The notes beneath the pieces are model-generated. The model saw only the letters and a list, made by a program, of their open reading frames with translations, ran no database searches and had not been told where the DNA came from. The position numbers and the translations under genes were made by a program. Of a stretch of 64,000 bases of DNA, positions 1 through 64,000 are shown in pieces; the stretch's first letter is position 1; each line of letters starts with the position of its first letter. The stretch covers positions 62,001-126,000 of the forward strand of contig JANQPL010000002.1 in assembly GCA_028289425.1 (NCBI GenBank), given 5' to 3'. Origin of the DNA: Alphaproteobacteria bacterium. Lineage in GTDB: Bacteria; Pseudomonadota; Alphaproteobacteria; JANQMY01.

Positions 1-94
1 AGACGGACCATTACAGGCCGTCGCGGATGGCGGAAGTTGATTGATGAGCTGGTTAGGGTGTCTGCTAACGCAAGTCTGCAACCCAAATCCGCTC

Positions 95-114
95 ACTCCC
101 GCGAAGGCGGGAGT
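95..114. repeat. REP-like palindrome, copy 1
   Basis: A perfect 8-bp stem (ACTCCCGC at 95-102, GCGGGAGT at 107-114) encloses the 4-nt loop GAAG. On the minus strand it sits in a longer conserved context that recurs on the plus strand at 39345-39373, so it is a dispersed repeat rather than a chance hairpin. No open reading frame here is convincing. Confidence 0.7.
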
Positions 115-135
115 CTCGAAACGATTGTTTGAAGG

Positions 136-227
136 CCTGGCCAGCCCTCTCCCCCTCCCAAACCACCCACAGGGTACCCTTGGGGTGGTTGGCCCAAAAC
201 CAATAAGAGGGGGAGTGGGTGGCCAGG
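136..227 (-). other. long imperfect hairpin just downstream of panC
   Basis: Nested inverted repeats run through this stretch: 136-143 with 220-227 (8 bp, CCTGGCCA), 149-157 with 207-215 (9 bp, CTCCCCCTC), and 158-168 with 182-192 (10 bp with one bulged A), around a central AGGGTACCCT palindrome. It starts 12 nt beyond the panC stop. No U-run follows on the minus strand, so it may stabilise the panC mRNA end or be a decayed repeat rather than a classical terminator. With copy 1 of the REP it fills the gene-free 1-238 interval. A short open frame ending in TGA at 38-40 could be the tail of a gene entering from the left, but it is too short to call. Confidence 0.5.
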
Positions 228-238
228 CACTTCGCCCC

Positions 239-1099
239 TTAGGGCAGAAGAACCGGCATATTGTCGATGAGCCTTAGGTCGCCGATGCCCACCGCCGCCA
301 AGAGCCTGCCGGATTTGGTGTTGGCTTTGACGGGCTCTAAGGTCTCGGCATCGCGCAGCTCCAGATACTGGACCGCGTTGAAGCCGGCGGCGAGCAACGC
401 GGTTTTGGCCTTGTCCAGCGCCCGGGCCGGCGTCTCGCCCGCTTCGATGGTGTCGATGGCGTGGCGCATGATTTTGTTGAGCTCGCCGGCCGTTTCCCGC
501 TGGTCCGCCGTGAGATAGGCGTTGCGGGACGACATGGCAAGCCCGTCCGCCTCGCGGCCCGTGGCACCGCCGACGATCTCGATGGGCATGTCCAGGTCCC
601 GCACCATCCGGCGGATGGTGAGGAGCTGCTGATAGTCCTTCTCGCCGAAAATGGCGAGGTCGGGCTGGACCTGGTTGAGGAGCTTGGCCACCACCGTGGC
701 AACGCCGCCGAAGAAGTGGGGGCGGGTGGCGCTCTCGAGCCCCTCCGTGACGCCGCCCACCGACACGGCGGTGGAGAAATTGGGGGGGTACATGGCGTCC
801 CCGTGGGGCACATAGACCGCATCCACCGCCCGCAGGCTGAGCTTCTCGAAGTCCGATTGCTCCGTACGCGGATAATCATCGAAATCCTCATGCGGTGCGA
901 ATTGGGCCGGATTGACGAAGATGGAGACGATCACCTTGTCGGCTTTTTCGCCCGCCAGATCGACAAGCGACAAATGTCCTTCGTGCAGCGCGCCCATGGT
1001 CGGCACGAAGCCGATCTTGTGGCCGCTTCCGCGCCACCCGGCAACTTGCGCCCGCAACGCATCAAGTTCCCGCACGATGATAAAAGGAAAATCCGGCAT
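239..1099 (-). CDS. panC: pantoate--beta-alanine ligase (pantothenate synthetase)
   Basis: This cytosolic enzyme makes pantothenate, the coenzyme A precursor, from pantoate, beta-alanine and ATP. At 286 aa it has the normal length. Visible signatures are PTMGALHEGH at residues 33-42, containing the HEGH nucleotide-binding motif, FGEKDYQQ at 151-158, and DGLAMSSRN at 185-193, the KMSKS-equivalent region. The ATG at 1099 gives the family's N-terminus but has no clear Shine-Dalgarno sequence. A 20-codon ORF with ATG at 1169 stops 7 nt upstream (1107-1109) and could feed ribosomes into panC. No panB is adjacent; the gene stands alone. Confidence 0.96.
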   Translation of the reverse strand: MPDFPFIIVRELDALRAQVAGWRGSGHKIGFVPTMGALHEGHLSLVDLAGEKADKVIVSIFVNPAQFAPHEDFDDYPRTEQSDFEKLSLRAVDAVYVPHGDAMYPPNFSTAVSVGGVTEGLESATRPHFFGGVATVVAKLLNQVQPDLAIFGEKDYQQLLTIRRMVRDLDMPIEIVGGATGREADGLAMSSRNAYLTADQRETAGELNKIMRHAIDTIEAGETPARALDKAKTALLAAGFNAVQYLELRDAETLEPVKANTKSGRLLAAVGIGDLRLIDNMPVLLP

Positions 1100-1253
1100 C
1101 AGAAGACTATGAAATTCGCGGCGGCAACAGGCTCGGGAAAACGTTCATCAGGAAACCGGTGTTGCGCATGGAGGATCCTTCCAAAAGGGGCAAGCCCCGC
1201 GGCGCGGAGTGTAATTCAGTTCACCAATTTCAGGAAGCTTTGCAAAAAACAAT

Positions 1254-1280
1254 AGGCTCGCAGCGGTGAGCTGCGAGCCT
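1254..1280 (-). terminator. rho-independent terminator
   Basis: A perfect 10-bp stem (1254-1263 with 1271-1280, AGGCTCGCAG/CTGCGAGCCT) has a 7-nt loop. Read leftwards on the minus strand it is followed by ATTGTTTTTTG. It lies 3' of the FAD oxidoreductase gene and of the small ORF ending at 1280, and so ends that transcription unit ahead of panC. Confidence 0.85.
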
Positions 1281-1468
1281 CAATAATGCACCGTGCGCAG
1301 TTGATGCTGCGGCTTGGGTACGATTTCCTTGGTCTTGTCCCCGACCATTGGCGTTTCTTGTTGTTCAGGTGCTTTCCAGTGGGCCAGTAGGCTGGAGAAC
1401 ACCCCTTTTGGCATTCGCCTTGTTATGAAACGCGAGGTCAGTTTGTCATATTTATGACAGTTGTGCAC
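1280..1468 (-). CDS. small hypothetical protein (uncertain)
   Basis: A 62-codon ORF, or 44 codons from the internal ATG at 1414 with AAGG just upstream, has no family I recognise. It is basic, with no membrane segment. In its favour, its stop codon touches a strong rho-independent terminator (1254-1280), and it lies in the otherwise empty 220 nt between the FAD oxidoreductase stop and that terminator, in the same direction. Against it, codon use is undistinguished and the ORF is short. Confidence 0.35.
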   Translation of the reverse strand: MHNCHKYDKLTSRFITRRMPKGVFSSLLAHWKAPEQQETPMVGDKTKEIVPKPQHQLRTVHY

Positions 1469-1502
1469 AAAAAAATAACAGGATTTGGCAAAAAAATCGC
1501 TT

Positions 1503-2636
1503 TTAGGATGCGTTTAGCGCCTGCCAAACAAGCTCGGCGAGCGCGGGGCTGGCGGTCAGCCCGGGCGATTCGATGCCGAAAAGGTTCACCAGTCCCGCTA
1601 TTCCGTGGGCCTCGGGCCCTTGCAGCCAGAAATCCTGGAGGATTTTGTCCTTGTCGGGACCATCCGGGGATGGGGACGAGATCTTGGGCCGGATGCCCAC
1701 ATATCCCGGCGCCAGCGTCCCGTCGCGCAGGCCGGGGTAGTAGCGGCGGATGGCCAGGGCGAACCGCTCGGCACTGTCGGGGGGGACCTGATAGTCGATC
1801 TCGTCGATCCAGCTATGGTCCGGCCCAAACCGCACGCGGCCGGCGAGATCGAGGGTGGCGTGGATGCCGAGGCCGTATTGCTCGGGCACAGGATAGATAA
1901 GGTGGGAGAAGGGGGGGCGCCCCGACAGGGTGAAATAGCACCCGCGAGAATAATGCGCATGGGGGATATGGTTTGACTGAAGGCCTTCGAGACGGCTGGC
2001 AATGGGAATGGCATCTAGGCCCGCCGAATTGACGATTTCCCGGCAGTGGAAGGTTTCCTCGTGGTCGTCGGAATCCGCTATGACGGCCGTGAAGCCCCCG
2101 CCGCCAATCTGTGCACGGACAAAGCGGCTTGATAAGGACAAAACCGCCCCATGGGATTCGGCATCGGCCAGAAAGCACAGCATGAGTTGATGGCTATCGA
2201 TGATGCCTGAGTTAGGGCTGAAAAGAGCTGCGTGACTTTGTAGTTGAGGTTCGCATTGTTCAACTTCTTTGTCAGATAGGAATCGGAGTTCTTCCACGCC
2301 GCATGCGGCCCCGTTGCGACGAATTGACTCAAGAGCGGATACTTCCTCCTCGGACGACGCAACGATGAGCTTGCCGGTCTTTCGATACGGCACTCCCCTT
2401 TCTTCGGCGTAGCGATAAAGCCAGTCCCGGCCAGACAGACAGGTTTTCGCTTTCAGGCTGCCCGGTGGGTAGTAGATCCCGGCATGGATAACCTCGCTGT
2501 TCCGTGAACTGATGCCCTGTCCAATGTGGGGCTCTTTCTCGATGATGACGACCTGGCGGCCTTTTCCCGCCAGGTGGCGCGCAACCGCCAGACCCACAAC
2601 GCCGGCGCCGATAATCAAGGAATCAATGGTTTCCAT
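1503..2636 (-). CDS. FAD-dependent oxidoreductase, DAO / L-2-hydroxyglutarate oxidase-like
   Basis: This 377-aa flavoprotein of the D-amino-acid-oxidase/glycerol-3-phosphate-dehydrogenase superfamily begins with a Rossmann dinucleotide fold (IIGAGVVGLAVARHL, residues 8-22) followed by an FAD-ribose acidic end (EKEP). SSRNSEVIHAGIYYPPGSLKA, split over residues about 43-63, is typical of the L-2-hydroxyglutarate dehydrogenase (LhgO/YgaF) branch, as is the C-terminal GIESPGLTASPALAE. The likely reaction is oxidation of a 2-hydroxy acid with electrons passed to quinone or oxygen; the substrate is inferred. It is divergent from mipZ across an 87-nt intergenic stretch. Confidence 0.85.
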   Translation of the reverse strand: METIDSLIIGAGVVGLAVARHLAGKGRQVVIIEKEPHIGQGISSRNSEVIHAGIYYPPGSLKAKTCLSGRDWLYRYAEERGVPYRKTGKLIVASSEEEVSALESIRRNGAACGVEELRFLSDKEVEQCEPQLQSHAALFSPNSGIIDSHQLMLCFLADAESHGAVLSLSSRFVRAQIGGGGFTAVIADSDDHEETFHCREIVNSAGLDAIPIASRLEGLQSNHIPHAHYSRGCYFTLSGRPPFSHLIYPVPEQYGLGIHATLDLAGRVRFGPDHSWIDEIDYQVPPDSAERFALAIRRYYPGLRDGTLAPGYVGIRPKISSPSPDGPDKDKILQDFWLQGPEAHGIAGLVNLFGIESPGLTASPALAELVWQALNAS

Positions 2637-2723
2637 CTCGGATATAATAGTGAATCAGTTGACTTTATGGCATTGCTCTCAGCACTATTCTGAAAATGGA
2701 CGAGGCAGGGGTTTCAGCACCGA

Positions 2724-3578
2724 ATGAGCTTGGCACAGGCGGCCCATGTAATAGTACTTGGCAACGAAAAAGGGGGCACCGGCAAGTCCACAACGGCAAT
2801 GCATTTGGCGATTGCTCTGATGAGATTGGGGCATTCCGTCGGCCTGATTGACCTCGACAGCCGCCAACAGAGTCTGACGCGATATGTGCGGAATCGGGAA
2901 CAATGGGTCCGCAATACAGGGGTTGCTTTGCCAACACCGGAAATAAAAGTCGTCAGCCGGGGCACCCAGGAAAGAGTGATTGACATGGAGGCCGACGAGC
3001 GCCGCCGCTTTGCTGAGGCTGTGGGCGACCTCCAGGCGCGCTGCCGCTTCATCATCATTGACAGTCCGGGGAGTGACAGTCACCTGTCCCGTCTCGGGCA
3101 TGCGATCGCGGATACGCTAATCACACCATTGAACGACAGCTTTGTGGATTTCGACTTGCTGGCGCATGTGGATCCAGAGACGTTGGCTGTGCTGAGCCCA
3201 AGCCTTTACAGCGAAATGGTCTGGGACGCGCGCAAACGCCGCGCGCTCGACAAAAGGAAGCCCATCGATTGGGTGGTCATGCGGAACCGACTGTCCAACA
3301 TTGATGCGATCAATAAGCGGCGCTTGGCCGAACTATTGGAAACACTGTCCAGCCGGATCGGATTTCGAATTGCGCCAGGATTTGGCGAGCGGGTGATTTA
3401 CCGCGAACTCTTCCTCTTCGGATTGACGCTTCTTGATCTGTCGCAGGCAAGGGCACAAATTAAAATGACGATGTCGCATCTGGCAGCGCGGCAGGAAGTT
3501 CGCGATTTGATCGCCATACTGAACCTGCCGGGTGTGGAATTGGTACCGGAAGCTGCCGCGCCCCAACCGGTTGCGTGA
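2724..3578 (+). CDS. mipZ: division-plane positioning ATPase MipZ
   Basis: MipZ is a ParA/MinD-family P-loop ATPase that forms a gradient away from the ParB-bound origin and inhibits FtsZ polymerisation, so the Z-ring forms at mid-cell. This 284-aa protein has the deviant Walker A motif KGGTGKST (residues 16-23) and the GLIDLDSRQQSLTRY segment characteristic of MipZ rather than ParA. DSPGSDSH carries Walker B. Two genes follow in tight series, a VWA protein 14 nt downstream and a J-domain protein, suggesting an operon. The family assignment is firm; the functional link of the neighbours is inference. Confidence 0.95.
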   Translation: MSLAQAAHVIVLGNEKGGTGKSTTAMHLAIALMRLGHSVGLIDLDSRQQSLTRYVRNREQWVRNTGVALPTPEIKVVSRGTQERVIDMEADERRRFAEAVGDLQARCRFIIIDSPGSDSHLSRLGHAIADTLITPLNDSFVDFDLLAHVDPETLAVLSPSLYSEMVWDARKRRALDKRKPIDWVVMRNRLSNIDAINKRRLAELLETLSSRIGFRIAPGFGERVIYRELFLFGLTLLDLSQARAQIKMTMSHLAARQEVRDLIAILNLPGVELVPEAAAPQPVA

Positions 3579-3592
3579 GAGGAATGTGAGCG

Positions 3593-4306
3593 ATGGCACC
3601 TTCCAAGAAAGTGCCGACCCCTTCAGACGCAAATCGCGCGCAGATCGACAAGTTTTTGGACGACGTCAAAAAGCTTCCGGCGGCGGGGCGCGATGGGCCG
3701 GCAGGCCGATTGCTGTTTGCCATGGACGCCACATTGAGCCGGCAGCCCACCTGGGACCGAGCCCTGCACATACAGGCGGACATGTTCAACGCGGCGCTGC
3801 AGGTGGGGCGTCTGGAAATACAGCTTGCTTATTTCAGAGGGTTTCGCGAGTTCTCGGTTAGTAATTGGTTGTCGGACGCTGACGGGCTTGCGCGCGCCAT
3901 GACGTCGGTTCAGTGTCGCGGCGGCCATACTCAGATCGAGCGGGTGCTGGATCACGCCTTGCGATCTGCGCAACGGGAAAAGTTGAAAGCGCTTGTATAT
4001 GTGGGCGACTGTGTGGAGGAAAATGCGGATGATCTGGCCGCCAAGGCGGGCAAGCTTGGTGTTTTTGGTGTGCCGATTTTTGCGTTTCAAGAAGGGGCCG
4101 ACCCGACGGCAGAAGTTGTGTTCAGAGAATTCGCCCGCCTTTCGGGCGGGGCCTACAGCCGATTTTCCGCTGCTTCCGCCAGCGAACTTAGAGACCTGCT
4201 GTCGGCGGTTGCGGTATTTGTCGCCGGTGGCCGGAAAGCGCTTGCCAACCATGCTGATCGCAGCGGACGGACCGTCCAAGGTCTATTGACCCAGATGAAA
4301 AGATGA
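3593..4306 (+). CDS. VWA-domain protein, conserved next to mipZ
   Basis: This 237-aa soluble protein is dominated by a von Willebrand A-type fold. A hydrophobic strand ends in DATLS (residues 45-49), a DxTxS variant of the MIDAS metal motif. Further on, CRGGHTQIERVLDHAL and LVYVGDCVEENADDL match the later MIDAS loops and strands. No signal peptide or membrane segment is seen, so it is probably cytosolic. A good ribosome site (gagagga) precedes the ATG. It lies between mipZ and a membrane J-domain protein. The family is uncharacterised, and a role in division or envelope assembly is guesswork from context. Confidence 0.8.
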   Translation: MAPSKKVPTPSDANRAQIDKFLDDVKKLPAAGRDGPAGRLLFAMDATLSRQPTWDRALHIQADMFNAALQVGRLEIQLAYFRGFREFSVSNWLSDADGLARAMTSVQCRGGHTQIERVLDHALRSAQREKLKALVYVGDCVEENADDLAAKAGKLGVFGVPIFAFQEGADPTAEVVFREFARLSGGAYSRFSAASASELRDLLSAVAVFVAGGRKALANHADRSGRTVQGLLTQMKR

Positions 4307-4324
4307 TCTGACGGAAACAAAGCA

Positions 4325-5029
4325 GTGTCTTGGTTTTTCATTGGCATATTGACCCTTGCGCTTGGGCTGGCAATTTCGGAGTTCCTCGTCAGAGTGTCGC
4401 CGGGACGGTTGCTCAGTGTGCTGAAGTGGGTCGGAATACTGATTGCCGTGATTGCCATGATGCTGTTTGCGATTGGCGTTCGAAACATCAGCCTGGCGGC
4501 GCTCATTGGGATGGCACTTGCTTTGCTTGCGCGCTCGGGCATGTTTGCGCCGAAGAAGCCATTCAGTCAGGGTAACCTTTCCCAGTCTTCTGCACACAAA
4601 TCATCTGAGGTGGAAACGGCTTATTTGAGCATGTCTCTGGATCACAATAGCGGCAAGCTCGACGGCCGGATCCTTGCCGGTGCTTTTACCGGTAAAAATC
4701 TCTCCGATTTGACGATGGAAGAATTGTTGGCCTTCCGCCAGGAATGCGCCGCTCAGGATGCCGAAACGGTCCCCCTTGTCGAGGCATTTTTAGATCGTGA
4801 GTTCGGCGACCGATGGCGTGAAGCGATGTCCCGAGGGCGGCAAGCGAACAGCGGCCCCATGACCGAAGAAGAAGCGCTAAATATTCTGGGCTTGGCGTCG
4901 GGCGCAACCGCGGAAGAAGTGAGGGCAGCCCACAGGCGACTTATGAAGAAGCTGCATCCGGATCAGGGCGGTTCCGACTTTCTTGCCCGGCAGATCAACG
5001 AAGCAAAAGACCTGCTATTGAACCGCTGA
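4325..5029 (+). CDS. membrane-anchored J-domain (DnaJ-like) protein
   Basis: This 234-aa protein starts at GTG 4325. Two hydrophobic segments (about residues 2-20 and 33-55) anchor it. A linker follows, and the C-terminal 55 residues form a J domain with HPD at 211-213. The layout resembles the TIM14/Pam18-like J proteins of alphaproteobacteria: a membrane anchor followed by a short C-terminal J domain lacking the Gly/Phe and zinc-finger parts of DnaJ. It would recruit and stimulate DnaK at the membrane. It is third in the mipZ run, 18 nt after the VWA gene, and convergent with the DD-carboxypeptidase gene 14 nt away. Confidence 0.85.
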   Translation: MSWFFIGILTLALGLAISEFLVRVSPGRLLSVLKWVGILIAVIAMMLFAIGVRNISLAALIGMALALLARSGMFAPKKPFSQGNLSQSSAHKSSEVETAYLSMSLDHNSGKLDGRILAGAFTGKNLSDLTMEELLAFRQECAAQDAETVPLVEAFLDREFGDRWREAMSRGRQANSGPMTEEEALNILGLASGATAEEVRAAHRRLMKKLHPDQGGSDFLARQINEAKDLLLNR

Positions 5030-5043
5030 AGTTGCGATGGATG

Positions 5044-6420
5044 TCATCGGCCAGCGGTCTGGTCGGCCTTAACCTTGAAGCAAAGAAAACCGTTTTGCTG
5101 CAATGTTTCGCAGACCCGTGTCGCTTCGTCCTGTGTGAATGTACCGAACCGGGCGCGGTAAAGCGTCTCGTTGGTTGCCGTTACGGGCACAATGGTTGAC
5201 GTTTTGCCATCCAGTGCGCCTCGGGCCGCGCGGCGTGCGCTGTCCAGACGGGATACGGCGGAAAATTCATCAGAGTAAGCACCGATTTGAACCTGCCACT
5301 CCCCGGACTCATTGGCGGCAGGGGCACCAAACATGGGCTGAATGCCGGCACGGGGTTCGACGGATGCAACTTGGTCGCCGGCCGGCGGTGCGGCGGTCTC
5401 CGAACCATTGTCGTAGTAGTCCGTATCCCCTTGAGCCTCTTCGGGTTTGGGCCGTGGCGAGACGCCAACCAACTGCACTTTGGTGGGCCGCGTTTTTGGA
5501 ATGGGTGGCGCAGCGGAGATGGCGGATCTCGGCGGACCTTGCTTTTTTAACGCTGCAAAGCCCCGCGTGAGAATGTCGCGCATGTGCTGGTCGCGGGTTC
5601 GTGAGGATTTGCCGCCCATCACGACACCAATCAAATGACGGCCATCCCGGCGGACCGATGCAACCAGATTGAATCCTGAAGCGCGTGTGTAGCCCGTCTT
5701 AATACCGTCAGTGCCCTGGAACTTGCCAACGAGCTTGTTGTGAGTGCGGTAGGTGCGGGCGCCCCAAGAGAATTCATCCGTCGAGAAGAAGCCATAGAAC
5801 TGCGGGTAATGCTGAATGAGGCGCAAACCCAGTGTGTACATATCCCGCGCTGTGGTCAGCTGGCGACTGTTGGGAAGGCCCGAAGCGTTGCGGAACGTGG
5901 TTTTGGTCATGCCGATTTCGCGTGCTTTTCGCGTCATCATCTTGGCGAAATTGGCTTCGGTGCCACCAAGCTCTTCAGCGACAACGACCGCCACATCGTT
6001 GGCGGATCGGACGATCAACGCCAGGATGGCGTCGCGCACCCTGATCTTTTGGCCGCGCCGCAGATTGAGTTTGGACGGCGACTGGCCTGCCGCCCGTGCT
6101 GAAGTTGTCAGTTGCGAGGTGAGGGTGAGGTCCCCCTTCTCCAGCGCATCGAACAACATGTAAAGGGTCATCATCTTCGTCAGAGACGCAGGATAACGCT
6201 GGCTGTCGGCACGGCGTGAAAACACGACAATTCCCGTGTCGCCATCAACCACAATGGCAGCATATTTGGAGTTGGCTTGGGCCTGCTGGGGCACAAACAG
6301 CGCCGTGGCGCACACGAATAGCGCCGCGACCACGCCGTTGAGCCATGTTCGCTGCGCCCTTTTCCTGATTAGGGGGATAATTGCTTGGTCTGACACGAAC
6401 GCAGTCCGCCAATACGCCAT
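5044..6420 (-). CDS. D-alanyl-D-alanine carboxypeptidase with C-terminal SPOR domain
   Basis: A periplasmic PBP5/6-type serine peptidase that trims the terminal D-Ala of peptidoglycan stem peptides. From the ATG at 6420, with GGTGA upstream, it is 458 aa; a longer frame exists but would precede the signal sequence with unlikely residues. The signal peptide is about residues 24-49 (ends AQA|N). Catalytic motifs are SLTK (79-82), SAN (139-141) and KTG (241-243). A Pro-rich linker leads to a SPOR domain (about 375-455) that binds denuded septal glycan, pointing to a job at the division site. No C-terminal amphipathic helix is evident, and SPOR may replace it. Confidence 0.93.
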   Translation of the reverse strand: MAYWRTAFVSDQAIIPLIRKRAQRTWLNGVVAALFVCATALFVPQQAQANSKYAAIVVDGDTGIVVFSRRADSQRYPASLTKMMTLYMLFDALEKGDLTLTSQLTTSARAAGQSPSKLNLRRGQKIRVRDAILALIVRSANDVAVVVAEELGGTEANFAKMMTRKAREIGMTKTTFRNASGLPNSRQLTTARDMYTLGLRLIQHYPQFYGFFSTDEFSWGARTYRTHNKLVGKFQGTDGIKTGYTRASGFNLVASVRRDGRHLIGVVMGGKSSRTRDQHMRDILTRGFAALKKQGPPRSAISAAPPIPKTRPTKVQLVGVSPRPKPEEAQGDTDYYDNGSETAAPPAGDQVASVEPRAGIQPMFGAPAANESGEWQVQIGAYSDEFSAVSRLDSARRAARGALDGKTSTIVPVTATNETLYRARFGTFTQDEATRVCETLQQNGFLCFKVKADQTAGR

Positions 6421-6685
6421 TGTTTTCACCACATCACACGATGGTGGATTATCCCCTGCCCCTATTCGCAATCCGTTAATCAAGATAATGAGTCGGTGCG
6501 AATGCCTAGTATGGCGGCAAAGACCCAACCGTGTAAAACCGAAATTTCCGGATTCGGCTCACAAATCAGTTTGAAGTCCAATTGCCGCGCCATATTCGAT
6601 GAGGCAGGCCATCTCTATCTGCGATTGTGTGGTTTCGATATGGTTACTGGTAGACTAAATCGAGGCGACCCGCGAAGATTTACAA

Positions 6686-7114
6686 ATGTTAACGCAAGCG
6701 CGAACGACGGAGAGCACCATTCTGGATTTCAAAGGCCTTAAATTGGGATTTCGGCCCAATCAGTACTTTGTTTGTCCCGCCGGGTGGAACGATGAAGAGG
6801 CCCACAACACTGCGCCGGTGTTCCCCGTGCCAATTGATGTGCTTCAAGAAGCCTGGGATGCAGTCATCAACAGACAGCCACGGGTTGAAATTCGTGAAGC
6901 GGATCCGAAATCGCGGTATTACGAGCTGGTCCAAAGAACAGCGTTTTTCCGGTTTCCGGACACTATTTCTGCCGTTTTGGTATCATTGGGGGACCAAGGC
7001 TCGACTCTTGCGATCTATAGCAGGTCGACATATGGATACTCAGATCTAGGTGTTAACAAAGCCCGTGTTGAGGACTGGATTGCGCAGGCCGAGACAGTAA
7101 TGGAGCAAGCTTAA
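6686..7114 (+). CDS. DUF1499 family protein
   Basis: This 142-aa protein matches the DUF1499 pattern: a CPAGW segment near the N-terminus, a central PVPIDVLQEAWDAV helix, the RTAFFRFPDTISA strand pair and a final YSRSTYGYSDLGVNKARV motif shared by the family. No membrane segment or signal peptide is present. The family is widespread in alphaproteobacteria and plants, with no assigned reaction. The ATG at 6686 fits the family start. It is divergent from the carboxypeptidase gene across 265 nt and lies 95 nt before clpS. Confidence 0.85.
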   Translation: MLTQARTTESTILDFKGLKLGFRPNQYFVCPAGWNDEEAHNTAPVFPVPIDVLQEAWDAVINRQPRVEIREADPKSRYYELVQRTAFFRFPDTISAVLVSLGDQGSTLAIYSRSTYGYSDLGVNKARVEDWIAQAETVMEQA

Positions 7115-7209
7115 CGGCCATGTTCCGTGGGTGGGTGGCGCAATTGCGACATTTCCGCTTATCGAGACATTTACAAAACTGACGCAGGGTTACTTAGGAT
7201 TACGTATTC

Positions 7210-7662
7210 GTGAGAGCACCAGGGATTTCCAGTATGCTGATGGTGACCAACCAGCCAAAGATTGCCGAAAGGGCGGGTAACCCCGATCTGGCGGCTGCGC
7301 TTGCGCAATTGGCGAGTGTTTGGGTGCCTCGCCTGGCCGACGAGAACAATGATGAAGGTGGCGGCGGCACGTCCACGGGCGTCATCACGAAGACGAAGCC
7401 GAAGACCAAAAAACCTTCTCTTTACAAGGTCCTCTTGTTGAACGACGATTACACACCGATGGATTTCGTTGTCCACGTGTTGGAGCAATTTTTCGGGAAG
7501 GGCAGGGAAGATGCCACCCGGATCATGCTTCATGTGCACCAGCACGGGGTCGGCATATGCGGGGTGTATACGTATGAGGTGGCGGAGACAAAAGTGACGA
7601 ACGTGATCGAATTTGCACGTCGACATCAGCACCCACTTCAATGCACAATGGAAAAAGAGTAA
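7210..7662 (+). CDS. clpS: ATP-dependent Clp protease adaptor ClpS
   Basis: ClpS binds N-degron residues and hands substrates to ClpA. The core is unmistakable: [17 protein letters not shown], then an [16 protein letters not shown] segment and a C-terminal [10 protein letters not shown]. From GTG 7210 it is 150 aa, giving about 70 residues before the core, roughly twice the usual N-terminal arm. ATG codons at 7234 and 7240 and a GTG at 7324 are in frame; 7324 would give the typical length but lacks a Shine-Dalgarno sequence, so the start is open. clpA follows after 24 nt. Confidence 0.95.
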
Positions 7663-7686
7663 GAGGTCCAAGAGTTAGGAGCAGAA

Positions 7687-10074
7687 GTGGCGTCGTTTTC
7701 GAGAAGCCTTGAAGAAGCCTTACACCGCGCGCTTTCCTTTGCCGGCGAGCGGAATCACGAATACGCCACGTTGGAGCATTTGCTGCTTGCTTTGGTTGAC
7801 GATCAGGACGCCGCGGCCGTGATGCGCGCCTGTGAAGTTGATTTGGATCTGCTGCGCCAAGACCTGCTTCAATATATCGACAACGATCTGCAGAACCTTG
7901 TGGTTGACGCAGACGAAGATGCAAAACCCACAGCCGGTTTTCAGCGCGTCATTCAGCGGGCGGTCATTCATGTGCAATCGTCGGGACGTGAAGAGGTAAC
8001 GGGTGCGAACGCGCTTGTGGCGATCTTCGCGGAACGGGAAAGCCACGCCGCGTATTTCCTTCAGAAGCAGGAGATGACGCGCTACGACGCCGTCAATTAC
8101 ATCAGCCACGGTGTTGCCAAGCGGCCGGGCATGTCTGAATCACGCCGCGTGCGCGGTGCCGAGGAAGAGGCAGACGGTGGAGAGGCGCTGGACAAGGGCG
8201 ATAACGAAGCGCTCGAAGCCTATTGCATCAACCTCAACCAAAAAGCAACCGAAGGACGCATTGATCCGCTCATCGGCCGTGACGCGGAAATCGAACGCAC
8301 AATTCAAGTGTTGTGTCGCCGCCGCAAAAACAATCCGCTTTTCGTTGGCGACCCGGGTGTCGGCAAGACAGCGATTGCCGAAGGTTTGGCACGCATGATT
8401 GTGAAGGGTGAGGTGCCCGAGGTTCTTGCGGAATCGACAATCTTCTCCCTCGACATGGGAACGCTGCTGGCGGGCACGCGCTATCGCGGTGACTTCGAAG
8501 AGCGGATCAAGTCGGTCATCAAAGAGCTTGAAGACTATCCCGGGGCGATTTTGTTCATCGACGAAATTCATACGGTGATCGGGGCCGGCGCCACCAGTGG
8601 CGGGGCGATGGATGCCTCGAACCTGCTGAAGCCGGCCTTGCAGAGCGGCACGCTGCGCTGCATGGGCTCGACCACGTACAAAGAGTATCGTCAGCATTTC
8701 GAAAAGGATCGGGCGCTGGTGCGCCGCTTCCAAAAGATCGATGTGATGGAACCGAGCGTTCCCGACGCGATCAAGATCCTCAAGGGCCTGAAACCGTATT
8801 TCGAGAAGTACCACAAGGTACGGTTCACGAACGATGCCATCAAAGCGGCGGTGGACCTGTCGGCGAAGTACATCAATGACCGCAAACTGCCGGACAAAGC
8901 CATTGATGTGATCGACGAAGCGGGCGCGTCCCAGATGCTGCTGCCCGAATCGCGCCGCAAGAAGACACTTGGGGTCCGGGAAATCGAGAATGTGATATCC
9001 AAGATCGCGCGCATACCGCCGAAGACCGTGTCCAAATCCGATACGGAAGCTTTGCGCGACCTGGAAACCAACCTCAAACGCGTTGTCTTCGGACAGGATG
9101 AAGCAATCGATCAGTTATCGTCCGCTATCAAGCTCGCCCGAGCAGGCTTGCGCGAACCGGAGAAACCGATCGGGTGTTATCTGTTCTCCGGCCCGACCGG
9201 CGTCGGCAAGACGGAAGTTGCACGGCAGCTCGCCAGCATAATGGGTGTGGAACTGCTGCGCTTCGACATGTCTGAATACATGGAGCGGCACACCGTTTCC
9301 CGCCTAATCGGGGCTCCGCCGGGCTATGTGGGCTTCGATCAGGGTGGTCTGCTTACGGACGGTGTAGATCAGAACCCGCATGTGGTGTTGCTTTTGGATG
9401 AGATCGAAAAAGCTCACCCGGATCTGTTCAACATCCTGCTGCAGGTCATGGATCACGGGAAGCTGACCGATCACAACGGTAAGAAGATCGACTTCCGCAA
9501 TGTGGTGTTGATCATGACCACCAATGCCGGCGCTGCCGATTTGGCAAAACCGGCCATCGGCTTTGCCCGTAAGAAGCGCGAGGGCGACGACCAAGAAGCG
9601 ATCAACAAGCTGTTCTCACCGGAATTCCGTAACCGGCTCGATGCGGTCATCGGATTCTCGTCCTTGCCGGAAGAAGTTATTGGCCGCGTTGTCGAGAAGT
9701 TTGTCCTGCAGTTGGAGGCGCAGCTTCAAGACCGCAACGTCACCTTCGAATTGGAACCGGAAGCCGTCTCATGGCTGGTGAAGAACGGTTATGATGAGCA
9801 ATTTGGGGCGCGGCCGCTGGCGCGCGTGATTCAAGAGAATATCAAGAAGCCGTTGGCCGAAGAGTTGTTGTTCGGCAAGCTGAAGAAGGGCGGCGTTGTG
9901 CGCGTTATTCTTGGTAAGGACGATAAGCTCGACTTTGAGTTTATCGAACCGACACCACCGCCGGCGCGCTCTAAGAAGGGTTCGAAGGACAATGGCGGTC
10001 CGGACGATGGCGGGGGAGGAGGGTCGCCTGCGCCAACCGGATCGGTTCCGCCCGTGCCGGCGCTGGTCGAATAG
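7687..10074 (+). CDS. clpA: ATP-dependent Clp protease ATP-binding subunit ClpA
   Basis: ClpA is the Hsp100 unfoldase that feeds ClpP. The 795-aa protein starts at GTG 7687 behind taggagc. It has the Clp_N double repeat (about residues 1-145), which docks ClpS, a first AAA+ module with Walker A GDPGVGKT (221-228), and a second with GPTGVGKT (502-509). The C-terminal small domain follows. The last 40 or so residues form an unusual Pro/Gly/Asp-rich tail beyond the normal end. Coupling to clpS is by adjacency in one transcription unit, closed by the hairpin at 10089-10110. Confidence 0.97.
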
Positions 10075-10088
10075 AAGACAAAACGATG

Positions 10089-10110
10089 AGGCCGCCTTAT
10101 AGAGCGGCCT
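10089..10110. terminator. bidirectional terminator between clpA and the HIT gene
   Basis: A 7-bp stem AGGCCGC/GCGGCCT (10089-10095 with 10104-10110) has an 8-nt loop. On the plus strand it is followed by TAATCTTTTC, and on the minus strand by CATCGTTTTG. It overlaps the stop codon of the HIT gene, so it can serve both convergent units. Confidence 0.65.
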
Positions 10111-10513
10111 TAATCTTTTCGGCAATGGCTGCCAATTCGTCCATGTCCGCCATTTCGCGGGCGTGGAACTTCATGTCCACACCTTCTTCCCGCGGGATGA
10201 TGTGAAAGTGAATGTGGAACACGGTCTGGCCGGCGGCCGGTCCGTTCAATTGCGCCAACATGATGCCGGAGGCGTCGAGACCTTTTTTGACAGCGGCCGC
10301 CACCTTCTGCGTAACTTTGATGAGGTTCGCTGCTGCATCCGCCGGAAGATCGAAGATGTTCTCTGCCTCAACCTTTGGAATGACCAGCGTGTGGCCGGTG
10401 GTCTGGGGCATCACGTCCATGAACGCCAGGGTATGGTCGTCTTCATAGACCTTGATCGACGGCATTTCGCCGCGCAGGATCTTTGCGAAAACGTTGTTGG
10501 GATCGTAGGCCAT
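10097..10513 (-). CDS. HIT family (histidine triad) nucleotide-binding protein
   Basis: This 138-aa protein has the histidine triad HIHFHIIP with His100, His102 and His104, and the usual N-terminal FAKILRGEMPS. HIT/HINT proteins hydrolyse adenosine phosphoramidates such as AMP-lysine and related nucleotides in the cytosol. It is last in a leftward run (RidA, phosphodiesterase, GNAT, HIT) with very short spacings, 8 nt after the GNAT gene, and so is probably cotranscribed. Confidence 0.93.
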   Translation of the reverse strand: MAYDPNNVFAKILRGEMPSIKVYEDDHTLAFMDVMPQTTGHTLVIPKVEAENIFDLPADAAANLIKVTQKVAAAVKKGLDASGIMLAQLNGPAAGQTVFHIHFHIIPREEGVDMKFHAREMADMDELAAIAEKIKAAL

Positions 10514-10521
10514 GGCGCACC

Positions 10522-11712
10522 TTATGTTTCGGAAATGATGTTATCGATCTTTTTGAACGGTGAATGCTGCGCTAAGGCGCGCACATCACGCTGAACGAAA
10601 GCTCTTTCGTTTTCAAGATAATCCGACACCGCCGTTCGAAAGCTGGGGTTGGCGATCCAGTGGGCGCTGTAAGTTTCCTGCGGCATGTATCCCCGCGCGA
10701 GCTTGTGTGCCCCCTGGGCTCCCGCTTCGACCCGTTTCAGCCCATGGGCGATGGCAAAGTCGATTGCCTGGTAATAGCAAACCTCGAAGTGAAGGAAGCG
10801 GTGATCCTCTACGCAGCCCCAATTGCGCCCGAAAAGCGTATCGCCGCCAATGAAGTTCAGAGCCCCGGCGATGTACCGACCTGCGCGCTTTGCAAGAATA
10901 AGCAGGGTCTTGTCCGGCATGGCCTGATTGATGCGGGTGAAGAAATCGCGGGTGAGATAGGGGCTGCCCCATTTGCGGCTGCCGGTGTCCATATAGAAGT
11001 TGAAGAAGGCATCCCAGTGGGCGTCAGTCAGGTCGTTGCCGGTCACCCATTCAATCTCAATGTCGTTCGACAGGGCCTCATTGCGCTCTTTGCGGATCTG
11101 TTTGCGCTTGCGGGACGCGAGCGCGTCGAGAAAAGCGTCGAATGTTTCGAAACCATTGTTCTCCCAATGGAATTGTTGATCCATACGGCGTAGAAAACCG
11201 TGGTCGCCAAGACGCTCCCATTGATCTTGAGGCAGGAAATTGAGGTGCAGGGATGAAACGTCGAGACGCTTAGTGATCTCCACGCATCCGGCAATCAAAT
11301 AGTCTTCCGCATCCGGAGCATTTAAGAGGGGGTTGACCAATAATCGACGGCCGGTTGCCGGGGTGAAGGGCACGGCCGATAGGAGTTTCGGATAATATCT
11401 TCCGCCGGCGCGCTCGAATGCATCGGCCCAGCCATAGTCGAAAACGTATTCGCCTTGGGAATGGCTTTTGAGATAAAGCGGCATGCAGCCCGCAAGGTCG
11501 CCCGACGGCGTTTCGAGCAACAGATGATAGGGCGCCCATCCGGTCTCCATGGTGGCGGAGCCGCTTTTCTCCAGCGCGTTCAAGAAGCTGTATGAGGTGA
11601 ACGGATTGTACGGGATGTCGCCGCCGGGGTTTGCGCAGGCATCCCAGGCCAGAGGATCGACTGTTTCAAGGGCATTGGCGACGCGAATTACGATTTGTTC
11701 CTGATCACCCAA
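10522..11712 (-). CDS. GNAT-like acyltransferase of the DUF482 / peptidogalycan type
   Basis: The protein belongs to the DUF482 family, related to FemAB/GNAT acyltransferases. Family marks include NPFTSYSFLNALEKSG near the start, YVFDYGWADAFERAGG, a FYMDTGSRKWGSPYL stretch and the C-terminal EAGAQGAHKLARGYMPQ. I place the start at TTG 11712 (396 aa): GAGG lies 6 nt upstream and the gene overlaps the phosphodiesterase stop by only 8 nt. An upstream ATG at 11862 would create a 158-nt overlap and adds residues that look like the wrong frame. The substrate is unknown; a peptidoglycan link is only suggested by family name. Confidence 0.85.
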   Translation of the reverse strand: MGDQEQIVIRVANALETVDPLAWDACANPGGDIPYNPFTSYSFLNALEKSGSATMETGWAPYHLLLETPSGDLAGCMPLYLKSHSQGEYVFDYGWADAFERAGGRYYPKLLSAVPFTPATGRRLLVNPLLNAPDAEDYLIAGCVEITKRLDVSSLHLNFLPQDQWERLGDHGFLRRMDQQFHWENNGFETFDAFLDALASRKRKQIRKERNEALSNDIEIEWVTGNDLTDAHWDAFFNFYMDTGSRKWGSPYLTRDFFTRINQAMPDKTLLILAKRAGRYIAGALNFIGGDTLFGRNWGCVEDHRFLHFEVCYYQAIDFAIAHGLKRVEAGAQGAHKLARGYMPQETYSAHWIANPSFRTAVSDYLENERAFVQRDVRALAQHSPFKKIDNIISET

Positions 11713-12457
11713 TCGGAGCCTCAAATCCTTCGAATATGATGTTGTCGGCGTGCCGGGCGCTGGTCTGCCGTTGAGCATCGGTTCGGACCGTCCAGGCGAG
11801 CAAAGGCAGGCCGACTTTGCGCATAAGGGCTGGGGCAAAGGCCGGTAAAGCGTCCACGTCATAACCGATGAAATTGGGCCGGCTCAGGGGCGAGAGCAGC
11901 AAATTGCTCATCACAAAGCGTGCCCGCCGGGACATGTTCACTTGCGTCACATTCCGGTAATCGGATGCCAGCAACCCTCTCGCGATCGACGGAGCGTTTT
12001 TGTGAAACCACTGCAGCGAAAGGGGGTTAAATGATTGAACCGCGGCATCGCCGCCGTAGGCACTCACGAGTTCGGCGACCCGGCTTTCGAGCTTTCCTAT
12101 CTTGCGCGTGGGGTTCTTGATTTCAACCAGAATTGGGACTTGTCCCCGCACCAGGTCGAAGACGGCCTGTAGTGTTGGAATGCAGTCATTCGTGCCGGAA
12201 AGGGCGATTGTCGAAAGTTCTTCAGACGTCCGCCTACGGACTTTACCGACCGTATCGGTCATGCGTTCTAACCGTTCGTCGTGGAACACGACAGCATCGC
12301 CGTCTTGTGTCACCTGAACGTCCAATTCTATGGCATAGCCGCAGGCCAGGGCCGCCTCAAATGCGGACATGGAGTTCTCAAGAACGCCCTTATCCGAAGC
12401 GTGCAGCCCGCGATGGGCAATGGGCAGTTGTTTGAGCCATGGACCTGTCTTAGGCAT
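11705..12457 (-). CDS. glycerophosphodiester phosphodiesterase
   Basis: This 250-aa GDPD-family TIM-barrel enzyme hydrolyses deacylated phospholipids to glycerol-3-phosphate and an alcohol. The catalytic HRG (residues 15-17) is followed by ENSMSAFEAAL. The metal-binding ELDVQVTQDG gives the E-x-D pair, and VVFHDERLERMT gives the second catalytic His. There is no signal peptide, so it is the cytosolic UgpQ type. Its start codon overlaps the stop of the upstream RidA gene by 1 nt, and the downstream GNAT gene overlaps it by 8 nt, which indicates translational coupling. Confidence 0.93.
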   Translation of the reverse strand: MPKTGPWLKQLPIAHRGLHASDKGVLENSMSAFEAALACGYAIELDVQVTQDGDAVVFHDERLERMTDTVGKVRRRTSEELSTIALSGTNDCIPTLQAVFDLVRGQVPILVEIKNPTRKIGKLESRVAELVSAYGGDAAVQSFNPLSLQWFHKNAPSIARGLLASDYRNVTQVNMSRRARFVMSNLLLSPLSRPNFIGYDVDALPAFAPALMRKVGLPLLAWTVRTDAQRQTSARHADNIIFEGFEAPIG

Positions 12458-12924
12458 CAGTCGATCTCGAAAACGGCGTCTATTTCGACGGCTACGTTGA
12501 GAGGCAACGAACCGGCACCAACGGCAAACCGGGCGTGCCGCCCCGCGTCGCCAAACACGTCGACCATCAGATCGGAGGCGCCATTGATCACCTGCGGGTG
12601 GTCGGTAAATCCGGGGGCTGCATTAACGAAGCCGCCCAGTTTCACGCAGCGCGTGACCCGATCCAAATCACCGCCGCAGGCATCCTTGACCTGGGACAGA
12701 ATGTTTATGGCGCACAAGCGGGCTGCGGCCTGGCCATCTTCCACGGAAAAATCCGATCCCACTTGACCGCGATATTCCAGACCACCGGGGCCGACCGTGA
12801 CCTGACCGGAGACAAATACGAGGTTGCCGGTGACGACATAAGGGACATAGGTGGCAACGGGGGGAATTGGGTCCGGAAGATCAATGCCGAGTTCGCGCAG
12901 CCGCTCGTCCACACGCCCTGTCAT
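12457..12924 (-). CDS. RidA family protein (YjgF/YER057c/UK114)
   Basis: This 155-aa member of the RidA superfamily hydrolyses reactive enamine/imine intermediates in the archetype. Family features are YVPYVVTGNLVFVSGQ, the central CAINILSQVKDACG helix and the VKLGGFVNAAPGF strand. The usual Arg of the active site aligns near DRVTRCVK. The strong ribosome site AGGAGGTGCC sits directly before the ATG. It is first in the four-gene leftward run. It belongs to the longer YjgF subgroup often annotated as uncharacterised, so deaminase activity is not certain. Confidence 0.9.
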   Translation of the reverse strand: MTGRVDERLRELGIDLPDPIPPVATYVPYVVTGNLVFVSGQVTVGPGGLEYRGQVGSDFSVEDGQAAARLCAINILSQVKDACGGDLDRVTRCVKLGGFVNAAPGFTDHPQVINGASDLMVDVFGDAGRHARFAVGAGSLPLNVAVEIDAVFEID

Positions 12925-13047
12925 GGCACCTCCTGCATTGCTTTTCGCCGCCGCCCCGCGAGTCCGTGAGCACCCGACCTTATATCACGGCAAAGGCGGC
13001 ATACGCCAAGCAGAAAAGCCTGGATTCAGGGGGATTTGTTGTGACAG

Positions 13048-13815
13048 CTATGTGACCGCGAGGGCTTGTTGCCGGTGCTGCTTGTCGAGATACATGGCCT
13101 GATCGGCCCGCCTCAGCAACTCGCTGGCCTTGGTATCCGGCCCATAGGCTTGAATGCCCATGCTGGCATTAATGGTCAAGGAGCGGTCCCGGATCGTGAG
13201 TTTTGTGCGCGCTAAGGCACGCCGCAGTTCCAGCGCGTGCGCTCGGGTGGGCAATTGCTGGGCCCGTACAAACAGAACCGCGAACTCGTCGCCGCCAATC
13301 CGGGCCACATAGTCCGTGCGCCGCACATTCTTGGTCAGCACCTGAGCCACATGGCACAGCACCTGATCGCCCGCGTCGTGACCGAGCAAATCGTTAATCT
13401 GCTTGAAATTATCCAGGTCCAGATATGCCAATAGGCCCTTCTCTTGGTGGCGTTTGGCCGCCGCCAAGGTGCGGTCGACCGCCTGATTGAAGCCGCGCCG
13501 GTTTAAGAGCCCCGTCAATTCGTCCGTGACCGACAGGGTTTCCAAATAGTGGATGCGCGCCTGTTGCTCCACGAGCATTTTTTCGGTCTCTACCGCATAG
13601 GAGAGCAAGCGCTCGACAACCGGCCAATCCTGTTTTGCGACGCGCCGCCGATCAAGCCCAAAAGACTTGCAAATGCGCTCCAGCGCATCTCGTTCCGCGA
13701 TCTGCTTCGTTGGAAACTCGATCGTATTGACCGCAGCCGCAGAGTGGTGGTTCACAATGGCCTCCCAAATTATCGCCCAGACAAAGTCGTCCGCTCCTCC
13801 ACCGGCAACAAACAT
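13048..13815 (-). CDS. diguanylate cyclase (GGDEF)
   Basis: This 255-aa cytosolic protein has an N-terminal helical sensor or dimerisation part (about residues 40-90) and a C-terminal GGDEF domain. The signature GGDEF is at 174-178, and an inhibitory RxxD site (RRTD, 165-168) lies exactly five residues upstream. Metal-binding LDLDNFKQIND is intact. It should therefore make c-di-GMP with product inhibition. No membrane span or receiver domain is present. The start at 13815 lacks a strong Shine-Dalgarno sequence. It is divergent from eipB. Confidence 0.92.
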   Translation of the reverse strand: MFVAGGGADDFVWAIIWEAIVNHHSAAAVNTIEFPTKQIAERDALERICKSFGLDRRRVAKQDWPVVERLLSYAVETEKMLVEQQARIHYLETLSVTDELTGLLNRRGFNQAVDRTLAAAKRHQEKGLLAYLDLDNFKQINDLLGHDAGDQVLCHVAQVLTKNVRRTDYVARIGGDEFAVLFVRAQQLPTRAHALELRRALARTKLTIRDRSLTINASMGIQAYGPDTKASELLRRADQAMYLDKQHRQQALAVT

Positions 13816-13951
13816 GCCAACGAAGACAATCTGTTAACGCTTTGAAATTAGTGTATTTTTTACAAGCGGTCGGGCGGCAAAATATTCCACTTTTTGCTCG
13901 ACAAACAGGATTGCCGGGTAGAATGTGCCCTGTAGGATAGATTGGTGGGTT

Positions 13952-14803
13952 ATGCGGGTAAGCGGAGTTGGTGTGTTGGTACGGGTGTGTGCGTCGGTTG
14001 GTGCGGTGTTCGCCGCATTTGCCCTATTGCCGTCCGCTCAGGCGGGCATCGGGGACAAGGTGTTGTCCCATCGGGCCCTTTACGAAGTCTCTTTAAAAAG
14101 CGCGCGGAATGGCTCCGGAATAGCGGATGTGAAAGGCCGCATCGTGGTGGAATGGTCGGATGCCTGCGAAGGCTTCACCATGAACCAACGGTTCTACACG
14201 GAGCTAAACGATTCCCACGGCAATCTTACCGCCAGCGACCGCTGGATCTCCTCCTGGGAAGCCCATGACGGCAGCCTCTTCCGGTTTGATCTGACGGATT
14301 ACTTGAACGGCGAATTGACGGACCGGGCGTCGGGCCGGGCAACGCCCACGGGCGATCCGGACGGCGAAAAACAGGTGCACTATGGCCAGCCGGCCGATTT
14401 GAAGGTTGAACTGCCAGGCAAGACGATTTTCCCCACCCAGCACACGTTTCAAATGCTGGAAGCGGCCAATAGCGGCCAGAAAATGCATTCAAGCACCGTG
14501 TTCGACGGTTCGGTCGATGGCGAGTTCTACGATGTGGTGGCGTTCATCTCTGGTCCGATCACCGCCGCGCAACAGCCGGATTTGAGTGACGTGCCCGGCG
14601 GGGATGATTTCTCCGGCATGAAGAGTTGGAACGTGTTGATTGCCTATTACCTGCACGGCACACAGGAGGAAGTTCCCGAATACGAGTTCGCGTTCGTGCT
14701 TTATGAAAACGGCGTGGCCGCAGATCTGGTGATGGACTATTCGGATTTCAGTTTGAGCGGCAGGTTAAGCAGCGTTGAGGCGCTGCCCGATAGCGGCTGC
14801 TGA
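13952..14803 (+). CDS. eipB: periplasmic cell-envelope integrity protein EipB (DUF1849)
   Basis: EipB is an alphaproteobacterial periplasmic beta-spiral protein needed for envelope integrity in Brucella. From ATG 13952 this one is 283 aa with a signal peptide (residues 1-31, ends AQA|G). Conserved traits are LSHRALYEVSL at the mature N-terminus, a strand-rich body with LTASDRWISSWEAHDGS, and two cysteines, Cys72 (SDACEGF) and the very last residue Cys283, which match the family's single disulfide. An upstream GTG at 13925 would add nine unlikely residues. The stop directly abuts the convergent dinB stop. Confidence 0.92.
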   Translation: MRVSGVGVLVRVCASVGAVFAAFALLPSAQAGIGDKVLSHRALYEVSLKSARNGSGIADVKGRIVVEWSDACEGFTMNQRFYTELNDSHGNLTASDRWISSWEAHDGSLFRFDLTDYLNGELTDRASGRATPTGDPDGEKQVHYGQPADLKVELPGKTIFPTQHTFQMLEAANSGQKMHSSTVFDGSVDGEFYDVVAFISGPITAAQQPDLSDVPGGDDFSGMKSWNVLIAYYLHGTQEEVPEYEFAFVLYENGVAADLVMDYSDFSLSGRLSSVEALPDSGC

Positions 14804-16072
14804 TCAGCGGCCGGACTGATTGCGGATCGCCCGACCCAGCTTTATCGCCTCATCTCCGAATTTGTCTTTGAGTTTGTCCATCGCCCGTTCGGCGACCGCG
14901 CGGCGTTCGGCGGAGGGATCCAGCATATTGGGATGGTCGGCCAAATCCCCTGTCGTCAACGAAGACAGTCCCACGCCCAAGAGACGGTACTGGGTTCCGT
15001 CCACCTCCTTCAGCAACATTTCTTCAGCGACCCGATAGATAACGTCGGCCAGTTGCGTTGGTTCCGGCAGCGTTTTGCTCCGGGTACGGATCTTAAAATC
15101 CGCCGTCTTGAGTTTAAGCGTTACCGTTTTTCCGGCGTATTCAGACGACTTTGCCCGGCGGGAGACCCGTTCGCTCTGCCGCCATAGGGTTGATGCCAGG
15201 GTGCCGCCATCTGAAATGTCCGTGTTGAATGTCGTTTCCGAGGAAATGCTTTTAGCCCCCTGGCGGCTCTTGACCGTCCGGTCATCCTCCCCGCGCGCCA
15301 AATGGTACAGGCGTAATCCCATGGCGCCGAACCTCTCGACCAACCATTTTTCGTCCTTGCGCTGTATCTGGCCGATCTTCGTAATCCCATGGCGCGCAAG
15401 GGACTTGCCGAAGGATTTGCCCACGCCCCATATGAGCGATACCGGTTGCTCGGCGAGAAAACCAACGGCCTCCGCACGTCCAATAACCGAAAAGCCCCGC
15501 GGTTTGTCCAGATCGGAAGCAATCTTCGCCAGAAACTTATTGTAACTGAGGCCGACAGAGACGGCGATACCGATCTTTTCTTCCATTTCCAGCGCCAACG
15601 ACGCCATTGCCATGGCAGGTGTTTTGTTGTGTAGGCGTTCGGTGCCGGACAGGTCGAGAAACGCTTCATCGAGAGACAGCGGTTCCACCAAGGGGGTTAG
15701 CGACCGCATCATCTCCCGGATTTCTTTCCCGGCCGCCGCGTATTTTTCCATATTGGGCTTCAACACCACGGCATCGGGGCACGCCCGCAGCGCCTTAAAC
15801 ATCGGCATGGCCGACCCTACGCCGTAGGTGCGGGCGATATAGCAGGCAGTCGATACCACGCCCCTTTTGCCGCCACCAATGATGAGGGGTTTGTCGTTCA
15901 GCTCCGGGTTGTCCCGTTTTTCGATGGCTGCATAAAACGCGTCACAATCCAGATGTGCGATGGACAGCTCGTCCAGTTCGTCGTGATGTAGTCCCCGCGG
16001 ACTGTTGCAAGCAGGGCATCGGCGGACAGCCTCAGGAAGGCGCGTCAGGCAATCTCTGCAAAAACCGGTCAT
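14804..16072 (-). CDS. dinB: DNA polymerase IV (Y-family) with N-terminal zinc ribbon
   Basis: This 422-aa translesion polymerase carries the Y-family motifs [20 protein letters not shown]-equivalent [11 protein letters not shown] and a [15 protein letters not shown] segment, with the little-finger domain after about residue 250. The N-terminus adds a CxxC...CxxC cluster (CRDCL and CPAC) ahead of the palm domain, a variant seen in alphaproteobacterial DinB. The ATG at 16072 is set by a 4-nt ATGA overlap with the ROK kinase stop, so the two are translationally coupled. Confidence 0.94.
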
Positions 16073-16995
16073 GTTGCCCCATCCGATATGGCGTCCCAAA
16101 GCCACGCGGCACCGCGAACGCCACTCGAATCTCCGTGTACATGCTTTAATATGGGCGTAGTGCAGGTGTCGGAAAAGATATGCGGGTGTACGTATGAGTC
16201 AATGTGGCTGTAGATTTGATCGATATTGGAAAGACCGCCACCTAAGACGATGACGTCCGGGTCCAATATATTGATGACCGACGCAAGCCCCCGGCCGAGC
16301 CGGCTGAGCCAAGCTTCGAAACAGGCTTTCGCCCGCCGGTCACCGTCAAGCCGCATGGCAATCTCAGAGGCGTCAAGCTTCTTGCCGCAAGCGGCTGCGT
16401 ACTGTGCTTCCAAAGCAGGACCGCTGATCCAGGTTTCAAGGCAGCCTTGACGTCCGCAATAGCAATCTGGTCCCGGGATCTCCTCCTCGCTCGGGGACGG
16501 CAATGGCGTATGACCCCACTCGCCGCCGATGGCATTCCGCCCCACCAAGACCTGCCCGTCGACCACAATGCCGCCGCCGCAGCCTGTTCCTAATATAACG
16601 CCGAACACGGTTCGCGCATCTTTGCCCGCGCCGTCTACGGCTTCGGATAGGGCGAAACAGTTGGCATCGTTGGAGAAACGCAAGCGTCTGCCCACGGTGT
16701 CTTCGAGATCCGTATCGAATGGTTTGCCATTGAGCCAAACCGAATTTGCATTCTTCACCAGTCCCGTGGCCGGAGAAAGGGTGCCCGGCATGCCGATGCC
16801 GACGGTGACGTCTGCTCCTACAGCCGTTTCCGCCTTTGCGATTAGGTTGCCAATGGCGATGAGCGTTTCTTGGTAGTCATGGCGCGGGGTTTCAATGCGT
16901 TCACGGAACAGCAATTCGTGAGAGAGACCGAAGACCGCCCCTTCGATTTTCGTACCGCCCAGATCTATGCCCATTCGATACCGTTGGCCTGACAC
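16069..16995 (-). CDS. ROK family sugar kinase
   Basis: This 308-aa ROK protein begins with the ATP-binding [15 protein letters not shown]. It has the catalytic-base region and [15 protein letters not shown], and the ROK zinc motif [15 protein letters not shown]. Bacterial ROK kinases of this size phosphorylate fructose, glucose, N-acetylglucosamine or N-acetylmannosamine; the substrate cannot be read here. No helix-turn-helix is attached, so it is an enzyme rather than a NagC-type regulator. It lies between the HAD gene (2 nt gap) and dinB (4 nt overlap) in one leftward unit. Confidence 0.92.
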
Positions 16996-16997
16996 GG

Positions 16998-17651
16998 TTA
17001 CTGTCCTGCGTTGAGAAAGAAATCAATCTCGCTTTCGATGACGCGCCGCGCCTCTTCCCAATCGTCGATGCGGTGGTCGCAATGTTCCGCCGCGTCAATG
17101 AGTCGGGCCAATCTTTCATCGGCGACAAAATGTATGCGGCGCACATGGGGGGCACTCTCCGCGACCGACTTAATGTGATGCGGAATATCGTCCAGAAAGA
17201 ATGTGGGCGCCTGCACGCGCCCCGCCAGTGCCGCCACGGCGGGACCCTTGGGTCCGTTGTTGGCGATGACCGGGTAGGTAACACCTTGACCGTGCAGGCA
17301 CCGGATGCGTGCCTCGCGGCTTTCGGCAGGCACGTTGCTCAGAATCACGATTTGCGAACGCTTCGAGAGTTGCGCGAGAACGCCGGGCGCTTCGGGCACA
17401 ACATCGATTGTTTCGGTATGTGTACTGAAGAAAGTTTTGATAAGGTCCGTGACTTGTTCGTTCGCGACGGGGGTGCCACTTTCCTGATGCTTGACGTTTC
17501 CATGAATGGCGTAGCTGGAAAGGTCAATCCATAGCCCTTGGGTCAGGAGAAAGCGTTCTAAGCCGGCCATAAACTGAAGAATGACTTCATCCGCGTCAGA
17601 GATTATCAATGGTGCGGTGGGATCGATCGTAAGTTCTTCAATGTCCGACAT
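16998..17651 (-). CDS. HAD-superfamily hydrolase
   Basis: Motif I is LIISDADEVIL (the nucleophile-acid pair DxD), motif II is IVILSNVPAES, the lysine motif is NNGPKGPAVAAL and motif IV is FFLDDIPHH, so all HAD catalytic elements are present. The substrate is unknown; a phosphatase or dehalogenase-like role is possible. Starting at ATG 17651 gives 217 aa with 14 residues before motif I, as in related proteins. ATG 17675 and TTG 17702 are alternatives. It sits between DUF3572 and the ROK kinase on the minus strand. Confidence 0.85.
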   Translation of the reverse strand: MSDIEELTIDPTAPLIISDADEVILQFMAGLERFLLTQGLWIDLSSYAIHGNVKHQESGTPVANEQVTDLIKTFFSTHTETIDVVPEAPGVLAQLSKRSQIVILSNVPAESREARIRCLHGQGVTYPVIANNGPKGPAVAALAGRVQAPTFFLDDIPHHIKSVAESAPHVRRIHFVADERLARLIDAAEHCDHRIDDWEEARRVIESEIDFFLNAGQ

Positions 17652-17703
17652 GGCTTGGTGGTTTGAGTGTTTCATTGACACAGGTGCTTGTTGTTCCTTC
17701 AAA

Positions 17704-17991
17704 TCAAGTGCTCATCGTCGCGCCTGGAAGCTGTTGCCGGGCGGCTCTTGGGATGTCAGGGTCGATTCCCGCGGCTTCGCAGAAGTCAGCAACCAATTGC
17801 TCTCGGGACAGAGTGTAGTCGAGCACCCCGGCCAAGAATTGAGGATCGTCCGCAAAGGAACGAATTTGCGATACATCAATCCCGGTCGTGGCAAGAAAAC
17901 CTTCGAAGGCGCGCTTGTCCTGGCTCAAGAAGGCCAATGCCTGTGCGGCAATCGTCTCGGCGTACTCGGTCGTAACGTGTTTCGTTGACAA
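17704..17991 (-). CDS. DUF3572 family protein
   Basis: A small helical protein, 95 aa from TTG 17991 or 112 aa from TTG 18042. The conserved core AETIAAQALAFLSQD followed by DDPQFLAGVLDYTLSREQLV is the DUF3572 signature. The gene commonly sits opposite divK-pleD in alphaproteobacteria, as it does here. Function is unknown. No ATG is available, and neither TTG has a good ribosome site; 17991 gives the typical family length. It is first in the leftward HAD-ROK-dinB series. Confidence 0.8.
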   Translation of the reverse strand: MSTKHVTTEYAETIAAQALAFLSQDKRAFEGFLATTGIDVSQIRSFADDPQFLAGVLDYTLSREQLVADFCEAAGIDPDIPRAARQQLPGATMST

Positions 17992-18164
17992 AGCGTTAAT
18001 CTCGTTTTCGGCCGTGGGTGGGCAACTCTCTAAACGCCCCAATTTCTCCCAATTTGGCCTTTCTCAATGTTTAGTTAATGATATTGGGCTCAAATAGCAC
18101 TGTCCAATTGCAGCGAGTCGATACGCGATTCGGTCATCTGGTAGGAGCTGTTTGGGAAGTAATT

Positions 18165-18572
18165 ATGGGCAGTCAGGCAGGCCTGAGCGTGGCAGAAGTC
18201 GATACTCAAGAAAAGACGGTCCTGATCGTCGAGGATAATGAGCTCAACATGAAGCTCTTCCACGACCTTCTAGACGCTCACGGGTATCGCACGCTTCAAT
18301 CGCGGGAAGGCATGGAAGCCCTTGAGATTGCTCGCAACGAACGCCCCGACCTTATCCTTATGGACATCCAGCTTCCGGAAATCTCGGGCCTGGAAATCAC
18401 AAAGTGGATCAAAGAAGACGATAATCTTCGGCACATTCCCGTCATTGCGGTGACAGCCTTCGCCATGAAGGGGGATGAAGAAAAAATTCGGGATGGCGGC
18501 TGCGAAGCCTACATTGCAAAGCCGATTTCGGTCTCTCTGTTTCTAGATACAGTTAAGAAATTTCTCGATTGA
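18165..18572 (+). CDS. divK: single-domain response regulator DivK
   Basis: DivK is the receiver-only regulator that, when phosphorylated by PleC/DivJ-type kinases, lowers CtrA activity through DivL-CckA. From ATG 18165 it is 135 aa. [18 protein letters not shown] is near-identical to the Caulobacter protein, the phospho-acceptor is Asp67 (LILMDIQLP), and the conserved Lys is Lys119 (AKPIS). About a dozen extra residues precede the receiver compared with Caulobacter DivK. pleD follows after 7 nt, so the two cell-cycle regulators are cotranscribed. Confidence 0.96.
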
Positions 18573-18579
18573 GGAGCCA

Positions 18580-19950
18580 ATGACCGCTCGCGTCCTCGTC
18601 GTTGACGATATTCCGGCAAACACAAAGCTGCTGGAAGCCAAACTCTCTGCTGAATATTTCGACGTCATCACGGCCCACAACGGACAGGCCGCGATCGAGT
18701 TGGCATGCAAGGAGCAGCCGGACATCATATTGCTGGATGTCATGATGCCCATTATGGATGGGTTTGAAGTCTGCAAAACCCTGAAAAGCCGCGAAGACGT
18801 CCAGCACATCCCGGTGGTCATGGTGACCGCTCTTGATCAGCCCGCGGATCGAGTTCGCGGCCTCGAGGCGGGAGCGGACGATTTCCTCACGAAGCCCGTT
18901 AACGATTTAGCCTTGTTCTCGCGGGTGCGCAGCCTTGTCCGTCTCAAGATGATGACCGACGAACTTCGGATGCGTCAGGCCACCGGCCGCGACATGGGGC
19001 TGCTTTCGGCGCCCTACGATCACGCGGCGGACGAGAACGGCTCTGCCCGAATCTTGATTGTAGAAGAACGTGAAGAAGCGGCGCGCCGCATGAGGGAAGT
19101 TCTGGAACCGCAACACCGGGTCAAGGTTGAAGCTGACCGGAACGACGCGATCGTTTCTGCGCGCGGCGGCGATTTCGATTTGATTATTGTGAGCCTGGCG
19201 ATGGCCGGGCAAGAAGGGTTGCGCCTGTGCAGTCAGCTGCGCTCCACCCCAGAAACACGGGGGGTGCCCATTCTGGTGATTGTTGACGATGGCGACAATC
19301 CGGCGCTTGCGCGGGCACTCGATATCGGCGTGAACGACTATCTGATGCGGCCGATCGACCGCAATGAACTCGTGGCGCGGGTGAAAACCCAATTCAAGAA
19401 AAAACGCTACTCAGACAAACTCAAGCAGAATCTTGAGCTCAGTGTTGAAATGGCGGTCACGGATCAACTCACAGGGCTCTATAACCGGCGATATATGTCG
19501 GGCCATTTAGGCAATCTGCTGCAGGATTCCGTCGACCGGGACAAGCCTTTGTCGTTTTTGATTATCGACATCGACTATTTCAAGTCCATCAATGACACCT
19601 TCGGTCACGACATCGGTGATGAGGTGTTGCGCCAATTCGGCAAGCGGATTGTGAGTAATGTGCGTGGCATCGATCTGGTGTGCCGTTACGGCGGCGAAGA
19701 ATTTGTGGTGGTGATGCCTGATACGGACCTCACCTTCGCTTATACGGTTGCGGAGCGGGTGCGGCAGCAGGTGGCCGACGTGCCCTTTGAAGTGGGTACC
19801 GACGACCCGCTAAAAATTACGATCAGCATTGGGGTGACCGTGTCCGAGGGGTCCAGCGATACGCCGGGCGATCTGCTTAGGCGGGCGGACCAGGCGCTCT
19901 ACCGGGCCAAGCGCGAAGGGCGCAACCGGGTGGTCGCGGACGCCGCTTAA
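18580..19950 (+). CDS. pleD: response regulator diguanylate cyclase PleD
   Basis: This 456-aa protein has two receiver domains and a GGDEF output domain. REC1 (about 1-120) keeps the phospho-acceptor Asp53 (ILLDVMMP). REC2 (about 155-272) has Ser205 where the acceptor Asp should be, consistent with its adaptor role in dimerisation. The catalytic GGEEF is at 371-375, with the inhibitory RxxD site RGID at 362-365. Phosphorylated PleD makes c-di-GMP at the developing stalked pole in Caulobacter; the exact cell biology here is unknown. Confidence 0.96.
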   Translation: MTARVLVVDDIPANTKLLEAKLSAEYFDVITAHNGQAAIELACKEQPDIILLDVMMPIMDGFEVCKTLKSREDVQHIPVVMVTALDQPADRVRGLEAGADDFLTKPVNDLALFSRVRSLVRLKMMTDELRMRQATGRDMGLLSAPYDHAADENGSARILIVEEREEAARRMREVLEPQHRVKVEADRNDAIVSARGGDFDLIIVSLAMAGQEGLRLCSQLRSTPETRGVPILVIVDDGDNPALARALDIGVNDYLMRPIDRNELVARVKTQFKKKRYSDKLKQNLELSVEMAVTDQLTGLYNRRYMSGHLGNLLQDSVDRDKPLSFLIIDIDYFKSINDTFGHDIGDEVLRQFGKRIVSNVRGIDLVCRYGGEEFVVVMPDTDLTFAYTVAERVRQQVADVPFEVGTDDPLKITISIGVTVSEGSSDTPGDLLRRADQALYRAKREGRNRVVADAA

Positions 19951-19972
19951 GGCTGGCAAGTCCCAAAAATTC

Positions 19973-20140
19973 CTACTTGATCTTTGCTTCTTTGAATTCG
20001 ACGTGCTTGCGCGCCACCGGATCGTATTTGCGTACGACCATCTTCTCGGTCATGGTCCGAGAATTCTTCTTGGCAACATAGAAATAGCCCGTGCCTGCCG
20101 TGCTGTTCAGACGGATCTTAACAGTTGTCGGTTTTGCCAT
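19973..20140 (-). CDS. rpmG: 50S ribosomal protein L33
   Basis: A 55-aa ribosomal protein starting [13 protein letters not shown] with the typical [11 protein letters not shown] and [11 protein letters not shown] segments. It is the cysteine-free form of L33, which does not bind zinc. The ATG at 20140 gives the canonical length; an upstream in-frame ATG at 20170 adds ten unlikely residues. It lies tail-to-tail with pleD and 83 nt downstream of the MFS gene. Confidence 0.96.
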
Positions 20141-20223
20141 GGACGAGCCCTCTACTGCTCCGGATCTCAAAAAAGCGCCACTGATGGCGAAGACGGCGCA
20201 GACTACTCACCCAATCCCTAATG

Positions 20224-21462
20224 TCAAGTAAGGCCTGAGGGGCCTTCGCGGGACTGGAGCGCCGTTTTGAAAGCCGCCCCATGGCGGTAGGCGATAACCG
20301 CGATATAGCTGAGGCAGATGAGGCTCATGGCCACCACCAATCCGTGAGGGTCCCATAAATCCATGGCAGAGCCACTGATCGGCGGTCCCGCAAGGGCGCC
20401 AATTTCATAGAGCACAATATAGGCGGCATTGGCGGAAATGAGGGCGCTCCCCTGGAATCGCTGACCGAGCAGGGTAAGGCCGACCGTGTAGAGCCCGGTC
20501 AGCGTACCGCCCCAGATGAACAAGCTTAGATAGAGAAAGAGTGGCTGGCCGCCGGTGAGATCTTTGGCGGCGACCAGGGCCGGCAAAGTCACGATGCCGA
20601 AAAACCCCACAATTGCGCACAAGAAAAGGACGAGGCGCCTGTCGAAGCGGTCTGCCAGCATCCCTATAGGGTATTGCAGCAGCATGTTCCCAAGCGCAAC
20701 CGCGGTAAGGCAGATGGCGGCCGCATTCTCGCTAATGCCGCCCCGAACGCCATAGATGGGCATGAAATTGAATACGCCCGTCTCCAAGGCCCCGAATACA
20801 CCGGCCGCCAGCATGGCTGTGGGGGCGATCCTCAAGAATTTAGGCAGATCGACGCGGGACGACCGCTCCAGCACGGGCGTCATTTTGGAACCCAGGAATA
20901 CAGGGATCGCGGCCATGCCCATCAGACCCATGAGGATCAGGAAGGGCGCCCATCCGCCGGTGCCCACAAGGGCGAGGATGACAGGGCCCACGGCGAAACC
21001 TGCTGACATGGCCGTTGTGTATAGGCCCAGAATGCGGCCACGCTCGTGTTCCGGCGCCAGGGAGTTCACCCAGAATTCGCTCACCACGAACAGCACGCCT
21101 AAAGCGGCGCCGAAGGCGAAACGGACGGGGAACCAGAACCAAATATTCAAATAAAGCCTGAACAAGAACAGGCAAAATATTGAAATGCCAAGACAAATGA
21201 GAATCATATTTCGGACGCCAAGCCGGTGGGTAATGGCCGGCACGAAAGGGATGACGGCGATCCCAGCGAGGGCGGGCATGGCGGTGTTAAGCCCAATTAG
21301 CGTCGTGGAGACCTGAAGACCTTCAAGAAGAAGGGCAAGAAGCGGAATGGTCAGCCCCAACCCCATCCCCATCACCGTGACGCAGGCCAGAATGGCGCCA
21401 AGGCTCTTAAGCTTCTCGGGCGATTTCAGAATGCTCTGGGGCTGTGGTGAGGTATCGGCCAT
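20224..21462 (-). CDS. major facilitator superfamily transporter
   Basis: This 412-aa polytopic inner-membrane protein has about 12 hydrophobic segments and a central cytosolic loop (SRVDLPKFLR region). The cytosolic loop between helices 2 and 3 reads ITHRLGVRN, a weak form of the MFS loop motif, and NMLLQYPIGMLADRFDRR is the matching loop in the second half. It resembles the YcaD/drug-efflux-like MFS group; the substrate is unknown. It follows rnr in the same direction with a 30-nt gap, at the position where alphaproteobacteria often have a DUF983 gene between rnr and rpmG. Confidence 0.88.
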   Translation of the reverse strand: MADTSPQPQSILKSPEKLKSLGAILACVTVMGMGLGLTIPLLALLLEGLQVSTTLIGLNTAMPALAGIAVIPFVPAITHRLGVRNMILICLGISIFCLFLFRLYLNIWFWFPVRFAFGAALGVLFVVSEFWVNSLAPEHERGRILGLYTTAMSAGFAVGPVILALVGTGGWAPFLILMGLMGMAAIPVFLGSKMTPVLERSSRVDLPKFLRIAPTAMLAAGVFGALETGVFNFMPIYGVRGGISENAAAICLTAVALGNMLLQYPIGMLADRFDRRLVLFLCAIVGFFGIVTLPALVAAKDLTGGQPLFLYLSLFIWGGTLTGLYTVGLTLLGQRFQGSALISANAAYIVLYEIGALAGPPISGSAMDLWDPHGLVVAMSLICLSYIAVIAYRHGAAFKTALQSREGPSGLT

Positions 21463-21492
21463 GCGGTCTACATTCTCTGGATCGATGGCCGC

Positions 21493-23799
21493 CTATGCCG
21501 AGCGTCGCCTTCCTCGTCCGTTCTTGCCACGGGTGACGCGCCGGCGTTTTGGTCGTTGGGCCACCGTCCGGTCCTTTTTCTTTACGACAACGCCGCCGTC
21601 GATCAATTCAAATCTCAAACCTCCGGTCAAGGGTGTGGCTTCCTCCAGTCGAACCGTCACGGTTTCGCCCAAAGAAAAAGAGAGCCCCGTTTCCTGGTCG
21701 ACCAGTCGGTGCCGGCGTTCATCATGGGTGAAGTAGCCGCCGGGAAGCGTCCTTATGGGGACCAGACCGTCGGCGCCTGTCTCTTCCAGACGGACGAACA
21801 GGCCAAACCGGGTGACGCCTGACACGCGCCCTTCGAAGGTCAGTCCCACTTTCGAGTCCATGAAGGCGGCGATGTAGCGGTCGACCGAGTCCCGTTCGGC
21901 GGCCATGGCACGCCGCTCCGTGTTGGAAATGTCTTCGCCGATGTCGTGGAGTGCTTCGACTTCTGTGTCCGTTAGCCCGTCATCGCCCAGTTTGAAGGCC
22001 CGGATCAGAGCACGATGTACGACCAGGTCCGCATACCGTCGGATGGGTGATGTGAAATGGGCATAACGGCGCAGGTTAAGGCCAAAATGGCCGATGCTGC
22101 GTTCCGTGTAATAAGCTTGGGTTTGGCTGCGCAGGACGACTTCGCTGACCATCTCCGCCCGATCCATTTTGCGGGCCTGGTCCAGTATTTTATTGAGCTG
22201 GCTTGGGCGCATGGTTTGGCCTCGGGCCAGTTTCAGGTCCAGCGTAGCAAGAAAGTCGATCAGTGCGCCGACTTTTTCTTGCGTTGGCGCTTCGTGAGCG
22301 CGGTAGAGCAACGCCGTTCTCTTCTTTTCAAGCACTTCGGCTGCGGCCACATTGGCCGTGATCATGTACTCCTCGATCAGCCTGTGCGCCTCTAGGCGCT
22401 CTTTTTTTCGAACCGCGGCGACACGTCCATCATCGCCCAATTCAATGCGGCGTTCGGCAAGCTCCAGATCAAGCGGGTTTCTAGCGTCGCGCGCCAGTTT
22501 GAGTTTGAGATAGGCCGCCCAAACCGGGTCAAGAGTCTCCTTTTTGACTGGGTTGAATTTCGGATCGTTCTTGCCGTCGAAGGCTTGCTGGGCTTGGGCA
22601 TAGGTGAGGCGGCAGCGCGATCGAATAATTCCCCTGCGGAATGTTTGACTCTGCTTTTGCCCTTTTTCGTCGATGGTGATCTCCGCCACCATGGCAGGCC
22701 GTTCTTCATCTGGACGCAGCGAGCAAAGATCGTTCGACAATCGTTCGGGCAGCATGGGCACCACACGGTCGGGAAAATAGGCGGAATTGCCGCGTTTCAG
22801 CGCATCCTTGTCCAGGGGGCGTCCCGGCCGGACATGAGCGGCTACATCAGCAATCGCTATAAACAGTCGAAAGCCGCCTGCGTTTGCTTTGTCCCGGTCA
22901 GGTTCCGCAAAAACCGCATCGTCGAAATCGCGGGCATCTTCCGGATCGATGGTGACGAACGGGATGTGGCGCAAATCCTCGTGGTGCTTGCCGGGCTTGA
23001 ATTGGAAACTTGCGGCTTCGTCCAGCGCCGCTTGCGAAAACTCGACCGGTAAACCGTGCGCGTGAATGGCGATCAAACTGGTGGTATCGGGACTGTCGGC
23101 CTTGCCGTGTTTCGCGATGATGCGCGCCCGGCGCCGATTGTGGTGCGGCTGTGATAAGATCTCGACACTGACCAAATCGCCGGTTTTGGCATCCAGCGCA
23201 TCGTCAAGCGCCACGTGATACTCGTGGCGCTCTCCCTTATCGACAGGGCTGACGATGCCAAGCTTTCCTTGGCGGCGAAAGATGCCCAATGACCGCCGGG
23301 CCCCGGCGCCAAGTTTCTTTATGATGGTCGCTTCGTAAGCAAAATGGCTCTCGGGATCTTCAAGCTTCGAAAGCCGCGCCAGTATGCGATCCCCGACGGA
23401 AATCTTCCCGCCGCGGTCGCTTTGTTGAGGTGCCATGACAATTGAGGGTGCCGGTTCGTCATGGTCCCATTTAGCCGGACGCGCCATGAGCTCACCATCC
23501 GTATCCAGATCAAACACTTCGATCACGGTGACGGAGGGCAGAACGCCCGGTTCGCCAAGTCCTTTACGGTGTTTCTTCTCGATCAGCCCTTCTTCCGTCA
23601 TTTCTTTCAGAAGGGCTTTCAGGCCAACCCGGTCGGATCCTTTAACGCCGAAGGCCCGGGCGATCTCTCTCTTTCCCATGCGCCCGTCGGAAGTGCGCAC
23701 GAATTCGAGTATCTCCGATTTGCTCGGAAGAGACCTTGATGTGGTTTTGCGCGAAGACGCTTTGGAGGTGGCCTTCCGCGCGGGCTTTTTTGGTGCCAC
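21493..23799 (-). CDS. rnr: ribonuclease R
   Basis: This 768-aa processive 3'-5' exoribonuclease degrades structured RNA. From N to C it has a Lys/Ser-rich N-terminus, a winged-helix segment (about 25-90), cold-shock OB domains, the RNB catalytic domain with DPEDARDFDDA, an S1 domain near residues 660-740 and a basic C-terminus ending in repeated Arg/Lys. The start is GTG 23799, 5 nt beyond the topA stop, so it probably relies on coupling to topA. Length and order are normal for the family. Confidence 0.95.
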   Translation of the reverse strand: MAPKKPARKATSKASSRKTTSRSLPSKSEILEFVRTSDGRMGKREIARAFGVKGSDRVGLKALLKEMTEEGLIEKKHRKGLGEPGVLPSVTVIEVFDLDTDGELMARPAKWDHDEPAPSIVMAPQQSDRGGKISVGDRILARLSKLEDPESHFAYEATIIKKLGAGARRSLGIFRRQGKLGIVSPVDKGERHEYHVALDDALDAKTGDLVSVEILSQPHHNRRRARIIAKHGKADSPDTTSLIAIHAHGLPVEFSQAALDEAASFQFKPGKHHEDLRHIPFVTIDPEDARDFDDAVFAEPDRDKANAGGFRLFIAIADVAAHVRPGRPLDKDALKRGNSAYFPDRVVPMLPERLSNDLCSLRPDEERPAMVAEITIDEKGQKQSQTFRRGIIRSRCRLTYAQAQQAFDGKNDPKFNPVKKETLDPVWAAYLKLKLARDARNPLDLELAERRIELGDDGRVAAVRKKERLEAHRLIEEYMITANVAAAEVLEKKRTALLYRAHEAPTQEKVGALIDFLATLDLKLARGQTMRPSQLNKILDQARKMDRAEMVSEVVLRSQTQAYYTERSIGHFGLNLRRYAHFTSPIRRYADLVVHRALIRAFKLGDDGLTDTEVEALHDIGEDISNTERRAMAAERDSVDRYIAAFMDSKVGLTFEGRVSGVTRFGLFVRLEETGADGLVPIRTLPGGYFTHDERRHRLVDQETGLSFSLGETVTVRLEEATPLTGGLRFELIDGGVVVKKKDRTVAQRPKRRRVTRGKNGRGRRRSA

Positions 23800-23804
23800 G
23801 CGTT

Positions 23805-26447
23805 TTATTCCGCTGGTGTGTCGGCGGACTCTTTTGCCTTGTCAGAGGCTTTTTTGGCCGTTGGTTTTTTAGCGGCCGTTTTCTTGGCGGTCTTTTTTGC
23901 CGTCGATTTCTTTGCCGCCGCTTTCTTCTTCGCCGGTTTTTTCTTTGCTTTGGCGTCAATCAATTCGAGCGCGCGCTCGAGGGTGATCTTCTCCACATCC
24001 TCACCATCGGGGATGGTGGCGTTAATCTTGCCGTGTTTCACGTAAGGTCCATACCGGCCATCCATCACATTGACGGGTTTTTCGTCGTCCGGATGAGGGC
24101 CGAGTTCGCGCAGCGCTTTTGATTGGTTGGTCCGGCCGCCGCGTGTCTTGGCTTCGGCAATCAAGGTAACGGCGCGGTTCAAGCCGACCTCAAAAAGGTC
24201 TTGGAAATTTTCAAGGCGCGCGTATTTGCCGTCGTGCTGAAGGTAGGGGCCATAGCGTCCATTGCCGGCAAGGATCGGTTTGCCCGTTTCCGGATGATCG
24301 CCCACAGTGCGCGGCAAGGAGAGAAGTTTGACTGCCATCTCAAAATCTATCTCGGATGGCTCCATGCCTTTTGGAATGCCCGCGTTCCGCGCCTTCTCGT
24401 CCTCGTCGCCGGCTGCCAATTGGATGTAGGGTCCGAAGCGGCCAGATTTGAGGCTGATTTCGCGGCCGGTTTCCGGATCATTGCCCAGCACTTTCGGCTG
24501 ACCGTCGCTTGCGCCATCACTACCGTCGGCAGATTTGGTGAGCTGGCGCGTGAATTTGCAGTCGGGATAATTGGAGCACCCGACAAACGCGCCGAAGCGA
24601 CCGGTCTTCAAACTCAGAATACCGTCTTCGCATGATTTGCATTTGCGCGGATCGACGCCTTCCTCTTCGACAGGGAAGACGTGCGGGCCCAACACTTCGT
24701 TCAGTGCATCAAGCACTTCGCGGTTGCGCAGCTTAACGATGTCTTCGACAGCCGGCGTGAAATCCTGCCAGAAATCGCGCAACAGGACCTTCCAGTCCAT
24801 ATCGCCCGCGGAAATCTTGTCGAGATCTTCTTCCAGCTCCGCCGTGAAATCGTATTCCACATATTTGGTGAAGAACGTGTCCAGGAACGCGGTGACAAGC
24901 CGCCCCTTGTCTTCGGGGATAAACCGGTTCTTGTCCATGTAGACATATTTGCGGTCGCGCAGCACGGACAGGATCGACGCATATGTGGATGGTCGTCCGA
25001 TGCCCAATTCCTCCAGCCGTTTCACCAGTGTGGCTTCGGAAAAGCGCGGCGGCGGTTCCGTGAAGTGCTGGGAAGGGGTGACCGTGTTGAGCGGCGTTTG
25101 CTCGCCAGTGCTCACCTGAGGCAGACGAACGTCTTCGTCATCGTCGCCATTATCGTCCCTGCCTTCTTGATAGACTTTTAGAAAGCCGTCGAACTTAAGC
25201 ACCGAACCCGTTGCGCGGAATTGGATTTTTCCGTCGCCGGATGCCACATCAATGGTCGTGCGTTCAAGGGCGGCGCTTTCCATTTGGCTCGAAATCGCAC
25301 GTTTCCAAATCAGCTCATAAAGCCGAAGCTGGTCTGCGTCTAAGACCTTTGCGACCATTGCCGGCAGGCGCGCCAGGTCCGTCGGCCGGATGGCTTCGTG
25401 GGCTTCCTGAGCGTTGCGCGCCTTGCTGCGGTAGACCCGCGCCTTTTCAGGGAGATAGTTTTCGCCGAATTCGCTTGCGATGGTTTTGCGCGCGGCATCG
25501 ATCGCTTCGTCCGCCATCTGAACGCCATCAGTCCTCATATAAGTAATGAGGCCAACAGTCTCGCCGCCCAAATCCACGCCTTCGTAAAGCCGCTGGGCGA
25601 CTTGCATGGTGCGCGCGGCGGCAAATCCAAGCTTGCGGGACGCCTCCTGTTGCATGGTCGATGTGGTGAAAGGGGCGCTTGGATTGCGCTTGGTCGGTTT
25701 GCTTGTGACGGATGCCACGCTATAGCTTTGCGCCCGGATGTCAGAGACGGCGGCCTTGGCCTTCTCGTCATTATTAATGTCGAATTTTTCGAGTTTCTTT
25801 CCGTCCAAATGGGTGAGGCGCGATTTGAGCGGCGTGCCCGCCTGGGTGCCGAACAGGCCCTCCACGGTCCAATACTCTTGCGCGACAAAGGCTTCGATTT
25901 CCTGCTCGCGTTCGCACACTAATTTCAATGCAACAGACTGCACGCGGCCTGCGGAGCGAGAGCCTGGCAGGCGGCGCCACAAGACGGGTGACAAGGTGAA
26001 TCCCACCAAATAGTCCAAGGCGCGGCGCGCCAGATAGGCATCGACCAATTCCGAATCGATGTTCCGCGGATGGTCCATGGCATCCAGCACCGCGGCTTTG
26101 GTGATGGCATTGAACACGACGCGCTTCACGTCTACGTCTTTGAGCGCGTTTTTCTTCTTCAGAACTTCCAGCACGTGCCAGGAGATGGCTTCTCCTTCGC
26201 GATCGGGGTCTGTCGCCAGGATCAAGCTGTCGGCGCCCTTTACGGCACCGGCGATTTCGTTCAGGCGTTTGGCGGATTGGGTGTCCACATCCCATTCCAT
26301 GGCAAAGTCATTGTCAGGCTGGACAGAGCCGTCTTTGGACGGCAAATCGCGCACATGGCCATAGCTGGCGAGAACTTTGAAATCCTTGCCCAGATATTTG
26401 TTGATGGTCTTCGCCTTGGCCGGCGATTCAACAATAACAATGTTCAT
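23805..26447 (-). CDS. topA: DNA topoisomerase I
   Basis: Type IA topoisomerase that relaxes negative supercoils, 880 aa from ATG 26447. The Toprim domain starts with MNIVIVESPAKAKTI and includes DPDREGEAISW. The catalytic Tyr lies in GLITYMRTDG. One tetracysteine zinc finger (CKSCEDG ... CSNYPDC) is followed by topoisomerase C-terminal repeats with GRYGPY units. The last 48 residues are an almost pure Lys/Ala/Thr tail similar in style to the histone-like protein at 35111. It lies between dprA and rnr in the leftward housekeeping block. Confidence 0.97.
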   Translation of the reverse strand: MNIVIVESPAKAKTINKYLGKDFKVLASYGHVRDLPSKDGSVQPDNDFAMEWDVDTQSAKRLNEIAGAVKGADSLILATDPDREGEAISWHVLEVLKKKNALKDVDVKRVVFNAITKAAVLDAMDHPRNIDSELVDAYLARRALDYLVGFTLSPVLWRRLPGSRSAGRVQSVALKLVCEREQEIEAFVAQEYWTVEGLFGTQAGTPLKSRLTHLDGKKLEKFDINNDEKAKAAVSDIRAQSYSVASVTSKPTKRNPSAPFTTSTMQQEASRKLGFAAARTMQVAQRLYEGVDLGGETVGLITYMRTDGVQMADEAIDAARKTIASEFGENYLPEKARVYRSKARNAQEAHEAIRPTDLARLPAMVAKVLDADQLRLYELIWKRAISSQMESAALERTTIDVASGDGKIQFRATGSVLKFDGFLKVYQEGRDDNGDDDEDVRLPQVSTGEQTPLNTVTPSQHFTEPPPRFSEATLVKRLEELGIGRPSTYASILSVLRDRKYVYMDKNRFIPEDKGRLVTAFLDTFFTKYVEYDFTAELEEDLDKISAGDMDWKVLLRDFWQDFTPAVEDIVKLRNREVLDALNEVLGPHVFPVEEEGVDPRKCKSCEDGILSLKTGRFGAFVGCSNYPDCKFTRQLTKSADGSDGASDGQPKVLGNDPETGREISLKSGRFGPYIQLAAGDEDEKARNAGIPKGMEPSEIDFEMAVKLLSLPRTVGDHPETGKPILAGNGRYGPYLQHDGKYARLENFQDLFEVGLNRAVTLIAEAKTRGGRTNQSKALRELGPHPDDEKPVNVMDGRYGPYVKHGKINATIPDGEDVEKITLERALELIDAKAKKKPAKKKAAAKKSTAKKTAKKTAAKKPTAKKASDKAKESADTPAE

Positions 26448-26690
26448 ACGAAAATCTGGCCTTTGCTTTGCCCCGCCTGACGCCAAATCGGATCGCAAAC
26501 TGCCGCACGAACCGATACGGACGCCTCAGTGCGGATCGGCACATAGGTTAATTCATGAGGCGCTGTCAACCAGCTAACAAGTGAAAATTCCATAACAAGG
26601 GTGTGGTTAAGGGACTCGAAAGGGCGCTTCGTCTGCTGCGCCGTTCTGCGGTGGTAGCGGATGTGTGTGTCGATTTTTCGGCACTATTCC

Positions 26691-27815
26691 TCAGCTCAGC
26701 GCAACTTTTTGCCCGGGATGCAGTTTGCATTTGCCTTCCAGCTCAAGCTCCATGAGCACGCCCAGCACGTCGCCTGCTTTTAGATTGGTTTGCCGAACGA
26801 TTTCGTCAACCTCCACGGGAGTTTGTGACAGGCAGGACAGAATAAGCTCCGCGCTTATGGTCGGTTTAGGTTGTTCAGATGTTTTGGCAGCGCCTTTATT
26901 CACTAGGATTGGCGATCGGGCCGACGGTGACGATTGTTTGGTCGGCGTGTCGATCTGTGCAAACAAAGCGGGGTCTGCATGGAGTGCATCCAGCACGTCT
27001 TCCGCATGCCGGATCAGCGTGGCGCCTTGACGGATCAAAGCATTCGTTCCGGCGCAGCGCGGATCGAGAGGTGATCCCGGAACGGCAAACACATCACGCC
27101 CTTGCTCGCCCGCAAGCCGTGCCGTGATCAGCGAGCCGGAGCGTTCAGCGGCCTCCACCACAATGACGCCGAGTGCCAGACCGGAAACGATACGATTGCG
27201 GCGCGGAAAATGCTCGGCCTTCGGGCGGAAAAACAAGGGCATTTCGGAAAGCACCAGACCCTGCTCCGAGATTTGTTGGTGCAGACCCTCGTTTTCTGGC
27301 GGGTAGATCACATCAATGCCGCCGGCCATCACGGCAATCGTGTTCCCGGGTGATGCTCCCACATGTGCTGCCGTGTCAATGCCGCGCGCGAGGCCCGACA
27401 CCACTACATAACCCTCTTCGGCCAGATTGCGCGCAAGATTTGCCGTGAACTTTTTTCCGGCGGCGGACGCGTTCCGCGCGCCGACAATAGAGATTGTCGG
27501 GCGGGAAAGGAGTGACATATCTCCGTAGGTGCACAAAACAGGCGGCGGATTTTCCGTTTGGTGCAGCAGGGGTGAATAGGATGGTTCGTCCCAAAAGATA
27601 AGCGAACCACCGCTCGCCTCCAGCGCTGACAGTTCTTCCAAGGTCCGCTCTTCCGACTGGGTCCTGGAGGAATGGGCGCCGGTTTCAAGCGCGTCGATCG
27701 CCTCGCGAGCAGAACCGTACCGATCCAAGAATTGGAAAAATTTTACCGGGCCGATATTCGGGCTGCGGATCAGCCTTAGCTGGGCAATCTGTTCAACGCT
27801 GTAATCGTCCACCAT
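26691..27815 (-). CDS. dprA: DNA-processing protein DprA
   Basis: DprA loads RecA onto incoming single-stranded DNA during natural transformation. The 374-aa protein has an N-terminal SAM-like part, the Rossmann core with SIVGARNASAAGK and VVSGLARGIDTAAH, and a C-terminal winged-helix domain (about 305-370, VDEIVRQTNLKAGDVLGVLMELEL). All three parts are complete. The downstream topA start is 243 nt away, and that gap shows no feature I can name. It follows plsY by 12 nt. Confidence 0.95.
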   Translation of the reverse strand: MVDDYSVEQIAQLRLIRSPNIGPVKFFQFLDRYGSAREAIDALETGAHSSRTQSEERTLEELSALEASGGSLIFWDEPSYSPLLHQTENPPPVLCTYGDMSLLSRPTISIVGARNASAAGKKFTANLARNLAEEGYVVVSGLARGIDTAAHVGASPGNTIAVMAGGIDVIYPPENEGLHQQISEQGLVLSEMPLFFRPKAEHFPRRNRIVSGLALGVIVVEAAERSGSLITARLAGEQGRDVFAVPGSPLDPRCAGTNALIRQGATLIRHAEDVLDALHADPALFAQIDTPTKQSSPSARSPILVNKGAAKTSEQPKPTISAELILSCLSQTPVEVDEIVRQTNLKAGDVLGVLMELELEGKCKLHPGQKVALS

Positions 27816-27827
27816 GGTCGCCGACCG

Positions 27828-28460
27828 CTACGAAGATGCATTCCGTCCCGCACCGATTTTCGGTTCAGCGCCGGACAGCAATCGTTGAATGTTTTCTCGG
27901 TGAGACCAGAATATCAGTAACGCCAAGATCAGCGACAGCGTCACATAAAGCGGCTGTTCAAACAGGAACATGTAAAGCGGCGAAAGCGCGGCCGCCACCA
28001 GCGCCGACAGGGATGAATAGCGAAGCACAAATGCGACCACCAGCCAGGTTGCGCAACACAGCAATCCGACCGGCCAATAAAGTGCGAGGGTTAACCCCAA
28101 AAATGTTGCGACGCCTTTGCCACCCTTGAAGCGCAACCAAACGGGAAAGATGTGCCCGAAAAAAGCGCCCACGCCGGCGAGCGCGCCGATTTCATCGCCA
28201 AAATAACGCGCGATCAAAACAGCCGCCGCACCCTTGCCACCGTCAAACAGCAATGTGGCGGCCGCGACGTACCGGTTTCCAGTTCGCAGGACATTTGTGG
28301 CGCCAATGTTGCCTGATCCGATCGAGCGAATGTCGCCAAGGCCCGCGAGCCGGGTAAAGATCAAACCAAAGGGGATCGATCCCAGTAGATACCCAAACGC
28401 CAAAGCAGCGAAATAATAGGGTAAGGCAAGTTGCCAGTTGATCGGGTCAAGGAATGCCAT
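27828..28460 (-). CDS. plsY: glycerol-3-phosphate acyltransferase PlsY
   Basis: PlsY is the inner-membrane enzyme that transfers acyl from acyl-phosphate to glycerol-3-phosphate, making lysophosphatidate. At 210 aa with several hydrophobic spans it fits the family. Conserved loops are [35 protein letters not shown] and [13 protein letters not shown]. It sits between the dihydroorotase-like gene and dprA, the arrangement common in alphaproteobacteria. Confidence 0.95.
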
Positions 28461-28518
28461 GAGCTGCCTGAATGAAGCTGTCAGTTATGGTGATCTAGCA
28501 CGGTTTTGGTAGCAATGC

Positions 28519-29850
28519 TTACGCCGCTAAGTCAGCCTGCGCTTCGTCATAGACGGCAATGCCGTCCACATAGGTCTTGATGACACGGCCTTGGAAGCGG
28601 CGCCCGTCAAACGGTGTGTTCTTGGTTTTCGACCGCAGAGCTTCGGCGTCCACCACATAAGGCCGGTCGATATCCATCAGAACCAAATCCGCGGGCGCAC
28701 CTTTGCTTAAGTGACCGGACGGCAGCCCCAATATCTCTGCAGGACGGGAGGTGACGGCCCGCAGCGCATCCATCAGGGCCAGATGGCCGTTGTGATAAAG
28801 CTCCAGCGCCACTGCAAGCAGCGTTTCCAACCCGACCACGCCATAAGCCGCCTGGGCAAAGGGCAGGCGCTTATTTTCCGGTGCTTGCGGGTCATGGCTT
28901 GAAACAATGACGTCGATTGTCCGGGCGGACAGACCGGCGACCAGGGCCACCCGATCCTCTTCGCGCCGTAACGGCGGGCTTGTCTTGAAGAAAGTGCGGT
29001 AGCTCGCCACATCGTTTTCATTGAGCGCCAGATGATGCGCCGAAACGGCGCAGGTGATCGAATGCCCGGCATCTTTCGCACGATGGAGAATATCAAGCGT
29101 CTTTGCGGAAGAAATTTGAGACAGGTGATACCGGGCGCTGGTCAATTCCAAAAGACGCAGATCCCGTTCCACCATAATCGTTTCGGCAGCGGCGGGAACG
29201 CCCGGCAAGCCCAGCCGGGTTGCAAGTTCGCCTTCATTCATGCAGCCCGCTTTCGCGAGCGATGGCTCCTCCGCATGCTGAGCAATGAGTGTGCCGAAAT
29301 TCGATGCATAGGTCATCGCACGCCGCATGATCTGCGCGTCCACAAGTGATTTGTTGCCGTCCGTAAAGCCCACGGCACCTGCTTCCGCGAGCAGACCCAT
29401 TTCGGTCATCTGTTCGCCCTTCAAGCCTTTGGTGAGGGCCGCCATCGGATGAACGTGCACGATGGCGGTGTCGCGCGCGCGCCGCTCGATGAAATCCACC
29501 AGCGCCACATCATCGATGACCGGGTCCGTATTTGGCATGCAGATCAAAGTGGTCACGCCGCCGGCGGCAGCAGCCCGGCTTGCAGAGCCGAGGGTTTCTT
29601 TGTGTTCCGCTCCAGGTTCGCCAACAAACACACGCATATCGATCAAGCCAGGCGCAAGCACATGGCCGTTACAGTCGATTACTTCCACGTCCGAGCCTGG
29701 CGCGCCCGAAAACAATGACTGCGCCATGTCGGCAATCTTGCCTTGCTCTACCAAAAGCTGGCCACGAATGTCCGACCCGGAGCGTGGATCGATAATGCGA
29801 GCATTGGTGAAGAGTGTTTTTCCGGTGTTACTGCGTCGACGTTCGCGCAT
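28519..29850 (-). CDS. pyrC: dihydroorotase-like protein (PyrC', probably non-catalytic)
   Basis: This 443-aa protein of the dihydroorotase/amidohydrolase superfamily is paired with pyrB, 2 nt downstream of its stop. The region that normally carries the DxHxH metal motif reads D71-M-R73-V-F75 in GLIDMRVFVGEPG, so both metal-binding His are missing. Later parts such as MPNTDP, SSHDPQAPENK and GLETLLAVAL are conserved. The same change is seen in the PyrC' proteins that support aspartate carbamoyltransferase structurally in pseudomonads. I infer a structural role and an active dihydroorotase elsewhere in the genome. Confidence 0.9.
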   Translation of the reverse strand: MRERRRSNTGKTLFTNARIIDPRSGSDIRGQLLVEQGKIADMAQSLFSGAPGSDVEVIDCNGHVLAPGLIDMRVFVGEPGAEHKETLGSASRAAAAGGVTTLICMPNTDPVIDDVALVDFIERRARDTAIVHVHPMAALTKGLKGEQMTEMGLLAEAGAVGFTDGNKSLVDAQIMRRAMTYASNFGTLIAQHAEEPSLAKAGCMNEGELATRLGLPGVPAAAETIMVERDLRLLELTSARYHLSQISSAKTLDILHRAKDAGHSITCAVSAHHLALNENDVASYRTFFKTSPPLRREEDRVALVAGLSARTIDVIVSSHDPQAPENKRLPFAQAAYGVVGLETLLAVALELYHNGHLALMDALRAVTSRPAEILGLPSGHLSKGAPADLVLMDIDRPYVVDAEALRSKTKNTPFDGRRFQGRVIKTYVDGIAVYDEAQADLAA

Positions 29851-29852
29851 CG

Positions 29853-30842
29853 TTAGAGGTGATCCCCTCGATCAAGCTGCCGGCTCAGCGCCGTTAGCGC
29901 CGCCATGCGAACAGCCACACCCATTTCCACTTGCTCTTGGATAAGGCTGATGGCGCGATCGTCGGCGATTGAGCTGTCGATTTCCACACCGCGATTCATC
30001 GGCCCGGGGTGCATAACGAGCGCGTTCGGCTTAGCCAAAGCCAACTTCTCCCGGTCGAGGCCGAAGTAATGGAAATACTCGCGAGTCGACGGAATGAACG
30101 ATCCCGCCATGCGCTCCATCTGTAGGCGGAGCATCATGATGATGTCACAATCCACGAGTCCCTGGCGCATGTCATTGAAGACGGTAACGCCCAAGCGCTC
30201 AATCCCGGCCGGCAAAAGAGTTTTGGGCGCAATCAACCGCACCTCGGCGCCGAGCGTGTTCAGCAGGTGGATATTGGATCGGGTCACCCGGCTGTGCATG
30301 ATGTCGCCGCAAATGGCGACCTTCAAACCTTCAATACGCCCCAGCCGCCGACGGATCGTCAGCGCGTCCAGCAAGGCCTGCGTGGGGTGTTCATGCCAGC
30401 CATCGCCTGCATTGATCACCGAGCAGCTCACTTTTTGGGACAACAGTTCGACTGCGCCCGAGTCCTGATGGCGCACAATCAAGATATCCGGATGCATCGC
30501 GTTCAATGTGATCGCGGTATCAATCAACGTCTCGCCCTTGTTGAGTGACGATGACTTTACGGACATGTTCATGGTGTCCGCGCCCAATCGCTTGCCGGCA
30601 AGTTCGAATGAACTCTGCGTGCGCGTCGATGATTCAAAAAAGAGATTGATGATGGTCCGGCCGCGCAACGTCGTTTGTTTTTTGTCGATCAGCCGGTTTT
30701 GGTCCACATAATCGTCGGCCAAATCCAGCAAAGACGTAATTTCAAGAGGAGAAAGGCCCTCAATTCCCAGCAAATGCCGCCTGGAGAAAGCCGGGGTCGG
30801 GATAATTGGTTGGGCTGCTTCGGAGACGCTCATTAAAGTCAT
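29853..30842 (-). CDS. pyrB: aspartate carbamoyltransferase catalytic subunit
   Basis: This enzyme joins carbamoyl phosphate and aspartate in the first committed step of pyrimidine synthesis. Carbamoyl-phosphate binding [17 protein letters not shown] and [14 protein letters not shown] are present, as is the aspartate-site [11 protein letters not shown]. Starting at ATG 30842 gives 329 aa; 30833 is equally possible, and neither has a clear Shine-Dalgarno sequence. No regulatory pyrI is adjacent, in keeping with the PyrB/PyrC'-type assembly. Confidence 0.95.
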
Positions 30843-30941
30843 GCTTATAAAGTGATCGCTGCGTTGCCGCAACTGCCGTGAACCAGGCGAGCACTCCTTA
30901 GCGGTTAAGCATAAATTCGCCCCCGCGGTGTCCGGTTCCCC

Positions 30942-31424
30942 CTAATTTTTTGCGTCCTTAAGCCCGGCAATGCGGTCCAGGAACCCCTGCAAAATGTAGG
31001 ACGCGGCCATTTTGTCCACCACACTTGCTCGCTTGGACCTGCTGCTGTCCGCTTCCAACAGTGTCCGGGTGACGGCCGCCGTCGATAGCCGTTCGTCCCA
31101 AAACACCAGATGCCAATCCACTTCATTCAGAACATTTCGAACGAAGGCGCGCGTCGACTGGGCTCTTGGACCTTCGGTGCCGTCCATGTTGATAGGCAGC
31201 CCAATGATAAAACCGCCCGCCTCCCATTCTTGGGCGATGGCCTGCAGCCGCTCAAGATCAGCTTTGAACTTAGTGCGCCGAATCGTTTCCACAGGGCTGG
31301 CAATTGTCTGAGTCTTGTCGGAACAAGCGACTCCGATCGTTTTGGTGCCAAAATCCAGGCCGACGAGGGCGCAGGCCCCACCCGTGGCCGTAAGAAAACC
31401 TTCGATTGTGTCGTGAAGCGGCAT
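30942..31424 (-). CDS. ruvX: putative pre-16S rRNA nuclease / Holliday junction resolvase-like RuvX (YqgF)
   Basis: This 160-aa RNase H-fold protein has the first catalytic Asp in ALVGLDFGTKTIGVA, the conserved GLPINMDGTEGPRAQ loop and the WDERLSTAAVTRTLLE motif with the second acidic residue. The family is essential in many bacteria and processes the 5' end of 16S rRNA in E. coli. It is divergent from gatC across 158 nt and precedes pyrB on the minus strand. Confidence 0.93.
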   Translation of the reverse strand: MPLHDTIEGFLTATGGACALVGLDFGTKTIGVACSDKTQTIASPVETIRRTKFKADLERLQAIAQEWEAGGFIIGLPINMDGTEGPRAQSTRAFVRNVLNEVDWHLVFWDERLSTAAVTRTLLEADSSRSKRASVVDKMAASYILQGFLDRIAGLKDAKN

Positions 31425-31582
31425 TATCTGTCGGTAAGCTTCAGTTTCTTTTAATCACAAACCACGCATAACACAGGGGCGGGCCCCGTGCATCGCCGCG
31501 GCTCGCGCGGTCCTTGAAACTGGGCTTGTGGCCTGATACTCGAAGATCCGTGATCCCGAGACACATTATAGATAGGTGACCC

Positions 31583-31876
31583 ATGTCGGTGGACATTCAA
31601 ACTGTGCGCCGGATTGCCAAACTCGCACGCATTCAGGTTTCTGAAAACGATGCGGATCTGGAATCCATGACGACGGAGCTCAATGCAATCCTTAATTGGG
31701 TTGAGCAGCTTGAAGAAGTGGACACATCTAATGTGTCGCCGATGAAGAGTGCGGTAGAGACCAGCCTGTTTCAGCGCGCCGACAAAGTGACCGATGGCGG
31801 ATATCCCGAGAAGATCGTCAAAAACGCGCCCCGGGCACAGGACAATATGTTCGTTGTTCCGCGGGTCGTGGAATAA
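31583..31876 (+). CDS. gatC: aspartyl/glutamyl-tRNA amidotransferase subunit C
   Basis: Small subunit (97 aa) of the GatCAB complex that converts Glu-tRNA(Gln), and often Asp-tRNA(Asn), to the amidated forms. The helical start [14 protein letters not shown], the [18 protein letters not shown] segment and the loop VSPMKSAVE are characteristic. It is the first gene of gatCAB and precedes gatA by 14 nt. Confidence 0.95.
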
Positions 31877-31890
31877 GGATCGCGCTCGCC

Positions 31891-33381
31891 ATGTCCAACC
31901 TTACCGATCTCACAATGGCGGAAGCGCGTGACGGATTGCGCGCTAAGGATTTTTCGGCCGTTGATCTTACCAAGGCCCATCTTGAAGCGATTGAGGGAGC
32001 AGGCGCGCTCAACTGTTTCGTGACAAACACGCCGGACCTTGCTTTGGAACGGGCAGCCCAATCCGACAACCGAATCGGGTCGGGAGAGTCGGGTTCAATG
32101 GAAGGCATGCCGATCGCTGTTAAAGACCTGTTCTGCACCCGTGATGTGCAGACAACCGCCAGCAGTCATATTCTGCAAGGGTTCACCCCCACTTATGAAT
32201 CGACCGTCAGCCAAAATTTGATCGATGACGGCGCAATCATGCTGGGCAAAACGAATTTGGATGAATTCGCGATGGGGTCGTCAAATGAGACCAGCTATTT
32301 CGAGCCTGTGGTCAATCCCTGGCGGCGCGAGGGCGATGACACGCCCTTGGTGCCCGGTGGATCGTCGGGCGGATCGTCCGCATCGGTTGCGGCACGTTTG
32401 TGTGTTGGTGCGACGGGGACGGACACGGGCGGATCAATTCGTCAACCGGCGGCCTTCACCGGCATTGTCGGCGTAAAGCCCACCTATGGACGGTGTTCGC
32501 GCTGGGGCATCGTTGCGTTTGCTTCGTCGCTTGACCAAGCGGGGCCCATGACAAGAACGGTGCGCGATGCGGCCATCATGTTGGGGTCCATGGCGTCATA
32601 CGACCCGAAGGACTCGACCAGCATCGATCGCGATGTTCCGAATTATGAGGCGGAACTCGGCAAGGATGTGCGTGGTCTGAAAATCGGTATCCCCACGGAA
32701 TATCGGGTCGACGGAATGGATCCGGAAATCGAAAAGCTTTGGTCGTCTGGCGCCGATTGGCTCCGCGACGCCGGTGCGGAAATTGTCGACATCAGTTTGC
32801 CGCACACGAAATATGCGCTGCCCGCCTATTACATCATTGCGCCGGCGGAAGCTTCCTCCAACTTAGCGCGATATGACGGTGTGAAATACGGCTTGCGAGT
32901 GTCGGAATCCGACGACGACATTACCGAACTGTACGAAAAAACGCGGGCAGAAGGATTCGGTACGGAAGTTAAGCGCCGCGTCTTGATCGGCACCTATGTG
33001 CTGTCGGCAGGATATTACGACGCCTACTACATCAAAGCTCAAAAGGTGCGCTCTCTCATCGCGCAAGACTTTACCAACGTCTTCGATAAAGTGGATGCCA
33101 TTCTCACACCCACAACACCCAGTGCGGCCTTTGGCATCGGCGATCGGACAGACGATCCGATTTCCATGTACTTAAATGATGTGTTTACCGTCACGGTGAA
33201 CTTGGCCGGTCTGCCCGGCATATCGATTCCGGCTGGCCTTGATGCAAACGGGTTGCCTTTGGGGCTGCAACTCATCGGGCGCGCGTTTGACGAACAAACC
33301 TTGTTCCGGTTGGGATCTGTTGTCGAACAGGCTGCTGCCTTCAAAGCAAGTCCCGTCAATTGGTGGAGCGCAGCATCATGA
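31891..33381 (+). CDS. gatA: aspartyl/glutamyl-tRNA amidotransferase subunit A
   Basis: The 496-aa amidase subunit releases ammonia from glutamine. The amidase-signature triad is visible: Lys in IAVKDLF, cis-Ser in [13 protein letters not shown] and the nucleophilic Ser in [13 protein letters not shown]. Length is typical. Its TGA overlaps the gatB ATG by 4 nt (ATGA), so A and B subunits are translationally coupled. Confidence 0.97.
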
Positions 33382-34844
33382 GCAACATGCAAGAAAGGCG
33401 CGGGCAGGTCATTCAAGGTGTCACGGGCGATTGGGAAGTTGTGGTTGGGCTTGAAGTCCATGCGCAAGTCGCCAGCAATGCAAAACTCTTTTCAGGTGCG
33501 CCGACAACATTTGGTGCCGGTCCCAATGAAAATGTAAGTCTTGTAGACGCTGCCATGCCGGGCATGTTGCCGGTCATCAATCAATTTTGCGTAGAACAAG
33601 CAATTCGAACGGGACTAGGCATCAACGCCAAGATCAATTTGAAGTCAGTATTCGATCGCAAGAATTATTTCTATCCCGATTTGCCGGCCGGCTATCAGAT
33701 ATCCCAGTACAAAGATCCCATCGTTGGCGAGGGTGTTGTTACCGTCGATCTTGCCGACGGCCAATCGGTGGACATCGGCATTGAAAGACTTCATCTGGAA
33801 CAAGACGCGGGCAAAAGCACCCATGAAGGTGACCACAGTCTGGTCGATTTGAATCGCGCCGGCGTTGCTCTCATGGAAATTGTTTCGAAGCCGGATATTC
33901 GTTCGTCGGAAGAAGCTGCTGCCTATCTGCAAAAACTGCGCGCCATTTTGCGCTATTTGGGCACTTGCGACGGCAATATGGAAGAAGGGTCGCTGCGTGC
34001 GGACGTTAACGTGTCCGTGCGCAAGTCGGGCGATCCGTTTGGGACGCGGTGCGAGATAAAAAACGTCAATTCGATTCGTTTTGTCGCTGCTGCGATCGAT
34101 TATGAAGCACGCCGGCAGGTCGATCTCATCGAAGACGGCGGTGAAGTCGATCAAGAAACGCGTTTGTTCGACCCAAATACGGGAAAAACGCGCACCATGC
34201 GTTCAAAAGAAGATGCGCATGACTACCGTTACTTTCCCGATCCGGATTTGTTGCCGTTGGAATTCGACCAAAGCGTGGTTGATGAAATTGCGCGCAACCT
34301 TCCCGAGCTCCCCGACCAAAAAAAAGCCAGATTTATTGAAGAACTTGGCTTGAGTGCCTATGACGCGGGCGTTTTGGTTTCCGAAAAAGAAACTGCAGAC
34401 TTTTTTGAAGAAGCAGCCGCGGGCAGGGATCCAAAGATTGTTGCGAATTGGACGACCGGTGAGTTGTTTGCCGCGCTGAACAAAAGCGGACAGAGTTTGT
34501 CCGACTGCAACGTATCTGCAAAGCAGTTAGGTGCGCTAATCGACTTGATTGCCGATGACACGATTTCCGGGCGTATTGCAAAAGACGTTTTTGAAATCAT
34601 GTTCGAAAAGGGCGGAAATCCTGCGGAAATTGTCGAAGAGCGCGGTCTCAAACAAGTAACGGATACCTCTGAAATAGAAGCGATTGTCGATCAAGTAATC
34701 GCAAACAATCCCGACAAAGCAGCAGAGGTAAAAACCAAACCGAAAGCGATCGGTTGGTTTGTCGGACAAGTGATGCAAGCATCCGGCGGAAAAGCAAATC
34801 CGAAAGCCGTGAATGAAATACTGAAGCGCAAACTTGAAAGCTGA
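33378..34844 (+). CDS. gatB: aspartyl/glutamyl-tRNA amidotransferase subunit B
   Basis: This subunit activates the misacylated tRNA. From ATG 33378, set by the ATGA overlap with gatA, it is 488 aa. GatB core signatures are [21 protein letters not shown]-like [11 protein letters not shown], and [15 protein letters not shown]; the C-terminal YqeY/tail domain ends in [18 protein letters not shown]. The second half is visibly richer in A/T and lysine codon aaa than neighbouring genes, although the gene is clearly vertical in position. Confidence 0.97.
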
Positions 34845-35110
34845 AAAACGAATCACTTGAGCGCATTTTGTACAGTTTTGGCGCACAATAAATTCTAACT
34901 TCATTGCAATAGAAATATTTTATTAACCACTTTCGATGTAGACGGAATGTGCGAATGCCAGTGGAATACTGGTGAATCGGTCGGCAGCAATGTTTGTATA
35001 AGTGAGTATTGCTTGCCGGAATTCTTAAGCCGGTTGCCGAAATAGGACGCGTGATTCATATTTGCGCGGATTATCTCGTCCAATCGGTCCTCATTGTAGG
35101 GAGCACACAA

Positions 35111-35701
35111 ATGCCAATGACAACAGCAAAGAGGTCTACGGCTCGCAAGACCACGACGAAGAGAAAACCGGCCGCGCGGAAATCGACGGCACGGAAAACG
35201 ACGGCGCGGAAATCGACCGCCCGCAAAACGACCGCTCGTCGTAAGACGACAGCGAAGCGTAAGCCCGCTGCTCGTAAGACGACTGCGCGCAAGACAACAG
35301 CGAAGCGTAAGCCGGCTGCCCGTAAGACGACAGCTCGCAAAACCACGGCCAAGCGTAAGCCAGCTGCTCGTAAGACGACGGCTCGCAAAACGACGGCCAA
35401 GCGGAAGACAACCGCCCGTAAAACAACGGCGCGGAAGACAACAGCTCGCAAAACGACGGCACGTCGCAAGACGACAGCCAAGCGTAAGCCAGCTGCCCGT
35501 AAGACGACGGCTCGTAAGACAGCGGCAAAGCGTAAGCCTGCTCGCAAGACGACGGCACGTAAGTCAACCGCACGTAAGTCAACCGCACGGAAGACGACCG
35601 CTCGCAAAACGACGGCACGTCGCAAGCCGGCTGCGCGTAAGCCTGCCCGCAAGACGACAGCCCGTCGCAAGACGACCGCTCGCAGAACTGCTCGGCGTTA
35701 A
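35111..35701 (+). CDS. histone H1-like, Lys/Arg-rich repetitive protein
   Basis: From ATG 35111, with GGGAG nine bases upstream, this 196-aa protein consists almost wholly of Lys, Arg, Thr and Ala arranged in variants of KRKPAARKTTARKTTA. It contains no acidic residues in the repeat part. It resembles H1-like nucleoid proteins such as chlamydial HC1/HC2, Bordetella BpH1 and AlgR3-type proteins, which bind DNA through basic AK(P/T) repeats. The underlying DNA is also repetitive and prone to copy-number change. It stands alone, 266 nt after gatB. DNA binding is inferred from composition. Confidence 0.8.
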   Translation: MPMTTAKRSTARKTTTKRKPAARKSTARKTTARKSTARKTTARRKTTAKRKPAARKTTARKTTAKRKPAARKTTARKTTAKRKPAARKTTARKTTAKRKTTARKTTARKTTARKTTARRKTTAKRKPAARKTTARKTAAKRKPARKTTARKSTARKSTARKTTARKTTARRKPAARKPARKTTARRKTTARRTARR

Positions 35702-36006
35702 TCGCCCACGCAGCTAACACTGCACCGGCCGCCACTGGGTTCTTCTTTCGGAAATCGATTGGAAGAATGGGGAGCAAAGTGGCGGTCGGCGCATGTTTGG
35801 ACCTAAGGGAACGCCCATAACGCGTTTTCCGTTCCAACATCATTCTTTTTCCATCAAGAATCATGCTGCCCGCCACTCGGGCCGACCTTGCACGCGCCGA
35901 TTGCGGATTTGCGAACCCCCGGGTGCTTTACCTCCTGTCATGACGGCTTATGCTGAAGGCCTCACGCTGTAGGCCGCGCAAACCGCATCGCCATGGAGGA
36001 CCCTGC
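35702..36006. other. gene-free interval with a nested hairpin
   Basis: No credible gene is seen. Downstream of the histone-like gene, 35723-35736 pairs imperfectly with 35778-35791 (12 of 14 positions), and inside it TTCTTC (35740-35745) pairs with GAAGAA (35762-35767). This could act as an mRNA 3' structure. The right end holds the GST gene's ribosome site (ggagga). Confidence 0.4.
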
Positions 36007-36648
36007 ATGATCGATCTTTACACCTGGACCACGCCAAATGGCCGCAAAGCATCTGTCATGCTGGAAGAGTGCGGCCTCGATTACAATGTGAACCCCGTCA
36101 ACATCGGTGCGGGCGAACAGTTCGAGCCGGGGTTCCTCAAAATTTCTCCAAACGGACGCATTCCGGGCATTGTGGACAATGACGCGACGGGCGGACCGCA
36201 CTCGGTTTTCGAATCGGGCGCCATTCTGGTTTATCTGGCGGAAAAGACCGGTCGGTTTCTGCCCACCTCCGAGCCTGCGCGCAGCAGCGCCTTGCAATGG
36301 CTGTTTTGGCAGATGGGCGGCATCGGCCCGATGATGGGGCAGGCGGGCCATTTCATGAATGCCGACGAACAAATTCCTTACGCCATCGACCGCTACGTCT
36401 CGGAATCGGCGCGCCTGATCAAAGTAATGGACGACCGCTTGGGCGAAGCCGAGTTTCTGGGCGGTGAGTACTCGGTCGCCGACATCGCCACATACCCTTG
36501 GGTCGTTCTGGCCTATGAGCCGATCAAGCAGGCGAAAGCCGACATTGTGGGCGAGGCGGCCAACACGAAACGCTGGCTTGATGCTATCGCCGCGCGGCCG
36601 GCCGTGAAAAAGGGCATGGCCATTCCGGTTGTTGAAACGGCCACCTAA
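36007..36648 (+). CDS. glutathione S-transferase family protein (YfcG/YghU-like)
   Basis: This 213-aa GST has an N-terminal thioredoxin-like domain with TWTTPNGRKASVMLEECGL. The TPNG segment is the nu-class glutathione-contacting motif in place of a catalytic Cys or Tyr. SPNGRIPGIVDN holds the cis-Pro, and ESGAILVYLAEKTG is the glutathione-binding loop. The C-terminal helical domain begins near residue 90. YfcG/YghU enzymes have disulfide-bond reductase activity on small disulfides. The start at ATG 36007 has ggagga 7 nt upstream; the longer upstream frame is unlikely. Confidence 0.92.
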   Translation: MIDLYTWTTPNGRKASVMLEECGLDYNVNPVNIGAGEQFEPGFLKISPNGRIPGIVDNDATGGPHSVFESGAILVYLAEKTGRFLPTSEPARSSALQWLFWQMGGIGPMMGQAGHFMNADEQIPYAIDRYVSESARLIKVMDDRLGEAEFLGGEYSVADIATYPWVVLAYEPIKQAKADIVGEAANTKRWLDAIAARPAVKKGMAIPVVETAT

Positions 36649-36693
36649 CGCCTGGGTAATCTGTACACTGATCTTCTCTAATTGCCCGCATGT

Positions 36694-36718
36694 GAAACCC
36701 TTTGTTAATAAGGGTTTC
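36694..36718. terminator. hairpin downstream of the GST gene
   Basis: A perfect 9-bp stem GAAACCCTT/AAGGGTTTC (36694-36702 with 36710-36718) has a 7-nt loop, 46 nt after the GST stop. No clear U-run follows, so it is a structural stop or RNA end rather than a firm intrinsic terminator. The remainder of 36649-36887 shows only the SEL1 gene's ribosome site. Confidence 0.45.
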
Positions 36719-36887
36719 CGGCCGTTAACCGTGCCACCATTTCGTCCATTTCTCGTCACCGTTTAACCTTTTTTTTAGCCGGCCCGTGGAAGCATGGGTC
36801 TGTTCGCGATCGACGTGTCGCGAGGAGACCACCTGGCATCTCTTATGCAGGGAGGGGGTGCCAGCACCAAATGGGGAGGCGTTGAAC

Positions 36888-37163
36888 ATGACGACTGTTT
36901 CAAATCAGGACAAATCCATCGATGTTTGTCTCAGCCAGGCCGAAAGCGGCACAAGTGAAGCCCTTTACAATTTGGGTCTGATGTATTCGAACGGCGAAGG
37001 TGTCCAGACCGACTACATCGAAGCGCATAAATGGTTCAACTTGGCGGCCATGAAGGGCAGCATCGAAGCGCGCACGTGGCGTGCCGAGCTCGCCCAAGAA
37101 ATGACCGCGGCACAAGTTGCCGAAGCCCAGCGCCAAGCGCGCGAGTGGCTGCACACGCACTAA
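36888..37163 (+). CDS. small SEL1-repeat protein
   Basis: From ATG 36888, behind ggggagg, this is a 91-aa cytosolic protein with one clear SEL1-like (TPR-related) repeat: ALYNLGLMYSNGEGVQ then AHKWFNLAAMKGS. The C-terminus is a helical EMTAAQVAEAQRQAREW segment. SEL1 repeats mediate protein-protein contacts; the partner is unknown. It has no signal peptide, unlike many SEL1 proteins. An upstream ATG at 36786 is in frame but adds residues without coding character. It sits just upstream of tRNA-Ser. Confidence 0.8.
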   Translation: MTTVSNQDKSIDVCLSQAESGTSEALYNLGLMYSNGEGVQTDYIEAHKWFNLAAMKGSIEARTWRAELAQEMTAAQVAEAQRQAREWLHTH

Positions 37164-37331
37164 CGACCACAAAACGCGGCTGTCCATCCGGGCGGCCCGT
37201 TTGTTGTTGGGCGTAACGTAGAGGCGGTAGCCGCGTTGCAAACGCTGCCGCGTCGTGAAGGGTTCCACCAACCTTTTCACAAGGTTTATGGCCTTGAATT
37301 GGACAGGCGTGTGGGATATCCAACACCTTCC

Positions 37332-37422
37332 GGAGACGTGGCCGAGTGGCTGAAGGCGCTCCCCTGCTAAGGGAGTATGGGTTAATAGCTCATCGAGGGT
37401 TCGAATCCCTCCGTCTCCGCCA
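37332..37422 (+). tRNA. tRNA-Ser (anticodon GCU)
   Basis: A complete 91-nt tRNA: acceptor stem GGAGACG (37332-37338) pairs with CGTCTCC (37412-37418), with discriminator G and an encoded CCA (37420-37422). The anticodon stem CTCCC/GGGAG encloses loop CTGCTAA with GCT at 37366-37368. A long variable arm and the TTCGAATC T-loop complete the class II serine fold. It reads AGC/AGU codons. No integrase or attachment duplication is visible beside it. Confidence 0.97.
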
Positions 37423-37543
37423 GCCTTCGCAGGGTCCATTCTTGTCACATGGTTTACACTTTCTCCGGGGTTAAGGGATTGGGTCCTGGTTCCACACCGT
37501 CCTCTTCCCCGTCGAAGATTCTTCATTGAGCTCCGCCATCCCA

Positions 37544-38956
37544 TCACGCTGACCTTTCCCGCGTCATCAGCCAGAACCGCAGGGTCATCACGACTGACGC
37601 GGTGAATAGGCACAGCACGAAGCCCCACCAAACGCCCACGCCCTCGAGGGGCGTGTGGAATGCCAGCAGCCAGCAGGCCGGAAAGCCGATCGCCCAATAG
37701 CTAAAGCCCGCCAGCAACATGGGAATGCGCGTGTCTTTCAAGCCGCGCAGGGCGTGGGCGGCGGCCACCTGGATTGCGTCGAAAATCTGGAAGACCGCGG
37801 CGATCCGCAAAAACGTCACCGCCTGTTCCACGGCCACTGCATTGTCCGGGTCGTGAAGATCGATGAAGATGCTGATGATCGGCCGCGGAAAGATCGCCAT
37901 ACCGAAGGCGAAGATGCCTTGGCACACGGCGGCCACCGCAATGGTGCTGTAGCCCGCTCGCCGCACTTGTTTGATGTTGCCGGCACCCGCGGCCAGACCC
38001 ACCCGCACGACGCCCGCAAGCGACAGGCCGAGCGCGACCATGAAGGTCATGGAGGCCACATCCACGGCAATCTTGTGCGCCGCCAGCGCGGAGCCCCCGA
38101 ACATGCCCATGATAAAGACGCCCGCGTTGAACAGCCCGCCTTCGAAGGCCACCATCACGCCGATGGGCAGACCGATGACGAAAAGATCCTTGAGCTGACC
38201 AAAATGCGGTTTCCAGAAATTGCGGAGCAATTCGAACCGGCGAAACGCGCGGGAATAATGCGCCCAAATGAGAAACGCCAGGAAACCCAGCCCGTTGGCG
38301 AGGAAACTCGCGATACCGGCGCCCACCAGTTCCAGGCGTGGCGCGCCCAAATTGCCGTAGATGAACACCCAATTGAGAAACGTGTTCGCCGCCGTCACCA
38401 AGATAACGAACACCAAAGCCGAATTGGGCTTGCTCAAGCTCGACACCAAATTGCGCAACACGATTAGGCCAAGGGCAAACGGCAATCCCAAAGACAAGGC
38501 AGCGATATAGGGGGCCGCCATCGCCGCCAAATAGGGCGGTTGCTGAACCAGCAGCAAAGCGGACTCAGAGAACACCACCAGCGCAAAGATCAAAGGCAGC
38601 GACACCAATACGCTCGCCCACAGACCCATGCGCACGGCGATGTTGATGCGCGCGCGCCGGTTCGGCCGCTCGCCAACGGCTTGCGCGATCACCGGCGCAA
38701 CGGCCGACACCGGCCCGAAGCCGAACAGCCAGGCGATGAAGTAAAGCGTGGTGCCCAGCAGTGCGGCGGCCAGCGGATCTTTGCCCAGCGCGCCGATCAT
38801 GACCGCGTCGATCACCAAGACGGCATATTGGGTCACCTGGGTTGCCACAAGCGGCAGGCCCAGGCGCAGCAAAGCAACCACTTCCTCTTTCCAGAGGGCG
38901 AAACTTGTGGCGTCGATCCAGGCGGCGCGGCGCGCGGGGGTGGTGCGCGTAGACAT
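37544..38956 (-). CDS. MATE family multidrug/sodium efflux transporter
   Basis: This 470-aa integral membrane protein from ATG 38956 has about 12 spans in two related halves. LGLPLVATQVTQYAVLVIDAVMIG at the N-terminus, split across the first helix, and IGLPIGVMVAFEGG at the start of the second half match MATE/NorM. The likely role is Na+- or H+-driven export of cationic compounds. The frame stays open for a further 239 codons upstream, but that stretch lies in hairpin-rich intergenic DNA and encodes no recognisable sequence, so I exclude it. Confidence 0.93.
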   Translation of the reverse strand: MSTRTTPARRAAWIDATSFALWKEEVVALLRLGLPLVATQVTQYAVLVIDAVMIGALGKDPLAAALLGTTLYFIAWLFGFGPVSAVAPVIAQAVGERPNRRARINIAVRMGLWASVLVSLPLIFALVVFSESALLLVQQPPYLAAMAAPYIAALSLGLPFALGLIVLRNLVSSLSKPNSALVFVILVTAANTFLNWVFIYGNLGAPRLELVGAGIASFLANGLGFLAFLIWAHYSRAFRRFELLRNFWKPHFGQLKDLFVIGLPIGVMVAFEGGLFNAGVFIMGMFGGSALAAHKIAVDVASMTFMVALGLSLAGVVRVGLAAGAGNIKQVRRAGYSTIAVAAVCQGIFAFGMAIFPRPIISIFIDLHDPDNAVAVEQAVTFLRIAAVFQIFDAIQVAAAHALRGLKDTRIPMLLAGFSYWAIGFPACWLLAFHTPLEGVGVWWGFVLCLFTASVVMTLRFWLMTRERSA

Positions 38957-39117
38957 CGTTCTGATCCAAATACAGTGGTGGCGCTGCGGATCATCTCGGT
39001 CCAGCGCAGCCGGCCTGTATAGGACACGGCGGGAGGGTTGGCTAGGGCAAAAACACCAAAAGCTGAAAATTGTCTGGGCAATGTCTAAGTGGATCGGAGT
39101 GAAGACCCCCCTCCTGG

Positions 39118-39195
39118 CCTCCCCCCGCAAGCGGGGGGAGGACGAGGTTGTGGAAGTGCTCGGCCCTAAAGCCCTCCCCCGCGCGCGGGGGAGGG
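39118..39195. repeat. paired G/C hairpins in the MATE-DUF389 gap
   Basis: Two perfect palindromes lie here. The first is a 10-bp stem (39118-39127 with 39132-39141) with loop CAAG, and the second is a 24-nt uninterrupted palindrome at 39172-39195 centred on GCGCGC. Together with the REP at 39345 they fill most of the gene-free 38957-39578 interval. They look like dispersed intergenic elements. No protein-coding potential is credible here. Confidence 0.65.
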
Positions 39196-39344
39196 TTGGG
39201 AGAGGGAGTGAGCAGGCGATGTACCCAACAAAGATGGGCGCATGGGGTTCATCCAGGTTTTCGGGTGCAATCACCCGCCGCTCATCCCGGTCGCGCCCCA
39301 GACAAATGACGGGCCGCGAACCGGGATCTGTCACTGGTTCGGTT

Positions 39345-39373
39345 GAGATTCCCGCGTTCGCGGGAATGAGCGG
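39345..39373 (+). repeat. REP-like palindrome, copy 2
   Basis: The stem ATTCCCGC (39348-39355) pairs with GCGGGAAT (39360-39367) around loop GTTC. The surroundings GAGATT...AATGAGCGG match the minus strand of copy 1 (about 91-117) at nearly every position. The two T/A versus C/G differences in the stem are compensated, so pairing is kept. Confidence 0.7.
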
Positions 39374-39578
39374 GTTCGGAAGATCGATTGCACCGCGGCA
39401 GCGCCGCGCGCGTCCTGAAATGAGACAAACAAAAAAGGCCATTGGCGTCTCCATTGCCAAAAGCCTCCCCTTGCGTTGAGGATAGCACAAAGGGAGTCGC
39501 GAGGACAGCGGACCCGGAACGGTCGGCGTGACAAACGCGCCCGACCACGACTGCAACGCGCACGGAAGGATTTTTTCA

Positions 39579-40556
39579 TTGAGACTGATAACAGCGGCTT
39601 TTCCCGAAGGCATGGCCGACACCGTGTCGGCCACATTGGATAACTTTCCCCACGCCCAGTGGAGCGTGTCCAAGGCGCAGGACGGGCAATGTCAAGCGCA
39701 GTTGGTTGTTGAAACCGGTGCGAGCCAAACCGTCATGGACAAACTGCAGTCCGTGCTCACGTCCGCAGAGGAATGGCGCATTGTGGTGCTGCCGGTAGAA
39801 GCGGCCTTGTTGCCCAGCGTCACGGAAGAAGCAGCGGAAGATGCCCGGGAAAAAACGACGGCGTTGCGGGAAGAGATCTATCAGGATGTGCGCCAGGGTG
39901 CGGTACTCGACGTCAACTTCCTTACGCTGACCATCTTGTCCGCCGTGGTGGCGGCCTTGGGCATCAATGCCGACAATGTGGCCGCCGTGATCGGCGCCAT
40001 GGTGATTGCGCCCTTATTGGGTCCGCTCTTGGCGTTTTCGTTCGGATCGGCCATTGGCAATGGCGAGTTGATGCGCAAGGCGGCGCAAACCGCTTTGGCG
40101 GGATTGGGGGTTGGTTTTGCGACCGCGTTTGGCCTGGGCGCGACGATCGATGTCAATCTGAGCAGCAGCGAACTCTTGTCGCGCACGGAATTGGGTCTCG
40201 ACAGTGTGGCGCTTGCGCTGGCATCGGGCGCGGCTGCGGCGCTGTCCGTGTTGACGGGCATCTCATCCGTTTTGGTGGGCGTGATGGTTGCCGTCGCCAT
40301 CTTGCCGCCGTCGGTGGCCGTCGCGCTGCTCTTGGGTGCCGGCGAAGGCGTGCTTGCCGCCCGGGCCTTTGCCTTGCTTGCGACCAATGTGGTCTGCGTG
40401 ATTCTGGCAAGCCAAATCGCCTTTGCGTGGAAGGGCGTGCGGCCGCGCACATGGCTGGAGCGCCGTTCCGCGAAACGCTCCACGCAAATCAATCTTGCCG
40501 TTTGGGCCATTCTCTTGGCGGCCTTGGTGGCCCTCATCGTTTTCGGGGTGGGGTGA
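39579..40556 (+). CDS. DUF389 / TIGR00341 family membrane protein
   Basis: This conserved inner-membrane protein has a cytosolic N-terminal part (about 90 residues) followed by several hydrophobic helices containing AVIGAMVIAPLLGPLLAFSFG and VLVGVMVAVAILPPSVAVALL, the DUF389 hallmarks. The function is unknown; it has been proposed to act in transport. I choose TTG 39579 (325 aa) because GGAAGGA lies 8 nt upstream and the protein then begins with RLITAAFPEG, as other family members do. A GTG at 39528 is in frame but adds 17 atypical residues. Confidence 0.87.
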   Translation: MRLITAAFPEGMADTVSATLDNFPHAQWSVSKAQDGQCQAQLVVETGASQTVMDKLQSVLTSAEEWRIVVLPVEAALLPSVTEEAAEDAREKTTALREEIYQDVRQGAVLDVNFLTLTILSAVVAALGINADNVAAVIGAMVIAPLLGPLLAFSFGSAIGNGELMRKAAQTALAGLGVGFATAFGLGATIDVNLSSSELLSRTELGLDSVALALASGAAAALSVLTGISSVLVGVMVAVAILPPSVAVALLLGAGEGVLAARAFALLATNVVCVILASQIAFAWKGVRPRTWLERRSAKRSTQINLAVWAILLAALVALIVFGVG

Positions 40557-40582
40557 CAACCAAAAGCTTCGATTGGGTTGTG

Positions 40583-41776
40583 CTAGCTGCCTTTCCCAAT
40601 CAGCCGATAGGAGGCAGCGAACAACAGAAACCCAATTACCGTAAGCGTTGCTGCGAGTTGATTTTGCCAGACGCTAAGATTGAACCGGGGCGCATCCTTC
40701 AAGTCAGGCAGTTTTCCGTTGGTGAAATGCAGAACAGCAGGTGTCTTAATGCCAAAAAGCGCGACTGCTGTTTCCAGTTTTTCCATTTCTCGCGGTTCTT
40801 TCACATGATGCAAAATTAACAAGGCGCGGCGGGAGCCGATGGTCTTTTCCAAACGCTGGTAGGTTGCAACGATCTCCCCCAATTCGGACTGACGGATCTG
40901 TTGCCAATATACGAGAAACGGCTCGTGCACCTGGTTGAGTTCAAAGTTGATGATGTTTTTGCCTAGGTCTGTGGCCGCTGCACGTGGATCAATTGCCTTT
41001 CCCGATGCTTTAATGATCATCCTTCTAAAATCTCGTGACAGAAGTTTAAGCTTGTATGCCGTCTTTAGGTTGTTGGCCGCTTTGCCGACCAGCGTGAGAT
41101 TCGAAAAGCCGGTTTGCTTGAGAATAGGCTCGGGCAGTGACAAAGGGGCTGCAATTATGGACAACCCAATGATCACCAGATCTGGAGGATCGCTTTTCTT
41201 TACTTCGGGTGGATTTTCAACAAGCTCAGTCGCACGAGATTCTAAGTCCTCGGGATCTGCCTGCCAGAAATCACCTGTGAACACGGACCAAGCAGCGTCC
41301 CAATAATCACGCCAATCGACCTCGTAAAGTTGTTTCCAGAATGAAACCCAATAGTCGCCGTCAAGAACAACTGCTGCGCCATCGCGAAATCGTTCATATT
41401 GCTCTGCCCACCAATCTTTGGTGAATTCGTCGCGAAGATCATTCCAATGGTCCATAAAACCCGCTTTGCCGAACGCTTTGCTGTCGCTGCATACGTTCTG
41501 CTGAGACTTTTCTTGGACAAGTTTCTGGGCTGCCAATCGAAGCGATTCCTCTGTTCTGAGAGACAGATAATCCGCATAGGACAGGTACGTTTTTGCATCT
41601 GCACAATAGTTGCTCTCCGTGGCCTTTTGGATGAGGCGTTGAAGCTCAACCGTGTTGGTGTTTTGTCGCAATTCTTCACGCAACTTGTATTCAACATATT
41701 TCTCCCCCGACCAGTCATAGATTAGGACGGCACCGGCCAAGGCGAGCACAGCTGCAATGCGGAAGAGTATTTTCAC
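40583..41776 (-). CDS. unrecognised bitopic membrane protein
   Basis: I do not recognise this 397-aa protein. From GTG 41776, with GGGGAG nine bases upstream, it begins with one membrane span (about residues 4-22). A long Trp/Asp/Glu-rich helical region follows (for example EFTKDWWAEQYERF and DYWDAAWSVFTGDFW). A weak hydrophobic stretch lies near IIGLSIIAAPLSLP, then a basic segment, and a final span covers about residues 372-390 before a basic end. A C-terminal soluble part contains RALLILHHVKEPREM. Its codon use is more AT-rich than its neighbours, hinting at transfer. It is convergent with the DUF389 gene and divergent from the CPA2 transporter. Confidence 0.75.
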   Translation of the reverse strand: MKILFRIAAVLALAGAVLIYDWSGEKYVEYKLREELRQNTNTVELQRLIQKATESNYCADAKTYLSYADYLSLRTEESLRLAAQKLVQEKSQQNVCSDSKAFGKAGFMDHWNDLRDEFTKDWWAEQYERFRDGAAVVLDGDYWVSFWKQLYEVDWRDYWDAAWSVFTGDFWQADPEDLESRATELVENPPEVKKSDPPDLVIIGLSIIAAPLSLPEPILKQTGFSNLTLVGKAANNLKTAYKLKLLSRDFRRMIIKASGKAIDPRAAATDLGKNIINFELNQVHEPFLVYWQQIRQSELGEIVATYQRLEKTIGSRRALLILHHVKEPREMEKLETAVALFGIKTPAVLHFTNGKLPDLKDAPRFNLSVWQNQLAATLTVIGFLLFAASYRLIGKGS

Positions 41777-42035
41777 AACTCCGTTCTCCCCTGTACCAGC
41801 GGACAATATCCCGTTGGCGCAAGAAGATTTGTGAGAATCTTCACCCTTTACCAACCCAAAACAACACCCCCACACCTTGATTTTCGGTGCCCATTGGCCT
41901 TGAATTTTGGGATCGATCGGCTGGCGGGGGCGCAGCGCCGACCTGACAGCTCACAATAAGAATGTCCGGCTGATCCGGCCCCGGCAGCGTTTGGCGTCGA
42001 GGGGCCAAAAAAAGGCAGGGGGGGCCTTTGTTCCG

Positions 42036-43910
42036 ATGACGGATTTCTTACTGCTCGCGTTGATCTTTCTGTTCGCCGGCGTGTTCGCGGTGCCCATTGC
42101 GGTCCGAATGGGGCTGGGATCTGTGCTGGGATATTTGATCGCCGGCATCATCATCAGTCCATCGCTGGGTGTCCTCGACGTGGATGTGATTTCCATCCAG
42201 CACTTTGCCGAGTTCGGCGTCGTGATGATGCTGTTTTTGGTAGGGCTCGAGCTGGAGCCCAGATTGCTGTGGGACATGCGCGCGCGCTTGTTGGGCCTTG
42301 GGGGCTTACAGGTGGGCGGAACGGCGGCCATCATCACGGCCGTGGCATTGATCCTCAATCAGCCAATGCATGTTGCCGTGGCGATCGGCTTGGTGTTGTC
42401 CCTCTCTTCGACCGCTATTGTCCTGCAAACGCTCGGCGAGAAAGGGTTGATGAAGAGCGACGGGGGACAAGCCAGCTTTTCCGTTTTGTTGTTTCAGGAC
42501 ATCGCCGTCATTCCAATGCTGGCATTTATTCCGCTGTTGGTCCTACCGGAAGGCGCAGGCTTTGCCGATAGCGGGGTCAGTGCCGCATTTTCCCCCGAGG
42601 CGCATCATGAGGACGACCATGGCGGCGGCCTCAGCTTGGTGGAAGGCCTTCAAGGCTGGCCCTATACCGCCGTGACGGTGGGTGCCATCGCGGCTGTGTT
42701 GGTGTTTGGCGGGGTGCTGGTCAATCCGCTGCTGCGATTCATTGCTCGCGCCCGTTTGCGTGAGCTGTTCACGGCCGCGGCTTTGTTGATCGTGGTGGGC
42801 ATTGCCCTTTTGATGTCGCTGGTCGGTTTGTCGCCGGCTTTGGGAACGTTTCTTGCCGGCGTCGTATTGGCAAACAGTGAGTTTCGTCACGAGCTTGAGG
42901 CCGACATCGACCCGTTCCGCAGCCTTCTCCTTGGCTTGTTCTTCATGACCGTCGGCGCCAGCATCAACTTTGACCTCTTGCAGAACAATTTGGGTCCCAT
43001 TCTCACCCTGTCGGTCGGCTTGATTGCGGTGAAGGCCGCCGTGCTGATGATGCTGGGGCAGTTTTTCGGTCTGAAGGGAGCCGGCCAATGGCTGCTCGCC
43101 CTTGGCTTGGCGCAAGCGGGGGAGTTTGGCTTCGTGCTCCTGTCGTTCAGCGTGGCCAGTTCAGTCATCCCGGCCGACGTGGCGGACATGTTGGCGCTGA
43201 TCGTCGCCCTGTCCATGTTGATGACGCCGCTCTTGTTTATTTTCTACGAACAGGTGATTGCACCGCGCGCGCTCGCCGGTCAGGAACGCGAGGCGGACCG
43301 CATCGACGAAAGAGCAAATGTGATTATTGCCGGACACGGACGGTTCGGCGGCATCATCAATCGCATTATGCGCGCCGCGGGCCACAAGACCATCGTGGTC
43401 GACTACAGTTCCGAGCAGCTGGAACGGCTGCGGACCATCGGCATCCGGGTCTATTTTGGCGATGCGACCCGGCCCGATATGCTCAAGGCGGCCGGTATCG
43501 AACAGGCAAAAGTGCTGGTCGTTGCCATCGACAACCGGGAAAAAATTACGGAGCTGGTGGGGTACGCCATTCGAACCTATCCGCATCTTCATGTGGTCAG
43601 CCGCGCCGTCGACCGCTTCCATGTCTATGAGCTTTTTGCCGCCGGCTGCCGCGACATAATCCGCGAAACCTATGACAGTTCCCTGCGGGCGGGCCGCTCG
43701 GCGCTGGAGGCCATGGGTGCGTCGCGGGAAAACGCCGAAAGTCTTGTCCGGACGTTTGAGGCGGCGGACCGCAAATCCATCGCGGAGCTGGCACCGCTTT
43801 ATGATCTCAATGTGCCGTTCTACAAGAACACCGCCTATCTGGAAAAGGCCAAGGAAATGCAGGAAGAAGCGGAAGAGCAGTTGCGCGGCACGTGGCAGCC
43901 CGATCAATAG
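42036..43910 (+). CDS. CPA2-family monovalent cation:proton antiporter (KefB/KefC type) with TrkA-N domain
   Basis: This 624-aa protein from ATG 42036 has about 12 membrane spans with the CPA2 core (LVGLELEPRLLWDMRA, SLSSTAIVLQTLGEKG, SPALGTFLAGVVLANSEFRHELEADI) followed by a cytosolic RCK/TrkA-N domain with the NAD-binding GHGRFGG. The C-terminal 60 residues are helical and charged. KefB/KefC exchange K+ for H+ during electrophile stress, with gating by glutathione. A His/Asp-rich insert (EAHHEDDHGGG) lies in an extramembrane loop. No KefF/KefG ancillary gene is adjacent. Confidence 0.93.
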   Translation: MTDFLLLALIFLFAGVFAVPIAVRMGLGSVLGYLIAGIIISPSLGVLDVDVISIQHFAEFGVVMMLFLVGLELEPRLLWDMRARLLGLGGLQVGGTAAIITAVALILNQPMHVAVAIGLVLSLSSTAIVLQTLGEKGLMKSDGGQASFSVLLFQDIAVIPMLAFIPLLVLPEGAGFADSGVSAAFSPEAHHEDDHGGGLSLVEGLQGWPYTAVTVGAIAAVLVFGGVLVNPLLRFIARARLRELFTAAALLIVVGIALLMSLVGLSPALGTFLAGVVLANSEFRHELEADIDPFRSLLLGLFFMTVGASINFDLLQNNLGPILTLSVGLIAVKAAVLMMLGQFFGLKGAGQWLLALGLAQAGEFGFVLLSFSVASSVIPADVADMLALIVALSMLMTPLLFIFYEQVIAPRALAGQEREADRIDERANVIIAGHGRFGGIINRIMRAAGHKTIVVDYSSEQLERLRTIGIRVYFGDATRPDMLKAAGIEQAKVLVVAIDNREKITELVGYAIRTYPHLHVVSRAVDRFHVYELFAAGCRDIIRETYDSSLRAGRSALEAMGASRENAESLVRTFEAADRKSIAELAPLYDLNVPFYKNTAYLEKAKEMQEEAEEQLRGTWQPDQ

Positions 43911-44004
43911 GGGTGAGGCAATAATCCGTGTTAGGACGGATGCCCAAACTTGGCGTGCCAATGACGCTCCAATTCGGAAATGTATGTAACGCAGGGAGGC
44001 ATGT

Positions 44005-44400
44005 GTGCCGGAGAATCTCGAATACCCCATCATCGTAAGCAGCTTGGCGCTGCTGGTCTATTACTACACGCTCTACCGCGCCGGCACGTCGCGCGCCAAA
44101 TACAATGTGGATGCGCCGTCTCATTCGGGACCGCCGGAATACGAACGGATCGTCCGTGTGCATCAGAACACGCTGGAACATTTGGCCGTGTTTCTGCCGG
44201 GGCTTTGGCTGTTCGCGTTTACGGTGGGACCGATTTGGGCCGCGGGCATCGGCATTATCTGGCCGTTTGCGCGTTTGGCCTATGCGTTCGGATATTATGC
44301 GGACCCACAGAAACGATTGATCGGGCTCATCGCCAGTCTGCCGCCCATCTACATTTTCGTGCCGGGGTCGCTGATCGCGGCGGTGATGAAGTTGATATGA
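44005..44400 (+). CDS. MAPEG family membrane protein
   Basis: This 131-aa four-helix membrane protein of the MAPEG superfamily (microsomal glutathione transferase-like) starts at GTG 44005 behind gggagg. The signature RVHQNTLEHLAVFLP carries the R-x-x-x-N-x-x-E pattern used in glutathione binding. ARLAYAFGYYADPQKR near helix 3 is also typical. Glutathione transferase or peroxidase activity is inferred from family only. The nearby CPA2 transporter is also glutathione-linked in its family. Confidence 0.88.
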   Translation: MPENLEYPIIVSSLALLVYYYTLYRAGTSRAKYNVDAPSHSGPPEYERIVRVHQNTLEHLAVFLPGLWLFAFTVGPIWAAGIGIIWPFARLAYAFGYYADPQKRLIGLIASLPPIYIFVPGSLIAAVMKLI

Positions 44401-44416
44401 ACGAGTTTCAAAAGGG

Positions 44417-45067
44417 TCAGGCCCTGCTGAGATTTTGGAGCCATTCTTCCAGTAAGGCGAACAGCGAACCAAACATGCCCTCGTAATGCTCCGTCACATA
44501 AGCCGGCATGTCGATGGGATAAAGCGCGCCGGAAAACGCCAACAAAATGGCCGAGGTGATCGACAGAGCAACGAGCCAGGAGGCTGCAAAAATCTGTTCC
44601 GGCATGCTTTTCCAATAAATCGCCCACACGGCGATCATGTGGGCAAAGAATGAAAAGACCCCCAGACCGTAGAATATTGTCGCCGCAATTGTCAGCGGTG
44701 CATAGGCGAACGCGCCCGCGGCCCAATAATAGTCCGTGGGCACATAGTCCACATGGCGCGCATAGTTGACGCTTGCCACATGTACCACCATGAACAGTAT
44801 GAGATAGGCCCCGCTGAAGTTTCGCACCACGCGCCACCCGGTCTTTGGAAGCAGAATGAGTTCGGCAACGCCGGACACGATCTGGATCGCGACAGAAAAG
44901 AGGAGGGCGCCCCCAACGATCGGATTGGCATAGTATTGGCGCATGGTGGAAAGGCCGTCGCTATGAGCCTCCGGAGAAACCACGGCCATGAGGTGAACGC
45001 CCAAATGGGTGACGATGAACAGGCCCAAGACGACCGAGTTACATCGGTGGATGAATTCCCAATTCAT
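44417..45067 (-). CDS. five-helix membrane protein with in-helix histidines (possible b-type cytochrome)
   Basis: This 216-aa protein has about five hydrophobic helices. Histidines lie within or at the edge of several helices: IVTHLGVHLM, FMVVHVASV and SFFAHMIAVW. The opening MNWEFIHRCNSVVLGLFIVTH resembles cytochrome b subunits of succinate dehydrogenase/fumarate reductase. I infer possible haem binding, but no flavoprotein or iron-sulfur partner gene is adjacent. It is convergent with the MAPEG gene. The region upstream (45068-45288) is gene-free apart from a hairpin at 45248-45268. Confidence 0.7.
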   Translation of the reverse strand: MNWEFIHRCNSVVLGLFIVTHLGVHLMAVVSPEAHSDGLSTMRQYYANPIVGGALLFSVAIQIVSGVAELILLPKTGWRVVRNFSGAYLILFMVVHVASVNYARHVDYVPTDYYWAAGAFAYAPLTIAATIFYGLGVFSFFAHMIAVWAIYWKSMPEQIFAASWLVALSITSAILLAFSGALYPIDMPAYVTEHYEGMFGSLFALLEEWLQNLSRA

Positions 45068-45247
45068 GTACTGACTGTGTAATCCCCACCGATTGTGCGT
45101 CGTGCCACTATTTGGAGGTGCACGAAAGTTTCTAGCCCGTTGTTTGTTTTAGGCTAAAACGCCAAAAACACAAATTCGCGGACTTCGCCGGACAGGTTTT
45201 GTAACCCCGTCCGCTTATTCATCTGACAGAGTCGAAGTGATTATGGA

Positions 45248-45268
45248 GTCGGGATTATAAATCCCGAC
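45248..45268 (-). terminator. hairpin downstream of the DUF35 gene
   Basis: A perfect 9-bp stem GTCGGGATT/AATCCCGAC (45248-45256 with 45260-45268) with loop ATA lies 20 nt past the DUF35 stop on the minus strand. No U-run follows, so intrinsic termination is uncertain. It marks the probable 3' end of the thiolase-like/DUF35 transcript. Confidence 0.5.
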
Positions 45269-45288
45269 CCGCAGTGGTTTGTAATCTC

Positions 45289-45693
45289 CTAGGCCGGCTC
45301 AAACATGGGCAACGCGCGGCCGTCGGGCAGGTCTTTCCAGGTGACCTTTACTTTCATCCCCACGCGCACGTCATCGGGCGGGCAGTTGACCACGTTCGAC
45401 ATCACGCGCATGCCTTCCTCCAAATCGATCAGCGCCACGACGTAAGGGACCTTGTCGCGCATGAATTTGTTGCCGGGCACATGGTGCACACTGGCGGCGT
45501 AAACCGTGCCGGTGCCCTTGGCCTCGCGCCACTCGACCGGCCCACCCAGATCATGAATAGAAGCGGCGCGAGGCGGATACTGATACTTCCCCGTGGAAGA
45601 ACAGACCTGGAGCATGAGTTTTTTCTCGCGGGTGCCGTCCCAATAGGGTTGTGTTTCCGGAGTGTCGGCGGGGGGTTCGTAGATCTCGCTCAT
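45289..45693 (-). CDS. DUF35 OB-fold protein with degenerate zinc ribbon
   Basis: This 134-aa partner-type DUF35 protein has the N-terminal helix, the rubredoxin-like part, then the OB fold (VEWREAKGTGTVYAAS, VPYVVALIDLEEGMRVMSNVV). The zinc-ribbon cysteines of the family (CxxC...CxxC) are mostly gone: only Cys31 remains, with Thr34 and Ser45/Asp48 in the other places. The YPPR motif (39-42) is kept. Its start overlaps the thiolase-like gene's stop by 4 nt, the normal arrangement for DUF35 subunits that complete thiolase-like acyl-CoA enzymes. Confidence 0.88.
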   Translation of the reverse strand: MSEIYEPPADTPETQPYWDGTREKKLMLQVCSSTGKYQYPPRAASIHDLGGPVEWREAKGTGTVYAASVHHVPGNKFMRDKVPYVVALIDLEEGMRVMSNVVNCPPDDVRVGMKVKVTWKDLPDGRALPMFEPA

Positions 45694-46874
45694 AAAGTTG
45701 CCTCGCTTCCCAACACCACGGTGGACATGGCGGACAAGACGCCGCCGGAGCCATGGGCCACGGCAATGTCAACGCCGTCAACTTGCCGGTCCTCCGCATC
45801 GCCCCGGATTTGTTTGGTGGCTTCCACCAGCAGGAACATGCCGTACATGCCCGGGTGGCAATACGACAGGCCGCCGCCGTTTGTGTTGGTGGGCAGGGCG
45901 CCGCCGGGGCCGAGCTTGCCGTCTTCCACAAAGGCGCCCCCTTCACCTTTCTTGCAGAAGCCAAGATCCTCCAGCGACAACAGCACGGTGATGGTGAAAC
46001 TGTCATAGGACATGAGCAGATCCACGTCAGACGGTTTGATGCCCGCGCGCTCAAAGGCGGCCGGGCCGGACAGCACACCCGGCGTGACGGTGAGGTCCGG
46101 CATGCCCGTAATGTTCATGTGGGTGGCGCCGGTGCCCGCGCCCAAGCAATAGACGGGTGGTTTCTTGAGATCCTTCGCGCGTTCCGCCGTGGTGACCACA
46201 ATGGCGCCCGCGCCATCCACCACCAGGCAACAGTCCAGCTTGTGCAGGGGCGAGCACATCATTTGCGACGAGATCACATCGTCCACGGTGATGGGATCGC
46301 GATGGCGGGCGCGCGGGTTCTTACCCGCCCACGCCCGTGTGGAGACGGCGATTTGCGCGAGCTGCTCCGACGTGGTGCCGATTTCGGCCATGTGGCGGCT
46401 GGCGGCCAGGGCGTAAGAGCCAATGGGAAGGGCGACGCCGTAAGGCATCTCGAATTCGCGCACCGGGTTGGGGCGAAACGGGTCGCCCCCACCGCCGCGG
46501 CCGAACCGTCCGCCTGCGGAGCGTGGCGTAGCGGCATAAACGCTCACCGCCACCTCGCAATGGCCGTGGGCGACGGCGTTCATGGCGTGCTCCACATGGA
46601 TCTCATAGGAACTGCCGCCGGTCATGCTGCTGTCGATATAAGTGGGTTCGATCCCCAGATAGGCCGCCGTCTCCAGCGCCGCCATCTGGCTGCCGCCGGC
46701 GACCAGAAGCCCGTCCACGTCGGAGAGGCTGAGGCCCGCATCGTCCAGCGCTTCGCGAATGGCCTGCATTTCCAGTTCGCGGCAGGATTTGTCGAGCTGC
46801 CCGGTGGGCGAGACGATATCCGCCGCGCCGACAATGGCGGCCTTGCCTCTTATGTTTTCTGCATTGGCACCCAT
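45690..46874 (-). CDS. thiolase-like protein (lipid-transfer/SCPx-type) lacking the nucleophilic Cys
   Basis: This 394-aa thiolase-fold protein belongs to the lipid-transfer (Ltp/SCPx) branch. Where thiolases have the acylated Cys, this has DSSMTGGSSYEIHVEHA (residues 81-97) with no cysteine. The C-terminal catalytic region reads VAHGSGGVLSAMSTVVLG rather than CxGGG. This pattern, with a DUF35 partner, resembles the Ltp2-type retro-aldolases that cleave steroid side-chain acyl-CoA, not classical thiolases. I infer acyl-CoA aldol cleavage or condensation; the substrate is unknown. It lies downstream of the P450 gene. Confidence 0.88.
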   Translation of the reverse strand: MGANAENIRGKAAIVGAADIVSPTGQLDKSCRELEMQAIREALDDAGLSLSDVDGLLVAGGSQMAALETAAYLGIEPTYIDSSMTGGSSYEIHVEHAMNAVAHGHCEVAVSVYAATPRSAGGRFGRGGGGDPFRPNPVREFEMPYGVALPIGSYALAASRHMAEIGTTSEQLAQIAVSTRAWAGKNPRARHRDPITVDDVISSQMMCSPLHKLDCCLVVDGAGAIVVTTAERAKDLKKPPVYCLGAGTGATHMNITGMPDLTVTPGVLSGPAAFERAGIKPSDVDLLMSYDSFTITVLLSLEDLGFCKKGEGGAFVEDGKLGPGGALPTNTNGGGLSYCHPGMYGMFLLVEATKQIRGDAEDRQVDGVDIAVAHGSGGVLSAMSTVVLGSEATL

Positions 46875-46941
46875 GGCGTCCCCTGTGATGTCGTATTCAG
46901 GAGACTAGCACGTGCACGCCGCCGTCCGGCAAGGGCGGTCG

Positions 46942-48213
46942 TCAGTTCCTCTTGGGGATCTCCACCATCATGCGTTCATAGCCCTTCACGAAGGTGGAAT
47001 AGTTGCGCTTGGGCTCTGACTTCAGGATCACCTCCGGGAAGCGCTTGAGGATCTCTTCCCAAATCACTTTGAGCTGCAGCTCCGCCAATCGGTTGCCGAC
47101 ACAACGGTGAATACCGAAACCGAAGGACACGTGGTGGCGCGGGCGTTCCCGGTCGATGATGTAATCGTTGGGCCGGTCGATCACCTCTTCGTCCCGATTG
47201 CCGGAGACATACCACATGACCACCTTGTCTTCCTTGCGGATGAGTTTGCCGTGAAACTCGATGTCTTGCGTGGCGCGCCGCGCCATATAGGCAAGGGGCG
47301 TCTGCCAGCGAATGGTTTCCGACACCATGGACGGGATCAGCTCCGGGTTTTTGCGCAGCTTGTCATACTGATCCGGGTTCTGATTAAGCGCCAGAATGGA
47401 GCCGCTGATGGTATTGCGCGTGGTGTCGTTGCCGCCCACCGTCAACAGCACCACATTTCCCAAATATTCGCCCCGATCCATGTTTCGCGTGGCATCCCCA
47501 TGGGCAAGCATGGAGATCAAATCGCCTGTGGGGTCGGCATTGACTCGCTTGTTCCACAGATCGATGAAATACGCGCCGTATTCCATAAAGATTTTTTGCT
47601 TTTCTTCTTCGGACTCAACAAGGCCTTGACCGGGCACGGCCGTTACCACGTCCGACCAGAACAGCAATTTGCGCCGGTCCTCTTGAGGCATACCGAACAG
47701 GGTGGCGAGCGTCATGCCGGTAAGTTCCTTGGAGACCAAATCCACCCAGTCAAACTCCTCGCCGATGGGCAGGCCGTCCAGGATGCCCGCTGCCCGTTCC
47801 CGAATGAGGGGTTCCAGACGCGCCAGATTGGTGGGCGAAACGGCGGGCGTCACCGTCAAACGCTGCTCGTCATGCTTGGGCGGGTCCATGGCGATGAACA
47901 TGCCGCCCGTGCGCATATCATCTTCCGGCGGCGTGAAGTCCTTCGGTACCAGCGTAATGCGCGGTTCCGACGAAAAGACTTTGTGGTTGGTGTCCACTTC
48001 CACAATGTCGTTGAACTTGGTGATGTTCCAGTAGGGCCCATAATCGCTGTCGGGCGTGTAATGCACCGGCGATTCTTTACGGAGCCGCTCGAAATAAGGC
48101 CACATGATATTCTGCTGGAACAGTTCCGGCTGGGCCGGATTGAGGGTTTCAAGCGGTTCGGCATAGGCAGCCGCCCGGGCGTCCTGTTCGAATTTGGTCG
48201 GGGCGATGTTCAT
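46942..48213 (-). CDS. cytochrome P450, CYP153-type
   Basis: This 423-aa soluble P450 starts at ATG 48213. It has the I-helix GGNDTT (260-265), ExxR as ETIR (299-302) and the haem loop FGFGIHRCVG (364-373) with axial ligand Cys371. TVGGNDTTRNTISG, KVVMWYVSGNRD and the ending FVKGYERM match the CYP153 family, which hydroxylates medium-chain n-alkanes and other hydrophobic substrates at the terminal carbon. CYP153 needs ferredoxin and ferredoxin reductase; neither is adjacent. The gene is divergent from an SDR-type gene and upstream of the thiolase-like/DUF35 pair. Confidence 0.93.
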   Translation of the reverse strand: MNIAPTKFEQDARAAAYAEPLETLNPAQPELFQQNIMWPYFERLRKESPVHYTPDSDYGPYWNITKFNDIVEVDTNHKVFSSEPRITLVPKDFTPPEDDMRTGGMFIAMDPPKHDEQRLTVTPAVSPTNLARLEPLIRERAAGILDGLPIGEEFDWVDLVSKELTGMTLATLFGMPQEDRRKLLFWSDVVTAVPGQGLVESEEEKQKIFMEYGAYFIDLWNKRVNADPTGDLISMLAHGDATRNMDRGEYLGNVVLLTVGGNDTTRNTISGSILALNQNPDQYDKLRKNPELIPSMVSETIRWQTPLAYMARRATQDIEFHGKLIRKEDKVVMWYVSGNRDEEVIDRPNDYIIDRERPRHHVSFGFGIHRCVGNRLAELQLKVIWEEILKRFPEVILKSEPKRNYSTFVKGYERMMVEIPKRN

Positions 48214-48388
48214 GCGGGGCCCTTTCGTTTGGTTCTTTTGCCCCATCAAACACATTCGAAAGGTATTCCGCAATGAGGCAAATCAAGCAGGGCGTGTGCG
48301 ATTTTCCGCCTGTTCAACGTCACGCTGGCTGCTTCCCCCAAGCGGCCGATTTTGCTTTGATATAGAACTGGTTAGGGGACAAAGCTGC

Positions 48389-49357
48389 ATGAAAATCTTT
48401 ATCACCGGTGCATCTGGATTTATCGGAGGCGCAATCGCGTCAGACCTTAAAAGTAGGGGGCACGAGGTTGTCGCCCTCTCCCGGTCGGAGGGGTCCGATG
48501 CCAAGATTGCCGCGCTTGGCGCAACTCCAGTCCGCGGCGATTTGGGAGCCGTAGAGCCGGCCGCCTTGCAAGGCTGTGACGTGGTGGTCCACTGCGCGGC
48601 CTATGTGGGGGATTGGGGCAGCTTGAACGATTTTTGGTCCGCCAATGTGGATGGCACGGCCCAATTGCTCGACGTTGCCAAACAAGCGGGCGCTGAACGC
48701 TTCATCCATATGGGGACGGAAGCGGCCTTGTTTCGCGGCCAACACATGCGCAACATCGACGAGACGACACCCTATCCCCGTTCCACACCGTTCTACTATT
48801 CGCGCACCAAGGCGGAGGCTGAAAAGCGCGTGCTGGCGGCCAACGATCCGTCGTCGGACTTTGCGGCCATCTCGCTCCGCCCGCGGCTGGTGTGGGGGCC
48901 CGGCGACCAAACTGTCTTGCCGGCGGCCATCGAGATGATCGAAAAAGGGGCGTTTGCCTGGATCGGCGGCGGCAAGGCGCGCACCTCAACCACCCATGTG
49001 CACAACCTTTGCCATGCTGTCGATTTGCTGCTGAGCAAAGGGGAGGGCGGCGAGGCCTATTTCGTCACCGACGATGAAATTGTGACCATTCGCGATTTCA
49101 TGACGCGCCTGGTGGCAACCCGCGGCGTTGACGTGCCTGATCGCTCCGTCCCCGGATTTGTGCTGCGCGGGGCGGCCTTCGCTTTAGAGAAGATCTGGCG
49201 CGCATTGAGGCTTCGGTCCGCACCGCCGGTCACCCGCTTTGCCATCGCCATTATGTCCCGCGACTGCACGATCATTATCGACAAAGCCAAACGGGAGCTG
49301 GGCTATCGGCCAGTGATCAGCGTGGATGAAGGCTTGGAGGCTTTGACCGAGCTTTGA
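48389..49357 (+). CDS. NAD-dependent epimerase/dehydratase or 3-beta-hydroxysteroid dehydrogenase-like SDR
   Basis: This 322-aa extended SDR from ATG 48389 has the Rossmann motif TGASGFIGGAIA, an active-site Tyr-x-x-x-Lys (YSRTK within FYYSRTKAEAEK) and the structural VHCAAYVGDWG. The general shape, including RPRLVWGPGDQTVLP and the C-terminal GYRPVISVDEGL, is that of the 3-beta-HSD/NSDHL-like group acting on sterols or other lipids. The frame is open for another 65 codons upstream, into the P450 promoter region, which I exclude. Its neighbours suggest lipid or hydrocarbon substrates. Confidence 0.88.
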   Translation: MKIFITGASGFIGGAIASDLKSRGHEVVALSRSEGSDAKIAALGATPVRGDLGAVEPAALQGCDVVVHCAAYVGDWGSLNDFWSANVDGTAQLLDVAKQAGAERFIHMGTEAALFRGQHMRNIDETTPYPRSTPFYYSRTKAEAEKRVLAANDPSSDFAAISLRPRLVWGPGDQTVLPAAIEMIEKGAFAWIGGGKARTSTTHVHNLCHAVDLLLSKGEGGEAYFVTDDEIVTIRDFMTRLVATRGVDVPDRSVPGFVLRGAAFALEKIWRALRLRSAPPVTRFAIAIMSRDCTIIIDKAKRELGYRPVISVDEGLEALTEL

Positions 49358-49363
49358 GTATGC

Positions 49364-50407
49364 TCAACCGGTCAACAAAGATCCGGCCACGTACCACAGA
49401 ATGAACCACAAACCGATGGTGATGCCTGCGTATTTGGTGAGGCGCTCAAGACGGTCGCTTGTGATTAGGTGATAGGACCGATAACCGGACGCCTTTTCAA
49501 CGAGATCGAACCGCCAATCACTTACACGATCGTCAAATCGATTTGACGCATACAGGAAGGGAATCGCCAGCAGGCGCGATACCAGATACCCCACAATCAA
49601 AACAATCAAAACAAAGAGGAAGAAGATCGGCGAAAGGAAATCAGGCCCACCTCCGCCAGGGCCAACGCCTGCGGCGGCGGCAGGGTAACCCGCATTGACC
49701 ACTGCTTGATACAGCGGTCCATCCGGGTCGAGTAGGTGGTCGATCACATCGAACACGCCATCGGGAACCGCGATACCGAGGAACGACAGGGCAAATTGCA
49801 GGGTCAGTGCGACCAATAAACTAAAGCTCACATGCCAGACCAAAAGCGAAAACCGCGCAAGGGCAGCGGGAAACCCTTCTTCGGTGACAAGTATTCGAAA
49901 GTTCCAGTTGCTGATGCCAACGATCCAGCGATACCCGCCAACAAATAGGCCTATCCACAAGCCGAGCGCCAAGTACCACGGCGTTCCGAAGAACACGGCG
50001 TTCGCTAATGAGTAGTCAGCTTCGAGTAGTCCGAGCAAGACTGGCGGGACCATAAGCATCGCATGCCACAAGCTCTGAACAATCGGCTCGCCGTATAGCG
50101 CGAGGAAGCCGGTGATATGCTGATAGCCCCATACCAATACGGACCAGACAAACTCGAGCGCTAAGAGGAGTAGCCCCACCGCAAACAGCACAATCCAATA
50201 AATCAGAATAAAGAGGGATGAGATCGCCCAAAAAATACCTGATGCGAAGGCACCCGGGATCCCCATAAAATTTGTAAAAATGCCATAAAAGAAGAAGGGG
50301 ATGAAAATGAAGGAACCCACGGTGAGGGCAAAAATGGCAAGCCCCTCCGCAGCCGTCGTGTAGCCACCATAACTGTCTGAACTACTCGGAGTGGTGATAA
50401 CTGTCAT
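49364..50407 (-). CDS. unrecognised polytopic membrane protein
   Basis: I do not recognise this 347-aa protein (from ATG 50407). It has about seven hydrophobic spans, including IFALTVGSFIFIPFFF, FILIYWIVLFAVGLLLLALEF and FFLFVLIVLIVGYLVSRLLAI, and a Pro/Gly-rich loop (YPAAAAGVGPGGGGPDF). The C-terminal part is basic between the last two spans. Nothing suggests a transporter family. It is tail-to-tail with the SDR gene (6 nt apart) and divergent from the hydrolase gene, so it is monocistronic. Confidence 0.75.
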   Translation of the reverse strand: MTVITTPSSSDSYGGYTTAAEGLAIFALTVGSFIFIPFFFYGIFTNFMGIPGAFASGIFWAISSLFILIYWIVLFAVGLLLLALEFVWSVLVWGYQHITGFLALYGEPIVQSLWHAMLMVPPVLLGLLEADYSLANAVFFGTPWYLALGLWIGLFVGGYRWIVGISNWNFRILVTEEGFPAALARFSLLVWHVSFSLLVALTLQFALSFLGIAVPDGVFDVIDHLLDPDGPLYQAVVNAGYPAAAAGVGPGGGGPDFLSPIFFLFVLIVLIVGYLVSRLLAIPFLYASNRFDDRVSDWRFDLVEKASGYRSYHLITSDRLERLTKYAGITIGLWFILWYVAGSLLTG

Positions 50408-50711
50408 TATCAGCTCCAAACGCCCCAGGCCTCGTCAACACCCTATCACTTTGTTCTCTGACCGGACGAGGATTCGATTAACTCTCGCAGATTTCCGCCA
50501 ATTATGAGTGATCATCGGTGAGTTTGTGAAGGTGGTCTGTATCGGTGATCACAAAAATCGCCAGCGCATGCCGCTTAAAACCACGATTCGCAGTCATAAT
50601 CGGGTGTTTTGAGCAAGTCCCCCAATCACGGGTCGTTAAATGCCTGCCCAGCTGTGATCTCCTCATGAGTCACGAGCGTAGAAAAAGCACGCACGCAAAG
50701 GGGATTGATAG
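50408..50711. other. divergent intergenic region
   Basis: These 304 nt separate the polytopic membrane protein gene from the hydrolase gene. No gene or strong hairpin is seen. Two TGATCA-containing stretches (near 50508-50514 and 50546-50552) form a weak inverted pair about 32 nt apart. Promoters in both directions must lie here but I cannot place them with confidence. Confidence 0.4.
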
Positions 50712-51437
50712 ATGAGCGCAACAGTGCCGGCTTACGTGGAACGGCCAAGTCCGTTGGCGACGATTTGGGAAGCCAGGACGCCGCTGGAAGCGTTTAAGTT
50801 CCTCTACCGTTTTCCTAGCCTTCTCAGCGCGCCGAAAGGCGATGGCCGCCCCATCGCCTTGGCACCGGGCTATCTGGCGGGCGAATTGTCGATGGAACCT
50901 CTGGCGTTTTTCCTGCGCACCCTGGGGTACAAGGTCTATCCCTGGGGCTTGGGCAGCAACAATGGCGATGTGGAAGACGATATCGACCGGTTTGGCGAGC
51001 GGATCGTCGACCTTCATGAAGAGGTTGAGGGGGAACCCATTACCCTTATCGGCTGGAGCCTGGGCGGGGTGATCGCCCGCGAAGTGGCCCGGTTGCAGGA
51101 ACCTTGCGTTCGGGAAGTGATCACCCTTGGGACGCCCGTGGTTGGCGGGCCGAAATACACAACGATTGGCGGTTTCTATGCCGCGCTCAAACGGGTCAAC
51201 CTGGATGAGCTTGAGGTGGAGGTGCATGAGCGCAATGCCATGGGCCTCAGGCAGCCGGTCACGTCGATTTACAGTAAGTCCGATGGTGTGGTTGCGTGGC
51301 AAGCGTCCGTCGATGTGTACAATGCGCACGCCCGTAACATTCCCGTGTCCAGTACCCATTTCGGCATCGGCGTCAGCCCGGTGGTATGGCGGCTGATCGC
51401 CGATATTCTTGCAGGCGAGGGGAAGTACGCATCTTAA
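50712..51437 (+). CDS. alpha/beta-hydrolase, lipase/esterase-like
   Basis: This 241-aa alpha/beta-hydrolase has the nucleophile elbow GWSLGG and a following VIAREVARLQ helix. The conserved TLGTPVVGGPKYTT after the next strand is seen in triacylglycerol-lipase-like proteins. The Asp (SKSDGVVAW) and final His (STHFGIGVSP) complete the triad. There is no signal peptide, so it is cytosolic; the substrate is unknown. Its stop overlaps the convergent DUF2141 stop by 4 nt. Confidence 0.87.
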   Translation: MSATVPAYVERPSPLATIWEARTPLEAFKFLYRFPSLLSAPKGDGRPIALAPGYLAGELSMEPLAFFLRTLGYKVYPWGLGSNNGDVEDDIDRFGERIVDLHEEVEGEPITLIGWSLGGVIAREVARLQEPCVREVITLGTPVVGGPKYTTIGGFYAALKRVNLDELEVEVHERNAMGLRQPVTSIYSKSDGVVAWQASVDVYNAHARNIPVSSTHFGIGVSPVVWRLIADILAGEGKYAS

Positions 51438-51913
51438 CTGTCCAGATAGAAGACGCGTATGGTGACCGTACCGAGGGTGACGGCGGCTTTTTGAAAGTCC
51501 GGTTCGTCCAGAGGACCTGAAGCGCCGGAAATGCCGTACCCTTCGAGCGGATAGCCATCCACCATGTTGAAATCGTAATCGCCGTTCTCATCGTGGAAGA
51601 GTGAGACGGCGTAGGGTCCCTCTGTCAGGTTCGCGAAATCGATTTCTAATGTTCCTTGTGCGGCATTAACTTCCTGATACGCGACGGCTTTGTTCACATC
51701 GTCGGACTGAAAGGCCGCTGCGTCGTCGAAGACCAGCACAATGATCTTGCCCTTATCGTTGCGGATGTCGGTGACCTGCAGGGTCAGGCCTGCCGATACG
51801 TTGGTGTTTTCTGCCGCCGCGTGGGAACTCAGCGTACTGGCCGCCCAGGCGCCCGCTGCCAAAATGAAGAAAGAAACCGTAAGGCTCACAAAAAGACGGA
51901 TTGTCGAAAGCAT
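51434..51913 (-). CDS. secreted DUF2141 protein
   Basis: This 159-aa exported protein has a signal peptide (residues 1-24, ends AWA|A) and a single DUF2141 beta-sandwich domain: LTLQVTDIRNDKGKIIVLVFDDA, split over two strands, then NLTEGPYAVSLFHDENGDYDFNMVDGYPLEGYG, each part shown with the typical FHDENGD and PLEGYG motifs. Acidic loops suggest calcium binding. Function is unknown. It probably follows the sterol-desaturase-type gene in one leftward transcript (26 nt gap). Confidence 0.87.
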   Translation of the reverse strand: MLSTIRLFVSLTVSFFILAAGAWAASTLSSHAAAENTNVSAGLTLQVTDIRNDKGKIIVLVFDDAAAFQSDDVNKAVAYQEVNAAQGTLEIDFANLTEGPYAVSLFHDENGDYDFNMVDGYPLEGYGISGASGPLDEPDFQKAAVTLGTVTIRVFYLDS

Positions 51914-51939
51914 GGTGTGTCATTCCTTTGTTGGGCCGA

Positions 51940-52845
51940 CTATTCGGCGGGCGCAAAACGTTGACGTGTCCCGCGCTCGGGTGGCTCCCATTCAGGGGGG
52001 CCAAGAATGGCGCGCAGTTTGCTGAACAAGCCGGGTGCGTGAGCCACTTTCGCGCCAAGCCTTGTGAATCCGTGGAACCAAATCACCACGGGGTTAACCG
52101 AGTTGATCGGCCTCACCAGTCCATAAACGACAGGTTCTTCTTCTTTGGCGAAAGTACCGAACATGCGGTCCCAAATGATGAACACGCCGCCATAGTTCTT
52201 ATCCAGGTATTGCGCGTTCGAGCCGTGATGAACCCGGTGATGCGACGGCGTGTTGAAAAAGAATTCGAAGGGTCGCGGAAGTTTACCGATCACCTCCGTA
52301 TGCAGAATGGTTTGATAGGTCTGCACCATGATTTCGGCGAAGAGCACGACCAAGGGGTCGAAACCCGCCACGATCAACGGCGCATGAAAAAAGATGGGCC
52401 ACACACCGTCCATGGGCCCGAAGCGGTTGGCCACCGAGATGTTGAAGTGGGGGGATGAATGGTGAACCGTGTGGGTTGCCCAGGCCACATTCACTCGGTG
52501 CGTAAAGCGGTGTTCCCAATAATAGGCAAGGTCTGCCAGGACAATACAGATGGCGACGGTGGCCAGGTTCGTTTCGATGTCAAAAAGAGCAAACTGCTGA
52601 AAATAGAAATAGGCGGCCAGATAGAACACGCCCAAAACGATGTAGTTCAAAACGATGAATCCGGCGAAGGTTATGTAGTTGCTGATCGTATCGCCCAGCA
52701 GCGACCAATTGAGCCGCTTCTGGACGGCGTAACGGACCAACTCGACCCCCAGAAAGGCGAACGAGAGCACGAAAACCCAATCGTTCACCCAGGTTTCAAA
52801 GTCTGTCAGTTGAGGCAGTGGTATCGGTGTAAGGAGAAAGTCCAT
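51940..52845 (-). CDS. sterol desaturase/fatty acid hydroxylase superfamily protein
   Basis: This 301-aa membrane di-iron enzyme has three or four N-terminal membrane spans and the histidine clusters HRFTHRVNVAWATHTVHH and HHRVHHGSN, which match the HxxxH, HxxHH, HxxHH scheme of the family. The reaction is likely O2-dependent hydroxylation or desaturation of a lipid. It is divergent from a TetR gene, with a symmetric operator between them (52873-52934), so the TetR protein very likely controls it. Confidence 0.9.
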   Translation of the reverse strand: MDFLLTPIPLPQLTDFETWVNDWVFVLSFAFLGVELVRYAVQKRLNWSLLGDTISNYITFAGFIVLNYIVLGVFYLAAYFYFQQFALFDIETNLATVAICIVLADLAYYWEHRFTHRVNVAWATHTVHHSSPHFNISVANRFGPMDGVWPIFFHAPLIVAGFDPLVVLFAEIMVQTYQTILHTEVIGKLPRPFEFFFNTPSHHRVHHGSNAQYLDKNYGGVFIIWDRMFGTFAKEEEPVVYGLVRPINSVNPVVIWFHGFTRLGAKVAHAPGLFSKLRAILGPPEWEPPERGTRQRFAPAE

Positions 52846-52872
52846 GAGACGCGCTCTCTGCCGAGGAGGGAT

Positions 52873-52934
52873 AAATTATCAGCCTTGACAAAATACATAA
52901 GCGGAATAGAATAGATTGTCAAGATTGATAATTT
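52873..52934. promoter_or_regulatory. divergent promoters with a 19-bp inverted operator
   Basis: Arms at 52873-52891 and 52916-52934 match at 17 of 19 positions in inverted orientation. Each arm holds a TTGACA -35 box (plus strand 52885-52890; minus strand at 52922-52917). The plus-strand -10 is TAGAAT at 52907-52912 (16-nt spacing), leading to the TetR gene. The minus-strand promoter leads to the sterol-desaturase gene with a weaker TATGTA-type -10. Binding of the TetR protein to either arm would cover a -35 box. Confidence 0.75.
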
Positions 52935-52947
52935 AGGAATTTCCCAC

Positions 52948-53529
52948 GTGCCCCGTCCCAGCGTGAAAGATCAACGGTCGGCTCAGATCCTGGACGCCTT
53001 CGAAATCTGCGTGGCGCGCTATGGCGTGGAAGGGGCGACGCTTGAGCGCATCGCCGAAGAAGCGGGGCTGGCCCGCGCCCTTATTCGGCACAATGTGGGC
53101 AACAAGGATGACCTGTTGGACGCCCTCACCAAACGCTTTTTTGAGCGCTCCGACCAATCCATGAAAAAGCTCATCGACATGCTGCCAACGAAAGACCGCA
53201 GTGAAACCATGGTGGATTGGCTGATGGAACCGGGGGCAGGCGATGCGCAATCGGTGCTGGTATCCGAAGCGTTGATTGCGGCGGGGGCAAACGATCCGAC
53301 GCTCGCGCGGCGCATGCGCAAATGGACCCGCGATTTCATCGAGGATATTGCAAGCGTGCTGCGCGAGGATTATCCGAAGGCGGACGAACAGTCTATAAGC
53401 GCCGTTGCCGCCGGTATTACGGGCATTTATTTCAATGTGGAATCGACAACGCCTTTGGGGCCCATGAGCGATGTGATCGAAGCATCGCGGTTGGCGGCTC
53501 ATCGTTTGCTTCAGTCGTTGGAGGTGTAA
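52948..53529 (+). CDS. TetR/AcrR family transcriptional regulator
   Basis: This 193-aa regulator starts at GTG 52948, directly after the operator. The N-terminal helix-turn-helix reads GATLERIAEEAGLARALIRHNVGNKDDLLDAL (about residues 28-58, shown here in pieces of the TetR pattern). The rest is the helical ligand-binding and dimer domain. It sits 3 nt before the Rieske oxygenase gene, so it is cotranscribed with it and likely autoregulated. Confidence 0.92.
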   Translation: MPRPSVKDQRSAQILDAFEICVARYGVEGATLERIAEEAGLARALIRHNVGNKDDLLDALTKRFFERSDQSMKKLIDMLPTKDRSETMVDWLMEPGAGDAQSVLVSEALIAAGANDPTLARRMRKWTRDFIEDIASVLREDYPKADEQSISAVAAGITGIYFNVESTTPLGPMSDVIEASRLAAHRLLQSLEV

Positions 53530-53532
53530 GGG

Positions 53533-54750
53533 ATGGAACTTGCTCACAATCCTCTGCCGCGCAAAGCCTATACCGACATTGCTTGGTTTCACCATGAACA
53601 AGAACAGCTCATGAAATCGGCATGGGTTTTTGCCGGCGTGGAGGGCGACTTCGCCGCGCCGGGGGATTACCGTGCGGTGCCATCGGGTGCGTTCACACTC
53701 ATTGTCTTGAGAGACACTGACGGTGACCTGAAAGCCTTTCACAATGTATGCCGGCATCGCGGCGCCCAACTGTTGGAGGGGCAAGGCAATGCGGGCGCGG
53801 TCTTGGTGTGTCCCTATCACCGCTGGACATATGATTTAAACGGCGCGCTGCGGGGTGCGCCGAACCAAGTGTCTTGTTTTCCGTCGCTCGATCGAGAACG
53901 ATTGGGGCTCAAGCCGGCGGCGGTCGGCAGGTTTCAGAATCTTGTTTTTGTCAATCCGGATCCCGCGGCTTCATTCGACACATGGATAGGCCCGATCAAA
54001 GATTGTGCCTGGCCCCATGATCCGGCATGGCCCCACCTTCAGGAAAACGCGCCGCTTACCTATGACATGAAATGCGATTGGAAGGTCTTCGCGGAGAATG
54101 CTATTGACGGATATCACCTGGCCTATCTGCACGAGAACACGCTGGGCGGACCCGTGCCGAACGAAAATGTTTGGGAGCGGCACGGCGACCACATGGTGTG
54201 GTACGCCCTCGATGAACCGGGTGCCCATCAATCGATGACCGCCAAAACCGAGCGCGATTATTCAATGGCGGGCGCTACGATGATTCCGGGGGCGGATCAA
54301 ACCGGTTACGGTGGTGTCTACTACCTGTTCCCGACCACATTCGTCACCTGCAACCCCTATAGCTTCAGCGTAGCGTCCTTGGCTGCCCAGGGGCCCGGTC
54401 ATACGCATCTCGTCGTGCGTTTGTGGGGGCTCGAACAGCAAGAGCGGTTTTCACCGGAACATGTGCATGGGTATGACTCAGAGACTGGCATGATCACGTC
54501 CGATAAATGGACCGTGCCGGCCACGCAGGCCGGCGATTTTCAAACCGAAGATGTGTGGATCTGCGAACGCATTCAGCGCGGCCTCAACTCGCCGGCATTT
54601 GAGCTGGGGCCGCTGGCCCAAGGGCCGGGCGCCGAAGATCCCATTCGTTGGTTCCATGACATCATGCAAGCACGTCTAGGGCATGATCATTTTTCACGGA
54701 AACATGATCATGCCCCAGATTCTTTGTTGGTCGCGCGATCGGACGGTTAA
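53533..54750 (+). CDS. Rieske non-haem iron oxygenase, alpha subunit
   Basis: This 405-aa ring-hydroxylating-type oxygenase starts at ATG 53533 behind GGAGGTGTAAGGG. The Rieske [2Fe-2S] site is Cys73/His75 (CRHRG) and Cys93/His96 (CPYHRW). The mononuclear iron ligands lie in DGYHLAYLH (Asp192, His195, His200). It resembles the single-component-alpha or choline/carnitine monooxygenase-like group more than aromatic dioxygenases with a beta subunit; no beta subunit or reductase is adjacent. The last 25 residues (from about 381) are encoded by an inserted palindromic repeat, so the native C-terminus was probably different. Confidence 0.9.
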   Translation: MELAHNPLPRKAYTDIAWFHHEQEQLMKSAWVFAGVEGDFAAPGDYRAVPSGAFTLIVLRDTDGDLKAFHNVCRHRGAQLLEGQGNAGAVLVCPYHRWTYDLNGALRGAPNQVSCFPSLDRERLGLKPAAVGRFQNLVFVNPDPAASFDTWIGPIKDCAWPHDPAWPHLQENAPLTYDMKCDWKVFAENAIDGYHLAYLHENTLGGPVPNENVWERHGDHMVWYALDEPGAHQSMTAKTERDYSMAGATMIPGADQTGYGGVYYLFPTTFVTCNPYSFSVASLAAQGPGHTHLVVRLWGLEQQERFSPEHVHGYDSETGMITSDKWTVPATQAGDFQTEDVWICERIQRGLNSPAFELGPLAQGPGAEDPIRWFHDIMQARLGHDHFSRKHDHAPDSLLVARSDG

Positions 54751-54782
54751 CCGGATTCCACTTAACCTGATCGCGCTCTAGG
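54675..54782 (-). repeat. two-hairpin mosaic repeat, copy A
   Basis: On the minus strand, hairpin 1 has an 8-bp outer stem (54733-54740 with 54769-54776) and a 6-bp inner stem (54745-54750 with 54762-54767) around a GTGGAATCCGG loop. Hairpin 2 is a perfect 12-bp stem (54679-54690 with 54704-54715). CTAG lies at both ends. The element overlaps the 3' ends of both the Rieske gene and the HxlR gene. Confidence 0.8.
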
Positions 54783-55101
54783 CTAGTTCCTTTGCCCATC
54801 GGATCGACCAACGGTCCAGCGCCACCAAAGTGCCGCCCAATTCTTCGCCCCAACGGGTGAGCATGAAGCCCTCATCCGTCAGATCCACCAGCGCCATTTC
54901 GCGCAACTCTTTTAGGCGCTTGTTGAGCAGCGTGGGGGAGACAAAATCGCACCGTTCTTGGAGGGCGCGAAACGTGTAGGGACCGTCGCGCAGCTCCCAC
55001 AAAATGCGCATGGTCCAGCGCTGCCCAAGCACATCGAACAGCACCATGATGGGCCGGCCGGTGGTCGACCCCCGGACAGGCGATCCGACTTTCTTCGCCA
55101 A
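54778..55101 (-). CDS. HxlR family winged-helix regulator
   Basis: This regulator has the HxlR pattern: VLGQRWTMRILWELRDGPYTF, split between helix 1 and the wing, and RALQERCDFVSPTLLNKRL for the recognition helix. I place the start at TTG 55101 (107 aa) because AGGAG lies 8 nt upstream. An in-frame ATG at 55143 would start inside the 42-bp palindrome that looks like the operator. The TAG stop comes from the terminal CTAG of repeat copy A. It is divergent from the CMD gene and probably represses it and itself. Confidence 0.9.
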   Translation of the reverse strand: MAKKVGSPVRGSTTGRPIMVLFDVLGQRWTMRILWELRDGPYTFRALQERCDFVSPTLLNKRLKELREMALVDLTDEGFMLTRWGEELGGTLVALDRWSIRWAKELA

Positions 55102-55120
55102 AACGCGTTCTCCTCTTGAC

Positions 55121-55162
55121 GCTACATAATTTGTAGCATACATATGCTACCAAATATGTAGC
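55121..55162. promoter_or_regulatory. 42-bp palindromic operator of the HxlR regulator
   Basis: The two 21-nt arms (55121-55141 and 55142-55162) match at 18 of 21 positions in inverted orientation. Each arm contains GCTACATA and a second TAGCATA element, so two dimers could bind side by side. It lies between the HxlR and CMD genes and covers the space where both promoters must be. The nearest ribosome site of the CMD gene begins 3 nt downstream. Confidence 0.8.
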
Positions 55163-55176
55163 AGAGAGGTGATGTC

Positions 55177-55722
55177 GTGGCAAACGTGCTCAAACCCGTC
55201 GAAGAACCCTATTCCCCCGAGATAGCAGAGATCTTCAAGGGGTACCCTCAACAGGACGGATATATTCTGAAACTCTTCCGCACCTTCGCGAACAGTGTGC
55301 GGTTCCTCAAAAAGGGCGTGCCCAATCTGCTGGACAAAGCCAGCCCCTTGCCCATGCGCCATCGCGAAATCGTCATTCTACGGATCACCGCCAACAATAA
55401 TTGCGAATATGAGTGGGGTGTGCATGTGAGCGTGTTCAGCGACCATGTGAAGCTCACGGAAGAGCAGGTGCAGGCAACCCGTTTGCTGGACCACACGGCG
55501 CCGTGCTGGCAGCCGGAAGAAGCGCTGCTCGTGAAAGTGATTGACGAATTGTGTGGGAGCGGCACCATCCAAGACGACACCTACAGGGCGTTTCAAGAGA
55601 CGTGGACCGTGGAACAGCAGCTCGAAATCCTGGCGCTCGCCGGTACCTACCACACGGTGAGTTTCGTTGCCAACGCGGCTCGGGTGGAAAATGAAGAGTT
55701 CGGCGCCCGGTTTCCGGCTTAG
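55177..55722 (+). CDS. carboxymuconolactone decarboxylase (CMD/AhpD-like) family protein
   Basis: This 181-aa protein starts at GTG 55177 (gagaggtgat upstream). The CMD core MRHREIVILRITANNNCEYEW, given here as two family blocks MRHREIVILRI and NNCEYEWGVHVSVF, holds the conserved Glu and His but only one Cys, so it is not an AhpD-type CxxC peroxidase. Proteins of this kind often sit under stress regulators. The divergent HxlR gene and the shared palindrome point to control by that regulator, perhaps in response to electrophiles or quinones. Confidence 0.88.
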   Translation: MANVLKPVEEPYSPEIAEIFKGYPQQDGYILKLFRTFANSVRFLKKGVPNLLDKASPLPMRHREIVILRITANNNCEYEWGVHVSVFSDHVKLTEEQVQATRLLDHTAPCWQPEEALLVKVIDELCGSGTIQDDTYRAFQETWTVEQQLEILALAGTYHTVSFVANAARVENEEFGARFPA

Positions 55723-56765
55723 CCCGAAACTTTGGAGTTGCGCTTTGCCGTGCTGAATGAAACCAGCCGCTTCCGCTTCTCATCCCACAACGCCAAGGGA
55801 ATGCAGCTCAAGCTTTGCCACAGGGTGAGGCGGTTGACGGAGGTGAGTTCCGGATGATCGCGCAGCACTTGGCGCAGGCGATAGAAGGGGATGCGGCTGC
55901 TCAAGTGATGCACGTGATGCACGCCGATATTGCCGGTAAACCAGCGCAGGATGCGCGGCAAGTCATAATGAGAACTGCCTTGGAGCGCTGCTTCATGGGG
56001 GTTCCAGGCGCCGGCAGGTGCCCAAAATGTTTCATCGAATTGGTGCTGCACGTAAAACAGCCAAATCCCAATGGACGCCGCTAACAAAGTGATCGGAATT
56101 TGCACCAGCAGGAACGGGCCGAGCCCCACCAGCCAGATCAGGCCGGTGACGATGGCGGCAATGGCAAGATTTGTTGCCATGGGGCTGATCCACCCGGTCA
56201 CCTTTTTGATGTCGAGGCCGAGAGGTAGGCGGTGGCGCAACACGAACAAATAGACGGAACCGAAACCGAACAGAACCACTGGGTTTCTGTAGAGGCGGTA
56301 ACCAACCCGTTGCCAAAACGACAAAGCATGATATTCGGCGACCGTCAGTGTGGCGATATCGCCAATGCCGCGGCGCTCCAAATGGCCGGTGCTGGCATGA
56401 TGAATGGCATGGTTCCGGCGCCAGGCATCATACGGCGTTAACGTCAGGACACCAATGATACGCCCAACCCAATCGTTCACATACCGGTTGCTGAAGAACG
56501 ATCCATGCCCGCAATCATGCTGGATCATGAACAGGCGCACCAGAAACCCCGCGGCAATCAGTGAGGGAATAAATGAAAGCCACCAATAACCGAAATAGAT
56601 GGCCGCCCACGCCAACACCCACAGGGCCAGAAACGGCAACAGGGTAATGGCGGTTTCAAAGATGCCGCGCGGATCGCTTGGTCTTTTGTATCGCGCCAGC
56701 AGCTTCACCCATCCGCGGGCTTCGCCTGAAATCTCATGGGAGTGTTGGGGGGAGGGATGAGTCAT
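55719..56765 (-). CDS. membrane fatty acid desaturase
   Basis: This 348-aa di-iron desaturase has four or more membrane spans and the three His boxes HDCGHGSFF (box 1), HAIHHASTGHL (box 2) and HHVHHLSSRIP (box 3), the scheme of FAD2/DesA-type acyl-lipid desaturases. The third box HVHHL fits the delta-12/omega-6 group. The likely role is introducing a double bond in membrane lipid acyl chains. Stops of this gene and the CMD gene overlap by 4 nt. A 130-nt gap separates it from the PF12694 gene upstream. Confidence 0.93.
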   Translation of the reverse strand: MTHPSPQHSHEISGEARGWVKLLARYKRPSDPRGIFETAITLLPFLALWVLAWAAIYFGYWWLSFIPSLIAAGFLVRLFMIQHDCGHGSFFSNRYVNDWVGRIIGVLTLTPYDAWRRNHAIHHASTGHLERRGIGDIATLTVAEYHALSFWQRVGYRLYRNPVVLFGFGSVYLFVLRHRLPLGLDIKKVTGWISPMATNLAIAAIVTGLIWLVGLGPFLLVQIPITLLAASIGIWLFYVQHQFDETFWAPAGAWNPHEAALQGSSHYDLPRILRWFTGNIGVHHVHHLSSRIPFYRLRQVLRDHPELTSVNRLTLWQSLSCIPLALWDEKRKRLVSFSTAKRNSKVSG

Positions 56766-56895
56766 AGATACGCTTTGAATACCGGTGGCGGTATACGCCG
56801 GGAATTCGCCCGTTTAGCGGATGAGGCAGAGGCGAGCAACCAACAAATGCGCAACGGGTGCGTGCAGGCGAACACAATTTTGCGATAGGAGCGGC

Positions 56896-57396
56896 CTATC
56901 GTGTTGAAGCCGTTGAGAAAACTTGCCGCAGAACCGCATACGCCGCGTCTGCCACACCGGGCTGATTTTTTTCGCTGGGCCCCGCCACGTTCAGTGTCTG
57001 CGGGTGCAGACCCTCCAGCCATTCGCTGATGCGCCGCACGGCGGCTGGATCCGAGAGGCTGACGAAGGTTGAGCGTTTCTTGTAGTGGTCGCAGATTGTG
57101 AAGGTGAGCCGGGTGCCTGCATCATCCGGCGCGGACAACGCCAGCACCAACGTTGCGTCCGCATCGCGCACGTTCCATTCCGTGCGTAGGGAGCGGGGCA
57201 CGTCCGGCGCTAAGGGCGAACGGTCGTCCGGCGTTTCCGTGAGCGGAAAGGAGAAGGGGATCGTGCCGCTTTCGCACACGCGGCCGGGCGGGCACCAGCC
57301 GCCGATCTCAAGCCCGCCGTCACGCGCTGCCCTGAGGGCCGCTTCATCCACGCCGGTCTGTCCGCCGGAGATGATTTTTGAAAGCGTTGTGGTCAC
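56896..57396 (-). CDS. putative molybdenum carrier family protein (SLOG/YpsA-like)
   Basis: This 166-aa protein belongs to the putative molybdenum carrier family, part of the LOG/SLOG nucleotide-binding superfamily. The opening KIISGGQTGVDEAALRAA carries the GGQTGVD loop, followed by GGWCPPGRVCESG and the later DADATLVLAL strand. The family was named after a Moco carrier protein from algae, but bacterial members are mostly uncharacterised. It follows the Coq4-like gene by 27 nt, in the TetR-coq4 transcript. Confidence 0.85.
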   Translation of the reverse strand: MTTTLSKIISGGQTGVDEAALRAARDGGLEIGGWCPPGRVCESGTIPFSFPLTETPDDRSPLAPDVPRSLRTEWNVRDADATLVLALSAPDDAGTRLTFTICDHYKKRSTFVSLSDPAAVRRISEWLEGLHPQTLNVAGPSEKNQPGVADAAYAVLRQVFSTASTR

Positions 57397-57423
57397 CCAT
57401 CGACCATGCGGGCTTTCGAACCG

Positions 57424-58191
57424 TTATGCAAAGTTTGAGGCGTAGATTGCCGGATCTCTATGGAGTCTCTCCGGCTCACCGATTTTTAGCGCCGCCCGCA
57501 CAGACGACAAAGGTTCACCGAGTAACTGTTCATAGGGCACGGCATCCAGCGGGACGGCCCGGCGGCCGCGGCGCCAGGCGCGCCACAATTCAGCCGCGTA
57601 AGAAAGTCCGCGCGTCTGAACCGTCCGGATCCCGGCGCCGATGGTGAGAAGCCAATTTGCAAGACCGCCGTGTTGGGCCAGGGCAAATGCCAGCAGCGTC
57701 GCCTCTCCCAAATCATCGGCGCCGTAGCCGGTCAGCACATGCCACAAATCGTGAGACAGGCTTTGCCGCTCGCCAAACCACTCAAGGCCCGGCTCGTGGG
57801 AGGATTGGAACTCTTCCGTGTCGCGGCGCAAGACAATCAGCTTGTCCACGTCGAGCCCATGTTTCTCCATATGTTGCAGATAGGCGTGGCCAAAACTGCC
57901 TGCCGGTAACGCTTTTAGCCGCTCCTTATCGCGCAACGCTTCCAGCAAACTAGGCTGTTCGTAGAACAGGCGGCGTCCTTGGGCGTAACGCAGAATGCGG
58001 CGCAGACCCCGTTCGCGCATATTAGGATCAAGAGCGTCAAAAATTTCGAACGCCATTTCGGTCCTTTGGGAATCGTCCAGTAGCGTTTTGAGCGCACGGT
58101 AGCCCCGGCGCCATTGAGGGCCGTGATGGGGTGACCAGGACTTTTTCGTTATCCGTGTTTGAAAGGTGAGCGTATCGATGGTCATGATCAA
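57424..58191 (-). CDS. Coq4 family protein
   Basis: This 255-aa protein is related to COQ4, a scaffold/decarboxylation factor of ubiquinone biosynthesis. The zinc motif HDxxHx11E is intact: His147, Asp148, His151 and Glu163 (HDLWHVLTGYGADDLGE). The first 20 residues, including the initial MIMTIDTLTFQTR, are not recognisable. Bacterial Coq4 relatives are common in alphaproteobacteria, often outside ubi operons. The gene is 9 nt downstream of a TetR regulator. Confidence 0.88.
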   Translation of the reverse strand: MIMTIDTLTFQTRITKKSWSPHHGPQWRRGYRALKTLLDDSQRTEMAFEIFDALDPNMRERGLRRILRYAQGRRLFYEQPSLLEALRDKERLKALPAGSFGHAYLQHMEKHGLDVDKLIVLRRDTEEFQSSHEPGLEWFGERQSLSHDLWHVLTGYGADDLGEATLLAFALAQHGGLANWLLTIGAGIRTVQTRGLSYAAELWRAWRRGRRAVPLDAVPYEQLLGEPLSSVRAALKIGEPERLHRDPAIYASNFA

Positions 58192-58200
58192 ATCTCCTTT

Positions 58201-58887
58201 CTAATTTGCGTCCTCGTCCACGGGCGACTCGAATTCAAGATCCGCTTGGAAAACCGGGCTTGCGTCTGCGTAAGTGGACAGGTCTTTCGTGGCAATGGGG
58301 CCTAAGAATATGTCCGCCGTGCGAACCATCCGGGCACTGAGCGGTTCGGAGGAATCGTCATAAAGCCAGTGGGTGATGGTACCGTTCACCAGGCTGTCGA
58401 AGACTTCGGTCAAATCTTCCGGCATGTGATCACGGGAAAGATCGCCGCGTGCCTGGCCGCGCGCGATCAGTTTGAAGAGCCTGTCGTTGGCGGCCTGGCG
58501 CGTGGCTTCAGCGGGGCCGCCTTCGTCGAGTCCCACGGACAGTTTTGTCATCTCACGGAAGACGGCGCGGTAAAAGCGCCGGCTGTTCTCGATCCCCATG
58601 CCCATGAACTCAAACAGCGCGCGAATGAGCGCCGGTGTCGGGGTGGTGCGGTCGGCCAGGGCTTGGTCCAGCAGATCCGCGTAGACGGCGCGCACCCGCT
58701 CGGTGATGCCGTTCATCAGCGCGTGCTTAGAGCCGAAATGGTTGAACACGGTAGAACGGGCAACGCCCGCCTCCGCCGCCACATCGGCCATGGTCACGTC
58801 TTCCACGCCGCGCTCAGAAAACAGCGCCTGCGCTGCTTCCAGGATTCGGGCACGTTGTTCCGCGTTGTTTTGGCGTCTTTTGCTCAT
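58201..58887 (-). CDS. TetR/AcrR family transcriptional regulator
   Basis: This 228-aa regulator has a TetR helix-turn-helix at about residues 30-52 (TMADVAAEAGVARSTVFNHF) and a long ligand domain. It is the first gene of a leftward transcript with the Coq4-like and PF12694 genes. Directly upstream lies a pair of GACTnnAGTC palindromes (58893-58926), the likely operator, so the operon would be autoregulated. The inducer is unknown. Confidence 0.92.
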   Translation of the reverse strand: MSKRRQNNAEQRARILEAAQALFSERGVEDVTMADVAAEAGVARSTVFNHFGSKHALMNGITERVRAVYADLLDQALADRTTPTPALIRALFEFMGMGIENSRRFYRAVFREMTKLSVGLDEGGPAEATRQAANDRLFKLIARGQARGDLSRDHMPEDLTEVFDSLVNGTITHWLYDDSSEPLSARMVRTADIFLGPIATKDLSTYADASPVFQADLEFESPVDEDAN

Positions 58888-58892
58888 TTCTT

Positions 58893-58926
58893 GGACTTCA
58901 GTCTAGCAAAAAATAGACTCGAGTCC
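58893..58926. promoter_or_regulatory. twin palindromic operator of the TetR-coq4 operon
   Basis: Two 10-bp palindromes, GACTTCAGTC (58894-58903) and GACTCGAGTC (58916-58925), are separated by 12 nt. The larger arms 58893-58905 and 58914-58926 also form an inverted repeat (11 of 13). They begin 6 nt upstream of the TetR ATG, and TetR proteins commonly bind such pairs. Confidence 0.7.
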
Positions 58927-58988
58927 AGATATTTGTAGATCCGGAGATTATGGCCGGCTGCGGCACTACCATGTTGTGCCGTCAGCCG

Positions 58989-59297
58989 TTATAGGCAGGC
59001 GCCATATATAGCGCAGCTCAGAAGGATCGTGGCGATTGGAAGAATGCCCAGACTGATCAGCCAGGCGACCATGGCGAACAACCAAAAGGCAATGCTGTTT
59101 ACGTGGAAAAGAGCAGCCAGCAGCCGGGCAGACGCAAGGAAGACGACCGTCGGGATCACGAACAGGAACATTGTCCGTGAGGTCAGCCAAGAGTCCGGCA
59201 TATCGAGGCCTAGTAGGTAAAGTGGATTGACAACAAAAAGAGTGAGACAAACCGCAAAGGCTGTCGCAAAGATTGCGGCGTATTTCACCGCCGTCAT
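58989..59297 (-). CDS. small hypothetical membrane protein
   Basis: This 102-aa protein has about three hydrophobic spans: AAIFATAFAVCLTLFVV, TMFLFVIPTVVFLASARLL and FWLFAMVAWLISLGILPIATILL (parts of each shown). I do not recognise a family. GAGGG lies 5 nt upstream of the ATG at 59297. It follows the flotillin operon's terminator by 9 nt, so its transcript must start in or after the repeat at 59339 or come from readthrough. Confidence 0.6.
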   Translation of the reverse strand: MTAVKYAAIFATAFAVCLTLFVVNPLYLLGLDMPDSWLTSRTMFLFVIPTVVFLASARLLAALFHVNSIAFWLFAMVAWLISLGILPIATILLSCAIYGACL

Positions 59298-59311
59298 AGC
59301 GCCCTCACAAA

Positions 59312-59333
59312 AAGAGGGCCCGAAGGCCCTCTT
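59312..59333 (-). terminator. rho-independent terminator of the flotillin operon
   Basis: On the minus strand a 9-bp stem AAGAGGGCC/GGCCCTCTT closes a TTCG tetraloop (59325-59333 with 59312-59320) and is followed by TTTG after the stem's final TT. This is a strong intrinsic terminator for the RHH-PspA-YqiJ-flotillin transcript. Confidence 0.85.
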
Positions 59334-59338
59334 CGCAG

Positions 59339-59432
59339 CGTTTCCAGGTGAAGTGGGTACCGGTTCACCGTCCGGAAACGAGCAAAAACGATCATAGGGC
59401 GTTTCTGTATTTCAGACATCGCAGAAGCGCCC
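59339..59432 (+). repeat. two-hairpin mosaic repeat, copy B
   Basis: Hairpin 1 has a 7-bp outer stem CGTTTCC/GGAAACG (59339-59345 with 59374-59380), a 6-bp inner stem GGTGAA/TTCACC (59347-59352 with 59364-59369) and a GTGGGTACCGG loop. Hairpin 2 is an 11-bp stem (59397-59407 with 59422-59432) with one G-T pair. It lies between the flotillin stop and the terminator. Confidence 0.8.
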
Positions 59433-59443
59433 CGCGCTGTGTT

Positions 59444-61135
59444 TTAGTGTTCCGGCCGCTCTTCATGAAGCGGATCGGTGAGACCGTTCAGGTCGTCGCT
59501 CGACAGGCCCACTTCTTTCAACAGTGAGTCCACCAACGGGGCTTGGGCGCGGTAACGCAGCGCGCTGTTCACCACCTGGTCGGCCAGATTCCCGTTGCCG
59601 TTGGCGACCGGCAAGCCGGCGCTATCGGCGGCGCCATTCACATAATGCGCGCCATTGCCGTTCGCGCCGCTTAGGCCATCCACCTGCACGATCTTGATGC
59701 TGTCGATGTGCTCCAGCGGTTTGACGGATTCGCGCAGCACGCCTTCGATCTTCTGCAAGAGTTCGAGCTTCACCTGCATTTCGATCTGCTCGCGCGACAG
59801 CACGTTGGCCGCTTCGTTGATGGCCTTCTTACCTTCCGCTTCCACCGCATAGCGCACTTCGGCCGCAGCGGCTTTGAGCTTCTCGGCCTCGGCTTCACCG
59901 GTGGCCTCCAGGCGCATGGCTTCGGCCTGGTCGGCGGCAGCCGCCTTTTCGGCGTCGGCAGCTACTTTCACTTTGATGGCTTCGCGCTCCGCGTTTTTGG
60001 CAGCCTCAATGAGTTCGATTTCCTTCTCACGATTGGCCGCTTCCGTATCGCGCGAGGTCTTCACGGCTTCCTCCGCCTGCACCGCTTTGGCGCGGGCGTA
60101 GTCCGCCATTTCTTGGGCTTCCGACTGCGCCTTGGATTTTTCGGCAATGGCGATGGCACGGTCTTGTTCGGCTAATTCCACCGCCTTCTGACGATCCACG
60201 TCTTGGGTTTCGACGGCACGCTGCTTCTCGATGCGCTCTTGTTCGACCGCAAGTTCGGACGAAATTTGCGACTGTTCCACTTGCTGTGCCGCCATGATTT
60301 TGGCTTGCTCGGCCGCTTGTTCTTTCTCAGCCTGCTCGCGGGCAATTTCCGCCTTTTGGCTTGCACGGCGCACCTCGATTTCGCGCTGTTGCGCAAGTCG
60401 GGCATATTCTTCTTCCCGGCCGATCTGCAGTTTCTGACGTTCCGCATCCAGATTTTTCTCTTTGATCTGGACTTGGGTGTCCTGCTCGATGTCGTTGCGG
60501 ATTTTCCGCCTGCGTTCGATCTCGTCGGTGAGGCGAGTCAAACCTTCCGCGTCGAACGCGTTGTTCGGGTTGAAGAACTCCATGCCGGTCTGATCAAGAC
60601 CAGTGAGCGACACCGACTCAAGCTCCAAACCGTTTTTCAGCAAGTCTTCCGACACCACTTGCTGCACTTTCAGCACAAAGTCCGAGCGCTGCTCGTGCAA
60701 TTCTTCCATGGCCATTTCGGCAGCCACAGAACGCAAGGCGTCAACGAACTTACCTTCGATTAGGTTTTTGAGTTCACCCGGCTGCATGGTGCGGTGACCA
60801 AGCGTTTGCGCTGCATCGGCGATCGCTTCGGCCGTGGGCTTCACGCGCACATAGAATTCGGCTTGCACGTCCACACGCATGCGGTCGCGGGTGATCAACG
60901 CTTGCTCATTGTTGCGCCGCACTTCCAGCCGCAACGTGTTCATATTGACGGGGATGATCTCATGCAGCACGGGCAGGACGAGCGAGCCGCCATTCATGAT
61001 GACTTTCTGGCCACCGAAACCGGTGCGCACATACGATATTTCCTTGGAGGCGCGCCGATAGAGCCGCGCCAAGATGATGCCGATGGTCAGTAGGGCGACA
61101 AAAATCGTGCCCGACCAAAAGATGACTTCCATCAT
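59444..61135 (-). CDS. flotillin family protein (YqiK-like)
   Basis: This 563-aa membrane-anchored scaffold has an N-terminal span (about residues 4-23), an SPFH/PHB domain to about residue 190, and a long Glu/Ala/Lys-rich coiled coil (about 225-445) made of AEKxxA repeats. The C-terminal region is less ordered and ends in a short hydrophilic tail. Bacterial flotillins mark lipid microdomains and affect membrane fluidity. Here it is last in a run with PspA and YqiJ, so it is probably a membrane stress and organisation protein. Confidence 0.92.
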   Translation of the reverse strand: MMEVIFWSGTIFVALLTIGIILARLYRRASKEISYVRTGFGGQKVIMNGGSLVLPVLHEIIPVNMNTLRLEVRRNNEQALITRDRMRVDVQAEFYVRVKPTAEAIADAAQTLGHRTMQPGELKNLIEGKFVDALRSVAAEMAMEELHEQRSDFVLKVQQVVSEDLLKNGLELESVSLTGLDQTGMEFFNPNNAFDAEGLTRLTDEIERRRKIRNDIEQDTQVQIKEKNLDAERQKLQIGREEEYARLAQQREIEVRRASQKAEIAREQAEKEQAAEQAKIMAAQQVEQSQISSELAVEQERIEKQRAVETQDVDRQKAVELAEQDRAIAIAEKSKAQSEAQEMADYARAKAVQAEEAVKTSRDTEAANREKEIELIEAAKNAEREAIKVKVAADAEKAAAADQAEAMRLEATGEAEAEKLKAAAAEVRYAVEAEGKKAINEAANVLSREQIEMQVKLELLQKIEGVLRESVKPLEHIDSIKIVQVDGLSGANGNGAHYVNGAADSAGLPVANGNGNLADQVVNSALRYRAQAPLVDSLLKEVGLSSDDLNGLTDPLHEERPEH

Positions 61136-61161
61136 AGGGTCTTACCTCCTGTATGAGCCCC

Positions 61162-61866
61162 TCACGATGAGCGGGCTTCTGGGGCGAGGGACGGGTGTGT
61201 GTTTTTGATCGCGAAAAAAACCGTGCCTTCCTGACGTACGATCAGCACGTCGGTTCCCTCCGGCAGGCTTTCTTCCGCGTTGTCTGGCTCCACCAAAATG
61301 TAGTGGCTTTGCTTGAATGCATCTTCGAGCTTGGCTTGCGCCGGGTTGTCCCGTTTGGCGTTGCCGAGCACGAGAGTCGCCGTGCGGCCGATAAAGGTTT
61401 TTTCCGACACAGCAGAGGTTTCTTCCTTCGGCATGATCTGCGCCATGGCTTTGCCACCGACGCGCACCGTGAAGATGCCGGCGATAAGCGCGGGCAGGGC
61501 GGCGATAACGGCCGGCATCAGAACGCCAACACTCCCGGCCACTATTCTCTGCACGAACAAACCGGCAAGGCCGAAGGCCGTTAGGAAGATGACGAGCAAG
61601 ATCAACACCGGCACTTTTCCCACATTGAGCCAAGACAAAATGTGGCTCAGCGTTGTGCCGCTTGCCGATAGATCGGCGTCGAGATCCGCGTCCGCATCGA
61701 TGTCGACGTCCATGTCCACATCAAAGTCGGGGATGAACTGATCCACCACTTGGGAAATGGCCAAGCCGAACAGCATGCCCACGATCTCAACCAGCGCGAT
61801 CCCCACCATGAGGGCAAGCGCTATGGCAAAGACTTGGTTCTGCGGCAGCAGAAGAAAGTCGAACAT
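61162..61866 (-). CDS. YqiJ/OB-fold membrane protein paired with flotillin
   Basis: This 234-aa protein has an N-terminal span, a run of alternating Asp residues (10 Asp at every second position, 47-65), then two or three spans (about 80-135) and a C-terminal OB-like (NfeD-type) domain from about residue 150 (TFIGRTATLVLG, AIKNTHPSLAPE). YqiJ-NfeD proteins partner with flotillins. Its gene is 26 nt upstream of the flotillin gene. Confidence 0.9.
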   Translation of the reverse strand: MFDFLLLPQNQVFAIALALMVGIALVEIVGMLFGLAISQVVDQFIPDFDVDMDVDIDADADLDADLSASGTTLSHILSWLNVGKVPVLILLVIFLTAFGLAGLFVQRIVAGSVGVLMPAVIAALPALIAGIFTVRVGGKAMAQIMPKEETSAVSEKTFIGRTATLVLGNAKRDNPAQAKLEDAFKQSHYILVEPDNAEESLPEGTDVLIVRQEGTVFFAIKNTHPSLAPEARSS

Positions 61867-61907
61867 TACGTCCCTCCTTGATGTGGTTTAGGGGTGCGCT
61901 GCGCCTT

Positions 61908-62594
61908 TCAAGCTTTCGCCTGTTGGCTTTTCAACGCCGCAAGCCTTTCTTTCACACGATTGGTGCGCGACAGCGCATCTAACTCCGCAAGCTGCGTGGC
62001 ATTGGACAGCGACGTTTCGCCATTCCCCGAAACACCGGTCTGGTTTTCCATGGTGCGTTCGAAAGCGGCGATGGCTTTTTCGGCTGCCGCGGTAATACGC
62101 TGGCCCGCAGGCTCTGCCGCATCGATGCCGCTGTCGCCCGTCGGCGTTTTCTTGCGTGAGGCAACGAAGGCTTTGAGATCGTCGCGCATTTCACGCTTCT
62201 TGGCCTGTAGAGCCGAAATGTAGCCGTTCAGCTCGTTTTCGCTTTCGGCGCAATCGGCAATGGTGTGTTCCAGCACCGGGATCTGCGCTTCGATGTCCAG
62301 TTGGTTCGATACAGCGGCTTCCGCCAAATCGTCCCGCTTTTCGGACAGCGCAAGTTCGATCTGCTGACTGAGCTTTTCGTGCTGGCTGTTTTTTTCGGAA
62401 AGTTTTTTGGTCGCCAGGTGTTTATTGGCGATGACGTTGCCCAATTCGCTGCGCACGTCATCGATCGTGCTGTCCAATTCGCGCACGGCTTGTTCCATGA
62501 CCGTTTTCGGATTCGCATTTTCCAGCGTATCCACCAGCGCATTCACACTGCCGGTAATCAATCGGCCAACGCGGCCGGCAAGCGACTCCATCAT
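61908..62594 (-). CDS. PspA/IM30 family membrane-stress protein
   Basis: This 228-aa PspA-family protein is almost wholly helical coiled coil. MESLAGRVGRLITGSVNALVDTLENANPKTVM at the N-terminus (shown in part) is the amphipathic membrane-binding helix; AVRELDSTIDDVRSELG and KREMRDDLKAF follow. PspA protects membranes during proton-leak or envelope stress. The ATG at 62594 overlaps the upstream stop as ATGA. It lies between the RHH-like regulator gene and yqiJ. Confidence 0.92.
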   Translation of the reverse strand: MMESLAGRVGRLITGSVNALVDTLENANPKTVMEQAVRELDSTIDDVRSELGNVIANKHLATKKLSEKNSQHEKLSQQIELALSEKRDDLAEAAVSNQLDIEAQIPVLEHTIADCAESENELNGYISALQAKKREMRDDLKAFVASRKKTPTGDSGIDAAEPAGQRITAAAEKAIAAFERTMENQTGVSGNGETSLSNATQLAELDALSRTNRVKERLAALKSQQAKA

Positions 62595-63109
62595 TTGCGG
62601 TTCTCCTTTATGGTCCGGGACTTGGAAACAACAGTGGAAAGATCCAAAACACGGTCGATGTTGCGGGCCACAATGGCCGGGTCGTAGCACGGAGCCTGGT
62701 CGGTAATGCCCAGACGTATCACCGTTTCACACAACCTAAGTGTCCGTTCCATGACACCTTGTTCAAAACTCTCGAGCTGCAGCGATGCTTTTTTCGATTC
62801 CTTCTTGACTGGCGGCGATGCCGCATAGGCGTCGGCCTCGATAAGCCAGTCGAGAAACAGGCGCACCAACTCCGAATGAACTTTGTCCTGTTGTTCCTGT
62901 TGGGCGAGCTGATTAAGCACGGCCCTGAATTGAGCCTGAAACGTGGACAACGCCCCTTCATAGCTGCGCTCGCGGCTTTCCAGCAGGCGCGCGCGTCTGA
63001 TCAGCGCACGAATCTTATCACTGGGGGTGACGGCGTCTTCAATCTTTAGGGATGCAATAAACTCGGCGTCTTCGGGCGAGACTCGCACGCTCACCGGAAC
63101 TGATTTCAT
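62591..63109 (-). CDS. putative ribbon-helix-helix regulator of the PspA-flotillin operon
   Basis: This 172-aa protein has an N-terminal segment VSVRVSPEDAEFIASL followed by TPSDKIRALIRRARLLES, which fits the strand-helix-helix pattern of RHH DNA-binding proteins. The remaining 125 residues are helical (AQFRAVLNQLAQQEQQDK, RLFLDWLIEADAYA) and I do not recognise them. The ATG 63109 has GGGAGAGGGAA upstream, and an 18-bp palindrome lies just beyond. It leads the operon and is probably its autoregulator; this is inference. Confidence 0.7.
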   Translation of the reverse strand: MKSVPVSVRVSPEDAEFIASLKIEDAVTPSDKIRALIRRARLLESRERSYEGALSTFQAQFRAVLNQLAQQEQQDKVHSELVRLFLDWLIEADAYAASPPVKKESKKASLQLESFEQGVMERTLRLCETVIRLGITDQAPCYDPAIVARNIDRVLDLSTVVSKSRTIKENRK

Positions 63110-63120
63110 TTCCCTCTCCC

Positions 63121-63138
63121 TGTATGCAATTGTATACA
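63121..63138. promoter_or_regulatory. palindromic operator upstream of the RHH gene
   Basis: TGTATGCAATTGTATACA is an 18-bp palindrome with one mismatched pair (positions 6 and 13), placed directly upstream of the RHH gene's ribosome site. The half-site TGTATA suits a dimeric regulator that would block transcription or translation start of the PspA-flotillin operon. Confidence 0.65.
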
Positions 63139-63328
63139 GATTTAGGGATTTGATGACGTCTTTTCAAGATATGGTGATCGAAAGATGCACGAAAAAGTGG
63201 AAAAATCGCGAATTTCGCCCTATGGGACTTGTTTTCCGCTGATTTCTTAACCCAGAGCGGCCCAGGCCGTTGCAAGCGTAAAAAAGGTGCTATGGTCTGG
63301 CCTCTGTCGGCCCCTGGCCGACTGGAGC

Positions 63329-63428
63329 ATCGGGCGATTTATCTGAATCGCCTGATACTGCAGATTTTTTTAGTGGTCGCGCCGGTAACGCGAAAAACCG
63401 GGTCCACTTTTTCGCCCGGCGCTCTAGG
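63329..63428 (-). repeat. two-hairpin mosaic repeat, copy C
   Basis: On the minus strand hairpin 1 has a 7-bp outer stem (63379-63385 with 63416-63422), a 7-bp inner stem CGAAAAA/TTTTTCG (63391-63397 with 63408-63414) and loop GTGGACCCGG. Hairpin 2 is an 11-bp stem (63329-63339 with 63346-63356) with one G-T pair. It shares CCTAGAGCGC and CGCGACCA with copy A. Within the gene-free 63110-63502 it is the main recognisable feature besides the operator at 63121. Confidence 0.78.
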
Positions 63429-63502
63429 TTGCCGGACGCCTGGGACGGCCTAGATTTCTTAAGGGCAGGGTCCCCAGGGTTCTCGGGAGTGAACGCCGCG
63501 TA

Positions 63503-64000
63503 TGATGCACATCGAAGAAACAACGAACAGTACCGATCCGGTCGTGGTCCATCAGTTCGGACCGGCGGCGGTGATGGTCATCAACCGGCCGGGCGACAAC
63601 AATGCGATCAATGACGAAGTGCGCGACGGGCTTATTCGGGCGCTCGACCGCATCGAACGCGATGACAGTACCAGTGTTGCGGTTTTGACCGGGGCCGGGG
63701 ATGAGGCCTTTAGCGTGGGCGCCGACATCGTCCAATTGGCGACCCTGACGCCGCCGGAAGCCAAGCTGATGGCGGAAAAGCAGAAGCTGGTCTGTGAGCG
63801 CCTGAGCAACATGCCCAAGCCGATCATCGGTGCGGTCAAGGGCGCCTGTATCGGCGCCGGCTTCGAGCTTGCGCTTCACTGCGATATTCGCTTTGCCCGG
63901 GCCGATGCGCGCTTCGGTCTGCCGGGCGTGAATGTGGGTCTGGTGCCGGGCGGCAGTGCAGTGGGCCGCCTCACCCAATTAATCGGCGCGGGACCCGCGC
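63503..64000 (+). CDS. enoyl-CoA hydratase/isomerase family protein (partial, 3' end outside window)
   Basis: The first 166 codons of a crotonase-fold protein are seen, starting at ATG 63503 (or 63506). The oxyanion-hole motif AFSVGADI and the GAGFELALHCDIRFA helix with the first catalytic Glu (GFELALH) are present. The second catalytic Glu position, P-E in hydratases, reads LPGVNVG here, so Gly stands in for it. That suggests an isomerase or other crotonase activity rather than classic hydration. A ggGAGTGAAC segment lies upstream. Confidence 0.9.

Follow-up and report, generated by a model that had tools for sequence, protein, structure and literature searches.

The 64-kb stretch of DNA analysed here (the window) contains three copies of a two-hairpin element of about 106 nt, with boundaries set by a covariance model (R1). 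Copy 1 (54676–54781, minus strand) belongs to the 'GATC' subfamily, is complete, with a CTAG at each end, and scores 117 bits (E=4.7e-28) as a member of the training set of the model; its hairpin 1 (54733–54776) carries the loop GTGGAATCCGG at 54751–54761, with a GANTC site inside, its hairpin 2 is predicted at 54676–54718, and its terminal CTAG (54778–54781) provides the TAG stop codon of an HxlR-family gene on the minus strand (54778–55143). Copy 2 (59333–59435, plus strand) is of the 'TTTCC' subfamily and likewise a training-set member (71 bits, E=2e-16), consisting of hairpin 1 (59339–59380; loop GTGGGTACCGG at 59353–59363) and a predicted hairpin 2 with a 12-bp stem (59397–59432), its terminal CTAG motifs being degenerate or lost. 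Copy 3 (63322–63427, minus strand), of the 'CCGG' subfamily, stood outside the training set and its match to R1 (68.8 bits, E=1e-15) is therefore independent; the loop of its hairpin 1 (63379–63422) is shortened to GTGGACCCGG, and hairpin 2 is predicted at 63322–63363.

The original prediction of three two-hairpin copies was borne out at these boundaries, and the folds match its description: an outer stem, a 1-nt versus 4-nt internal loop, an inner stem, the fixed loop, a linker and a long second stem are predicted in that order, with RNA fold z-scores on the element strand of -8.9 (copy 1), -5.0 (copy 2) and -5.7 (copy 3). A fixed GTGGxxxCCGG loop, also predicted, is found in copies 1 and 2 but not in copy 3, which reads GTGG-AC-CCGG; because this loop is one base shorter, the exact pattern GTGGNNNCCGG is confined, among the three, to copies 1 and 2. 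Alone, this 11-mer is not rarer than chance (6 occurrences seen versus 3.6 expected in the window). For the longer core AAGTGGNNNCCGGTT, 41 occurrences were counted in the genome from which the window comes (the source genome, 5.42 Mb) versus 0 for a reversed control pattern, which places the family far above chance. The unit consensus, of about 106 nt, is YTA-[R AGCG - hairpin 1, loop GTGGNNNCCGG - A-rich linker - hairpin 2 - GCTY]-TAR, with short inverted ends YTARAGC; at the 30 source-genome loci read, the unit starts with CTAGAGCG and ends with GCTCTAG. At least four subfamilies with stems differing in both hairpins are present in the source genome (GATC, TTTCC, CCGG and GTGTC types), and the three window copies fall into three separate ones.

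R1 was built from 24 source-genome copies, including window copies 1 and 2 and leaving out copy 3. The suggested covariance-model search was productive, recovering at least 74 copies in the source genome at E<=1e-3 (86 at E<=0.1) and at least 145 in a congener (G001), and four other families among 25 relatives also hold copies. Farther afield, R1 detected 85 copies in Caulobacter vibrioides OR37, 81 in Caulobacter Root655, 39 in Rhizobium albus, 24 in Novispirillum, 77 in Xanthobacter, at least 150 in Bosea, 85 in Bradyrhizobium, 133 in Marinicaulis and 125 in Methylobacterium. In a class sample, 17 of 144 genomes were positive under strict filters, and plasmids of Agrobacterium and Martelella bear copies. 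A pattern scan of genome contigs gave named positives that were nearly all Alphaproteobacteria, with a few records labelled otherwise; phage records were without a match, and a phage origin was rejected on that search.

The model comprises 27 base pairs over the two hairpins in its 106 nt. Paired cells make up 92% of the training set, where covariation was 0.512 compared with 0.160 for shuffled and at most 0.149 for slid alignments. Similar values were obtained for 100 G001 copies outside the training set (0.487 versus 0.153 shuffled and at most 0.119 slid, with double changes in 22 of the 27 pairs) and for 102 class-wide copies from the genome-contig scan (0.493 versus 0.140 shuffled), where both alignments were fitted to R1 and the counts are of cells, not events. 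Within the three larger named subfamilies of G001 (TTTCC, GATC and CCGG types), 118 double changes restore pairing and 13 break it, so that the covarying stems with restored pairing described from the window were upheld, and this restoration favours a need for pairing at some stage. The accompanying claim, that compensation implies selection on the folded DNA or RNA, was too strong, because much of the variation among copies separates subfamilies that have each been amplified, and stems could be re-paired without selection if template switching corrects palindromes from within. Since subfamilies amplify and hairpins can self-correct, covariation alone is no proof of selection on each copy. In the inner stems, G-U cells outnumber A-C cells (87 versus 54, p=0.007), a hint that the element strand may exist in single-stranded form.

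The strong covariation, the predominance of restoring double changes and the G-U excess would all suit a resident functional RNA or DNA element, in which hairpins in mRNA 3' ends or cruciforms are under per-copy selection for pairing. Roles considered for such an element are termination and decay protection at mRNA 3' ends. Against this, the cell counts are inflated by common ancestry, an Rfam search with the element (low threshold included) returned zero family matches, and copies are gained and lost between strains and species, as described below.

The element is a dispersed, discrete unit with sharp ends, present or absent at orthologous sites, and its subfamilies have different paired stems. 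One Bradyrhizobium genome holds three further copies that are 100% identical to the query over 105–106 nt at unrelated places, and in Bradyrhizobium sister species many copies are more than 90% identical, with end points in common. Outside YTAR, conservation does not exceed 0.12 bits over the three adjoining bases on either side (74 G001 copies), and class-wide it reaches up to 0.31 bits within four bases; the end profiles have TA at both termini, and tandem copies have one CTAG in common. Around 16 of 94 G001 copies have in common an insert within the hairpin-1 loop that looks like a REP of the CGTC type, a pattern suggesting that this composite has been copied as such.

Window copies 2 and 3 are missing at the orthologous G001 sites; copy 1 is also missing from G001, although this comparison is not clean because the adjoining gene differs there. 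Several G001 copies are in turn missing from the source genome (best cases L295, L302 and L324), with the flanks poorly conserved in several of these congener comparisons, and deletion in the empty genome may be the alternative for some filled/empty cases. The clearest pair is intraspecific: Sinorhizobium meliloti 1021 has a copy at the CTAG supplying the stop of an SPW-repeat gene, whereas Rm41, USDA1021 and RMO17 have CTAG alone at the same site. An Agrobacterium pusense plasmid (L346) has a hairpin-1-only copy after a racemase gene where three sister plasmids are empty, and at the filled site the gene closes with TAG in place of TAA, the protein end being unchanged. L346 was rejected as a full-length copy, its hairpin-2 part being host flank that is also found in the empty plasmids, and a Sinorhizobium medicae site was rejected as the empty counterpart of the S. 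meliloti copy L356:6568, not being a clean insertion. The joints at L302 and L346 read as a duplicated TA, a reading to be taken with the diverged left flank of L302 and with the flanking substitution and single hairpin of the Agrobacterium site; at CTAG targets, 2-base and 4-base duplications look alike. Genome comparison suggests that the element inserts at TA dinucleotides, in many cases right at the stop codon of a gene, which survives the insertion.

The YTAR ends coincide with native stop codons at a rate above expectation. In G001, an element end falls exactly on a stop codon in 28 of 87 copies; for YTAR sites taken as background from outside coding sequence the figure is 249 of 1260, so that the enrichment is modest (OR 1.9, p=0.009). 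In six of the seven on-stop cases with an ortholog, that ortholog stops at the same residue. When copies from G000 and G001 were classified by gap type, convergent gaps were in excess (31 of 84 copies versus 148 of 689 background, p=0.0025) and divergent (promoter) gaps were avoided (10 of 84 versus 193 of 689, p=0.001); these counts, like those for stop codons, are approximate because genes came from a simple longest-ORF rule. The convergent-gap excess also accords with a functional element at mRNA ends; however, in tandem gaps of the same two genomes no strand preference beside genes was seen (23 versus 20), both orientations being about equally common. Taking both sides together, we consider a resident functional element unlikely.

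A second alternative, a CcrM-linked regulatory element whose GANTC sites in loop and linker are retained for control through methylation (in keeping with the name CIR), draws on GANTC frequencies of 1.33 per copy in the source genome and 1.23 in the congener, against 0.40–0.43 in shuffled sequences, and on the presence of GcrA in 16 of 17 repeat-positive genomes compared with 77 of 127 others (p=0.006), although the latter co-occurrence is confounded by phylogeny. The hairpin-1 loop has GANTC in about half of own-genus copies and any GANTC is found in 51 of 102 class-wide copies, yet loop GANTC is rare outside the genus (4 of 90) and the loop is without it in two of the three window copies. 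A conserved loop GANTC as a class-wide key was thus unsupported, and we judge this explanation decidedly improbable.

Mobilisation of a REPIN-like element by a RAYT (Y1 tyrosine transposase) is very improbable: two hairpins with a tetranucleotide at both ends do look REPIN-like and the source genome has two Y1_Tnp genes, but zero copies lie within 1.5 kb of either gene, Y1_Tnp is missing from 11 of the 17 repeat-positive genomes (including the single-contig G010 with 67 copies; association p=0.38), and the apparent TA duplication is unlike Y1 transposition. The linked REP-associated tyrosine transposase proposed at the outset was accordingly not found, and RAYT was rejected as mobiliser on its lack of linkage and its absence from these 11 genomes. 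Searches of the source genome for IS630-type (PF13358) and DUF4096/IS427-type (PF13340) transposases also gave no match.

The three sequences are probably copies of a palindromic repeat of the RIME/CIR/Bru-RS kind, mobile but non-autonomous. For such a mobile repeat, an enzyme supplied in trans would recognise the folded hairpins and the fixed loop, a role suggested by the conservation of these features, and would insert the unit into TA, often CTAG, with duplication of TA. Whichever way the unit faces, its first base is often G or A, so that a stop codon (TAA or TAG) receiving it would remain a stop and copies would be tolerated at gene ends. The hairpins would be kept mainly for mobility, with any influence on mRNA ends or CcrM (GANTC) methylation arising as a side effect.

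The kind of repeat is already known; what the analysis adds is the mobility evidence, the YTAR ends and the stop-codon placement. Repeats of this kind have been catalogued for some 30 years, and the filled/empty pairs (S. meliloti and the sister plasmids), the YTAR ends and the stop placement make the question of their mobility directly testable. A single covariance model can also mark RIME/CIR/Bru-RS-type repeats in genome annotation and in sRNA surveys. More tentatively, RIME, CIR and Bru-RS could perhaps be one class-wide mobile family that inserts by preference into stop codons at YTAR, duplicates TA and, whichever way it faces, regenerates the stop, with an enzyme recognising the hairpins and the fixed GTGG...CCGG loop as its mobiliser.

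We infer the grouping of the element with RIME, CIR and Bru-RS from architecture, size, ends and hosts, the comparison being by description and not by consensus. The CcrM-associated intergenic repeats CIR1-4 reportedly go back to Chen and Shapiro in 2003, the Rhizobium-specific intergenic mosaic elements (RIME) to Osteras et al. in 1995, and Bru-RS1 and Bru-RS2 of Brucella to Halling and Bricker in 1994. The suspected resemblance to RIMEs was supported, since R1 recovers full-length copies in S. meliloti, from which RIMEs were described (350 kb of pSymB hold 12 with E<0.01, and the four best of these are full length). Both are palindromic intergenic repeats in S. meliloti, and the mosaic character has its parallel in internal insertions within the genus of the source genome, whereas the element, on this reading, is not confined to Rhizobium. 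CIR1-4 are about 110 bp long, with two inverted-repeat arms and a linker, GANTC in the loop and TA termini, and are listed with TIR absent and TSD unknown (PMC2229807). The element agrees with this description in size, two arms and linker, TA termini and its frequency in Caulobacter and Alphaproteobacteria; it carries GANTC sites too, with the mixed occurrence in the loop given above. It differs in having short inverted ends (YTARAGC) and what looks like TA duplication. Bru-RS1/2 are palindromic repeats of 103–106 bp (PMC10800456) and attract insertions of IS711, an element with YTAR as its target and TA as its duplication (PMC2266754, PMC3163539); going by these descriptions, size and palindromic form are alike. 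RUP, Correia and similar MITEs are also non-autonomous repeats of about 100 bp with TA at their ends (PMC2229807), but they form one end-to-end stem where the element has two separate hairpins, and the PF13358 transposase is, as noted, not found in the source genome. With REPIN/RAYT systems and GTAG/CGTC REPs (PMC3116915, PMC3733652) the element has dispersed paired hairpins in common, and it differs from them in being without a GTAG tag or a linked RAYT and in its apparent TA duplication.

Five copies of the 'GATC' subfamily of the two-hairpin repeat in the window's own genome (L001, L009, L013, L017 and L018) carried an extra third hairpin (CCTGCCTTCGCCGAA...GCGCAGGCAGG), inserted at the base of hairpin 1. 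Because a 16-mer of this insert, CCTGCCTTCGCCGAAG, was also present at further loci of the same genome, the insert looks like a second palindromic repeat nested inside the two-hairpin repeat.

A further palindrome, CCCAACCACCC...GGTACC...GGGTGGTTGGG, was repeated in this genome and in that of a congener (G001), with occurrences at window 158-193, at locus L031 (741-815) and in the flanks of the two-hairpin copies of loci L295 and L297; at L297, a two-hairpin copy was located in the palindrome's loop. The RAYT-like (REP-associated Y1 tyrosine transposase) gene of L031 was bordered not by the two-hairpin repeat but by another repeated motif, CGGTGACAGTGCACTAAATAG and CAAAGTGCACTGTCACCGAA (L031:1075-1190 and 1890-1920), which is perhaps the gene's own target. 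A distinct dispersed repeat of ~165 nt was seen in Bradyrhizobium (L087:5631-5798), with matches at many places (81-86% identity).

Within the window, a Rieske/ring-hydroxylating oxygenase frame (53533-54750, +) extends into copy 1, and approximately its last two dozen codons therefore come from the element. Copy 2 is immediately adjoined by a terminator-like hairpin (AAAGAGGGCCCGAAGGCCCTCTT, 59305-59332), which is kept in the congener, where copy 2 is missing.

Congener two-hairpin copies of 117-145 nt (for example, L295:6430-6561 and L324:9082-9211) contained an insert like CATGCCCTCGGGCTTGACCCGATGG within the hairpin-1 loop, at an identical position in several copies, and this insert is similar to a CGTC-type REP.
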